Of a stretch of 37,404 nt of DNA, positions 1 to 37,404 are shown piece after piece (position 1 is the first letter of the stretch; each line of letters starts with the position of its first letter). A model generated the notes under the pieces. It was not told the DNA's origin. It worked only from the letters and a program-made list of their open reading frames with translations, and ran no database searches. This stretch comes from a virus, in IMG/VR virus record IMGVR_UViG_3300035160_000040, positions 1-37,404 of that record, one strand, 5' to 3'. The translations under genes and the position numbers were made by a program.

Positions 1-141
1 AGCAAACAAGAACTGTCCGTTGATCCGATCGAAGCCTCCATATGTAAGATCGAATTGATCTGCGTCAAATTCTCTAAAAGTAAAATATGGGATTTTATCA
101 TCTACTTTTACGGATTCTCGTCCGTCTGTTGCCAATACCCC
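1..141. repeat. 141-bp terminal direct repeat (circularisation overlap)
   Basis: Bases 1-141 are identical to 37264-37404 by direct comparison. The gene crossing this point stays in one frame when the ends are joined, so the molecule is circular or circularly permuted with a unit of about 37,263 bp. 141 is the default largest k-mer of a widely used metagenome assembler, so the exact length probably reflects assembly. A packaged terminal repeat of the same length is less likely because the point falls inside a coding sequence. Confidence 0.95.
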
Positions 142-996
142 TGTTTTGCCGATTGAATAAACACTATTATTCCATGCAACCGAAGAAAAAGATGCATCCG
201 TACCAAGCACAGAAGGAGTACGTCTAAGAAAATACGGACTATCTTTGTTGCTTGTTTGTCTTAATGTCCAGTTAGATCTTTGAAAATTTAATACAATATA
301 ATCGGCGATCAAATTGACACCTTTCATAATTTCATAGGTATCTGCATCAAGTCTTCCCGATCCGGTAACATTAAATTTATCCCCATTCCCGCTAGCATCA
401 CGTATACCGGAATAAAGAATAGATTGCGGATATTGCATGCTATTCAAGGTCGGCATAAAAAAATTTAAGCGTTCGGCAAACCAAGCAACATATGTGGCTC
501 TTGAAAGAGGACCCGGCGAAGGCCCGGAATAATCTACATTATCGGCGGTAAAACTTTGAACCGTACTCCCGTCATAAAAATATATATCAGTCATACCTCG
601 AGAACAAAAAACAAATCGCCCATTTCCTGTTTTATCGGGATAAGTTGTTCCTGATACATAATCTTTATTGTTAGTGATTCCAAATGCGGAAGCCGTTCCT
701 CCAAATGGAATTTGATCCCATGTATCGGCCGCTGTGTTATATTCATATAAATAATTTTTGGAACAAGCAAGCGTGGTTACGATGTTTGTCTGTGGATTAA
801 CATTTTGGAATATTCCCATGACTCGAGATCCATCAGATAACTGATTTCCAAATTGAACATACCCCTTCCTAGACAACAATTCTTGTCGATAGATATAACC
901 GTTATTTAAAGTTTCGAATGCATCTGCGGGATCAAGGAAATTGACTCCCGAATTATCGAGACCCGATTTATAACCGGTGATTTCAAATATATCCAT
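1..996 (-). CDS. Hub / packaged-DNA stabilisation protein (P22 gp10-like), N-terminal part; continues at 37263..36412
   Basis: This is the first part of a 615-residue virion protein that starts at ATG 996 and continues across the circular join to a stop at 36412. The start sits directly after the TAA of the upstream gene, giving coupled translation. The visible sequence is beta-rich with repeated short aromatic strands (for example LYEYN, IYFYDGS, YSIGKTGVLATDG), like the propeller-like hub proteins that close the portal channel after packaging in P22-type phages. Its position between connector genes and ejection-protein genes supports that role. The family call rests on gene order, length and strand pattern; no single motif is diagnostic. 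Confidence 0.6.
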   Translation of the reverse strand, partial: MDIFEITGYKSGLDNSGVNFLDPADAFETLNNGYIYRQELLSRKGYVQFGNQLSDGSRVMGIFQNVNPQTNIVTTLACSKNYLYEYNTAADTWDQIPFGGTASAFGITNNKDYVSGTTYPDKTGNGRFVFCSRGMTDIYFYDGSTVQSFTADNVDYSGPSPGPLSRATYVAWFAERLNFFMPTLNSMQYPQSILYSGIRDASGNGDKFNVTGSGRLDADTYEIMKGVNLIADYIVLNFQRSNWTLRQTSNKDSPYFLRRTPSVLGTDASFSSVAWNNSVYSIGKTGVLATDGRESVKVDDKIPYFTFREFDADQFDLTYGGFDRINGQFLFA

Positions 997-1710
997 TTAA
1001 CCGCCAAAACATATTAGCCAAAATTGCCACGGATCTATTTTAGTGCCACCTATATTAGAGATAACTACTACAGTTTCTGTTTTTGATTTTCTGGTAGCAA
1101 TACCCGCTCCGCTTGATACGCTAAAAATAGCAGGATTAAATTGAGTATTAAGCGAGTAAGAATTTGCTCCTCCTAAAATCAAATAATTCGAGCTCGGCAG
1201 TTCATTCTCAAACCTTATCGTATAAACTCCTGTTTCATTGCGATCCACTCCATCAGTTGCTGCCACACCAACAATTGGAGCTATATTATGTGAATATACT
1301 AAATCTGCTTGTACCGGAGCTACTCCCGTGCAAGTAAATACGGCCATAGCTCTAATTCCCAATAATTGCATTACTCCTAACGGAAATGGACTGACTTCCG
1401 AAGAATCTCCTAAGTTTTTTACAAAAGGTTGGCAGTCTTGTTGCGCTGTAGCTTCCGTTGGTGTCTTAAATCTGCCAAAAAACACTACGTTCATATCTTT
1501 TTTTCGAACGACATTTACAGGCTGAGAAGAGGCTGCATTATTTGTAGCTACCGTTTGCATCCATTTATGATGTCCATCGGTTGTTGAACCTTCATTCCAA
1601 TAATGATCTAATTGCATTGTACTTTCTATATAATCGGTATTGGATTGCAAGATAGGAACATTCGCACTTACAGATTTAGTACCGTCTGGAGCTGTTGAAT
1701 TCCAAGCCAT
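997..1710 (-). CDS. Virion protein, possible tail or fibre-attachment component (237 aa)
   Basis: A 237-residue protein beginning MAWNSTAPDGTKSVSANVP with a good ribosome site (TAGGT, about 6 nt before ATG 1710). Residues 25-50 contain a YIESTM...LDHYWNEG...GHHK segment, a pattern I associate with podovirus tail-region proteins in which a short N-terminal stretch precedes a beta-sandwich. The remainder is beta-rich and ends in WQFWLICFGG. It lies between the small basic proteins and the hub gene, touching the hub start, so it is probably translated with it. No enzyme motif is visible. The exact virion location is not determined. Confidence 0.55.
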   Translation of the reverse strand: MAWNSTAPDGTKSVSANVPILQSNTDYIESTMQLDHYWNEGSTTDGHHKWMQTVATNNAASSQPVNVVRKKDMNVVFFGRFKTPTEATAQQDCQPFVKNLGDSSEVSPFPLGVMQLLGIRAMAVFTCTGVAPVQADLVYSHNIAPIVGVAATDGVDRNETGVYTIRFENELPSSNYLILGGANSYSLNTQFNPAIFSVSSGAGIATRKSKTETVVVISNIGGTKIDPWQFWLICFGG

Positions 1711-1750
1711 TATTTACCTACTGAATTTTTAAAATTTATTTTTGACAATT

Positions 1751-1903
1751 TCATTTCATTTTATCTTTTTTTTTAGGTTTTTTGCCTTTTCTAGCCTGTG
1801 AATATGCGATTGCAACCGCTTGTTTTTGTGGATATTTTTCCGACTTTAATTTCTTTATATTTTCTGATATTGTGTTTCTTGAACTACCTTTTTTAAGAGG
1901 CAT
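1751..1903 (-). CDS. Small basic phage protein, MPLKKG-type (50 aa)
   Basis: A short gene beginning [20 protein letters not shown] and ending in a lysine-rich tail, preceded by a strong site (AGAGGT, 7 nt before ATG 1903). The layout (MPLKKG start, a TISENI helix, a PQKQAVAIA segment and a KGKKPKKK tail) matches a small basic family frequently seen in tailed-phage structural operons; its function is unknown to me. The charge suggests contact with DNA or RNA. It sits 4 nt downstream of a second small basic gene. Confidence 0.75.
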
Positions 1904-1907
1904 AAAA

Positions 1908-2090
1908 TTACCTCTTTTTGAAAGATTTTAATGTTTCTGCCAATCGTGCTCTTTTTCCCATTTTGCCTCCTTTTTTTTCTGCATCTTTTAATTTTTTTTC
2001 GGGAATTTTTTCTCCCTTTTTTACTTTCAGTGCTTTTCTCAATGATCCGGGGTTTTTGATCGCTCCTTGAATCCACATGTCTTTTCCCAT
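1908..2090 (-). CDS. Small basic helical phage protein (60 aa)
   Basis: A 60-residue lysine-rich protein starting [20 protein letters not shown]. The site GAGGAA precedes ATG 2090 at 4-5 nt and overlaps the end of the upstream connector gene. The order ([17 protein letters not shown], a lysine helix, then RARLAETL) resembles a recurrent small protein of phage morphogenesis modules. Neighbours are all virion genes, so a minor structural or packaging-related role is likely. No biochemical function is assigned. Confidence 0.7.
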
Positions 2091-2097
2091 ATTTCCT

Positions 2098-2793
2098 CTA
2101 AAATCTTGGTAGGGCTCTACTTTGCTTGATTTGATTGTGAGTCCTTGTTAATAATAATTTTCTTTCTCTTGCATAACTTTTTTCGATTGCCGAAAGAGAT
2201 CCTTGTTCATACCTATAATCCCTTGCATAATTGGCGGCAGCTCCATACGCAATATATCTCATCCAATAATCATGAGGCAGAGAATTGCTTGTACTATCCT
2301 GTTCATCGACGATTTTATATCCGTATATAATCACATTGTATGATGTATCCGGGATCGTCCTAAAAACGAATTCATCGCCATAATAGAGCATTTCAGTGGG
2401 GTATCCTGCGATTAATACATCCGTATTATTGACACCCCATTTATCATAGAAAATACCCGGATCTTGATAGATAGCCAATCGATTCCAAGAGACTGAACCT
2501 GAAGGAGGGTCGGATAATGTAATAAATCCTTCTGCGGATATGTTAGAGAATAAAATTCCGCCTTGATCCTGAACCTCTGAAAATGTATAAACACCTGTTG
2601 TATTTGTCTCGTCTATACTAAATTCAAGCGTACCGAATTGCTCAAAAATTTTAACATCATTAGTCATCGTAAGATTTACGAAATCACTGATATATTGCAT
2701 CAAGGTCGTATCGTCGGAATCCGAATCATTGACATTGCGCCTGCCGATTGCCAGGCGCATGATTCTCAAAGAGTCGGCAAATGTTTGAGACAT
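2098..2793 (-). CDS. Head-to-tail adaptor / tail accessory factor (P22 gp4-like), putative
   Basis: A 231-residue protein opening MSQTFADSLRIMRLAIG. Its helical first 45 residues, beta-rich centre and helical C-terminus (PHDYWMRYIAYGAAANYARDY, then an arginine-rich tail) follow the usual arrangement of connector proteins that dock on the portal in short-tailed phages. It lies downstream of capsid genes and upstream of the hub gene, the place where P22 gp4-type factors are found. The start overlaps the tail of the upstream gene region (TAAATATG), implying coupling. The call depends on context and fold pattern. Confidence 0.55.
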   Translation of the reverse strand: MSQTFADSLRIMRLAIGRRNVNDSDSDDTTLMQYISDFVNLTMTNDVKIFEQFGTLEFSIDETNTTGVYTFSEVQDQGGILFSNISAEGFITLSDPPSGSVSWNRLAIYQDPGIFYDKWGVNNTDVLIAGYPTEMLYYGDEFVFRTIPDTSYNVIIYGYKIVDEQDSTSNSLPHDYWMRYIAYGAAANYARDYRYEQGSLSAIEKSYARERKLLLTRTHNQIKQSRALPRF

Positions 2794-2795
2794 AT

Positions 2796-3281
2796 TTACG
2801 CCGTTTGCCTATATTCATTGCTTTCGTATATTGTCCGGAGTGCAAATCTTGGATCCATTGCCACTTTCACGGTATCTTCCGACCCGTCCTGATTAATTAT
2901 CCGTTCCCAAATCGGATACCCCTTGCTAGCCAAGTAATCAACGATGCATAAAGGAAGGTCATATACTCGCCCTGGAATCAATTCATCTTTAAAATCGATC
3001 ATTTCATTGTATAAATAAACATGCAGAGGATTTTTAGGTTGATCTTTTCTCATAAATTGAATGCGTTCTTTCGGATGTTTTTCAATTGGGCATTGTTTAA
3101 TCGGATATCTGCAAATTTTCAGTTTTTTATTCATCTTTCTTGCCTTTGCATTGTATCTAAGATAATCTCCGAGAGTTTCAAGCGGCATATCATCTAAATC
3201 AATATCCGTTTTCTGTTTTTCCGATTCTACTTTTTCAAGCAGTGTGTCATAATTTGTTTCATGTCTTTTTTGTCTTACCAT
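2796..3281 (-). CDS. Hypothetical virion-operon protein (161 aa)
   Basis: A 161-residue protein with a charged, helical N-terminal half (acidic stretch around residues 25-40, basic stretch around 45-75) and a compact C-terminal half containing VYDLPLCIVDYLASKGYPIW. The ribosome site GGAG lies 7 nt before ATG 3281. It is encoded between the FCCH-like protein and the adaptor. I do not recognise a family with certainty. Proteins of this size at this position often form the portal-proximal ring or assist head completion. Confidence 0.55.
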   Translation of the reverse strand: MVRQKRHETNYDTLLEKVESEKQKTDIDLDDMPLETLGDYLRYNAKARKMNKKLKICRYPIKQCPIEKHPKERIQFMRKDQPKNPLHVYLYNEMIDFKDELIPGRVYDLPLCIVDYLASKGYPIWERIINQDGSEDTVKVAMDPRFALRTIYESNEYRQTA

Positions 3282-3283
3282 AT

Positions 3284-3604
3284 TTAATCTCCGCTATATA
3301 TAAATTCGGACTGTACTAATGTTACGTACCCTCCCGAGACATAGGGTGTGTAGTCCGTTGAGTTAATCTTCTCGAAGGTGATTGGATCTTCGATATAAAA
3401 GTCGGTAGTGTCAATCACAACTACACGAAACTTTTTATTATTTATTTGATCCATTCCTCTTAAAGTAGGAATAGAACTATTTAAATCCGTTAAACGAACG
3501 AAATTATTAGTTGAAAAACCATGTGCATCGGATGTAGTAATTACACATTTCTCTGCATTGGTAATATTTGAAATATCGGCTCTAACAACTTCCTGTCCGC
3601 TCAT
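3284..3604 (-). CDS. FCCH-like domain virion protein (about 106 aa)
   Basis: From ATG 3604 the product starts MSGQEVVRADISNITNAEKC and is almost wholly one beta domain: CVITTS.AHGF, VRLTDL, RGMDQI, FRVVVIDTTDFYIEDP and a closing YVSGGYVTL. This matches the E1 FCCH-like fold recurrent in phage virion proteins, and it closely parallels residues 103-190 of the neighbouring 256-aa protein, suggesting gene duplication. Longer starts at 3613 and 3649 exist, but 3649 lies beyond an 8-bp hairpin. ATG 3604 follows GGAG at 3 nt, so it is preferred, with modest certainty. Confidence 0.6.
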   Translation of the reverse strand: MSGQEVVRADISNITNAEKCVITTSDAHGFSTNNFVRLTDLNSSIPTLRGMDQINNKKFRVVVIDTTDFYIEDPITFEKINSTDYTPYVSGGYVTLVQSEFIYSGD

Positions 3605-3620
3605 AAACTCCATATGTAAT

Positions 3621-3641
3621 GGGCACCTAAATAAGGTGCCC
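3621..3641 (-). terminator. Intercistronic hairpin after the 256-aa virion gene
   Basis: A perfect 8-bp stem (GGGCACCT with AGGTGCCC) and 5-nt loop sits between the stop of the 256-aa gene and the FCCH-like gene. There is no U-run after it on the minus strand, so it is more likely an RNA-stability or partial-termination element that lowers downstream expression than a full terminator. Confidence 0.5.
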
Positions 3642-3654
3642 AAATACAAATCAA

Positions 3655-4425
3655 TTAGGTTAATAAGTCTCCTAAATCAATTACTTGTCCGTATTTCAAT
3701 ACTTCAATTAAAAATACGTCGCTATCAGAACCCATTACGGAAGTTCCGGCAGTTAGTTTGTATTCAATCGGATCATATGAAAAAACGTTCGGATTGTATG
3801 GATTACTTGAACTATATGGAGTCACTTGAGGGTTATTCAAGGAGATTACATGAGATTCAAGAGTAACCTGTCCACCGCTTACATAAGCAACAAATCCACT
3901 AGAATCGATTGCATCGTCACTAATAGGATCTTTAAGAGAAAAAGTAGTTGTCGAAAGAACTACAATTCTATAACGATTCCCATCAAGTTCATCCATACCA
4001 CGGGCGGTAGGCATTTCAGATCCTAAATCAGTGATTCTAATAATCTGATTAGTTTGCAGTCCGTGAGCGGCACTTGTAGTAACTACACAAGGATCCGCTT
4101 GAGATATTGCACTAATATTAGAGTGGGAAGATGCAACGCCTCCGCTAGTGTCGGCAACGGTAAAACCGTTTGTAGCCTGATCAACAAAGTTAAATGACTG
4201 AGCGGCTGCCGAATCAATTACTTTTTGTTGAAAAGCATGGGCTGCTGTAGTTTGACTTCTAAACCAAACGGAAATAGGCAAATTGCCTGCTGTACTTGCC
4301 CAATCGGTAAGATTATAAAATGTAACCTTATCCGGTTGAAAGTTGAATGTGAAAGTATGGGCTGTTCCTGCCGATATGAACTTATAAGCTTCGGAACAAG
4401 TTTGCCCTCTAAATAGATCTGACAT
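3655..4425 (-). CDS. Capsid-associated or decoration-type virion protein with FCCH-like domain (256 aa)
   Basis: Directly downstream of the capsid gene with a strong site (AAGGAG, 6 nt before ATG 4425), as expected for an abundant virion protein. Residues 1-98 form a beta-rich N-terminal domain. Residues about 103-190 carry the FCCH-like pattern (DPCVVTTSAAHGL, IRITDL, RGMDELDG, TTTFSLKDP, YVSGG). The last 65 residues form a short beta domain. Phage decoration and head-stabilising proteins are commonly encoded here. The specific role is inferred from position and the domain pattern. Confidence 0.55.
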   Translation of the reverse strand: MSDLFRGQTCSEAYKFISAGTAHTFTFNFQPDKVTFYNLTDWASTAGNLPISVWFRSQTTAAHAFQQKVIDSAAAQSFNFVDQATNGFTVADTSGGVASSHSNISAISQADPCVVTTSAAHGLQTNQIIRITDLGSEMPTARGMDELDGNRYRIVVLSTTTFSLKDPISDDAIDSSGFVAYVSGGQVTLESHVISLNNPQVTPYSSSNPYNPNVFSYDPIEYKLTAGTSVMGSDSDVFLIEVLKYGQVIDLGDLLT

Positions 4426-4434
4426 AATTTCTCC

Positions 4435-5367
4435 TTACGCTTTAGTTGATAATAGGGTTACAATGTGAGAATCATCTAAGATGACTGCATTGAACCAGGC
4501 TGTGAATCCCATAGCTTGGAATCTATTGAGATAATCGTTGAATCCAAGAGGTTTCAGGATTATTTCGGTAGAAACTTGATCAATTCCAACATACCCATAT
4601 GCATTCGCTCCTACCAATGTATTGTTATAAATAGGAGGACTGTCAGTTGATACTTGAACGAGTGTTGATGTTACAATCCTAACTTCATCTGCTGCACCAA
4701 GTTCAGATTGCAAAACACTTTGTTGACTCGGATATTGAGAAGTCGGAACATATGCATCTAACTTTCGAAGGTCAGACTTCAATTTTACATGAGATGCCAT
4801 CCAATATGCCGACTCAATCGGGCCGGTGCCAAAACGTGAATTTCCTTCAATCGTTGGAGTTACTTTCTCGGTATTATTTTCATCTAAATAAGCAATTGCT
4901 CTGTCTAGATCTGTCTGAGTGATTTCCGTAACGGAGTTCCCGTTAGATCCATTTAAACAAGAAATTTGAGGTACCGCACTATTCCAAACATCGCGTGTAA
5001 CCTTATCCAACATCGTATGCATACATTGACTAAGATTATCGGCCGTTTCGTTGGCACTATCATCCTCGACAACCAGCAATACTTTTCGAGGAAGCAAAAC
5101 TACTTTTCCGAATTCTTGAACGGTTACGTTGATATCGAATTTTTGAAGTTGTTCAGGTGCAGGATCTGCGCCTTCAGGTAATACAACCGGATCGGAATTC
5201 AAGTTTTCTTGACGTCTGAATGTCATTGTATCTGTGTTTTTTTGCGGCAAGCTGAAAGCTTTGCCAAATAGATTGTGCACATTATGCGGCTTGCTTCTTT
5301 GCAATAACGCGCGATGTGCCCATGAATCTGTCATCGAGCCGTAGCTAGATGTTGTTGTGACTGACAT
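4435..5367 (-). CDS. Major capsid protein, N4 gp56 family
   Basis: A 310-residue protein with the layout of N4 gp56-type major capsid proteins (HK97 fold). There is an N-terminal YGSMTD segment, a FRRQENL strand, an EGADPAP loop, a QLQKFDINVTVQEFG stretch, a long spine-like helix around residues 100-130, then IESAYWMASHVKLKSDLRKL and a PTSQYPSQQ...ELGAADEVRIV segment. The C-terminal MGFTAWFNAVILDDSHIV strand is also typical. A GGAG site lies 6 nt before ATG 5367. It is preceded by the scaffold gene, the normal order for head assembly. This is among the more secure calls in the window. Confidence 0.85.
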   Translation of the reverse strand: MSVTTTSSYGSMTDSWAHRALLQRSKPHNVHNLFGKAFSLPQKNTDTMTFRRQENLNSDPVVLPEGADPAPEQLQKFDINVTVQEFGKVVLLPRKVLLVVEDDSANETADNLSQCMHTMLDKVTRDVWNSAVPQISCLNGSNGNSVTEITQTDLDRAIAYLDENNTEKVTPTIEGNSRFGTGPIESAYWMASHVKLKSDLRKLDAYVPTSQYPSQQSVLQSELGAADEVRIVTSTLVQVSTDSPPIYNNTLVGANAYGYVGIDQVSTEIILKPLGFNDYLNRFQAMGFTAWFNAVILDDSHIVTLLSTKA

Positions 5368-5386
5368 AATCTACTCCATAGTAAAC

Positions 5387-6034
5387 CTATCTTCTTTGCA
5401 TTTTAGCTTGCCTCCAGGCATTAAATTCGCTATCATTCATAGACATAAAATTGATTGCTTCGTTCATCCCTGCTGCTTTTGGTAGGGTCGCGGGAGAACC
5501 TGGCGCTTCTTTTTTTTGAATTGTCGCCGGCTTCAAAGCAAGTTTTTGCTTTGAAGTCATCGCGTTCATTAAATTCCAAGCTTCTTCATACCTATTGGTT
5601 TTCGCTTCAATCGCAAGTTGAAGATTCGGTTTTTGGTTTAAAAAATCTGTTAATTTCTCTGCTAATTCAGCCGCTTTTTCAGGATTATTTCTAATCCAAG
5701 CGGCTTCTTCCACCCGTCTCAAAATCAATTCATCTCTTTTGGAAAGTTCTGATTTTGTTACCGGTTCGTATTCATCTTCAGGTTCTTGAACCGATTGAGA
5801 TTGTTGCCGTTCTCGAAGTTGCTGAGCTTGCATATCTTCATACAATTTAGCTCTTTGTTCCGCTTCCTGGCGTTTCCTTCGTTCCTTTTGCAGTGCAGAC
5901 AAGGGCACTTTTTGCTCTTCCTGCTGCTCGGTACTAGTTTCATTTATATTCTCAATCGGTTCGTTAACCATTTGATCCATTGCTTGACCGACTTCGGCTT
6001 CTACAACTTCTTCTACAGATTCGGTATCTGACAT
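5387..6034 (-). CDS. Capsid scaffolding protein
   Basis: A 215-residue, highly charged, mostly helical protein. The N-terminal 40 residues are acidic, followed by a long Glu/Gln/Arg-rich coiled coil (about residues 45-110) and a Lys/Arg-rich C-terminus ending AWRQAKMQRR. An acidic coiled-coil body with a basic C-terminal hook is the usual form of P22-type scaffolds, where the hook contacts the coat. It lies immediately upstream of the capsid gene, with a GGGAG site before ATG 6034. No protease gene is evident next to it, so it may be recycled and not cleaved. Confidence 0.75.
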   Translation of the reverse strand: MSDTESVEEVVEAEVGQAMDQMVNEPIENINETSTEQQEEQKVPLSALQKERRKRQEAEQRAKLYEDMQAQQLRERQQSQSVQEPEDEYEPVTKSELSKRDELILRRVEEAAWIRNNPEKAAELAEKLTDFLNQKPNLQLAIEAKTNRYEEAWNLMNAMTSKQKLALKPATIQKKEAPGSPATLPKAAGMNEAINFMSMNDSEFNAWRQAKMQRR

Positions 6035-6066
6035 ATTTTCTCCCGATATAACGTAAGTAAATCCAC

Positions 6067-6450
6067 TTACGACGGCATTGCGCCCTTAGCTTGTAGGTAG
6101 GCGACACCATTTGTGTTAAATTCTACTTTCAACTTTTTCCCTGTCTTCTTAGCAGGTACCATCCAGAGCAATTCGCAAATTCCTTTTTGGTTGTTTACCC
6201 AAAAAACTAAACTATTTGATATGAACGGAGGGATTTTGCTTGTAATTTTTGGAGAATCAACTTTAAATATAGTTGGGTCAACTTCGTCAAATTTAGCGTG
6301 AAAAGTTAAAAAATAAGTATTTTTAATATGCTGAAATTGTTCTACAGCCTTATCTAACCATGAATCTATTAAGCGTTTTAACGACTGCTTCTCGTCGACA
6401 AATTCATTCGGTAAGATCAAACCTGATGTAGGACATTTCATCATTCTCAT
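6067..6450 (-). CDS. Hypothetical protein in the head operon (127 aa)
   Basis: A 127-residue protein (MRMMKCPTSGLILPNEF start) with mixed helix and strand; an FISNSLVFWVNNQKGICELLWMV segment suggests a small beta sheet. ATG codons occur at residues 1, 3 and 4, and the true start among them is uncertain. It lies between a 65-aa protein and the scaffold gene, so it is probably expressed late. I do not recognise the family. Confidence 0.55.
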   Translation of the reverse strand: MRMMKCPTSGLILPNEFVDEKQSLKRLIDSWLDKAVEQFQHIKNTYFLTFHAKFDEVDPTIFKVDSPKITSKIPPFISNSLVFWVNNQKGICELLWMVPAKKTGKKLKVEFNTNGVAYLQAKGAMPS

Positions 6451-6452
6451 AA

Positions 6453-6650
6453 TTACATGCCCGATTTTCCGCGCAAAGATTCTTTTTCGGCATACGCTTG
6501 CTTTAACAATCGATTTGCTTTAGCCTGGTCCGAATTGCTACCAGGTCCAAATTGACTAGATACTTGCTTAGCCATTTTCATGGGATTTTTTTTATAACTA
6601 TTCATTCCGATTGGAGAAGTCATACTTCCGCCACTTTTATTTGATTTCAT
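6453..6650 (-). CDS. Small hypothetical protein (65 aa)
   Basis: A 65-residue, Ser/Lys/Met-rich protein with low-complexity N-terminus (KSNKSGGSMTSPIGMN) and a helical C-terminal half (ANRLLKQAYAEKESL). An AGGT site precedes ATG 6650. It is the first small gene after the portal in the operon. No family recognised. Position suggests a head-assembly accessory role. Confidence 0.5.
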   Translation of the reverse strand: MKSNKSGGSMTSPIGMNSYKKNPMKMAKQVSSQFGPGSNSDQAKANRLLKQAYAEKESLRGKSGM

Positions 6651-6730
6651 AACTAACCTATAAATAATTTACTTACAATCAACAAGTATTACACAAACAG
6701 TTTTACAGCAACTTTAATATTAAAAAAAAA

Positions 6731-8893
6731 TTATTTATTCTGTGCCATCTCAGATGTAATCCTATTAATCTCTCCCATGGCTTCTTGTTCTTTATTTTCA
6801 GATGAGCCTTCGGTTTCAGAGTTAATTTGATTTGCCTGAGCATGAATTTTGTTATCGACAGCTTCTCGATCCTCTCTTTCTTCGGCTTCAAGAGAACGAA
6901 CGAATTCCATCACTTCAAGCAAGCGACCTGTCTCCATTTGAGCTATCTCGGTGATTGTTTTAGCTCGATCAAGCGCTGCCTGAGCTCTATTCTGTTCGGC
7001 TTCGGATGCTCTCTCGGATCCTAGAGCTACATCAGAAATGACCCTTGCACGACGTTCTTGAGCAAGAGCCAAGTCTTGCTCCACTCTTGCATTACCAAGC
7101 TTAAGAGCGAGTTGTTCTTGTTGGTTGATTTTTTGCTGTTGTTGTTGAAGTTGTTCATTCTGTTTTGCAATTGCCCCTTGTAGATCTCCCGCTCCAACAG
7201 TTGGCAGAAATTCCACAATTTTATCTTGAGGAACATCGACAATGCCTTCGCGTTTGAGGTTGACTAATTCATAATAATAGGCATTTCTTTGAGATTTAGA
7301 ACGAATGCCCTCTTCAAGTACTGCATCATATTGCTCAAAATCTTTTTCATAAAATTGAGTCGTTGGCTCTTCTCCAATAATTCTTCGGATTTTATTCGGA
7401 TTATATTTACTTTGAATACATTTTACGACTAAGGAACCTAAACAAAGCTGGGATTCTTCGATATTATCGAACAGTTTTCGATTAGATCTAAGCCCCTGGC
7501 CGATTCTTACTTCTGCTAAACGACCTGATATTTGAGTATTTCCTTTTTCGTCAACGCCTAAAACGGATTCATTGACATTTGCTAAGGTTAGCGTCAATTG
7601 ATCTAAAATTTGCTGATATTCAACAAGAGATGGATTAGCGGCACCACCTGACAATTGTTGAACCGAATCTAATCCTTGAGGAGCATTTTCCGGATCTACC
7701 CCGATTAATTTATTTTGACCCGATTGTTGCATTTCTTCAGGGTCGGGGACAGAACCGATTAGATATTTAAATCCTGTTGAAATAGTAGAATCCATCATAT
7801 CTATTATTTTCATATGACGTTTATTAAACTGACGTTGGGCGCTCCATAACGTTGAAGAAATTCCTTGTATTCTTTGAGAGGGCATCCAAATAGACGGCTC
7901 CATGTAACAAACAAGAGGAACACAAGGGAAATTTTCAACAATTCCCGTCTTATCTTCTCCTTGATATACTCTTTCTCCGTTAAGCATAATGTTTAATTCA
8001 ATGTAAGGACGGTCTACCGTTTCGATTCGTAAAATAGGCGGAAGATTAGAAATATCCGATCCCGTTTCTGCGGCTACCTCATGCAAGGATTTAATCTTCT
8101 TGATACCTATTTTCAATTTTTGGATTTCATTAGGTTCAATATCTGTAATGTCTCTGAAAAATCCTGTAGCATCGTCAATGAGATATTTTCTCTTTCGCGT
8201 AGTCCTTCGATAATATTGATCGTAGGCCATCAAATTTCGATTGCGGGCTAAATTTGTGAAATTAGGATGGTAACTTAAAAATTTATCGTCTCTAAATGAA
8301 AGTTGAATGTTGTCAATTACACTCGGGTCAATAAATGGCAACAGGCCTTTTACCATATTCCTATCAAGAAGATCTCTGGTAATCAGATATGCGCAATCGG
8401 ATAGATTTATATTCTCAAAAGTAGGATCAAGATAAAAAGCATTGTATGTCCGTTTATAAAATGAGATTTCCCCATTGATAAAATCGCGACTATAATCCAT
8501 TTGAATTCCACACAATGAAATTCCCGACTTCATACATTCGTCGGCAGCATCTAAAAATGTCTTATATCCGTGTCCCTTTTCCCATACGTTATATTGAAGT
8601 TTAGTAAATTGATCGGATGTATTTTGATCCGATCCTTCTACGGGAGAAACTACAACAGACGGGAGATTATCTCTAAGATACCCCGAAAAGAATTGTAAAG
8701 GCCGTCTCATTATATTTAATTCAAGCGGTTCTCTACCCTGCTTAGAAAGTTCTCGCAATTCATTATCAGACCATGTATAACCTGATGCTGCCAATGTATA
8801 AACTTTTGCATTTGCAATAAAAGGAGCCCAAAAATCATGGGCATATCGGTAATTGTCTTGGAATTCTGAACGAATATCATTATCGGATAGCAT
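6731..8893 (-). CDS. Portal protein, P22 gp1-like
   Basis: A 720-residue protein close in length to P22 gp1. The N-terminus (WAPFIANAKVYTLAASG, GREPLELNIMRRPLQFFSGY) resembles the wing region of P22-type portals. The central part contains RDLLDRNMVKGLLPFID and MPSQRIQGISSTLWSAQRQF segments. The C-terminal about 180 residues are a long Gln/Glu/Arg-rich coiled region (from about residue 540), matching the helical barrel seen in P22-type portals. It is the first gene of the late operon; terminase lies elsewhere (11276-13172), separated by the accessory block. Confidence 0.85.
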   Translation of the reverse strand: MLSDNDIRSEFQDNYRYAHDFWAPFIANAKVYTLAASGYTWSDNELRELSKQGREPLELNIMRRPLQFFSGYLRDNLPSVVVSPVEGSDQNTSDQFTKLQYNVWEKGHGYKTFLDAADECMKSGISLCGIQMDYSRDFINGEISFYKRTYNAFYLDPTFENINLSDCAYLITRDLLDRNMVKGLLPFIDPSVIDNIQLSFRDDKFLSYHPNFTNLARNRNLMAYDQYYRRTTRKRKYLIDDATGFFRDITDIEPNEIQKLKIGIKKIKSLHEVAAETGSDISNLPPILRIETVDRPYIELNIMLNGERVYQGEDKTGIVENFPCVPLVCYMEPSIWMPSQRIQGISSTLWSAQRQFNKRHMKIIDMMDSTISTGFKYLIGSVPDPEEMQQSGQNKLIGVDPENAPQGLDSVQQLSGGAANPSLVEYQQILDQLTLTLANVNESVLGVDEKGNTQISGRLAEVRIGQGLRSNRKLFDNIEESQLCLGSLVVKCIQSKYNPNKIRRIIGEEPTTQFYEKDFEQYDAVLEEGIRSKSQRNAYYYELVNLKREGIVDVPQDKIVEFLPTVGAGDLQGAIAKQNEQLQQQQQKINQQEQLALKLGNARVEQDLALAQERRARVISDVALGSERASEAEQNRAQAALDRAKTITEIAQMETGRLLEVMEFVRSLEAEEREDREAVDNKIHAQANQINSETEGSSENKEQEAMGEINRITSEMAQNK

Positions 8894-8989
8894 AACTCTA
8901 TATTATTTATAGGATCATTTACTGCTAGTAATTATTTGATTTATTAAATTAACAATTAGCCTATGACGGCAAAAAAGGAATATCTAAAA

Positions 8990-9163
8990 ATGGAAAATAT
9001 ATTAACCGAGAAGAACATGCAAACTCTACACCGAATGTTTAATTTTATATTTGAGGAAAAAGCATTGTCCGAATATTTTAAGCTAGATGATTTAGACAGC
9101 GATGAATTAGAAGAGATTCTAATCAAAATTCAGCAAATGAATTTAATGAAATTAGTAAAATGA
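8990..9163 (+). CDS. Small acidic-helical plus-strand protein (57 aa)
   Basis: A plus-strand gene divergent from the portal. ATG 8990 follows AAGGA at 10 nt; an in-frame upstream ATG at 8963 would add nine residues but has no ribosome site. The product is helical with an acidic centre (LDDLDSDELEEIL) and a hydrophobic end. No family recognised. It may form a two-gene unit with the small membrane peptide at 9227. Small acidic proteins opposite the late operon could be regulators, but this is a guess. Confidence 0.4.
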   Translation: MENILTEKNMQTLHRMFNFIFEEKALSEYFKLDDLDSDELEEILIKIQQMNLMKLVK

Positions 9164-9226
9164 GAAAGCGGAAGCGATTTAATAGTTATGAGTAATTTTT
9201 GATTAGTTATATAGAGAACACGAAAA

Positions 9227-9355
9227 ATGAATCATGATTTAAAATTAATCATTTTTACATTTATTTACACACTTTTAATTTCAAAACTTATTTTTTTTAG
9301 AAATAAGAAAGAACCGACTAAAAAGACTAAATTTACTGTTTATAGAATTAAATAA
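9227..9355 (+). CDS. Single-span membrane micropeptide (42 aa)
   Basis: A 42-residue open frame with one hydrophobic helix (residues 7-24, LIIFTFIYTLLISKLIFF) followed by a basic tail (RNKKEPTKKTK). The stop at 9353-9355 is immediately followed by a terminator-like hairpin at 9356, which fits a real plus-strand gene end. The ribosome site is weak. Possible roles include a holin-like or accessory membrane peptide; evidence is limited. Confidence 0.35.
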   Translation: MNHDLKLIIFTFIYTLLISKLIFFRNKKEPTKKTKFTVYRIK

Positions 9356-9378
9356 TGGGATCCTAAAACAGAATCCCA
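9356..9378. terminator. Bidirectional hairpin between convergent small genes
   Basis: TGGGATCC pairs with GAATCCCA (8-bp stem with one G-U or mismatched pair, 7-nt loop). On the minus strand it is followed by a T-rich TTATTT stretch, downstream of the gene ending at 9385. On the plus strand it directly follows the stop at 9355. This is the expected place for a shared terminator between convergent transcripts. Confidence 0.55.
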
Positions 9379-9384
9379 CCGTAT

Positions 9385-9555
9385 CTATTTTTTCGGATAT
9401 ATTTTAAAGAATTTTTCTACATTTTTTTCAACTACCTCTAATATAATTTCTTTATCTATATTTTTGATAATCGTACAGTAATACAAAAATCCTTTCCTTA
9501 TTTCAATATCCATTAATGAATTTAATTCATCATTGTTTTGATTTAGTTTTTTCAT
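9385..9555 (-). CDS. Small helical protein downstream of the secreted peptide (56 aa)
   Basis: From ATG 9555 the product is 56 residues: MKKLNQNNDELNSLMDIEIR, then a short hydrophobic segment (FLYYCTII) and a lysine-rich end. The start lies one base after the TAA of the secreted-peptide gene, so translation is probably coupled. The longer frame starting at 9600 would overlap that gene and is disfavoured. As an operon partner of a secreted peptide it could be an immunity or export helper, but no family is recognised. Confidence 0.45.
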   Translation of the reverse strand: MKKLNQNNDELNSLMDIEIRKGFLYYCTIIKNIDKEIILEVVEKNVEKFFKIYPKK

Positions 9556-9556
9556 T

Positions 9557-9817
9557 TTATGGAGTCGGAGCCGCCAAAGCCGGAGCGCACGCGACAGCAC
9601 ACGCCGGGGCGAATCCGCCTAATGTAGCTCCTAAACAAATTGCCATACAGGATGCATAGGCTATCGGTCCCGCTTCGGCTTGTTTTGCATACATAGCCCC
9701 TGCCATCAGAATAGCCGGGATTGCAATTTTAGCGGCATTGCTTGCCATTTGCATCGGACTTGCCAACTGAAGTGAAGGCAAATATGATCTAACACTATTT
9801 AAAGAAATTGTATTCAT
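9557..9817 (-). CDS. Secreted four-cysteine hairpin peptide, possibly related to a eukaryote-associated family (86 aa)
   Basis: A strong AAAGGAGATATT site precedes ATG 9817. Residues about 25-49 form a hydrophobic segment ending QAEA, a good signal-peptidase site, so the mature product would be about 37 residues starting GPIAYASC. The mature part has cysteines at 57, 61, 73 and 77 (C-x3-C, 11 residues, C-x3-C), a classic two-helix disulfide hairpin, and ends ALAAPTP. The pattern GP.AY..C, Cys pairs and a terminal PTP resembles small proteins I recall from fungi, amoebae and other protists (sometimes annotated zygote-specific). That link is from memory and needs a search. It is flanked by unknown accessory genes and has its own operon partner. 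Confidence 0.7.
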   Translation of the reverse strand: MNTISLNSVRSYLPSLQLASPMQMASNAAKIAIPAILMAGAMYAKQAEAGPIAYASCMAICLGATLGGFAPACAVACAPALAAPTP

Positions 9818-10147
9818 AATATCTCCTTTCCGTTAAAAAAAAAACATCATGACATAAAGGAAAATTTTTCGTAAACAAAAAAAATATAATTTAAAATTTG
9901 GGATCCATTCGGAATTTTAAATGACATCGTGCATTTTCGGTTAAATGCAGACAAAAAAAAGGGATCCGTTAGGAACCCTTCCACGTCTAAAAAAGGAGGT
10001 TTTTGGCGTGTAATTTATCATTTTGTAACTCAACCGATTGGCGTCAGCTGAGGGGCCTGAGATGAAAGTCTTAAAGAACACTAACACATATTGTGTGTAT
10101 TGTTACTTAATTCTCTTATATCAAAGAAAAACATTTATAGCAACAAG
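9818..10147. other. 330-bp intergenic region with terminator and leader of the secreted-peptide operon
   Basis: No convincing gene is seen here. It contains the leader and ribosome site of the secreted peptide, an AT-rich stretch around 9870-9900 that may hold its promoter, the intrinsic terminator at 9953-9980, and a short ACACA/TGTGT hairpin at 10084-10096. A plus-strand AAGGAGG at 9993-9999 is noted but leads only to a 20-codon frame. Confidence 0.5.
9953..9980 (-). terminator. Intrinsic terminator after the domain-array genes
   Basis: On the minus strand AAGGGTTCC and GGATCCCTT form a 9-bp stem with one mismatch around a 4-nt loop, followed by eight U residues. It lies downstream of the gene ending at 10148 and before the leader of the secreted-peptide gene, so the latter needs its own promoter. 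Confidence 0.8.
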
Positions 10148-10387
10148 TTAATCCTCGTGATGTAGAAATGAGATATCTTCATGAGTCATTTCATCGTCGG
10201 AATCTAGCTTAAATATAGTGTAATGCCCACCTAGGCGATTAATAAAATGTCCTTCAAACCTATCTCCGTCTTGATAAAGTCTAAAATTAAATCCATCAAA
10301 TAAACTAGGATCTTTTCCATTCGTTTCGCAATAGCCTCTAATAGCTCTTAAAAATTGTATTGTATCCGTTTCCTTAATATCTCTCAT
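10148..10387 (-). CDS. Single-copy member of a repeated unknown domain (79 aa)
   Basis: A 79-residue protein that is one unit of the domain repeated three times in the adjacent gene: QFLRAIRGYCE at the start, then LFDGFNFRLYQ, DRFEGHFINRLGGHYTIFKL, and DSDDEMTHED. ATG 10387 overlaps the upstream stop by 4 nt (ATGA). The bases around its start (ACAAAACATATGAGAG) also match those around the start of the upstream gene, so both descend from one duplication. The domain looks like a small alpha-beta fold. Function is unknown; no catalytic motif is evident. Confidence 0.7.
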   Translation of the reverse strand: MRDIKETDTIQFLRAIRGYCETNGKDPSLFDGFNFRLYQDGDRFEGHFINRLGGHYTIFKLDSDDEMTHEDISFLHHED

Positions 10388-11235
10388 ATGTTTTGTGATG
10401 TCTCAGATACAATCATATTTTTCATTTCAACATCTTTATGAGTAATTCCACCGTCGGAATCTAGCTTAAATATTGCGCAATGTCCATCTAGGTGATTAAT
10501 AAAATGTCCCTCAAACAGATCTCCGTATTGATAAAATCTAAAATCGAATCCATCGAATACACTAAAATCTTTTCCATTCGCTTCGCAATAGTCTTTAACA
10601 GCTTTTAAAAATTGTTCTTTATCCATTTTCTTTGCTGTCATCCGCATATGTAAATCGTATAGAGTAGGGACCTTTTTTAATATCTTTAGTGTACCTTCTG
10701 GTGCATCACAGGCCATCACATTTCTCATTTCAACATCTTTATGAGTCATTTCATCGTCGGAATCTATCTTAAATATAGTGTAATACCCACCTAGGTGATT
10801 AATAAAATGTCCTTCAAACCTATCTACATATTGATAAAATCTAAAATCGAATCCATCGAATACACTAAAATCTTCTCCATTCGCTTCGCAATAGTCTTTA
10901 ACAGCTTTTAAAAATTGTGCTTTATCCATTTTCTTTGCTGTCATCCGTATATTTAAATCGTATAGAGTAAGGAAATCTTTTAATATCGTTAGTATGCCTT
11001 GTAGACCTTGTTTCGTGTCAACATCTTTATGAGTAATTCCACCGTCGGAATCTAGATTAAATATAGTGTAATGCAAATTTATGTAATTAATAAAATGGCC
11101 TTCAAACAGATCTCCGTTTTGATAAAATATAAAACCAAGTCCATCGAATACACTAAAATCTTTTCCATTCGCTTCGCAATAGTCTTTAACAGCTTTTAAA
11201 AATTGTGATGTATCCATTTTTTTAATACCTCTCAT
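10384..11235 (-). CDS. Triple-repeat protein of unknown domain (283 aa)
   Basis: A 283-residue protein with three tandem copies of a 96-101-residue unit (beginning near residues 7, 103 and 204). Each copy has QFLKAVKDYCEANG, FSVFDG, FYQ, FEGHFIN, and a SDxxxTHKDV ending. Linkers between copies contain LYDL.(I/M)RMTAKKMDK, and these retain ATG codons, as though former separate genes lost their stops. Copies 2 and 3 are closer to each other than to copy 1. It lies 40 bp downstream of terminase. Repeated exposed domains could bind a host or rival-phage factor; no known family is recognised. Confidence 0.7.
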   Translation of the reverse strand: MRGIKKMDTSQFLKAVKDYCEANGKDFSVFDGLGFIFYQNGDLFEGHFINYINLHYTIFNLDSDGGITHKDVDTKQGLQGILTILKDFLTLYDLNIRMTAKKMDKAQFLKAVKDYCEANGEDFSVFDGFDFRFYQYVDRFEGHFINHLGGYYTIFKIDSDDEMTHKDVEMRNVMACDAPEGTLKILKKVPTLYDLHMRMTAKKMDKEQFLKAVKDYCEANGKDFSVFDGFDFRFYQYGDLFEGHFINHLDGHCAIFKLDSDGGITHKDVEMKNMIVSETSQNI

Positions 11236-11275
11236 ATGTTTTGTAATACAGCTAAGGTTATATTCAATTGTTTTT

Positions 11276-12772
11276 TTAAATCATCCATTTTCTTTTTTCT
11301 ACAGTCTTTTTGTGTTTTTCTAATGCTCCTCCGAAACTTCCGACAGATTCAATATGAGAGACAGCCTGGCATGTATACTGGAAAGCGTCCGCGTAGTTAG
11401 ATTCAACTCCATGATACGGATCTTCCAAATATTTACCATATTGTTCAGACCATTTTTTTCTATATTTAGCCAATTGCTCGACCAGTGGCTTTACACGGTT
11501 CATGTTAAAAACACAACGGTCGAATTTAATTTTTGCATTGCTGATGTTGATTGATTTATCCGTGCGTTTTAATACACGGAATTTTGTATCTGTTCCACTA
11601 AACAATTTCTTGAATTCCCTCTCGTATGTATTTTCAACTATTATCCCGTCACGTCTTGCTGCATCGTGAGGCAAAAATATTGTGTGGTACCAATATCTTT
11701 TTTCCATCTGTAAAAATCGCGAATAGAAATCAACTCCCTTTCCGTTGTCGGCGTAATAATCAAAGATTCGTATTTCTCCGTGCACGACCTGAAAAAATAT
11801 TATAACCGTTAGATCATTAACGCCTATATCCATTGCTATATAAACGGGTTCTAATGCATCATAAGGAGATATATTTAGACAGCGGTTCTCTTGATGAGCC
11901 TTTTCTATGCAAATCTGAAAATAATAAGCGTCCGAATGAGAGATAAACGCCTCGGATACCGTTGAAGGAAATTCTTGTCGTAGCTTGTCTCCTAAAGTAT
12001 CTCGTTGAAATGCATACCAGTTGCGCTGTTCGTCGCTAATAGTAACGTTAGAATTTATTTCGATTTTATCAAAATAGTCCGTCAACTCGACTTCGTACTT
12101 TGCTTTGCGTTTCATTTTATATGACGGTTCATCATACCAAGGGAAAAAAAATAGCTTGTACTCCAGCTCGTTTAGATCGTCATTTCCTCTTATAACGGCT
12201 TGATTGACCATATCTGCGTAAAAGCCGGAGTTCCCCTCTCCTGTTGATTCAATGATGATCCTACCCGAACTGGAAACGGTTTGCAGAGTACCTGTTACAA
12301 CCTCTTCGGCTTTAATCGGATTTCTAGCGCATGTCTTCCCGAACTCGGATACCAAAACCAATTGGTAAGCACCCCCGCGTAATGTTGTGTCGACTCGAAG
12401 GAATGAACCGTTTGAAAATGTTATCTCACGCGCCGATCTCTGAACAATGCCAACCATTGATTTAGCGTAGGGAGTGATTGAATCCAGCGCATGTCCGATA
12501 ATTCGTTTAAAAATATGCTGTGCATGTTCGAGAGAATAAGATACGATTCCTGCCGCCAGATTAGCATTAAAAATAACTTCATCAAGTAGGTACAAAACGC
12601 TAAATGTACTCATTCCAAGTTGGCGTGCTTTTAGTATTAAATTTCTATTATGCAATCCATTTAATACATCTTCTTGGACACTATTTAATTTAAACCTAAT
12701 TGAATTGCCTTGTGTATTAACAATTCGATATAAATTATTCATCCTCCAATTTTTATCGGCAAATTTATACAT
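11276..12772 (-). CDS. terL: Terminase large subunit
   Basis: The DNA-packaging motor, 498 residues. Walker A-type motif LKARQLGMST at residues 47-56, Walker B-type LVLVSE at 138-143, and coupling motif ESTGEG at 175-180 define the ATPase. The C-terminal nuclease shows acidic positions in AMDIG (D315), LPHDAARRD (D370, D375) and NYADAFQY (D462). The start overlaps the small-subunit stop by 8 nt, indicating coupling; a later ATG (residue 11) lies directly next to a GGAGG. It acts with the small subunit and portal to fill heads. The packaging mode (headful or cohesive-end) cannot be read from sequence. Confidence 0.9.
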   Translation of the reverse strand: MYKFADKNWRMNNLYRIVNTQGNSIRFKLNSVQEDVLNGLHNRNLILKARQLGMSTFSVLYLLDEVIFNANLAAGIVSYSLEHAQHIFKRIIGHALDSITPYAKSMVGIVQRSAREITFSNGSFLRVDTTLRGGAYQLVLVSEFGKTCARNPIKAEEVVTGTLQTVSSSGRIIIESTGEGNSGFYADMVNQAVIRGNDDLNELEYKLFFFPWYDEPSYKMKRKAKYEVELTDYFDKIEINSNVTISDEQRNWYAFQRDTLGDKLRQEFPSTVSEAFISHSDAYYFQICIEKAHQENRCLNISPYDALEPVYIAMDIGVNDLTVIIFFQVVHGEIRIFDYYADNGKGVDFYSRFLQMEKRYWYHTIFLPHDAARRDGIIVENTYEREFKKLFSGTDTKFRVLKRTDKSINISNAKIKFDRCVFNMNRVKPLVEQLAKYRKKWSEQYGKYLEDPYHGVESNYADAFQYTCQAVSHIESVGSFGGALEKHKKTVEKRKWMI

Positions 12773-13172
12773 CGGGTTGCCGCAAAAGATCGTCGAATTT
12801 TCCCGCTTGCGCTTTCTCGACTAAATCGGATAGTGATTCATTGGAAAAGTTATCTTTTTTGCCCTGATTTAGATATTCGGCTCCCAACCATTTTAGCATT
12901 TCACTGTTTCCTTTATCGGATACTGCGCGTCTAAATTGGGCCCTTCTTAGTACGCAAAGGCCTTTTTTTTGTTTACTCTGACGATAAGCCGAAAAATCGA
13001 TACCTTTATCCGTCTTGCATCTTATGTACAATGTATCGACGCAAATGCCCAAATCCGATGCGATATCAGTTGCAGGACATTGAGATATCAGGCAAGAATC
13101 TACATATTCCCAATCAATTTCTTTTGGAGGGCATCCCCGTTTTCTCCTAGCGGAAATTTTCTTTTTTCCCAT
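12765..13172 (-). CDS. terS: Terminase small subunit
   Basis: A 135-residue protein immediately upstream of the large subunit, overlapping it by 8 nt. Residues about 20-55 form a helix-turn-helix (CPATDIASDLGICVDTLYIR), as in DNA-recognition domains of small terminases. The C-terminal part is helical with an acidic end. It should recognise the packaging site and load the motor. The upstream ribosome site is weak, so ATG 13172 is chosen because it gives the full HTH with a basic N-terminus. No packaging site is identified here. Confidence 0.8.
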   Translation of the reverse strand: MGKKKISARRKRGCPPKEIDWEYVDSCLISQCPATDIASDLGICVDTLYIRCKTDKGIDFSAYRQSKQKKGLCVLRRAQFRRAVSDKGNSEMLKWLGAEYLNQGKKDNFSNESLSDLVEKAQAGKFDDLLRQPDV

Positions 13173-13337
13173 ATAATGAATGTATATAAAATTATTTAAT
13201 TATACAAAAGATTTATATCTTTATACTATTTTGTAAAATTACATTTTATGTATTATTTAGATTTAAAAAGATACAAAAATATTAAATGAAGAAGAAATGA
13301 CAATGACAAGTGAATTCACAGGAAAATATACCATGAT

Positions 13338-13799
13338 TCATAAAATGTATCCACAACTTGGGCACTTTTTTTCTTTTTTTCGCTCAATTTTTTTTTCCTC
13401 TAATCCTAAATCGTTATCCGTGAATCCAACTTCCGAAAGCAAATCCATTTCGTAATTGTTGGCCAAGATGTCATAATCCCATTCTCCGTTATTTTTATTA
13501 AGCCTAAGCCCTAATTCCTCCGCTTCTTTATCGGATATATTGGTATTGGGAACCATCACTCTGACTTTTTTGTATTTCAATTTTTTTAATACTTGAAATC
13601 GTTGATGGCCGCCGACAATCATTCCGTCTAAATTCACAACGATCGGCTCGCAGAGTCCGAACTTTTTAATAGATCGGATTAACTTTTCTTGCTGAGATTT
13701 TGTTATTTTTCTCGGATTTTTAGGATTGTTATGCAGTTCGTTTATATTCCATTCCTGCACATCCCATATGTACCCGCTACAATCGAGTTCATCAATCAT
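13338..13799 (-). CDS. ParB/Srx N-terminal domain protein, full copy (153 aa)
   Basis: Residues about 15-90 match the ParB N-terminal fold: ELHNNPKNPRKIT, a LIRSIKKFG helix, PIVVNLDGMIVGGHQRF (with the GG-H-R signature) and NKNNGEWDYD. The C-terminus is charged and ends in a CPSCG motif that could bind zinc with other ligands. Such phage proteins often sit near terminase or DNA-methylation genes and probably act on DNA, but their exact role is not settled. This is the more complete of two tandem copies. Confidence 0.75.
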   Translation of the reverse strand: MIDELDCSGYIWDVQEWNINELHNNPKNPRKITKSQQEKLIRSIKKFGLCEPIVVNLDGMIVGGHQRFQVLKKLKYKKVRVMVPNTNISDKEAEELGLRLNKNNGEWDYDILANNYEMDLLSEVGFTDNDLGLEEKKIERKKEKKCPSCGYIL

Positions 13800-13802
13800 A
13801 CG

Positions 13803-13885
13803 CTAACTCATTTCTTCTCGATATAATGTTTTCCATTCTCGTACTTTATCTTCCGGCTTAAATCTAAGGCCTGTCCAATCGGATC
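13803..13885 (-). pseudogene. Remnant of the 120-aa gene C-terminus
   Basis: Minus-strand translation gives SDWTGLRFKPEDKVREWKT and the terminal LYREEMS followed by stop, nearly identical to the last 28 residues of the gene at 14280-14642. It lacks any start, so it is a leftover of the tandem duplication. The same 3-nt spacing to the next ParB start is retained in both copies. Confidence 0.75.
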
Positions 13886-13898
13886 AGGTCTAAATTCA

Positions 13899-14276
13899 TT
13901 AGGCACTTCCTTTTCCATATGACTCTATCGAGCTGTCAAGAATGATGTCATAATTCCATTCTCCTTTATTTTTATTAAGCATAAGTCTCAATTCCTCCGC
14001 TTCTTTATCGGATATATTGGTATTGGGAACCATCACTCTGACTTTTTTGTATTTCAATTTTTTTAATGCTTGGAATCGCTGATGGCCTTCGATAATCATT
14101 CCGTCTAAATTCACAACGATCGGCTCGCAGAGTCCGAACTTTTTAATAGATCGGATTAACTTTTCTTGCTGAGATTTTGTTATTTTTCCCGGATTTTTAG
14201 GATTGTTATGCAGTTCGTTTATATTCCATTCCTCCACATCCCATATGTACCCGCCACAATAAACTTTATCAATCAT
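13899..14276 (-). CDS. ParB/Srx-like protein, second degenerate copy (125 aa)
   Basis: Nearly identical to residues 1-105 of the full ParB-like copy, but GG in the signature is changed (MIVGGHQRF becomes MIIEGHQRF), and the C-terminal CPSCG region is replaced by an unrelated SSIESYGKGSA end. It may be non-functional or altered in partner binding. It is still an open frame with the same upstream spacing, 3 nt after the 120-aa gene stop. It was created with the other copy by a 477-bp tandem duplication. Confidence 0.65.
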   Translation of the reverse strand: MIDKVYCGGYIWDVEEWNINELHNNPKNPGKITKSQQEKLIRSIKKFGLCEPIVVNLDGMIIEGHQRFQALKKLKYKKVRVMVPNTNISDKEAEELRLMLNKNKGEWNYDIILDSSIESYGKGSA

Positions 14277-14279
14277 ACG

Positions 14280-14642
14280 CTAACTCATTTCTTCTCGATA
14301 TAATGTTTTCCATTCTCGTACTTTATCTTCCGGTTTAAATCTAAGGCCTGTCCAATCGGATCCCGTCCACCATCCGTTAATATCTTTCGGGAATATGAAT
14401 CCGCCTCTTTCCAGCTTTACTTTCACAAGTTCAAACCTTCTAGGCAAAAATTCATTCGATTTAGTCCACCCTTCCTCGTTATAAGTTACGTGCGAATATT
14501 CAAATAATTTCTTTACAATTTTCTCTACGGTCTTTTTCAGCCTTTTATCAAAAACAATTTCCGTCGAATGTGGATAAGTTACTCCAACCTCAGGAATACC
14601 GGGAAATTTTGTTACTATAGGCCACTTCTTTTCATCCATCAT
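14280..14642 (-). CDS. Hypothetical protein (120 aa)
   Basis: A 120-residue protein (MMDEKKWPIVTKFPGIPEVG) with a helical centre (LKKTVEKIVKKLFEYSHVT), a DINGWWTGSDWTGLRF segment and a charged C-terminus. No known family is recognised. The last 28 codons are duplicated as a remnant near 13803-13885. It lies in the operon leading from RusA towards terminase, so it is presumably expressed with replication genes. Confidence 0.6.
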   Translation of the reverse strand: MMDEKKWPIVTKFPGIPEVGVTYPHSTEIVFDKRLKKTVEKIVKKLFEYSHVTYNEEGWTKSNEFLPRRFELVKVKLERGGFIFPKDINGWWTGSDWTGLRFKPEDKVREWKTLYREEMS

Positions 14643-14646
14643 CGCT

Positions 14647-14907
14647 TTATAAAAATATCGGGTTAAAATTTGTGTTAATTTTATTTGACGTTTCGTTGAA
14701 ATCGATTGGAGTTACCGATCTGCCCATCGGGAAAACTCTCTTATGATTTCTTTTCCTAATCAGCCCTTCCACGTCCATTTTCAATAATATTAATTTACGT
14801 TCATCAGATGTTTGTTGTTTTTCTATTTTGCACATCTTTATATGAATAAATATAATATATAAAAAATTTATTAAAACTCCTAAAAAGGTAGCTACTTCTG
14901 TTCTCAT
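14647..14907 (-). CDS. Small membrane protein with one N-terminal helix (86 aa)
   Basis: One hydrophobic helix (about residues 5-25, VATFLGVLINFLYIIFIHI) is followed by a basic cytoplasmic-type tail. ATG 14907 overlaps the RusA stop by 4 nt. It could be a holin-like or membrane-anchored accessory protein; no motif decides. Its place in the replication operon argues against a strictly lysis role. Confidence 0.55.
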   Translation of the reverse strand: MRTEVATFLGVLINFLYIIFIHIKMCKIEKQQTSDERKLILLKMDVEGLIRKRNHKRVFPMGRSVTPIDFNETSNKINTNFNPIFL

Positions 14908-15329
14908 AATTCTTGATCCTCCAATGAATTCAATTCTATTTCTACCCTCGGGTTAGATGAGTATATCTTTCTTGCATTTAGTTCACTGATCTGCCCGTCA
15001 TCGTGATATGCAATTTTATTTAAAGAGTCAAATATTAATTTTATATAGTTATCGATGTCAGGCCGCTTGAAACAGAAGATGGATTCGTTTTCTTGTTTTA
15101 AGGCACGTTTTTTCAACGATAGTGGTATATGCGTGAAAATAGTAACCCTAGCTTCGATTGGACCATTTTTGATAGGTTTAAAGCAGTTCTGTAGCATTTG
15201 TGCTCTTGCTTCCCAAGCTATTTTTGTTTTTTCAACTGACGAAGGATCGTAAAATCGAATTCCCTTCCCGATGCGAAAAGCTCGAGGTCTAATCTGCGCT
15301 TTTGGATTTCCATGAAAAATAAACTTCAC
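14904..15329 (-). CDS. rusA: RusA-family Holliday junction resolvase
   Basis: Residues of the RusA fold are visible: KRPDIDNYIKLIFDSLNKIAY followed by HDDGQI, with the paired aspartates and a third acidic position expected for metal binding. It resolves branched DNA from recombination, consistent with the annealing protein and exonuclease on the other strand. The preferred start is GTG 15329, which overlaps the Rep stop as GTGA and follows GGGG at 6 nt; this gives 141 residues, close to the usual size. An upstream TTG at 15359 would add ten residues. Confidence 0.8.
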   Translation of the reverse strand: MKFIFHGNPKAQIRPRAFRIGKGIRFYDPSSVEKTKIAWEARAQMLQNCFKPIKNGPIEARVTIFTHIPLSLKKRALKQENESIFCFKRPDIDNYIKLIFDSLNKIAYHDDGQISELNARKIYSSNPRVEIELNSLEDQEL

Positions 15330-16378
15330 ACTAATCCCCAACTTTTCAATTTGGACCAAATAATTTCCGTAAAATTTTTATCCGTAAATTTTACCAGAAA
15401 AAAATCAGAACAATTTTTTACTTCTACGCCGTTATGCAATACTTTCATATATCGATTCGGATCGGAGAAATTATATTTTCTAAGGCATTCGACTCTTTCT
15501 CGATTATCTTTTTCCAAGTCCCGCTCTACTTGCTTAGTCGATTTAAAATTCATCTGAGAAACGGCCCTGTCGAACATTTTTCTCACAGTAGTTGGACTTT
15601 GGAAAGCGGTAGCCCAAAACTTATCATCTTGATTTGATGCCCATTCAATGACCTGCTTTATCTTTTCCGGATCTCGTTTATCCAAGCAAATCATCGATTG
15701 CATTTGGGATGCCCACTTTTCAAGATCGGGCTGTTTGAATTCGGGATTTCTTTCTCTAATTTTTTTTAAAAGAAAATCACACACATCGACTGCCGCAGGC
15801 GTCGATTTTATCATGCTTGACGACGGTTTGTTTTTCTTTTTTGTTTTAGTATCTGTTTTAGTATCTGGTAAAGCTCTGTCATTTTTGACAGACCCCTGTC
15901 GAATTTGACAGACCCCTGTCGAATTTGACAGATCCTGCGAAATGTCAGGGGAAATTATTTCGGGAATCGGTGTTTGATCGTCTGTGGGAATCGGTATCGG
16001 AGTCGATGGCGGATCGCGTAAAATATTCGGACAAAAAATTCGTTCGTTATGAAATGCGAACCAAATCGTATTATCTCCTTTTCTTCGATTAAACTTTCCT
16101 TTTACGATTACCTGCTCTTTGCATAACTTGCGGATCGAATGACGAACTTGAGAGTATGACAAATAAGGCATATCCGCTGAAATTTCGGCATATGTTTGAT
16201 ATGACCATGTTCTCCCTTCCAAATAATTCCGCTTTAATTTATGGTTCTTTTCTATCCAATGACGAAAATGGTTTATTAGGATAGCGCACTCGATTCCGAA
16301 TCTTTTTGCAAGACCGGTATCAAATGAGTGTGATAGTAAAGAATGGTAAGTGGTGTTATTATCTTTCAAGTAGGACAT
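15326..16378 (-). CDS. Replication initiator / replisome organiser with winged helix
   Basis: A roughly 350-residue protein. The N-terminal half (about residues 60-115: TYAEISADMPYLSYSQVRHS, LCKEQVIVKG) resembles a winged-helix initiator domain. The middle is a Pro/Ser/Thr/Lys-rich linker encoded by iteron-like DNA. The C-terminal part (IKQVIEWASNQDDKFWATAF) resembles the DnaD-type module of phage replisome organisers. An AAGGAG site precedes a double ATG (16381 and 16378); the second ATG has the better spacing. It probably binds the iterons inside its own gene and loads host helicase, as lambda O does. Confidence 0.7.
   Translation of the reverse strand: MSYLKDNNTTYHSLLSHSFDTGLAKRFGIECAILINHFRHWIEKNHKLKRNYLEGRTWSYQTYAEISADMPYLSYSQVRHSIRKLCKEQVIVKGKFNRRKGDNTIWFAFHNERIFCPNILRDPPSTPIPIPTDDQTPIPEIISPDISQDLSNSTGVCQIRQGSVKNDRALPDTKTDTKTKKKNKPSSSMIKSTPAAVDVCDFLLKKIRERNPEFKQPDLEKWASQMQSMICLDKRDPEKIKQVIEWASNQDDKFWATAFQSPTTVRKMFDRAVSQMNFKSTKQVERDLEKDNRERVECLRKYNFSDPNRYMKVLHNGVEVKNCSDFFLVKFTDKNFTEIIWSKLKSWGLV
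15874..15952. other. Iteron-like repeats, putative replication origin
   Basis: A 20-bp unit (GACAGACCCCTGTCGAATTT) repeats with a 20-bp period, two full copies and a third partial one, and each contains a GACAG/TGTC dyad. Flanking CTGTC...TGACAG and TGTCAGGGG half-sites extend the symmetry. A 12-bp direct repeat (TTTTAGTATCTG, twice) lies just upstream. Repeats inside a replication initiator gene match the lambda O arrangement. Confidence 0.55.
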
Positions 16379-16411
16379 CATGACTCCTTTTTTTTGATGA
16401 CTTGTTGTGTT

Positions 16412-16446
16412 GGTGATGCTTATCTAATGTAGGCATCACCTTTTTT
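16412..16446 (+). terminator. Plus-strand intrinsic terminator between Rep and an 88-aa gene
   Basis: A perfect 8-bp stem (GGTGATGC with GCATCACC), 13-nt loop, then six T on the plus strand. The flanking genes are all on the minus strand, so this would end an antisense transcript similar in position to lambda OOP RNA. On the minus strand it would only be a hairpin before the Rep ribosome site. Confidence 0.65.
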
Positions 16447-16453
16447 AATCTTC

Positions 16454-16720
16454 TTAAGACGGTTGTAAAAAGTCTATTAAAAGTTCTTTGAAATAATAAT
16501 CGAGTACTCCAAGATCTCTCAATCCTCTAACTGCCGAAATAAATTCTTCAACATCGACTACCTCTTCAAGTAGATCCATATCAATCGATCCGTTTTCATT
16601 TTTGATATCAGGGCAGCAAAATATAATGGATAAAACACCTTTTTCTGCCAAGGAAATGTTTATATCTCTTAGATGTACCGATATATCAAATGGTTTATAT
16701 TTAGTGTTTTGTGTACGCAT
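16454..16720 (-). CDS. Hypothetical protein (88 aa)
   Basis: An 88-residue acidic protein with a good ribosome site (AGGAG) shortly before ATG 16720. It has mixed alpha-beta character: FDISVHLRDINISLAEKGVL, IIFCCPDI, then an acidic helix (DMDLLEEVVDVEEFISAVRG). No family is recognised. A stretch of that acidic type could be a small regulator or an initiator partner. It sits between the repressor gene and the Rep gene. Confidence 0.55.
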   Translation of the reverse strand: MRTQNTKYKPFDISVHLRDINISLAEKGVLSIIFCCPDIKNENGSIDMDLLEEVVDVEEFISAVRGLRDLGVLDYYFKELLIDFLQPS

Positions 16721-16753
16721 TCATCTCCTATATCGTTAAATGTTTTAAAAACG

Positions 16754-16873
16754 TTGCAACAAAATTAGAGACTAAGATAAGATATATTTGTCTTATTTTT
16801 ATCTTATTCTTAGTATCTGATGATTGTTGCATCAGTGTAGTTAATCCCTCGGTTTCTTGACCGAGGGTTTTTT
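16754..16873 (+). ncRNA. Candidate short plus-strand RNA with strong terminator
   Basis: TTGCAA (16754-16759), an 18-nt spacer and TAAGAT (16778-16783) look like a promoter. An imperfect inverted repeat (16771-16783 with 16801-16814) and a strong terminator (16846-16873) follow, so an RNA of about 80-90 nt is possible. The region is antisense to the leader of the 88-aa gene. No expression data are available. Confidence 0.35.
16846..16873 (+). terminator. Strong plus-strand intrinsic terminator
   Basis: CCCTCGGT pairs perfectly with ACCGAGGG (8 bp) around a TTCTTG loop and is followed by six T. It lies just past the repressor gene end, in the plus orientation, and no plus-strand protein gene precedes it. 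Confidence 0.8.
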
Positions 16874-16892
16874 ATCGTTTGTTTTTTAATCT

Positions 16893-17135
16893 TTATTGAT
16901 CATCTGATTTTTTAATAGAAAATTTTTCTTGCATTTTGATTTTTTCCTTCTCGCTCAACATATCGATCATGTTAACTTGTCCGCTAGTTACAAGGTAAAT
17001 TATAATAGCTCTCGATAAGCTTGGAGCGGTTTTCCTATTCACATAGTTATTCAAATGTGAAGTTTCACATCCTATTTTTTTAGCAAATTCTTTCTGCGTC
17101 ATATTCATTTCATCCAAATATTTTCTTAAATCCAT
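16893..17135 (-). CDS. XRE-family (Cro/C1-type HTH) repressor
   Basis: From ATG 17135, preceded by AAGGA at about 7 nt, the product is 80 residues. A helix-turn-helix lies in about residues 12-45 (MTQKEFAKKIGCETSHLNNY, then RKTAPSLSRA). The C-terminal part is short and charged, with no peptidase domain, so it is a small Cro/C1-like regulator. Upstream in-frame codons to 17198 add a hydrophobic stretch but would overlap the promoter. It faces the early operon across about 150 bp and likely binds the inverted repeat there. Confidence 0.75.
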   Translation of the reverse strand: MDLRKYLDEMNMTQKEFAKKIGCETSHLNNYVNRKTAPSLSRAIIIYLVTSGQVNMIDMLSEKEKIKMQEKFSIKKSDDQ

Positions 17136-17170
17136 TGGGTTTTCCTTAGCACTAATTTTTGAAACAATAG

Positions 17171-17198
17171 AATATACGAAAAACAGATATAGGATCAA
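17171..17198 (-). promoter_or_regulatory. Putative repressor promoter
   Basis: On the minus strand TTGATC, a 16-nt spacer and TATATT form a sigma-70-like promoter upstream of ATG 17135. The fit is moderate. Confidence 0.45.
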
Positions 17199-17226
17199 CG
17201 AAAAATAAATTTAATAAGAGTATACA

Positions 17227-17270
17227 TTGACAAAAAGTTACACATTTACGTAATATATGATTTCGTAAAT
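17227..17270 (+). promoter_or_regulatory. Early promoter with operator inverted repeat
   Basis: TTGACA (17227-17232), an 18-nt spacer and TAATAT (17251-17256) give a clear plus-strand promoter for the early operon. ATTTACG and CGTAAAT form a 7-bp inverted repeat (13-nt gap) overlapping the -10 element, with further TTTAC half-sites downstream. This is a likely repressor-binding site. Confidence 0.65.
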
Positions 17271-17287
17271 TTACAAGAAGAATTTAC

Positions 17288-17590
17288 ATGGAAGATATGA
17301 TGAATTATGAAGATGATTATGAACTAAGTTTAGAGGATAGAGGATTGGTTTCTCTCGATGAGATACCTGATTTGGGTGATTGTAGAAAGTTTTTAAATAG
17401 AATTTTAAGATCTGTTTATAAAACAGGAAATATTAGTGAATTAGAAGATTCATTAGACGAATTGTGCGGTTTGCTAGATGTAAATACGGACGCATCATTA
17501 ACACCGGTGATAACAAATAAATATTATATTTCAGAAAAGATTAAAAAATATAATTTTATTAACAAATTAACTTTACAGAACAGGAAATAA
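17288..17590 (+). CDS. First early gene, small acidic protein (100 aa)
   Basis: A 100-residue acidic protein (many Asp and Glu in residues 1-25, and ELEDSLDELCGLLD near residues 55-70). ATG 17288 follows a weak AAGAAG site. It is the first gene after the early promoter and 3 nt before recT. No family is recognised; small acidic early proteins often bind host or DNA-metabolism factors. The last 20 residues are lysine-rich. Confidence 0.55.
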   Translation: MEDMMNYEDDYELSLEDRGLVSLDEIPDLGDCRKFLNRILRSVYKTGNISELEDSLDELCGLLDVNTDASLTPVITNKYYISEKIKKYNFINKLTLQNRK

Positions 17591-17593
17591 AAT

Positions 17594-18628
17594 ATGACTA
17601 CAAAAAATCAAGTTATTAAATCAGATAGCGAAATCATACTATATGAATTAGAAAATGCAAACAAAATGTGTTTAGAATTAATGAGAACTCCTCATTATAG
17701 CAAAATCGGAGAGGCAGGTATTTTCGCTATTGTTCAGAAAGCTAAAACATTAAATATAGATCCGTTAGATGCATTAAACGGAGGCTTGTATTGCGTTCAG
17801 GGAAAAGTGGAAATGTCTGCTCAAATGATGAGTCAATTAATTAGACAAGCGGGGCATTCGTTGACTAAAGACAGAAGATCCGACGATACAATTTGTATTC
17901 TTCACGGAAAACGGAAAGACAACGATAACACATGGACCGAATCATTTTGTATTAATGACGCTAAAAGGGCAGGAATTTATAAGCCGAATAGCCCTTGGAC
18001 TAAATTTCCTAGAAACATGCTTTATGCCAGAGCGTTGTCTAATTTGGCAAGACAGCTATTTTCGGACGTTATAAAGGGATGTTATGTCAAAGGAGAGATA
18101 TTGGAAGACGACCTATTAAATGCGCAGGTAATGCCTGTAGAAAATGAGCCGAATGCCGGTTCATTCATAACGGAAGTTCAATATCGAGAACTCGATGAGC
18201 TAATCGGAAAAGACGATAAATACCGAAATGATGTACTCAGGTACATAAAAAAAGAATTTGGTTTTAATTCGCTCAAAGAACTTCCTGCGCATTTGTATGA
18301 AAAGGTGTATGCGAAGGCAGTGGACAATTTTGAAAAAGTTACCGGACAATATGAAATCGTAGAAAATGAGCCGAATGCCGGTTCATTCATAACGGAAGTT
18401 CAATATCGAGAACTCGATGAGCTAATCGGAAAAGACGATAAATACCGAAATGATGTACTCAGGTACATAAAAAAAGCATTTGGGTCTAATTCGCTCAAAG
18501 AACTTCCTGCGCATTTGTATGAAAAGGTGCGTGCGAAGGCAGTGGATAATTTAGAAAAATTAAATAAACTATTGGAAGAAGTAACAGAACAATATGAAAC
18601 TGTAGAAGATGAGGCGGCATTATCATGA
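17594..18628 (+). CDS. RecT-type single-strand annealing protein with duplicated C-terminal domain
   Basis: Residues 1-180 resemble phage RecT/annealing proteins (LMRTPHYSKIGEAGIFAIVQ, LNIDPLDALNGGLYCVQGKV, EMSAQMMSQLIRQAGH, PRNMLYARALSNLARQLFSD). It should anneal complementary single strands after exonuclease action. The C-terminus carries two nearly identical 74-residue units (residues about 182-255 and 256-330, each with EVQYRELDELIGKDDKY and SLKELPAHLYEKV), plus a third partial start (VTEQYETVEDE). A similar small domain is often appended once to phage annealing proteins; the duplication is unusual. An AGGAAA site precedes ATG 17594. Confidence 0.8.
   Translation: MTTKNQVIKSDSEIILYELENANKMCLELMRTPHYSKIGEAGIFAIVQKAKTLNIDPLDALNGGLYCVQGKVEMSAQMMSQLIRQAGHSLTKDRRSDDTICILHGKRKDNDNTWTESFCINDAKRAGIYKPNSPWTKFPRNMLYARALSNLARQLFSDVIKGCYVKGEILEDDLLNAQVMPVENEPNAGSFITEVQYRELDELIGKDDKYRNDVLRYIKKEFGFNSLKELPAHLYEKVYAKAVDNFEKVTGQYEIVENEPNAGSFITEVQYRELDELIGKDDKYRNDVLRYIKKAFGSNSLKELPAHLYEKVRAKAVDNLEKLNKLLEEVTEQYETVEDEAALS
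18137..18580. repeat. 222-bp tandem repeat within the annealing-protein gene
   Basis: Two 222-bp units (74 codons) at 18137-18358 and 18359-18580. They are almost identical for about the first 170 bp and still similar afterwards, so the duplication appears recent and in frame. Confidence 0.9.
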
Positions 18629-19494
18629 TTAAGCAAAATACGCCGGAATGGCTTGAAATGAGAAAAAACTACCTGGGTGCATCCGATGCCCCAACTATCA
18701 TGGGAATTTACACTTATCGAACTCCTATAGATATATATAACAGTAAGCTTTTATGTAATTATGAAGATGAATGTAATATAGCTATGCAGCGAGGAAAAGA
18801 AATGGAAGAGCCTGCAAGATTGATGTATCAAGATATGAAAATGTGTATAGTTGAGCCGACTGTTTTATTCCATCCGAAACATAAATTTATGATGGCATCA
18901 TTGGACGGATTTTGCGAGGAGTCTAAAGTTGCGGTGGAAATCAAGAACCCCTGCAAAGAGGATCATGAAATTGCAAGGTCAGGAAATGTCCCGGAAAAAT
19001 ATTTTCCACAGCTGCAACATCAGCTTGAAATTTTATTTGCACTTTATGGTATCGATATGATAGATTACTTTTCTCTGAATAACGGAGAAGGTCTGATTGT
19101 CGAAGTGAGGCGCGACGAGAAGTACATTCAAAATTTGATAGAGAAAGAGCATAAATTTTGGTTCGATCATGTGTTAGCGTTGAATGAGCCTGCGCTGACC
19201 GATAAGGACTATGTTGATAAAAATGATGATTTAGAATGGAATTCATTTGTTGAACAATGGAAACGTGTGTCTAATTCAATTAAAGAATTTAAGAAGCAGG
19301 AATCAATGATTAGAAATGAGTTGATTCGTTTGTCTGATGGATTTAATTCTATGGGAGCAGGTATTAAACTGAAAAAAAATTCAGGGAAAATGTCGATAGA
19401 TTATAAATCAATATGTGAATCTATTCCTGAGTATACTTCAATAGATAAGAGTAAATTTATGAAAACTTCAAAAGAATATTGGACTATATATTGA
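18625..19494 (+). CDS. YqaJ / lambda exonuclease family 5'-3' exonuclease
   Basis: PD-(D/E)XK nuclease residues are visible: WLEMRKNYLGASDAPTIMG near the start, catalytic D94 in ASLDGF, E105-x-K107 in VEIK, and the downstream PQLQHQLEI (about 128-136). It digests one strand of DNA ends so that the annealing protein can pair them, forming a lambda Exo-Bet style pair. ATG 18625 overlaps the recT stop by 4 nt. At 289 residues it is a typical size. It is followed by a large terminator-like inverted repeat. Confidence 0.85.
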   Translation: MIKQNTPEWLEMRKNYLGASDAPTIMGIYTYRTPIDIYNSKLLCNYEDECNIAMQRGKEMEEPARLMYQDMKMCIVEPTVLFHPKHKFMMASLDGFCEESKVAVEIKNPCKEDHEIARSGNVPEKYFPQLQHQLEILFALYGIDMIDYFSLNNGEGLIVEVRRDEKYIQNLIEKEHKFWFDHVLALNEPALTDKDYVDKNDDLEWNSFVEQWKRVSNSIKEFKKQESMIRNELIRLSDGFNSMGAGIKLKKNSGKMSIDYKSICESIPEYTSIDKSKFMKTSKEYWTIY

Positions 19495-19507
19495 TGATTT
19501 TGATTTA

Positions 19508-19580
19508 GAAAAACGACCCTTATATGTAAGTTATATCTTTAGGTTTAGCTTTATTTGCAATTCATATAAGGGCCGTTTTT
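19508..19580 (+). terminator. Long inverted repeat / terminator after the exonuclease gene
   Basis: About 17 bp of AAAAACG.CCCTTATATG pair with CATATAAGGG.CGTTTTT around a loop of about 35 nt, with one mismatch on the plus strand (a G-U pair on the minus strand). It ends in five T on the plus strand, directly before the next gene. It may partly terminate the early transcript. Confidence 0.65.
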
Positions 19581-19592
19581 ATGGAGGTTGAT

Positions 19593-19784
19593 TTGAAAGT
19601 AGGAAGAAAAAGAAAAGTAGATCCAGATATGCCAACATTTTGGGAGCAAAAAGTTGAACAGCTAGGCGAAGAAATAGAAGAAAAAATTATTCCATTGAGA
19701 GAAACCGAAATCAAAGATATCAGAGAATTAAGGTTTATACAAGAAATATCGGAAGCATGGGACAGGTATTTATTCGGAATTTAA
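19593..19784 (+). CDS. Small charged protein with likely TTG start (63 aa)
   Basis: The frame opens with ATG 19581 immediately after a terminator stem, but that ATG has no leader. GGAGG at 19583-19587 is placed 5 nt before TTG 19593, so the TTG is the likelier start and gives 63 residues. The product is basic at first (KVGRKRKVDPD) and then a Glu-rich helix. No family is recognised. Its end overlaps the next gene by 28 nt. Confidence 0.5.
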   Translation: MKVGRKRKVDPDMPTFWEQKVEQLGEEIEEKIIPLRETEIKDIRELRFIQEISEAWDRYLFGI

Positions 19785-20512
19785 TTTTAATCTTTTTATT
19801 TTCAATATGTTTTTCAAACGAAAATAAATGTTTAAAAATTCTGCATCAACGAATTATTCAATCGGAAAAGAACAACAAATCTTTTTCTTCTTTTTTCCCT
19901 GACACATGTGAAGCGATTACAGGAGCCTTCTTTATTCAGAAGACATGCAATCCTAAAATACTCGAAAATAGTGCATATATAGAATTTGGGATTCATACAG
20001 GGAAATGCTTGGCACATGCCATAAAATTGGGTGAAATATGGATGAACAAAAGATTTAGATATATAGGAATAGACGTTGAATATAATAACGAAATTTGTGA
20101 TGGAATTCTTTTAAGCAAACAGAACATCAGAAACAATATATATATAAATAAATATAATTATAAAAAAGCAGATATATGGAAAGGAAGTTATACCAAAGAA
20201 GTATTTGATATATATCTAAGAGAATTAAGAAATGTTGACTTTGCAATCATAAATTTTTCAGGTTCAAAATATACTGATACAGAAAAAATATTACCTGAAT
20301 TTTTCCCATATTTACGAATTGGAAGCATTGTAATATTCGATGACCTTATTAGAGATTCTAAATATTTTTCAAAGTGGATTATAAACAATGAAACCGATTT
20401 ATTTTTAAATTTATTTGATTATGGAGATCATGGTTCGGTTTTTATGCTTGTAGAAAGAAAAGGGGAAAAGATCGATCCTCAAATATTAGAAATACTTAAT
20501 AAGTATATTTGA
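19757..20512 (+). CDS. Predicted exported methyltransferase-fold protein (251 aa)
   Basis: Residues 9-20 form a hydrophobic signal-like helix (LILIFLFSICFS) before NENK. The rest resembles a class I SAM-binding methyltransferase of the Methyltransf_24/TylF type: YIEFGIHTGK (74-83) as motif I, RYIGIDVE (101-108) as motif II, DFAIINFSGS (161-170), and FFPYLRIGSIVIFDD (182-196). The usual acidic residue after motif II is present, but the third motif has Asn in place of the common Asp. Export of such an enzyme is odd. The ribosome site is weak and overlaps the previous gene. Substrate is unknown. Confidence 0.55.
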   Translation: MGQVFIRNLILIFLFSICFSNENKCLKILHQRIIQSEKNNKSFSSFFPDTCEAITGAFFIQKTCNPKILENSAYIEFGIHTGKCLAHAIKLGEIWMNKRFRYIGIDVEYNNEICDGILLSKQNIRNNIYINKYNYKKADIWKGSYTKEVFDIYLRELRNVDFAIINFSGSKYTDTEKILPEFFPYLRIGSIVIFDDLIRDSKYFSKWIINNETDLFLNLFDYGDHGSVFMLVERKGEKIDPQILEILNKYI

Positions 20513-20535
20513 AAAAAGGAGCCTTTAGACTCCTT
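20512..20535 (-). terminator. Intrinsic terminator of the tail-fibre operon
   Basis: On the minus strand AAGGAG and CTCCTT form a 6-bp stem with 8-nt loop followed by six U. It lies 47 bp after the minus-strand gene ending at 20582 and overlaps the stop of the plus-strand gene ending at 20512. It also offers weak termination in the opposite direction. Confidence 0.7.
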
Positions 20536-20581
20536 ATTATCTTTCATTAATGCATAGTTTCATATCATGCAATAAAAAAAA

Positions 20582-21310
20582 TTAAAATACAAAGCTGCAT
20601 GATAATTTTAAACCTTTTTCTTCGAAAATTCTTTCAAAAGATTTTCCGTAATATGGTTGTATCTCAATTACCGCTTTATCAACAACTAATAGATGAAGAT
20701 ATGTAGAAATTCTATATCCGGTTGTTCTTACATTATTAACGCCAACAAAGCTTTTACCGAATTCACCGAACGATCTTGTATCTAAATCTCTAGACAAATG
20801 CCATCGAACGCCTAAAAGTAAGATGTTTTTGAATGATTTCTCTATTCCTAACCCTGCATAAAAACAGTTCTTAAAAATATAGGCTCCTGTTTCATGAACC
20901 CTAGGAGTCATCCCAATCCTAGTCCATGACATGACTAAGGTAGGATATACATATATATTTTCATCGTACTTGAATTTATAAGATCCCTCTATATTAAAAT
21001 TCATATGTTTTGCTTTATTGCATTTCATTCCGCTCATATGAACACGAGTATTTAGACCTGTTTCTTTTTCATATCGATGCTCAAATCCGAGTAGAGTAAT
21101 TCTGCTTTGTATTTCTTTTTGCTTATAATCGTAGAACAGAATTAAAGGGGCAATCACATTGACAGGCTCATTGCAATCGAATGTATCCGGAACCTTAACT
21201 GTAATTACTCCTGGTTTAGCATTGCACGCAAGAGCGTCTATATGACATATCTGAGCACTCAAAGGAGCAATCATTAAGATTAAACTTGAGAATATTCCTT
21301 TTAATTTCAT
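20582..21310 (-). CDS. Exported outer-membrane beta-barrel-like protein (242 aa)
   Basis: From ATG 21310, with AAGGA 6 nt upstream, the protein begins with a signal peptide (MKLKGIFSSLILMIAPLSA). The rest is built of alternating hydrophobic and polar strands with aromatic girdle residues (for example YKFKYDENIYVYPTLVMSW, YIFKNCFYAGLG, LLLGVRWHLS) and ends in LSCSFVF. A terminal Phe is the usual signal for barrel insertion. An eight- to ten-strand barrel is plausible. Phage-coded barrels can alter host surface receptors or block superinfection, but no specific family is recognised. Confidence 0.6.
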   Translation of the reverse strand: MKLKGIFSSLILMIAPLSAQICHIDALACNAKPGVITVKVPDTFDCNEPVNVIAPLILFYDYKQKEIQSRITLLGFEHRYEKETGLNTRVHMSGMKCNKAKHMNFNIEGSYKFKYDENIYVYPTLVMSWTRIGMTPRVHETGAYIFKNCFYAGLGIEKSFKNILLLGVRWHLSRDLDTRSFGEFGKSFVGVNNVRTTGYRISTYLHLLVVDKAVIEIQPYYGKSFERIFEEKGLKLSCSFVF

Positions 21311-21365
21311 TGAGTTCCTTTTCATTTGTAGAGACAAAAAATATTTTATTCAACTATATAATTTA

Positions 21366-21635
21366 TCATTTGATAAACGGTTTCAAAGCTTCTAATACAT
21401 CTTTTTGGAAAAGACGTCCCCCTTCTCCTGAATGGTCTACAATTTCTCCCCATTGCGGTTTTCCTTCAAATTCACCTTTTTTGTAACTAAAACTTTTTAC
21501 GTACAAATTTCCGTTTTTTGATCTGCATAATTTCAAACGATTAATTATGCTGTTATATTTTCCTCCAAAATATATATCAAATATAGCTATTGCATATGAC
21601 CCTGCCGGTTGTTCATCATAGTTCAGTATTTCCAT
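21366..21635 (-). CDS. Hypothetical small protein (89 aa)
   Basis: An 89-residue protein with an AAGGA site 5 nt before ATG 21635. Pattern suggests a small alpha-beta fold: AIAIFDIYFGGKYNSI, LYVKSFSYKKGEF and QKDVLEALKPF. No family recognised. It lies between the barrel-like gene and the tail-fibre operon and could be expressed with either. Confidence 0.55.
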   Translation of the reverse strand: MEILNYDEQPAGSYAIAIFDIYFGGKYNSIINRLKLCRSKNGNLYVKSFSYKKGEFEGKPQWGEIVDHSGEGGRLFQKDVLEALKPFIK

Positions 21636-21796
21636 TATTTCCTTTTATTTTTTTGGTATATTTGATAAAATCATCCATTCAATCAAATCCAATTTATATA
21701 TTTTTTTTTAATTTTTGACCATGTGAAACAAGGGAAAATAGGGTATAGTCTGATAATACATATTATGTTATGTTAAATAAAGTCTGTACTTGACTT

Positions 21797-22084
21797 TTAT
21801 TTCGCTTCAACAGTGTAGTGCTTCTGTGTACCGGGGATCAACATATCGTTAATATAGCTGTTTTTGATGTTTTGCCTCAGTTCTTCTTCTTTTGCCTCTT
21901 CTAGCTGTTCCATCATTTCGACAACCTTTAACTCAAGTTTTCTGTTTTTTTCCGAAATATAGGTCAAAGAAAGAGTGGCTCCAAAAAAAACACCAACAAT
22001 TAAACACACTATCAACAATCCGACTTTTCCGATTTCCGATGCTATTTCTGAGAACACTAAATTAAAATATTTTTTTTTCATCAA
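21797..22084 (-). CDS. Membrane-anchored coiled-coil protein, spanin-like candidate (95 aa)
   Basis: An N-terminal transmembrane helix (about residues 20-40: VGLLIVCLIVGVFFGATLS) is followed by a Glu/Lys-rich coiled coil (residues 45-75). This topology resembles inner-membrane spanins or other anchored phage proteins; no outer-membrane partner lipoprotein is visible. ATG 22084 overlaps the stop of the fibre gene by 4 nt. A weak stem at 21779-21797 follows the gene. Evidence for a lysis role is indirect. Confidence 0.5.
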   Translation of the reverse strand: MMKKKYFNLVFSEIASEIGKVGLLIVCLIVGVFFGATLSLTYISEKNRKLELKVVEMMEQLEEAKEEELRQNIKNSYINDMLIPGTQKHYTVEAK

Positions 22085-22986
22085 CCTAGAACTGTCAAAG
22101 CTGTTTCTGTAGTTACATCATGACCTGAGCTAGTTCCGTCAAATACAATTCCTCCATATCTTAATGTTCCAGCTCCGGTAAGAACATTTGTGGCGCTAGA
22201 ATTTGCACTAGAATTAATCATAGTAACTGTCGTTCCTGTTCCGACCGATAAACAAGCTGCGCTCCCTGATGACAACAAAGTATTATAAACTATGCTGCTT
22301 TGATTTCCTGCCATAGCAAGGGAAGTCGTATTTATTGCACTCGTATCAATATTAGATCCATATATTTGAAATCTTCCCGTACCTGAAGTGGAAATCGGTG
22401 CTGCTATCGTTGAATTTTTTACATATAATGTACCGTCACTTATAGTAGTAGCCGTTGTACTCGACCCCGAATTGAATATATCAGATTCATGCATCCATAA
22501 AACACCTCCGCTACTTGAAATAAAAGATATCCCTGTAGTAGATAAGTTTATTGAACATTCTTGTAAAATAATATTTGCTGAAGAATTTGACATTCCTAAT
22601 GTTGTATTATTTGATCCGGCAATTTGACAATTAAATAATGTTACGGAGCATGAAGCGGTACATTCTATACAAAAATCACTATTAGTTTGCAATCGACAAC
22701 CAAAAATTCCAAAACTAACCGAACTTCCTACACTAATTTTACCGACTATTATTACATTTCCGGTACTATATGTTGAAAATGTACCTGCACTTCCAAGAGA
22801 TACTAAATTTACGCCGTTTTTGGCGGTTAAATTTTCTGTATATGTTCCGTCGCAAATATAAATCGTGTCTCCACTCGCGGCATCGGATAAAGCACTTGCT
22901 ATTGTAGTATGAGTCCCTTGTGAAATAGTGGAGCTTACCATAAATTTAAATGGCGCATAATTGTTTGTGGAATTTATTTTTACCAT
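22081..22986 (-). CDS. Beta-helix tail spike/fibre protein (301 aa)
   Basis: A 301-residue protein rich in Ser, Thr, Asn and Gly with a repeated short-strand pattern (TIYICDGTYTENL, NVIIVGKISVG, CSVTLFNCQIAG, GTLYVKNSTI), typical of right-handed parallel beta-helices in phage spikes. It starts with a short N-terminal segment probably binding another fibre. The start overlaps the stop of the 659-aa fibre by one base. It is likely the receptor-facing part of the tail apparatus; a polysaccharide-cleaving active site is not recognised. Confidence 0.65.
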   Translation of the reverse strand: MVKINSTNNYAPFKFMVSSTISQGTHTTIASALSDAASGDTIYICDGTYTENLTAKNGVNLVSLGSAGTFSTYSTGNVIIVGKISVGSSVSFGIFGCRLQTNSDFCIECTASCSVTLFNCQIAGSNNTTLGMSNSSANIILQECSINLSTTGISFISSSGGVLWMHESDIFNSGSSTTATTISDGTLYVKNSTIAAPISTSGTGRFQIYGSNIDTSAINTTSLAMAGNQSSIVYNTLLSSGSAACLSVGTGTTVTMINSSANSSATNVLTGAGTLRYGGIVFDGTSSGHDVTTETALTVLG

Positions 22987-24965
22987 TACGTTACCGTGAT
23001 ATTGCCTGATTTAACATTTACTTGAAAGTCTGTGTCGGCCACTCTACAAACGATTTGAATCCAGTCGCCGTCATCCGTTGAAGCTAAGGTTCCTGTCGTT
23101 ATGGTTGTGTTGGTATTTCCTATATAGCATGTTTGACCTGTTTGTTGAGCTAAACTCCATCCTTGCCCTGCAAACATTTGTACGATTTCTATTGTGTCTC
23201 CGACTGCTGCCGTCACAGGCAATGTGAAAGCTAATGTTCCGTTATAATTAGCAAAGTAACCGTTATTGACAGATAAGGCTTGTGTCGCTCCTGTTGCTAC
23301 ATTCCAGTTAAAATCTTGGATAGCCGTTCCGTCGATTGTAACAGTGGAACCCGATCCGCCTGTTACAATCCCTCCTGTTCCTGTGAATGTCAAAGCGCCT
23401 GACGCAGGAGTTGCGGTTCCGCTGTCCGTTGGTGCCGATATACAAGCAGAAGACAAATTAATATTATAATTTGCCATGGTAATTGTACGTGTAGTTGCTG
23501 TAGAGATTTGATCGGCTTGAAACGCAATTTGTTTTGTCGTATCGCCATCGTCATAAATCCGAAATGCAGTATCTACAAATTGATTTTGAAAAGAATTTCC
23601 GCCTCCTGCAATCGTAGACGGGAAATTTCCGCGCAAATCAATTTCGTCCTCTGATGTCCATGTGCCGCCGGAGAGTCCGGTTTGATGTAATTTCCATTCT
23701 GAAATTAAAAATGCAAATCCCTTGAAATCTGTCGGAATAGTATAATTTGCGTACCCGCTAGAGTCTGCTAAAACTCCATTAAGGTTAGAGTACGAACCGG
23801 ACGGTAGATTTATAAAAAGTTTGCAATTTGATGTATCATGGTTAACAGTTCCCCAAATTACCAGAGAATAATATCTTCCTACTAATGTCGCCCCTAAAGC
23901 ATCCGTGTCGATTTGATTAATATCCGTTATTTTCAAATATGGAGTTATTGGATCATTGACAACATAAATGTCCGGTGTCCCGCTAAATGCAGGAAAACTA
24001 TTAGGATGTAATTGCAAAATTACACCTGCGGTAGTTGTAAAAATTACATTATCAGGCGTTCCGACATTTGTAGTGATTGCATAAGTTTGCGCCACTCCCG
24101 AAACCCATGTCGCATGTTGACTCCTGATCCAATATGTAATATCTGTTATATGTCCTTGCCCGTCAGTTTCGTGCGTGTCGTCTAACCATTGATGTATACC
24201 GTATAATCCGTCAGTTTGAACGAAAGATGCGCTTGGCACAATTGCCACGGCTATTCGTAAAATTTCCTCATCCGGAAATCCTGTTGTATTGGCAGTCATT
24301 ACTTTAGTCGACTGAGGCATATATATATAATTTGTCTCAGGCACGGTATCTAAACCGGCTGTTAGCGCAACAGTGTCGGCCGGAGTTGTATCCCAGTTAT
24401 AAAAACCGTCTGAAAAAACTACTGTTAAGTCTCCTCCTCCATCTTTTTGAACGGAAATAGTTACTGTGGCTCCATCTGATGCAACTGTCTCGGTACCCTT
24501 AAATACCAATGATCCGTTCCACGAATGTACAGCGGTCTGTTTTGCATTATTGCTTAAGCCGACAGATACTAAGTTTGTACCGTTTTGACCGGCTGTTGCA
24601 ATACCTTGTATCCCTTGTATGCCAATATTCCCATCGCCGTCAGGAGTGACCGAAGGTAATCCGTCATCGGTGATTAAGCCTGTTACCGAAGCCGCTCCTG
24701 AAATAAGCTGTACAAATCCATCCGTGACAGTAAAATTTGCACTGTCAAAAGATGAAACGCCTATTGTGGTCGATCCGACATCTGCGCCTGCGGTCGCATT
24801 TATGCCGCTCACGGTAATCTGTTTTCCGCTACCTGAGGTAATGATCCCGTTTTGCCCAAAAACATCCAGTTCATTTGAAATCGGTATTGCACTTCCGCTA
24901 TCTGTATTTATCTGTGTCGGTACTTGAGGATCCGTAGTTCCCGATAAAGCGGATGTTTGAGACAT
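22986..24965 (-). CDS. Large tail-fibre protein (659 aa)
   Basis: A 659-residue fibre-like protein. The N-terminal 100 residues share segments with the 739-aa fibre (IPI..L.V.G..GI.TSGS, FDSANFTVTDGFV), suggesting a common attachment module. The middle includes WLDDTHETDGQGH, and the C-terminus a small domain with TAAVGDTIEI, GWSLAQQTGQTC and IQIVCRVADTDFQV that is also present at the end of the 739-aa fibre. It probably trimerises. G+C is higher than in surrounding genes, consistent with fibre exchange between phages. Confidence 0.7.
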   Translation of the reverse strand: MSQTSALSGTTDPQVPTQINTDSGSAIPISNELDVFGQNGIITSGSGKQITVSGINATAGADVGSTTIGVSSFDSANFTVTDGFVQLISGAASVTGLITDDGLPSVTPDGDGNIGIQGIQGIATAGQNGTNLVSVGLSNNAKQTAVHSWNGSLVFKGTETVASDGATVTISVQKDGGGDLTVVFSDGFYNWDTTPADTVALTAGLDTVPETNYIYMPQSTKVMTANTTGFPDEEILRIAVAIVPSASFVQTDGLYGIHQWLDDTHETDGQGHITDITYWIRSQHATWVSGVAQTYAITTNVGTPDNVIFTTTAGVILQLHPNSFPAFSGTPDIYVVNDPITPYLKITDINQIDTDALGATLVGRYYSLVIWGTVNHDTSNCKLFINLPSGSYSNLNGVLADSSGYANYTIPTDFKGFAFLISEWKLHQTGLSGGTWTSEDEIDLRGNFPSTIAGGGNSFQNQFVDTAFRIYDDGDTTKQIAFQADQISTATTRTITMANYNINLSSACISAPTDSGTATPASGALTFTGTGGIVTGGSGSTVTIDGTAIQDFNWNVATGATQALSVNNGYFANYNGTLAFTLPVTAAVGDTIEIVQMFAGQGWSLAQQTGQTCYIGNTNTTITTGTLASTDDGDWIQIVCRVADTDFQVNVKSGNITVT

Positions 24966-24967
24966 TT

Positions 24968-27187
24968 TTAAACCACCGATAATGTTGAACTAGTGCTTTC
25001 GACTACAAAATTTGTATTAGCAGTAATACATCTTAATTTTACTGCTTGATATTGCACCGTTGATGCAATATAACCTGTTATACCTGTAGTTGTGCTAGAA
25101 CTCGCATAATGTATTGTTTGACCTGCATTTTGAGCGACTTGCCACCCTCCGGCTCCTTTTCCGTCAACCTGAATCGTATCCCCTAGTGCTGCCGTTGCAG
25201 GCAGAGTTAAAGTTACAAGTCCTGCATTATTCGAGGTATATACAGAGTTGACAACCATTGAAGCGCTTGTACCTGTCACTTCTGTATAAATGTAAGAATC
25301 TATAGTTCTTCTAACAGTGCTTGAGTTAGTTGAATAAAAATAACTTCCGTCGTATTCAACCGCTCCAGCTTCCGGGGTAGTTAGATTTGTACCTGAAGTA
25401 AATTTTAAAGGAGCTGTGCTTGCTGTTGCCGTTCCGATTCCAAGATGCAAATAGGCCGTAGGAAATGTGCTTGAGCTAGCAGGTTTTACATATAGACCCG
25501 CATCATCTAATGTCATTCTCAATACATTCGTAGTGTTGAAAAAAATATTTTTACCCTCGGTGAAAGCGCCTCCTGTCGAAAGTAAAAATTCGATAAATGT
25601 GTATGTAACAGGTGTTGCACTAGCGCCTTCAATGCGGCCTGTAAATGGAGAACCACCGGGGCCATGAAGACCGATCCATGAATTGGTCCCCGTGTCGTTT
25701 AGTTGAAATTGCTCGGCAATCGAATCAATGGTTACAACCATTTGAGATATAGAATCATCAAAAAATACTAATGAATCATTGGTCGTTGAGTTATCGACTC
25801 CTATAACCCATCTTCTGCCCGGTACGGCCAGTTGCAATCCTGCATCTCCGGTACTTGCTTGTTGTATAGTTAAACCTAATGTCGTGGTTCCGATTATAGT
25901 GGTATTGCTTTCGTATACATGCAAAGGAGATCCGGGGGTTGCCGTGCCTGCGCCTACTCTGTTATTAGTCGCATCTACATATAAAACATCAGTATCTACT
26001 ACAAGCGTTCCACCTGTCGCTCCATCAATTGTCATAGATGTCACACCTGTCATATTGTCGGTGTCGTCTATTATAATAGAACTATTTTGAATTAATTTCC
26101 CTGTGACTCCATCGAATCTCGCTATCGCATTGTCTGTAGCGCTTGCGGGTCCAACAACATCTCCGTTATTTAATGCCGATATAGTTATACTTCCCGCCGC
26201 ATTGACTACATTTATTCCCGTTCCTGCCGTCAATGAAGCCGTAACAGGAGCTAATCCGGTTGATCCGATTATGAGTTGGCCGTCCGTCAAAGCAGAGGTA
26301 TAACCTATCGCGCTTGTTGTCCCTTGACCATAAGCTAGCCCATTTGATGTTTGTGTTCCTAATTTGCCGGTGAGTCCCGATGGCGTTATACTTCTGATAG
26401 AATCCGTCCCGGCAATTGTTTCTGCTACGGTAGCCAATTCCACTACGCCTAACGTTGTCGGGGTAGATTGCAAACCGAAAATAGACAAGCTTCCCGGGCC
26501 TAAAGCGCTTGAAATCCCATCTCCTGTAGTGATGGATGCAGCCACCGGAGGCGCTCCGAATGAACCTATAACTAAATATCCGCTATTTAAAGCTGAAGTA
26601 TATCCGATAGCTCCCGTTGTCCCTTGGCCGTAGGCCATGCCATTTGATGTTTGTGTTCCTAATTTGCTTGTTAGCGTCGAAGGAGTTATAGCTTTAGTTG
26701 CCTCGGTTCCGGCAATACTATCGGCGCTTGTAGCCAATTTAAGAACTCCGATTTGTGCTGCAGTTGCTTGAACACCTGTTACCGCAATAATGTTTGAAGG
26801 GGATTGACCTGAGGTTACGATTCCGTTGGCACCTAAAATTTCCACTTGTCCGGATCCGTTTGGAATAACTGCGGGAGATCCGTCATTGGATAGCAAGTTT
26901 ACGATTCCGTATCCCCCTCCGACTAATGCTACGAATCCATCCGTTACAGTAAAATTTGCACTGTCAAAGGCGCACATTCCAATATTGGCTGTTCCTACCG
27001 TTCCTGCTGCCGTTGCGAGTTCTCCCGAAATAGTCACAATATTTGTGGAACCGCTTGTATCTATCCCCTCTCCGCCGACAACTTGTAATACGCCTGCAAT
27101 AGGAATCGCATTTTGCGAGTCCGTTTGAAATTCCTTAGCAACACTAGGATTTGATTGAGTAATATCGACAAATCCGCCCTGACTCAT
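24968..27187 (-). CDS. Large tail-fibre protein with 100-residue repeats (739 aa)
   Basis: A 739-residue fibre with the same N-terminal attachment module as the neighbouring fibre, then a 100-residue unit repeated twice (LGVVELATVAETIAGTDSIR, KLGTQTSNGLAYGQGTTSA; DNA period exactly 300 bp near 26341 and 26641). The AGTD..R.ITPS.L motif is usual in phage short-fibre repeats. The C-terminal domain (LPATAALGDTIQVDGKGAGG, GQTIHYASS) matches the other fibre. It starts just after the stop of a coiled-coil gene. Host-binding specificity cannot be read from sequence. Confidence 0.7.
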   Translation of the reverse strand: MSQGGFVDITQSNPSVAKEFQTDSQNAIPIAGVLQVVGGEGIDTSGSTNIVTISGELATAAGTVGTANIGMCAFDSANFTVTDGFVALVGGGYGIVNLLSNDGSPAVIPNGSGQVEILGANGIVTSGQSPSNIIAVTGVQATAAQIGVLKLATSADSIAGTEATKAITPSTLTSKLGTQTSNGMAYGQGTTGAIGYTSALNSGYLVIGSFGAPPVAASITTGDGISSALGPGSLSIFGLQSTPTTLGVVELATVAETIAGTDSIRSITPSGLTGKLGTQTSNGLAYGQGTTSAIGYTSALTDGQLIIGSTGLAPVTASLTAGTGINVVNAAGSITISALNNGDVVGPASATDNAIARFDGVTGKLIQNSSIIIDDTDNMTGVTSMTIDGATGGTLVVDTDVLYVDATNNRVGAGTATPGSPLHVYESNTTIIGTTTLGLTIQQASTGDAGLQLAVPGRRWVIGVDNSTTNDSLVFFDDSISQMVVTIDSIAEQFQLNDTGTNSWIGLHGPGGSPFTGRIEGASATPVTYTFIEFLLSTGGAFTEGKNIFFNTTNVLRMTLDDAGLYVKPASSSTFPTAYLHLGIGTATASTAPLKFTSGTNLTTPEAGAVEYDGSYFYSTNSSTVRRTIDSYIYTEVTGTSASMVVNSVYTSNNAGLVTLTLPATAALGDTIQVDGKGAGGWQVAQNAGQTIHYASSSTTTGITGYIASTVQYQAVKLRCITANTNFVVESTSSTLSVV
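26290..26690. repeat. 300-bp period repeat in the 739-aa fibre gene
   Basis: The stretch beginning CATTTGATGTTTGTGTTCCT occurs at 26341 and again at 26641, exactly 300 bp apart, marking two copies of a 100-residue fibre unit. Confidence 0.8.
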
Positions 27188-27846
27188 GCAATTCCTTTTT
27201 TATTGAATGTGTTGTAAAGGTTTTCAATCTTCTTATCTTGAATAAAATTTTTTTTCTTTAATGCAACAATTTCTTCAATTAAACTTTTATTATCCACTCT
27301 AAAACTTTCAATCTTATTTGATATTTCGTTGGATAATTTTTCTATTTCAGCTGGTTTTTGCTTTATTAGTTCAACTATCTTTCTAATTGAATTTTCTAAT
27401 TGATCATGAAAATGTTTGTTTAACCAAGAAATTTGCTGTTCAATTGAACTTATTTCTTTCTTTATATTTTCTTGTAGTAATATTTGTTTATTTTTATAGT
27501 TATTAAAACTTATTTTATCTAGAAATTTATTGTCACTACTTGAACAAATCATTTTATTTGATACATATAAAGACTGTAATGAAGTGTTTAAATCGTTTAT
27601 TGTTGAATTGATTTCTTTAACAAATTTTTTGTGACCTGAAAATATATCTTTAATTTGAGTTTCAATATATCCGATTTTAGAATCAAATCTATTAATTCTA
27701 TCATCTAAAAATTTATTTGATGATTCAATTTTTTCTGTTAATAAATTGACTGATCTATTTGTCTGCAAAATGCTATTATTATGATTAATTATTTCCTGTT
27801 TAACTATTAATTCAAATTGTTTAACAAGATCTTGTCTTTTAATCAT
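27184..27846 (-). CDS. Coiled-coil protein between fibre genes (220 aa)
   Basis: A 220-residue, almost wholly helical protein with Leu/Ile heptads and no clear catalytic motif (VKQEIINHNNSILQTN, EINSTINDLNTSLQSLY, IEQQISWLNKHFHDQ). It is much more AT-rich in codon choice than the neighbouring fibres. The stop overlaps the start of the next fibre by 4 nt and its start overlaps the previous gene. It may serve as a chaperone, a fibre stalk or a connector. Family not recognised. Confidence 0.55.
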   Translation of the reverse strand: MIKRQDLVKQFELIVKQEIINHNNSILQTNRSVNLLTEKIESSNKFLDDRINRFDSKIGYIETQIKDIFSGHKKFVKEINSTINDLNTSLQSLYVSNKMICSSSDNKFLDKISFNNYKNKQILLQENIKKEISSIEQQISWLNKHFHDQLENSIRKIVELIKQKPAEIEKLSNEISNKIESFRVDNKSLIEEIVALKKKNFIQDKKIENLYNTFNKKGIA

Positions 27847-28172
27847 TAATATATAATCTCTATATAAACACTTCCTGAGACCGGAGCTTCTATTTGTTTT
27901 ACATAAAATTGAGTTTGCTTAGAAATTACAAAACTGTCGTCTTTTTGTGCATTCATATTGGATTGAAAATCCCATAATTTATATGAACCGGCAGCGACAA
28001 ATATTTTATCTTTTGTTGTGTCATCGGTAAAATACATATCGCCTTCGGTTTTATTCGTAAAACAGATCATTCGAGCGGGTTTAGTTAAAGCAGAACCTAC
28101 AACAGCATATGTTCCCGAAATGCCCGAAAAATCTAAGGTTCTAATTTGATCAAAAAATCCTCTCGATACCAT
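27846..28172 (-). CDS. Small beta-sandwich virion protein (108 aa)
   Basis: A 108-residue beta-rich protein (GISGTYAVVGSALTKPARMI, TEGDMYFTDDT, IFVAAGSYKLWDF, TQFYVKQIEAPVSG). The pattern resembles small phage structural proteins placed next to fibres. The stop overlaps the start of the coiled-coil gene by one base, so they are coupled. It probably forms part of the fibre base. Confidence 0.55.
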   Translation of the reverse strand: MVSRGFFDQIRTLDFSGISGTYAVVGSALTKPARMICFTNKTEGDMYFTDDTTKDKIFVAAGSYKLWDFQSNMNAQKDDSFVISKQTQFYVKQIEAPVSGSVYIEIIY

Positions 28173-28175
28173 TTT

Positions 28176-28373
28176 CTATGCCGCTTCAGATTTATCTGTT
28201 TGATCTTGAGCCGCTTTTTGTTCTTCTTGGTGAGCTTTTACCATCCGATCTACGATTTCACCTTTAATGCTCATTAAAAAATCATGAAGCAAACCTAACG
28301 GTGTTTTGTTATCGCAAAATAAATTGATTGTTTTATTTTCATTGCTAAAAGATACTTGTGACTCTTGTTTCAT
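28176..28373 (-). CDS. Small protein of the fibre cluster (65 aa)
   Basis: A 65-residue protein with an AAAGGAAG site before ATG 28373. A central LGLLHDFLMSIKGEIVDRMV helix is followed by a Glu/Gln/Lys tail. Similar short proteins with an L..LHDFLM segment occur near phage tail genes, but the function is unknown. It lies between the 796-aa fibre and the 108-aa protein. Confidence 0.55.
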   Translation of the reverse strand: MKQESQVSFSNENKTINLFCDNKTPLGLLHDFLMSIKGEIVDRMVKAHQEEQKAAQDQTDKSEAA

Positions 28374-28399
28374 TTATCTTCCTTTGTTAAGAGTTTTTG

Positions 28400-30790
28400 T
28401 TAACCTATTATCCATCCTGTAATTACAACATTTCCATTCAGTGCCGCTGCTCCGTTATTTATCGTATATACCTCTAAACTGCCGGCTAACTGTTTGACTC
28501 GTTGAACAGTCATTTGCGCGTCATTTGACCCTAGATTCGAGCATGTGACTATGACTTGTGATGTTGTTGAAATTAAAGAGTTTACAATCGTGAAAGTTTG
28601 CGTTGCTGCGGCTGCTGTGGTAAATCCTGTATATGTACATGCAAAAACATTTGTATTTGATGTACAGGAAGCCCCGGGTTGTGTGTCGGTTCCGGCAACC
28701 ATAGTGACGAACCCGGCTGAGCTTAAATCAATTGATCCTCCACCTGTAGTTAAGTCAATACCTCCTGCCAAGTCCGACGCTGTGATAACTACTGCCGATG
28801 CCGCCGCTTGAGAGGATGCAATGTTTACTTGCAACGCTCCGTCAAGATCCAAGCCTCCGGCCGAGGCACTCAGATTAATTGCGTCAGCACTTGCGAGTGC
28901 TGATGAAAGTGTGATTCCTCCGGCAGTCGCTACCAGATCGATAGCATTTACCGCAGTTCCTTGATTAGATTGAATTTTAATAGTTTCGTTAATACCGCCG
29001 TTTGCCAACAAAAAGATACTATCGGTTGCATTTTCAGTGGCTGTTAGTTTTATATCTAACCCCGTGCTTAATGCTATACCGCCTACACCGGCATCTAAAT
29101 TAATCGCTCCGCTCGATGCTAAATTTGACGAGAGTTCAATCCCACCTGCATCTGACAAAAGTTTAATTGAATCGACCCCTGTTCCTTGATCTGCATGTAT
29201 TCGTATTTGCTCGTTAATACCTGCATTTACATGTAGGTAGATTGCGTCTGCGGCATTTTCGGTAGAACTTATATTCACGCTGCCGCCAACCGAAGCCAAA
29301 GTAAGGTCTGCGGATGCGCCGGTGACTGTCACATTGGACGCTGTAGCGCCGTCAAGACTAAATCCTGCTGCCGTGTCTAAAGTGATTGCGCCGGCTGATG
29401 AAGACCCTACTGCGATCACATGAGCTGCCGATCCTGTGCCTAAATTAAGTGCCCCTGCTCTTGTTCCGGTTAAGATATTTGCCGTTTGAGTGCCTGCTAT
29501 TCCATCTCCACTAAGAATGTTAACCGTAGAATCGGCAGACGACGCGCCACCGGCAATTGTGATTGTCTGAGCACTAGTATTAATGCCATTTCCGACCGTT
29601 ATAATATTTCCGGATACCCCGTTGCCGATCCCGATCGTTTTAAGACCATTACCGTTTGAGATTGCAATCGTTTGAGCGGCAGTGGATTGACCGATTGTAA
29701 TTGTGCCTACCTGAGCTGAAGCTCCGCCAATCGATATAGTTCCGGTTGTCATCGCAGACCCGATATTTACCGCTCCTGCCGTTTGTGCCGCTGCGATAGA
29801 TACTGTTGAGGCACCGGATCCATTTGCAATTTGCACAGCATTAGTTCCGGTAGACGAACCTAGGGTAATATCGCCTGTTTGCCCGGCTCCTCCAATTGTG
29901 ATTGTGCCTGTAATATAGGCAGCCCCCATCAGAATGTCGCCTGATGTGTTGTCATTAGATATTTGTACTACTGTCGCTCCTGACCCCTGCCCTATTCGGA
30001 TTGTATTTGTTTGATCGGAGCTACCTAAGGTAAGAAAACCCGTAGCGCTTGTCCCTCCGATTGTAAAAGTTCCCGATGTTTGAGCTGCTCCCATCGTTAC
30101 ATCTGTAGTCGCAGCCGTCGTAAGAACAAAATTTCCTGTACCTGCTTGTAGTGTTAGAGATGCTGCTCCTGTGGTTGATCCTATAGTTACCGTATGCGCA
30201 TGCGCCGAGTCGGCTATATGTACGATACGAGCTCCACCCATAGCCATGTTGACTGTAGCCGTGTCGGCGTCCGTAGCTAAATTAAGTGCCGTACCTGCCG
30301 TGTCAATGGTTGCGCTAGCGGATGCAGTCAATAACCCGGTAGCCGAGAGCGTGGTAAAAGCTCCTGCAGCCGGGGTAGTTCCCCCGGTAGCAGGAGGGGC
30401 AGCGAAGACGGCTGCAAAATTGGACGGTGTTACAAATAGCGCTTTTGTTCCGGATGGAGTTCCCGCCACTGCTTCTACATTCGTGGCTAATTCGCCAATT
30501 CCGGCAGTGGTTTCATCGGCAACGGGAGCCCCTGCAATTGCGATCCCGTCCACATACACTTTAGTCGCTACAGGATCGCTATTGTCGGTAAGCTGAACGA
30601 CTCCATAACTCGTTGTCGTTGCATGAGGGTTTAATGTGTCGAGAGAGCTAGCTAAAGTAGACGGAGAAATGATGAGGTCATCAATTGTGGAATCCTCGGC
30701 CTCTGTAGCATTGGCAAATCGTGATTGTCCGGTTATTGATTGAGAGGATTTTTTGCCCGTATAGGCATTGGGCCGAGCATATTTTGGCAT
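28400..30790 (-). CDS. Giant repetitive fibre protein (796 aa)
   Basis: A 796-residue protein of very repetitive Gly/Thr/Ala/Ile composition. Residues 60-120 carry a short-fibre motif (YGVVQLTDNSD, GIGELATNVEAVAGT). The central part consists of short strands (TITIGGAGQ, TIRIGQGSGATVVQISN, SISIGGAS-like). The later part has two larger repeats (ENA.D.IYLHVNAGINEQI and ENATDSIFLLANGGINETI). A terminal beta domain ends VVITGWIIG. It is probably a long beta-helical fibre in a trimer. It is the promoter-proximal gene of the fibre operon. Confidence 0.65.
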   Translation of the reverse strand: MPKYARPNAYTGKKSSQSITGQSRFANATEAEDSTIDDLIISPSTLASSLDTLNPHATTTSYGVVQLTDNSDPVATKVYVDGIAIAGAPVADETTAGIGELATNVEAVAGTPSGTKALFVTPSNFAAVFAAPPATGGTTPAAGAFTTLSATGLLTASASATIDTAGTALNLATDADTATVNMAMGGARIVHIADSAHAHTVTIGSTTGAASLTLQAGTGNFVLTTAATTDVTMGAAQTSGTFTIGGTSATGFLTLGSSDQTNTIRIGQGSGATVVQISNDNTSGDILMGAAYITGTITIGGAGQTGDITLGSSTGTNAVQIANGSGASTVSIAAAQTAGAVNIGSAMTTGTISIGGASAQVGTITIGQSTAAQTIAISNGNGLKTIGIGNGVSGNIITVGNGINTSAQTITIAGGASSADSTVNILSGDGIAGTQTANILTGTRAGALNLGTGSAAHVIAVGSSSAGAITLDTAAGFSLDGATASNVTVTGASADLTLASVGGSVNISSTENAADAIYLHVNAGINEQIRIHADQGTGVDSIKLLSDAGGIELSSNLASSGAINLDAGVGGIALSTGLDIKLTATENATDSIFLLANGGINETIKIQSNQGTAVNAIDLVATAGGITLSSALASADAINLSASAGGLDLDGALQVNIASSQAAASAVVITASDLAGGIDLTTGGGSIDLSSAGFVTMVAGTDTQPGASCTSNTNVFACTYTGFTTAAAATQTFTIVNSLISTTSQVIVTCSNLGSNDAQMTVQRVKQLAGSLEVYTINNGAAALNGNVVITGWIIG

Positions 30791-30884
30791 TGTAACTATT
30801 CCTTATATATTTTTCTTTTAACCTCACGCTAATAATTATTTTTATTTTCAGATATAATGAATATAGCCATATTTAAAAGTTTTT

Positions 30885-30898
30885 TATAATATTATAAT
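30885..30898 (+). promoter_or_regulatory. Possible plus-strand -10 elements before the methyltransferase operon
   Basis: Two TATAAT hexamers (30885-30890 and 30893-30898) lie 15-20 bp upstream of ATG 30912. No good -35 element is visible at either spacing, so the promoter is only suggested. The intergenic region is very AT-rich and divergent. Confidence 0.3.
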
Positions 30899-30911
30899 CA
30901 GGTAGTAAAAT

Positions 30912-31073
30912 ATGAAAAAAAGTACAGAAACAAGAATGACCGTAATATTTACGCCGGCTGAAAAAATAGAGTTAAAAATGATGGCTTTATTGACTCAGAG
31001 AACAATGAGCGAATTTGTCAGAACGGTTGTAAAAGAGAAAATTAAAGAACTTAAAAATAAAAATGAAAAATAA
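30912..31073 (+). CDS. Ribbon-helix-helix regulator-like protein (53 aa)
   Basis: A 53-residue basic protein starting MKKSTETRMTVIFTPAEKIE. One strand (RMTVIF) and two helices (PAEKIELKMMALLTQ, MSEFVRTVVKEKIKEL) match the CopG/Arc-type ribbon-helix-helix arrangement, including the strand-helix-turn-helix order and the MSEFVR second-helix start. The end overlaps the methyltransferase start by 11 nt, so they are likely co-translated and the protein may autoregulate the pair. A GGTAG site precedes ATG 30912. Confidence 0.6.
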   Translation: MKKSTETRMTVIFTPAEKIELKMMALLTQRTMSEFVRTVVKEKIKELKNKNEK

Positions 31074-32289
31074 AATAGAACTGACTTGGCCCGGAAAAGA
31101 CAAATGGGAACGTCCCGAACCAAGGCTTCTCTTAGAAAAATCTACATATGGAACCAAAAAAGGAGCAGCCGAAAATCTTCTGATCCATGGAGATAATTTG
31201 CTCGGATTGAAAGCGCTCGAAAAGGACTATGCCGGCAAAGTCAAGTGTGTATATATCGACCCCCCTTACAATACCAAAAGCTGTTTCAAACACTACGATG
31301 ACTCCATGGAACACTCTCTCTGGCTCAATATGATGAAAGAGCGCTTGGTCATTCTGCGAAACTTGCTTCGAGAAGATGGATCAATTTGGATTAGTATCGA
31401 TGATGATGAATATCATTATTTAAAAGTACTGTGCGACGACATTTTTGGAAGAAAAAATTACTGCGGAACATTTATTTGGGAAAAGAAGAGAAAACCATCT
31501 TTTTTAAATAAAAATCTAGGAATAGTCACCGAATATATAATTACTTACTCAAAAAACCGAAATTTCTCAATCCCATTCTATTACGGACAAACGACTGAAG
31601 GAAAAAAATACCCGTTGAATAATTCGGGAAATGGGCTTCGTGTTCTTTCATTTCCTCCTGGATCAGTTTCATTTGACATTCCAGATCAGGTAGTCCAGCC
31701 TCAGGATATGTCCGAAGGAAATATTATCACAAAATTATTGGATAAGTTATCCATCAAAAATGGGAAAAATGTAAATCTATTTCGCCTTGAGGGTGAATGG
31801 AGATATTCTCAAAAAAAACTAGAAGAAATTCTTAGATCAGATGATTTAATCAAAATTGCAAAAATCCCTTTTAGACCCAACCGCATATTATCAGAACAAA
31901 AACCAAAAAAAATAAAAAACCTGTTGTCCAAAGCTCACTATGAAGTCGGAACATATGAAGATGCTGCTGATGAAAGCACATCTTTATTTGGAAGCAAAAA
32001 CACTTTTGATTACCCAAAACCAGAAAAGCTTATTTCATTCATTATTAATTGTGCTTCCACCCCCGGAGACCTAATCCTCGACTGCTTTGCCGGTTCAGGA
32101 ACCACTGGGGCAGTAGCCCATAAAATGAAACGACGCTGGATTATGATTGAGATGAATGAGCACTGCAACACACACATTGCCCCTCGCTTGCAAAAAGTCA
32201 TCGACGGCAAAGATCTTGGTGGCATTACAGAAGCTGTAAGCTGGAAAGGCGGTGGAGGCTTTCGTTACTGCGATTTAATAAAAGAATAA
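31063..32289 (+). CDS. Orphan DNA adenine/cytosine-N4 methyltransferase, beta class
   Basis: A 408-residue amino-methyltransferase. Catalytic DPPY at residues 66-69 (VYIDPPYNTK) precedes the SAM-binding motif DCFAGSG at 340-346, an order typical of class beta enzymes and type III Mod-like proteins. Between them lie a variable target-recognition region and an ISIDDDEYHYLKVL segment. No restriction subunit lies next to it, so it is an orphan, likely protecting phage DNA or altering host gene expression. Target sequence cannot be deduced. The start overlaps the small regulator upstream. Confidence 0.8.
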   Translation: MKNKIELTWPGKDKWERPEPRLLLEKSTYGTKKGAAENLLIHGDNLLGLKALEKDYAGKVKCVYIDPPYNTKSCFKHYDDSMEHSLWLNMMKERLVILRNLLREDGSIWISIDDDEYHYLKVLCDDIFGRKNYCGTFIWEKKRKPSFLNKNLGIVTEYIITYSKNRNFSIPFYYGQTTEGKKYPLNNSGNGLRVLSFPPGSVSFDIPDQVVQPQDMSEGNIITKLLDKLSIKNGKNVNLFRLEGEWRYSQKKLEEILRSDDLIKIAKIPFRPNRILSEQKPKKIKNLLSKAHYEVGTYEDAADESTSLFGSKNTFDYPKPEKLISFIINCASTPGDLILDCFAGSGTTGAVAHKMKRRWIMIEMNEHCNTHIAPRLQKVIDGKDLGGITEAVSWKGGGGFRYCDLIKE

Positions 32290-32347
32290 ATGTAGATGAC
32301 TTTAATTTGCTAATCAGATAATATAGATGCAAAATAAGAGGTAATTA

Positions 32348-32557
32348 ATGGATTGGCTGCAAGTATTGGTAATAGTTTTTGGAAATGCTGCATGGGTTCT
32401 CCCAGTATTTTTTTGGGTAAGATCTGAATCTCGAGCAGATATTCGACACATGGACAATAAATTGGATGCTATCAGAGAAATGACCCATGCGATTCATTTA
32501 GAGGTGAAAGACTTTCACTCAAGACTGCTAGATATTGAACGATCAAGGAAAAATTAA
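32348..32557 (+). CDS. Small membrane protein, holin-like candidate (69 aa)
   Basis: A good site (AAGAGGT) lies before ATG 32348. Residues 3-24 form a transmembrane helix (WLQVLVIVFGNAAWVLPVFFWV) followed by a charged region of about 45 residues (MDNKLDAIREM, EVKDFHSRLLDIER). The arrangement resembles small phage membrane proteins of unknown function; a lysis function is possible but untested. It is separated from the methyltransferase by 58 bp and is followed by a 20-residue hydrophobic peptide. Confidence 0.55.
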   Translation: MDWLQVLVIVFGNAAWVLPVFFWVRSESRADIRHMDNKLDAIREMTHAIHLEVKDFHSRLLDIERSRKN

Positions 32558-32558
32558 A

Positions 32559-32621
32559 ATGGTTTTTACAATTTTGACAGTTGCATTCTGTTTGATTATG
32601 GCATCAATTTTAGAATCATAA
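32559..32621 (+). CDS. Possible 20-residue hydrophobic peptide
   Basis: ATG 32559 begins one base after the stop of the 69-aa protein. The peptide (MVFTILTVAFCLIMASILES) is strongly hydrophobic and could insert in the membrane. AGGA lies about 10 nt upstream. It is too short to be certain. Confidence 0.3.
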   Translation: MVFTILTVAFCLIMASILES

Positions 32622-32648
32622 GTACATAGAATCAGAGAATAAGAGGAA

Positions 32649-34709
32649 TTAAACTAATAGCAAAAGTCCCTTTAAAATTTTCCATCCCGCTAAAGAATAA
32701 TATCCTTTAGATCCTATTTTTTTAGATATTTTTATGATTTTTTCATTTGTTACTTCAGAGTCTTTTATTGATTCTAGAACATCAAGAAGTTCATTTGTTT
32801 TTTCTTTACCTATAATTTCAGAAAACAGTTCATAATTCTTCTCTTTGTTTAGAGCTTCAAACATTTCTTTTCCGGTAGATTTATACTTTATTTTCTCTTC
32901 TTTTAGGATCTGAATGCCTTTTTTCTCAATTAATTCATCAAACGCAGATTTTGGAAGTTCTTTTTTTAATTCTCTTATTCCTGATCGAGTATTTAATTTT
33001 TTTAATAGTTCTTCTGGAGTCTCATATTTTTCTTTAAAAGCTTTCGAACGAATTCTTTCGGAAGGAATCTCTTTTTCTTTTTGCCTAGCAGTTGAAGATA
33101 AAACATCTCCTGGAGCTCTTTCTTTTAAAGATAATCTCTTTTGTGATCTTAAACTTCTGTCTAAGTTTAGTGCGTTATCTCTACCTATTAATTGGGATAA
33201 ATTCCTCATTTTTTTTAAATATTCTTCAGACCCAACTTCTGAAATATTCGCACCCATAAAAGGTCTCATTTCATTTTTTGCTATTTCTCTGGCTACAGCA
33301 TTCATAAATTCATTTGATCTTCTAACGCCTTGTAAGGCTCTTTCCATAGATCTGAATGTAGATGGATCTTTTACTATTTTATTGAACAATTTTTCTGGAT
33401 TATCAATCGTTCTCTGTAAGAATGGAGATATCTGATCAGAGCCAAATCTTGTTGCCCATTCTCCATAAAGTCTATTTGCGCGTCTCATTAAATTAGGGTT
33501 GACACCGCTCCGTTCAACAGCTTTTAAAGAGGCTCTATCTAAAGTAGACGCTATTTTCTTTAAGATATCTTTAGGACCTGTAAATGGAAGCTCATAATTA
33601 GCCATACCAGTAATGGAGTCAGAAGTTCTTATGAGCCTAGAAACTGGAGCCTGAATATATCCTCTTTCTGCTGTCCCGATTTCATTTAGTAGATCTTCTA
33701 TAGATTTTATAATGCTCGATTCAGCTTTATTAGGAAGAAATGAAGTCTTTAATCTAGATAATATTTCTGTTAATTCATTGGATAATTTAGGATATATAGA
33801 ATTAATGTTTTTATATGCATCTTCTGCTAAACTATATGCACGTGAAACTGATTTTCTTGAATTTGAAGCATGGGCTTTTACTAGATCTGAAAAGGCGCGT
33901 CCTCCTTGTGCTTCACTTGGAAATTCTCTGGGAGAAATAGAAGCAGTTGGACCCCGTTGAGGTTTTAATTCTCTATATAATTTACTAGCTGTTTTATTGG
34001 GACTGACTTTAACATCTATTCCTAATCTAGTTTTTTCTATTCTTGGAAAAGAAGGTTTGATCTCTTCTATTCCTTTTTCTGCTAATTCAAATAGAGAAGG
34101 CATATCTTTAACCGTTTTAGCTGTCTTTGCTTCTGCTAAAGACTTCATTATCGCTTCACGCTCCCTGAAATTTTTAATTCCCTGCGCAGCCTTCTCTATA
34201 TTTTTAAGTTGCGATTGTACAGGAGGTCCTTTTTCAAATAATTTCGCTAATCGCTGTCCAACTTTTGATCCTTGAAGTCCTTTTAATAATGATCCAATAG
34301 GAGGCAAAGGTATTGCTAAAGCTCCCGCTGATTCAGCAATATCTGAGAAAAGTTCTTTTCGTTGAGTTTGTTCTGGAGTCTCTTGCGGAATTTCAACAGA
34401 AACAGGAGGAGTCAAACTGCCAGTTAAACTTTCTGCCAATCTACCTAATCCTTGCAGAGCTCCTAGAGCCTTAGCACCTGGTTCGCCTTTGTATTTCTCA
34501 TACTGTTCTTGATGTAGCCTTAATAATTTATGAAGACCCATTTCTTTCGTAAATAGAAAGTCTTTTATCTCATCATCTGAGTAACCAGCCTGTTTTGCGG
34601 CACTCATATCAAAATTGCTACTATCTGCCAACTGCTTTGCTTCTAGAAAATTATTTATCTCATCATCTGAGTAACCAGCTTGTTTTGCTGCATTCATATC
34701 AAATGTCAT
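32649..34709 (-). CDS. Large DNA-ejection (internal virion) protein (686 aa)
   Basis: A 686-residue, mostly helical protein. Two N-terminal copies of an FDM.AAKQAGYSDDEI..FL motif (residues about 3-22 and 33-51) are common in phage ejection proteins. A Gly/Pro-rich hydrophobic segment (ESAGALAIPLPPIGSLLKGL) lies at about 127-147, followed by long Lys/Arg/Glu helices. It overlaps the previous gene by 4 nt (ATGA). It is the last gene of the late operon, in the same place as P22 internal proteins that enter the host with the DNA. No peptidoglycan-cleaving motif is recognised. Confidence 0.65.
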   Translation of the reverse strand: MTFDMNAAKQAGYSDDEINNFLEAKQLADSSNFDMSAAKQAGYSDDEIKDFLFTKEMGLHKLLRLHQEQYEKYKGEPGAKALGALQGLGRLAESLTGSLTPPVSVEIPQETPEQTQRKELFSDIAESAGALAIPLPPIGSLLKGLQGSKVGQRLAKLFEKGPPVQSQLKNIEKAAQGIKNFREREAIMKSLAEAKTAKTVKDMPSLFELAEKGIEEIKPSFPRIEKTRLGIDVKVSPNKTASKLYRELKPQRGPTASISPREFPSEAQGGRAFSDLVKAHASNSRKSVSRAYSLAEDAYKNINSIYPKLSNELTEILSRLKTSFLPNKAESSIIKSIEDLLNEIGTAERGYIQAPVSRLIRTSDSITGMANYELPFTGPKDILKKIASTLDRASLKAVERSGVNPNLMRRANRLYGEWATRFGSDQISPFLQRTIDNPEKLFNKIVKDPSTFRSMERALQGVRRSNEFMNAVAREIAKNEMRPFMGANISEVGSEEYLKKMRNLSQLIGRDNALNLDRSLRSQKRLSLKERAPGDVLSSTARQKEKEIPSERIRSKAFKEKYETPEELLKKLNTRSGIRELKKELPKSAFDELIEKKGIQILKEEKIKYKSTGKEMFEALNKEKNYELFSEIIGKEKTNELLDVLESIKDSEVTNEKIIKISKKIGSKGYYSLAGWKILKGLLLLV

Positions 34710-35473
34710 TTAAAAAAACTCTCTAATGGTGGTTTTTTTGATTCACTTTTTTCGCCAATTATACTTTTTAAATCATTATAGGTAGCATCTCTTGGTAATC
34801 CAATAGCTCTATCTAATGCATCAAGCCTAGCTAGGTTTTCTGATTGAGATAAATCGGGATGTGGAGCAAGATCTTTTACGATCAATTCTAATTTTGGCTT
34901 ACTTATAGTACCTTTATTAAAGTGAGAAAATATTTTGTCAGTAATCCAAATACTTGATTTTTCAAAACCTTTTCTTTTTCTATGAGCTTCTGTTCCAGGA
35001 ATTTTCCCTACTAAAGGTTTAATACCAGAAAAAATAGGATATCCTGTATACGAGATATCATCTCTTAATTCTTGTATTTGAGTTTTAGTTTCCTGTTGTT
35101 CTCGTTGTTCTTTTTGCACTTCTTGCTGTTGTTTTTGTTCTAATGCTTTTCCTTGGAATTGATTTTGAAGAGCAATTTTTCTTTCATCTGGAGGAAGTCG
35201 AGCTATCTCTTTTGTGTAACCTAGTTTTTCGTAGACCTTTTCACGTCGAGGAAGGCTCATAAATTCATTCTGCAAAAGCTTAGCCGCGCTTTCCCTATTT
35301 TGAGGAGAAACTTTACTCAAAACTTGAGTCATTAAATCTTGTTCACTCATGCCACCCTGTTTAGCTTGATCAAAGATCTTATTCAATGCATTAATGTCAA
35401 ATGTTTGCCTTATTGGTTCTGCATAATTTTGAGAAACCATTTGACCGAATTCAAAAGGAGTTGGAGTTGTCAT
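34706..35473 (-). CDS. DNA-ejection protein (255 aa)
   Basis: From ATG 35473 (GGAG about 8 nt upstream; overlaps the previous stop as ATGA) the protein starts MTTPTPFEFGQMVSQNYAEP. It is helical, with a Gln/Glu-rich coiled segment (about residues 115-135) and a charged C-terminal half. An upstream TTG/ATG adds seven residues but lies inside the previous gene. Together with the 221- and 686-aa proteins it forms a set of three ejection-type proteins, as in P22-like phages. Confidence 0.6.
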   Translation of the reverse strand: MTTPTPFEFGQMVSQNYAEPIRQTFDINALNKIFDQAKQGGMSEQDLMTQVLSKVSPQNRESAAKLLQNEFMSLPRREKVYEKLGYTKEIARLPPDERKIALQNQFQGKALEQKQQQEVQKEQREQQETKTQIQELRDDISYTGYPIFSGIKPLVGKIPGTEAHRKRKGFEKSSIWITDKIFSHFNKGTISKPKLELIVKDLAPHPDLSQSENLARLDALDRAIGLPRDATYNDLKSIIGEKSESKKPPLESFFK

Positions 35474-36135
35474 TGCTGTACTCCTGATCTCCAATCATAG
35501 TATTGCGGTTCTTTTTCAAACCCTTGTCTAGGAGATAAAAAAGTATCCTGTAATGAGTTGGATCGAGAAATTTGATTATTATTGCCTGATCTATTTCTAA
35601 ATAATCCGGATAAGGCTTCAGCTCCGGATGGGCCACCGAAAAAACTTGCAAGACCTTCTAAACCGCCACTTAATCTTGACTGATTTTGTTGTAAAGCCCC
35701 AGGGGATTGATCTAAAATGCTCTGTAAAGCCCCTAATTGCCTGTTTTGGCCTTGTTGTTGAAATTGGGCGAACTGTTGGTTTAACATCTGATCTAAATCG
35801 ATTCCAGCCCTAGCTAACGAGTCTTGAAGCGCTGTGCTAGATGTTCGAGCATTACCTGCCGGACCACCTGCAATAAAACTTTGCTGGATACTAGGAGCAA
35901 TTTGACTCTCGAACAATTGTTTCGCCGGTTGCACATACGATTGTTGAAATGCCTCATTGCTCGTATTAAAAAGATCGCTGAACGGGCCTTGTCCTTTGAG
36001 AGATCTTAGAATTTGATCAATCGTTTCTCTTTGCTGACCTTGAATAGGTGTCTCTTGTGTTTTTCTACTATTTAGAGCTGCACCAATGGCACTTATGATT
36101 GCCGGTACTGCTGATGCTATAATTGCTGATGCCAT
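35470..36135 (-). CDS. Internal virion / ejection-associated protein (221 aa)
   Basis: Starts MASAIIASAVPAIISAIGAA, a hydrophobic N-terminal helix, followed by a Gln/Ser-rich helical region (GPFSDLFN..NEAFQQSYVQP, QIAPSIQQSFIAGG, GIDLDQMLNQQFAQFQQQGQ). This arrangement is usual in a podovirus family encoded next to ejection proteins. An AAGGGA site precedes ATG 36135. It may form a membrane channel for DNA entry; the exact role is not known. Confidence 0.65.
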   Translation of the reverse strand: MASAIIASAVPAIISAIGAALNSRKTQETPIQGQQRETIDQILRSLKGQGPFSDLFNTSNEAFQQSYVQPAKQLFESQIAPSIQQSFIAGGPAGNARTSSTALQDSLARAGIDLDQMLNQQFAQFQQQGQNRQLGALQSILDQSPGALQQNQSRLSGGLEGLASFFGGPSGAEALSGLFRNRSGNNNQISRSNSLQDTFLSPRQGFEKEPQYYDWRSGVQQ

Positions 36136-36143
36136 ATATTCCC

Positions 36144-36410
36144 TTAACCTAATGTTGTCCAGGTAACAGTTGATACCGAATCATGAGAGGTAAGCATTTC
36201 AACTTTTCCTGTAGTTGTATTTATGTTTATATCTCCGTTATTTAATGAAACGTCGGATGTATCCCCGTCATTCGCTGTTTCATAAATATCAGGTTTTTGA
36301 TTAACCGCAATAGCTAATAATGTATATATTTCTTCAATTATTACTAAAAATCTTTCTAATGTTATATTTTCTTTATCACCAATATTAAAATATTCCGGAA
36401 TTTGAGCCAT
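36144..36410 (-). CDS. Small virion protein (88 aa)
   Basis: An 88-residue protein starting MAQIPEYFNIGDKENITLER. An acidic central helix (FLVIIEEIYTLLAIAV) is followed by a beta-rich end (GDININTTTGKVEML). Proteins with this IPEYF..DKENIT.ERFL opening occur in podovirus tail modules. An AGGGTAAT site precedes ATG 36410. It lies between the hub gene and the ejection genes. Confidence 0.6.
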   Translation of the reverse strand: MAQIPEYFNIGDKENITLERFLVIIEEIYTLLAIAVNQKPDIYETANDGDTSDVSLNNGDININTTTGKVEMLTSHDSVSTVTWTTLG

Positions 36411-36411
36411 A

Positions 36412-37404
36412 TTACCCTGAAGTTAGTCCGCCCGGATTGCAATGCATCCTGACTGATGTAATAATTGTTTGAGCGCCATATGATTGATTTCTAAATTTAA
36501 TATTATGGAAATTTGCTTCCATGTCTAAGATTGCCGTGATCCATTGCCTAGATTTAGTCAATGCAGAATCGGGACTTAATAAAACGGTCTTATAGGGAGA
36601 TTCTTCTCCGTCTATATAGAAATCAACATATACCGGATTAGATTCGGTGTTGAGAAGAACTTCTATATGAGAGATATAGCATCGCATCCCTTGTGCTCGA
36701 TATGGATTGAATATAGTCAACTCAGCGTCAAATTCAATCACTTGCTCAACCGTTCCTCCTGTGGTGTAAGTACTATAATTTGTACTATCCACATTGATTG
36801 TGATAGTGGTAGAAGTAGAGGCCGTTACTTCATAAATATTATTATTTAATTCTGTCATTCCTTCAATATTTAGAAATCCAACCATATCACCGATTTCAAA
36901 ATCATTTTCACTTATTGTAACGACACATGGAAACGCTTTCGTAATCGAACTTATCGTAGAGAAATTGTCATTAAATCCTGTATTGATTTGATAGATCCAT
37001 CCGTCATTGTCTCCTGCCAATGTTTTCTGAGTCCCAGCAGTAGTCCCGATTTCATTCCAAATTTCTTCTGTTGTGTCCATCCGGCCCCAGCTTGGATGTT
37101 CGGCACTATAAAAGATGTCATTCATTGCAATTGATTCTCCGTCATCCGATTGACCGAATACCGAGAATCGTTGGTCATTTACCGCCCACGTACGCTCATC
37201 ATAATTATATACTAAAACTTTATCTTGAGTGATATCGGAAAGCTCGGAGTTCGCCGATCTATAAGCAAACAAGAACTGTCCGTTGATCCGATCGAAGCCT
37301 CCATATGTAAGATCGAATTGATCTGCGTCAAATTCTCTAAAAGTAAAATATGGGATTTTATCATCTACTTTTACGGATTCTCGTCCGTCTGTTGCCAATA
37401 CCCC
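36412..37404 (-). CDS. Hub / packaged-DNA stabilisation protein, C-terminal part (joins 1..996)
   Basis: C-terminal part of the 615-residue protein begun at 996; the last 141 bases repeat the window start. Residues near 36725-36960 carry an FCCH-like domain (FPCVVTIS, GMTELNNNIYEV, STTITINVDST, YTTGGTV), a third instance of this fold in the late operon. The last 120 residues form a beta domain (MRCYISHIEVLLNTESNPVY). An apparent start at 37398 is only an internal TTG; the real start is 996. Its position before ejection genes supports a hub or needle-base role. Confidence 0.65.
   Translation of the reverse strand, partial: GVLATDGRESVKVDDKIPYFTFREFDADQFDLTYGGFDRINGQFLFAYRSANSELSDITQDKVLVYNYDERTWAVNDQRFSVFGQSDDGESIAMNDIFYSAEHPSWGRMDTTEEIWNEIGTTAGTQKTLAGDNDGWIYQINTGFNDNFSTISSITKAFPCVVTISENDFEIGDMVGFLNIEGMTELNNNIYEVTASTSTTITINVDSTNYSTYTTGGTVEQVIEFDAELTIFNPYRAQGMRCYISHIEVLLNTESNPVYVDFYIDGEESPYKTVLLSPDSALTKSRQWITAILDMEANFHNIKFRNQSYGAQTIITSVRMHCNPGGLTSG
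37264..37404. repeat. 141-bp terminal direct repeat, second copy
   Basis: Identical to bases 1-141; see that entry. It marks the closing overlap of a circular assembly. Confidence 0.95.

What the first reader, a model, noticed from the sequence alone, without database searches (positions are those of the whole stretch)
9557..9817. Phage-encoded secreted four-cysteine peptide with a eukaryote-associated look
A strong ribosome site, a signal peptide ending in AEA, and a 37-residue mature part with C-x3-C...C-x3-C, a GP.AY start and an APTP end are seen. From memory, this layout occurs in small proteins of fungi, amoebae and other protists. A phage carrying one, in its own transcription unit, could modify the host's eukaryotic partner or rival bacteria.
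Basis: partly seen in the sequence, partly recalled or inferred. Interest (0 to 1): 0.8.

Follow-up and report, generated by a model that had tools for sequence, protein, structure and literature searches.

The report
Phage-carried chlamydial secreted hairpin peptide
A phage that probably infects environmental relatives of Chlamydia carries a tiny export-tagged gene for a cysteine-stapled two-helix peptide, and the same undescribed peptide family is found in at least six other phage records and, often in several copies, in about one in nine of the chlamydial species genomes searched, so it is real, shared between phage and host, and of unknown target.

Summary
Window 9817-9557 (minus strand) encodes an 86-aa precursor with a strong ribosome site, a Sec-type leader ending AEA and a 37-aa mature part with CX3C-X11-CX3C. 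It is not chance: a profile built only from chlamydial proteins scores it 62.7 bits, against 15.2 for the best of 2,000 shuffles. It belongs to an undescribed family found in other tailed-phage records (L035/L040, L057 with two copies, L094, L095, L162, L211) and 26 of 234 Chlamydiota species genomes (about 50 copies, chromosomal where context was read). Controls gave 0/398 Pseudomonadota, 0/229 Bacillota and 1 weak hit in 232 Bacteroidota. No Pfam, NCBIfam, PHROG, PADLOC or PDB family covers it. Framework: GPxxY, CX3C, variable loop, CX3C, nine residues, ending in P. AlphaFold predicts a helical hairpin (pLDDT 85). Three divergent relatives have a third cysteine on both arms at once, which points to paired disulfide rungs. 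In the window it sits in a 2.4-kb cargo gap between terminase and portal that is usually ~84 bp. The fungal/protist kinship could not be tested. Likely role: phage cargo exported to act in or beyond the host envelope; target unknown.

The parts
9557..9817 (-). 86-aa precursor of the exported hairpin peptide
   Evidence: chlamydia-only profile 62.7 bits
9671..9817 (-). 49-residue leader: N-terminal tail, positively charged n-region, hydrophobic core IAIPAILMAGAMYA, c-region ending A-E-A (predicted signal peptidase I site)
   Evidence: AEA/ADA/VEA/ANA/ASA at the same place in relatives; leader evolves faster than the mature part in chlamydial orthologues
9557..9670 (-). 37-residue mature part (with stop codon): GPxxY, CX3C, X11, CX3C, nine-residue tail ending PTP; predicted helices 2-16 and 21-33
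9823..9829 (-). Shine-Dalgarno sequence AAAGGAG, five bases upstream of the ATG
   Evidence: sequence read directly
9385..9555 (-). 56-aa ORF directly downstream, one base after the peptide's stop (TAA-A-ATG): probable translational coupling; no detectable relative
9354..9380 (-). terminator-like hairpin closing the two-gene unit (-14.4 kcal/mol, z -4.2)
9962..9978 (-). terminator-like hairpin closing the upstream unit (-12.1 kcal/mol, z -2.2), separating it from the peptide unit
8894..11275 (.). 2.4-kb cargo gap between portal (6731-8893) and terminase large subunit (11276-12772); the two are about 84 bp apart (median) in 51 relatives

Best explanation
The gene is a cargo ('moron') gene of a P22-portal-type tailed phage that most probably infects environmental Chlamydiota. 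It encodes a member of an undescribed family of Sec-exported peptides shared by chlamydiae and their phages. Proposed working: the precursor is exported, signal peptidase I cuts after AEA, and in the oxidising periplasm the mature peptide folds into two helices stapled by stacked disulfides (C8-C28 and C12-C24 of the mature part), giving an uncharged, hydrophobic hairpin with a variable loop. It then acts outside the cytoplasm, most likely in or on the envelope of the infected chlamydial cell (surface change, exclusion of other phages or competitors), or in the inclusion. Shown: the ORF, the family, its taxonomic restriction among the groups tested, the framework, the paired cysteine changes, the cargo position. 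Inferred: export, cleavage, disulfide pairing, host. Guess: the target (own host's envelope about 0.4, rival chlamydiae or other bacteria about 0.25, eukaryotic host about 0.25).
For: Chlamydia-only profile finds the window peptide and every phage relative. 26/234 Chlamydiota genomes, about 50 copies, against 0/398, 0/229 and 1 weak/232 in three other phyla. A collection-wide DNA pattern scan over 84,980 species gave 15 loci; the only five that encode a small exported protein are all Chlamydiota. Chromosomal context in hosts: suf genes, frr, dTDP-sugar genes (gene names from my reading of the translations). Mature part under purifying selection (dN/dS 0.02-0.23; leader 0.39-0.72) in three orthologues. 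Paired 2+2 or 3+3 cysteine arms. Helical hairpin at pLDDT 85 for the mature part. Cargo gap. Host: portal found in 9/234 Chlamydiota, 0/299 Pseudomonadota, 0 of 50,697 phage records. Chlamydiae have a DsbA/DsbB pair and disulfide-dependent development (PMC6752827).
Against: No functional data. Export and cleavage rest on sequence features; the leader has a longer N-terminal tail (about 30 residues before the hydrophobic core) than usual Sec leaders. The AlphaFold alignments are shallow (11-12 rows) and Foldseek finds no solved match. Host assignment is indirect (portal identity 26-33%, many genomes are MAGs). The 56-aa neighbour has no relative, and the partner seen next to other members is not recognisable in the window.
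Confidence: 0.62

Rival explanations
1. Bacteriocin-like pair: the exported hairpin is a membrane-active toxin against competing chlamydiae or co-infecting bacteria, and the neighbouring cytosolic protein gives immunity or helps export.
For: A DUF2059-like 110-126-aa ORF without leader lies directly downstream of the peptide in six chlamydial loci (L121, L122, L123, L124, L129, L080) and between the two copies in phage L057. The window has a coupled 56-aa ORF in that place. The mature part is hydrophobic, and peptide genes often come in tandem pairs (G002, G004, G158).
Against: The window's 56-aa ORF shows no similarity to the partner. The partner profile found no such ORF beside the peptides of L035/L040, L094, L095 or most other chlamydial copies, and the L211 peptide appears monocistronic. 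The DUF2059 score is below the curated cut-off. No charge, unlike most antimicrobial peptides.
Confidence: 0.2
2. Effector toward the eukaryotic partner: the peptide mimics small secreted proteins of fungi, amoebae and other protists, is released into the inclusion or host cell and changes the eukaryotic host so that phage and bacterium benefit.
For: Family is confined, among groups tested, to obligate intracellular bacteria of protists and animals and to phages. Multi-copy with variable loops, as effectors often are.
Against: No eukaryotic sequence could be searched; Pfam and PDB gave nothing; a Sec leader gets the peptide to the periplasm but no outer-membrane exit route is shown.
Confidence: 0.2
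3. Envelope structural peptide: it is oxidised into the disulfide-linked outer layer of the chlamydial infectious form, like the cysteine-rich envelope proteins.
For: Chlamydial envelope proteins are heavily disulfide cross-linked (PMC6752827); the peptide is predicted to be exported and is cysteine-rich.
Against: Paired 2+2/3+3 cysteines suggest internal pairing with none left over; no lipobox as in OmcA; family not detected in most Chlamydiota; patchy and phage-borne.
Confidence: 0.1
4. Holin or other lysis peptide: the leader stays as a membrane helix and the protein helps lysis.
For: Weak PHROG holin match to residues 23-70 (E 0.028); hydrophobic throughout.
Against: Conserved AxA site, conserved cysteines and chromosomal multi-copy occurrence in bacteria; mature part far more constrained than the leader.
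Confidence: 0.05

Closest known systems
Alpha-hairpinins (plant antimicrobial peptides; 4C motif CX3CX4-20CX3C and 6C motif CX3CX3CX4-20CX3CX3C, PMC11591084)
   Same: Same cysteine framework in both 4C and 6C forms, same predicted helix-loop-helix, secreted precursor.
   Different: Plant family, antimicrobial peptides with positive surface charge; the phage/chlamydial peptides are mostly uncharged and hydrophobic with fixed GP start and P end; no sequence relation shown. Works like, not a member.
Eukaryotic small secreted proteins with a GPxAY...CxxxC...APTP layout (often labelled 'zygote-specific', from memory)
   Same: From memory: leader, GP start, CxxxC, CxxxC near the end, PTP end.
   Different: Not testable here; remembered forms are longer with additional cysteines. 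The label itself is used in Daphnia (PMC9548574) but no sequence was compared.
Small Tim chaperones (twin CX3C)
   Same: CX3C-X11-CX3C spacing and helical hairpin.
   Different: Those lack an export leader and have charged amphipathic helices (own knowledge); no sequence match in PDB.
Phage morons for superinfection exclusion or host conversion
   Same: Discrete unit with its own terminator inserted between conserved morphogenesis genes; small exported product; different genome sites in different phages.
   Different: No known moron family matched in PHROGs; promoter and expression not shown.
Chlamydial cysteine-rich envelope proteins (OmcA/OmcB)
   Same: Exported, cysteine-rich, chlamydial.
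   Different: No lipobox, different cysteine pattern, predicted hairpin fold, patchy occurrence.

Membership tests
Chlamydial/phage exported CX3C hairpin family (defined here, alignments A2-A4) | scores with a profile built only from chlamydial members | tested here: met
   62.7 bits, best shuffle 15.2
Chlamydial/phage exported CX3C hairpin family (defined here, alignments A2-A4) | GP start, seven residues before first Cys, CX3C-Xn-CX3C, nine residues after last Cys, final P | tested here: met
   window 7 / 2+2 / gap 11 / 9
Chlamydial/phage exported CX3C hairpin family (defined here, alignments A2-A4) | Sec-type leader ending AxA | tested here: met
   sequence features only; no SignalP available
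Alpha-hairpinins | CX3C-X4-20-CX3C motif | tested here: met
   X11; motif definition from PMC11591084
Alpha-hairpinins | helix-loop-helix with C1-C4 and C2-C3 disulfides | tested here: inconclusive
   helices predicted at pLDDT 85, disulfides only inferred from paired cysteine gain
Alpha-hairpinins | positive charge / sequence homology to plant members | tested here: not met
   no charged residue; no PDB match by sequence or fold
Eukaryotic GPxAY/APTP small secreted proteins | sequence homology to fungal or protist members | not testable with these tools
   no eukaryotic sequence collection; a six-cysteine eukaryote-style pattern (from memory) gave nothing in viral contigs
Small Tim (twin CX3C) chaperones | no export leader, mitochondrial import | tested here: not met
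   hydrophobic leader with AEA site present
Holin (phrog_1299) | significant profile match over the family | tested here: not met
   E 0.028, residues 23-70 only
TIGR04117 CxxxC radical-SAM target peptides | curated cut-off of 50 bits | tested here: not met
   11.4 bits
OmcA-type envelope lipoprotein | lipobox cysteine at the cleavage site | tested here: not met
   first mature residue is G, first Cys at mature position 8

The most novel reading that the evidence does not exclude
A three-way traded effector scaffold: chlamydiae, their phages and their eukaryotic hosts share one family of disulfide-laddered hairpin peptides, and the phages carry it as cargo that conditions the eukaryotic cell or the chlamydial community during infection.
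Probability: 0.15. Interest if true: 0.9.

Novelty: new variant of a known kind. Interest (0 to 1): 0.6.

Why it matters
My library searches found no paper describing cargo genes of tailed phages of environmental chlamydiae. This is a peptide family with no entry in the libraries searched, traded between obligate intracellular bacteria and several different phage types, with a strict framework, a variable loop and paired addition of cysteine rungs. It gives a concrete, easily synthesised object for asking whether phages of intracellular bacteria carry genes that act at the bacterium's envelope or on the eukaryotic cell around it, and it offers a marker for chlamydial phages in metagenomes.

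Tried and rejected
Direct searches with the single sequence found nothing: viral contigs by tblastn-confirmed patterns, 50,697 phages and 72,556 plasmids by tblastn, PDB, Pfam, NCBIfam, PADLOC. The profile-pattern scan of genome contigs with A1 also failed; degenerate DNA patterns of the GPxxYxxCxxxC motif succeeded. Eukaryote-style six-cysteine pattern in viral contigs: no hit. Foldseek against PDB and BFVD: no useful match. Holin, small Tim, radical-SAM target and OmcA readings rejected on the features listed under membership. Idea that the window's 56-aa ORF is the DUF2059-like partner: no similarity. Phage-borne peptide copies beside the chlamydial portal homologues: none found in the nine regions fetched. 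Pattern hits outside Chlamydiota and the named phages were inspected and are out-of-frame, stop-containing or inside unrelated ORFs. Family tree too short for firm placement; the phage sequences form two clusters needing two label changes, and only four branches are well supported. Literature searches for the family or for tailed phages of environmental chlamydiae gave nothing direct.

Full report
The window is a whole IMG/VR record of 37,404 bases with a P22-type portal (PF16510 E 8e-43), a terminase large subunit and a major head protein: a tailed phage.

Single-sequence searches find nothing, so the question was whether the pattern exists elsewhere. The terminase fetched 70 related phage loci, and a six-frame search of these found clear relatives in L035, L040 and, twice, in L057. 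Aligning them gave an invariant core with AGP and the cysteine pattern. A DNA pattern for A[ED]AGPxxYxxCxxxC over the whole genome collection returned 15 loci; translating them showed that the five encoding a small exported protein are all Chlamydiota (L073, L074, L080, L082 Sacchlamyda, L087), whereas the others are out-of-frame chance matches. Similar scans of viral contigs added L094, L095, L162 and L211.

A profile of these (A2) matched 26 of 234 Chlamydiota genomes at E <= 0.001 and an enlarged profile (A3) the same 26, with about 50 copies, up to six per genome. The same profiles gave 0 of 398 Pseudomonadota, 1 weak stop-containing hit in 232 Bacteroidota and 0 of 229 Bacillota. Where context was read, the bacterial copies lie among ordinary chromosomal genes (suf operon, frr, sugar-nucleotide genes, as I read the translations), often as tandem pairs. 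In the reverse test, a profile built only from bacterial copies scored the window ORF 62.7 bits; 2,000 shuffles reached at most 15.2 and the next window ORF 6.5. So kinship is established, and the direction of transfer is not.

The mature framework is strict: in nearly all members with the GP start there are seven residues before the first cysteine, CX3C, a loop of 10-25, CX3C and nine or ten residues. Most phage members have no charged residue there. Among three close chlamydial orthologues the mature part has dN/dS 0.02-0.23 and the leader 0.39-0.72 (short sequences, simple method), as expected for a cleaved leader and a constrained secreted part. AlphaFold gives the mature peptide two helices, 2-16 and 21-33, at mean pLDDT 85. 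Independent support for a hairpin with facing cysteines comes from L211, the closest relative: compared with the window it has one additional CX3 unit in each arm, CX3CX3C-X11-CX3CX3C. Two other members, L112 and L127, are also 3+3. Apart from the two cysteine-dense members L073 and L126, all others counted are 2+2, and no 2+3 arrangement was seen. Arms that gain cysteines together are what stacked inter-helix disulfides would require. The framework equals the 4C and 6C motifs used to recognise plant alpha-hairpinins (PMC11591084), but charge and homology do not match, so this is a likeness of design only.

Genomic setting. In 51 relatives the terminase and portal genes are about 84 bases apart (median); in the window 2.4 kb of extra genes lie between them, including the peptide. 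Terminator-like hairpins lie on both sides of the peptide unit. In L211 the peptide sits elsewhere, next to other small genes, with its own strong ribosome site and an inverted repeat after the stop. This is how mobile cargo genes behave. A further recurrent feature is a DUF2059-like cytosolic ORF directly downstream of the peptide in six chlamydial loci and in phage L057; the window has instead a coupled 56-aa ORF without relatives. This leaves a toxin-immunity or peptide-helper pair open as a rival.

Host. The portal is found in 9 of 234 Chlamydiota genomes (26-33% identity), in none of 299 Pseudomonadota, and in none of 50,697 phage records. With the peptide family this makes a chlamydial host likely, but it is indirect and many of the genomes are MAGs.

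Function. Shown are the gene, its family, its restriction, its framework and its cargo position. Inferred are export, cleavage, oxidation (Chlamydia trachomatis has a DsbA-DsbB pair and relies on disulfides, PMC6752827) and the host. The target is a guess: the bacterial envelope is the nearest place an exported hydrophobic hairpin would act, and phage cargo commonly acts there; competition and action on the eukaryotic cell remain open.

Noticed in passing
window 10148-11235 (-): Tandemly repeated protein units of about 90-100 residues (QFLKAVKDYCEANGKDFSVFDGFDF...GHFINHLGGHYTIFKLDSDD), three in one ORF plus one in the next; only short, low-coverage library matches.
   Followed up: partly
window 24968-27187 (-): Fibre-like protein with a weak match to the N-terminal domain of the chlamydial plasmid antigen Pgp3 (E 0.004, below cut-off), a hint at the host.
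   Followed up: no
L142 3478-6066 and L149 571-3252: In two chlamydial genomes (G004, G005) the peptide genes lie beside a caspase-like/TPR protein of about 860-890 aa.
   Followed up: partly
L144 6135-6503, L145, L150, L124, L129, L080, L057 9649-9999: DUF2059-like cytosolic partner ORF directly downstream of the hairpin peptide gene in chlamydiae and one phage.
   Followed up: yes
L130, L136, L137, L134: Chlamydial relatives with the same leader type and a CX3C-X13-CX3C-like pattern but a highly charged mature part, suggesting a wider superfamily of exported twin-CX3C peptides.
   Followed up: partly
L007 5917-6213 (+): Related phage with a different exported peptide (CX2C...CX3C) followed by a 43-aa membrane-like ORF.
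   Followed up: no
L057 14456-15332: Phage with a ParA-type ATPase followed by a small protein that resembles chlamydial plasmid genes from memory.
   Followed up: no
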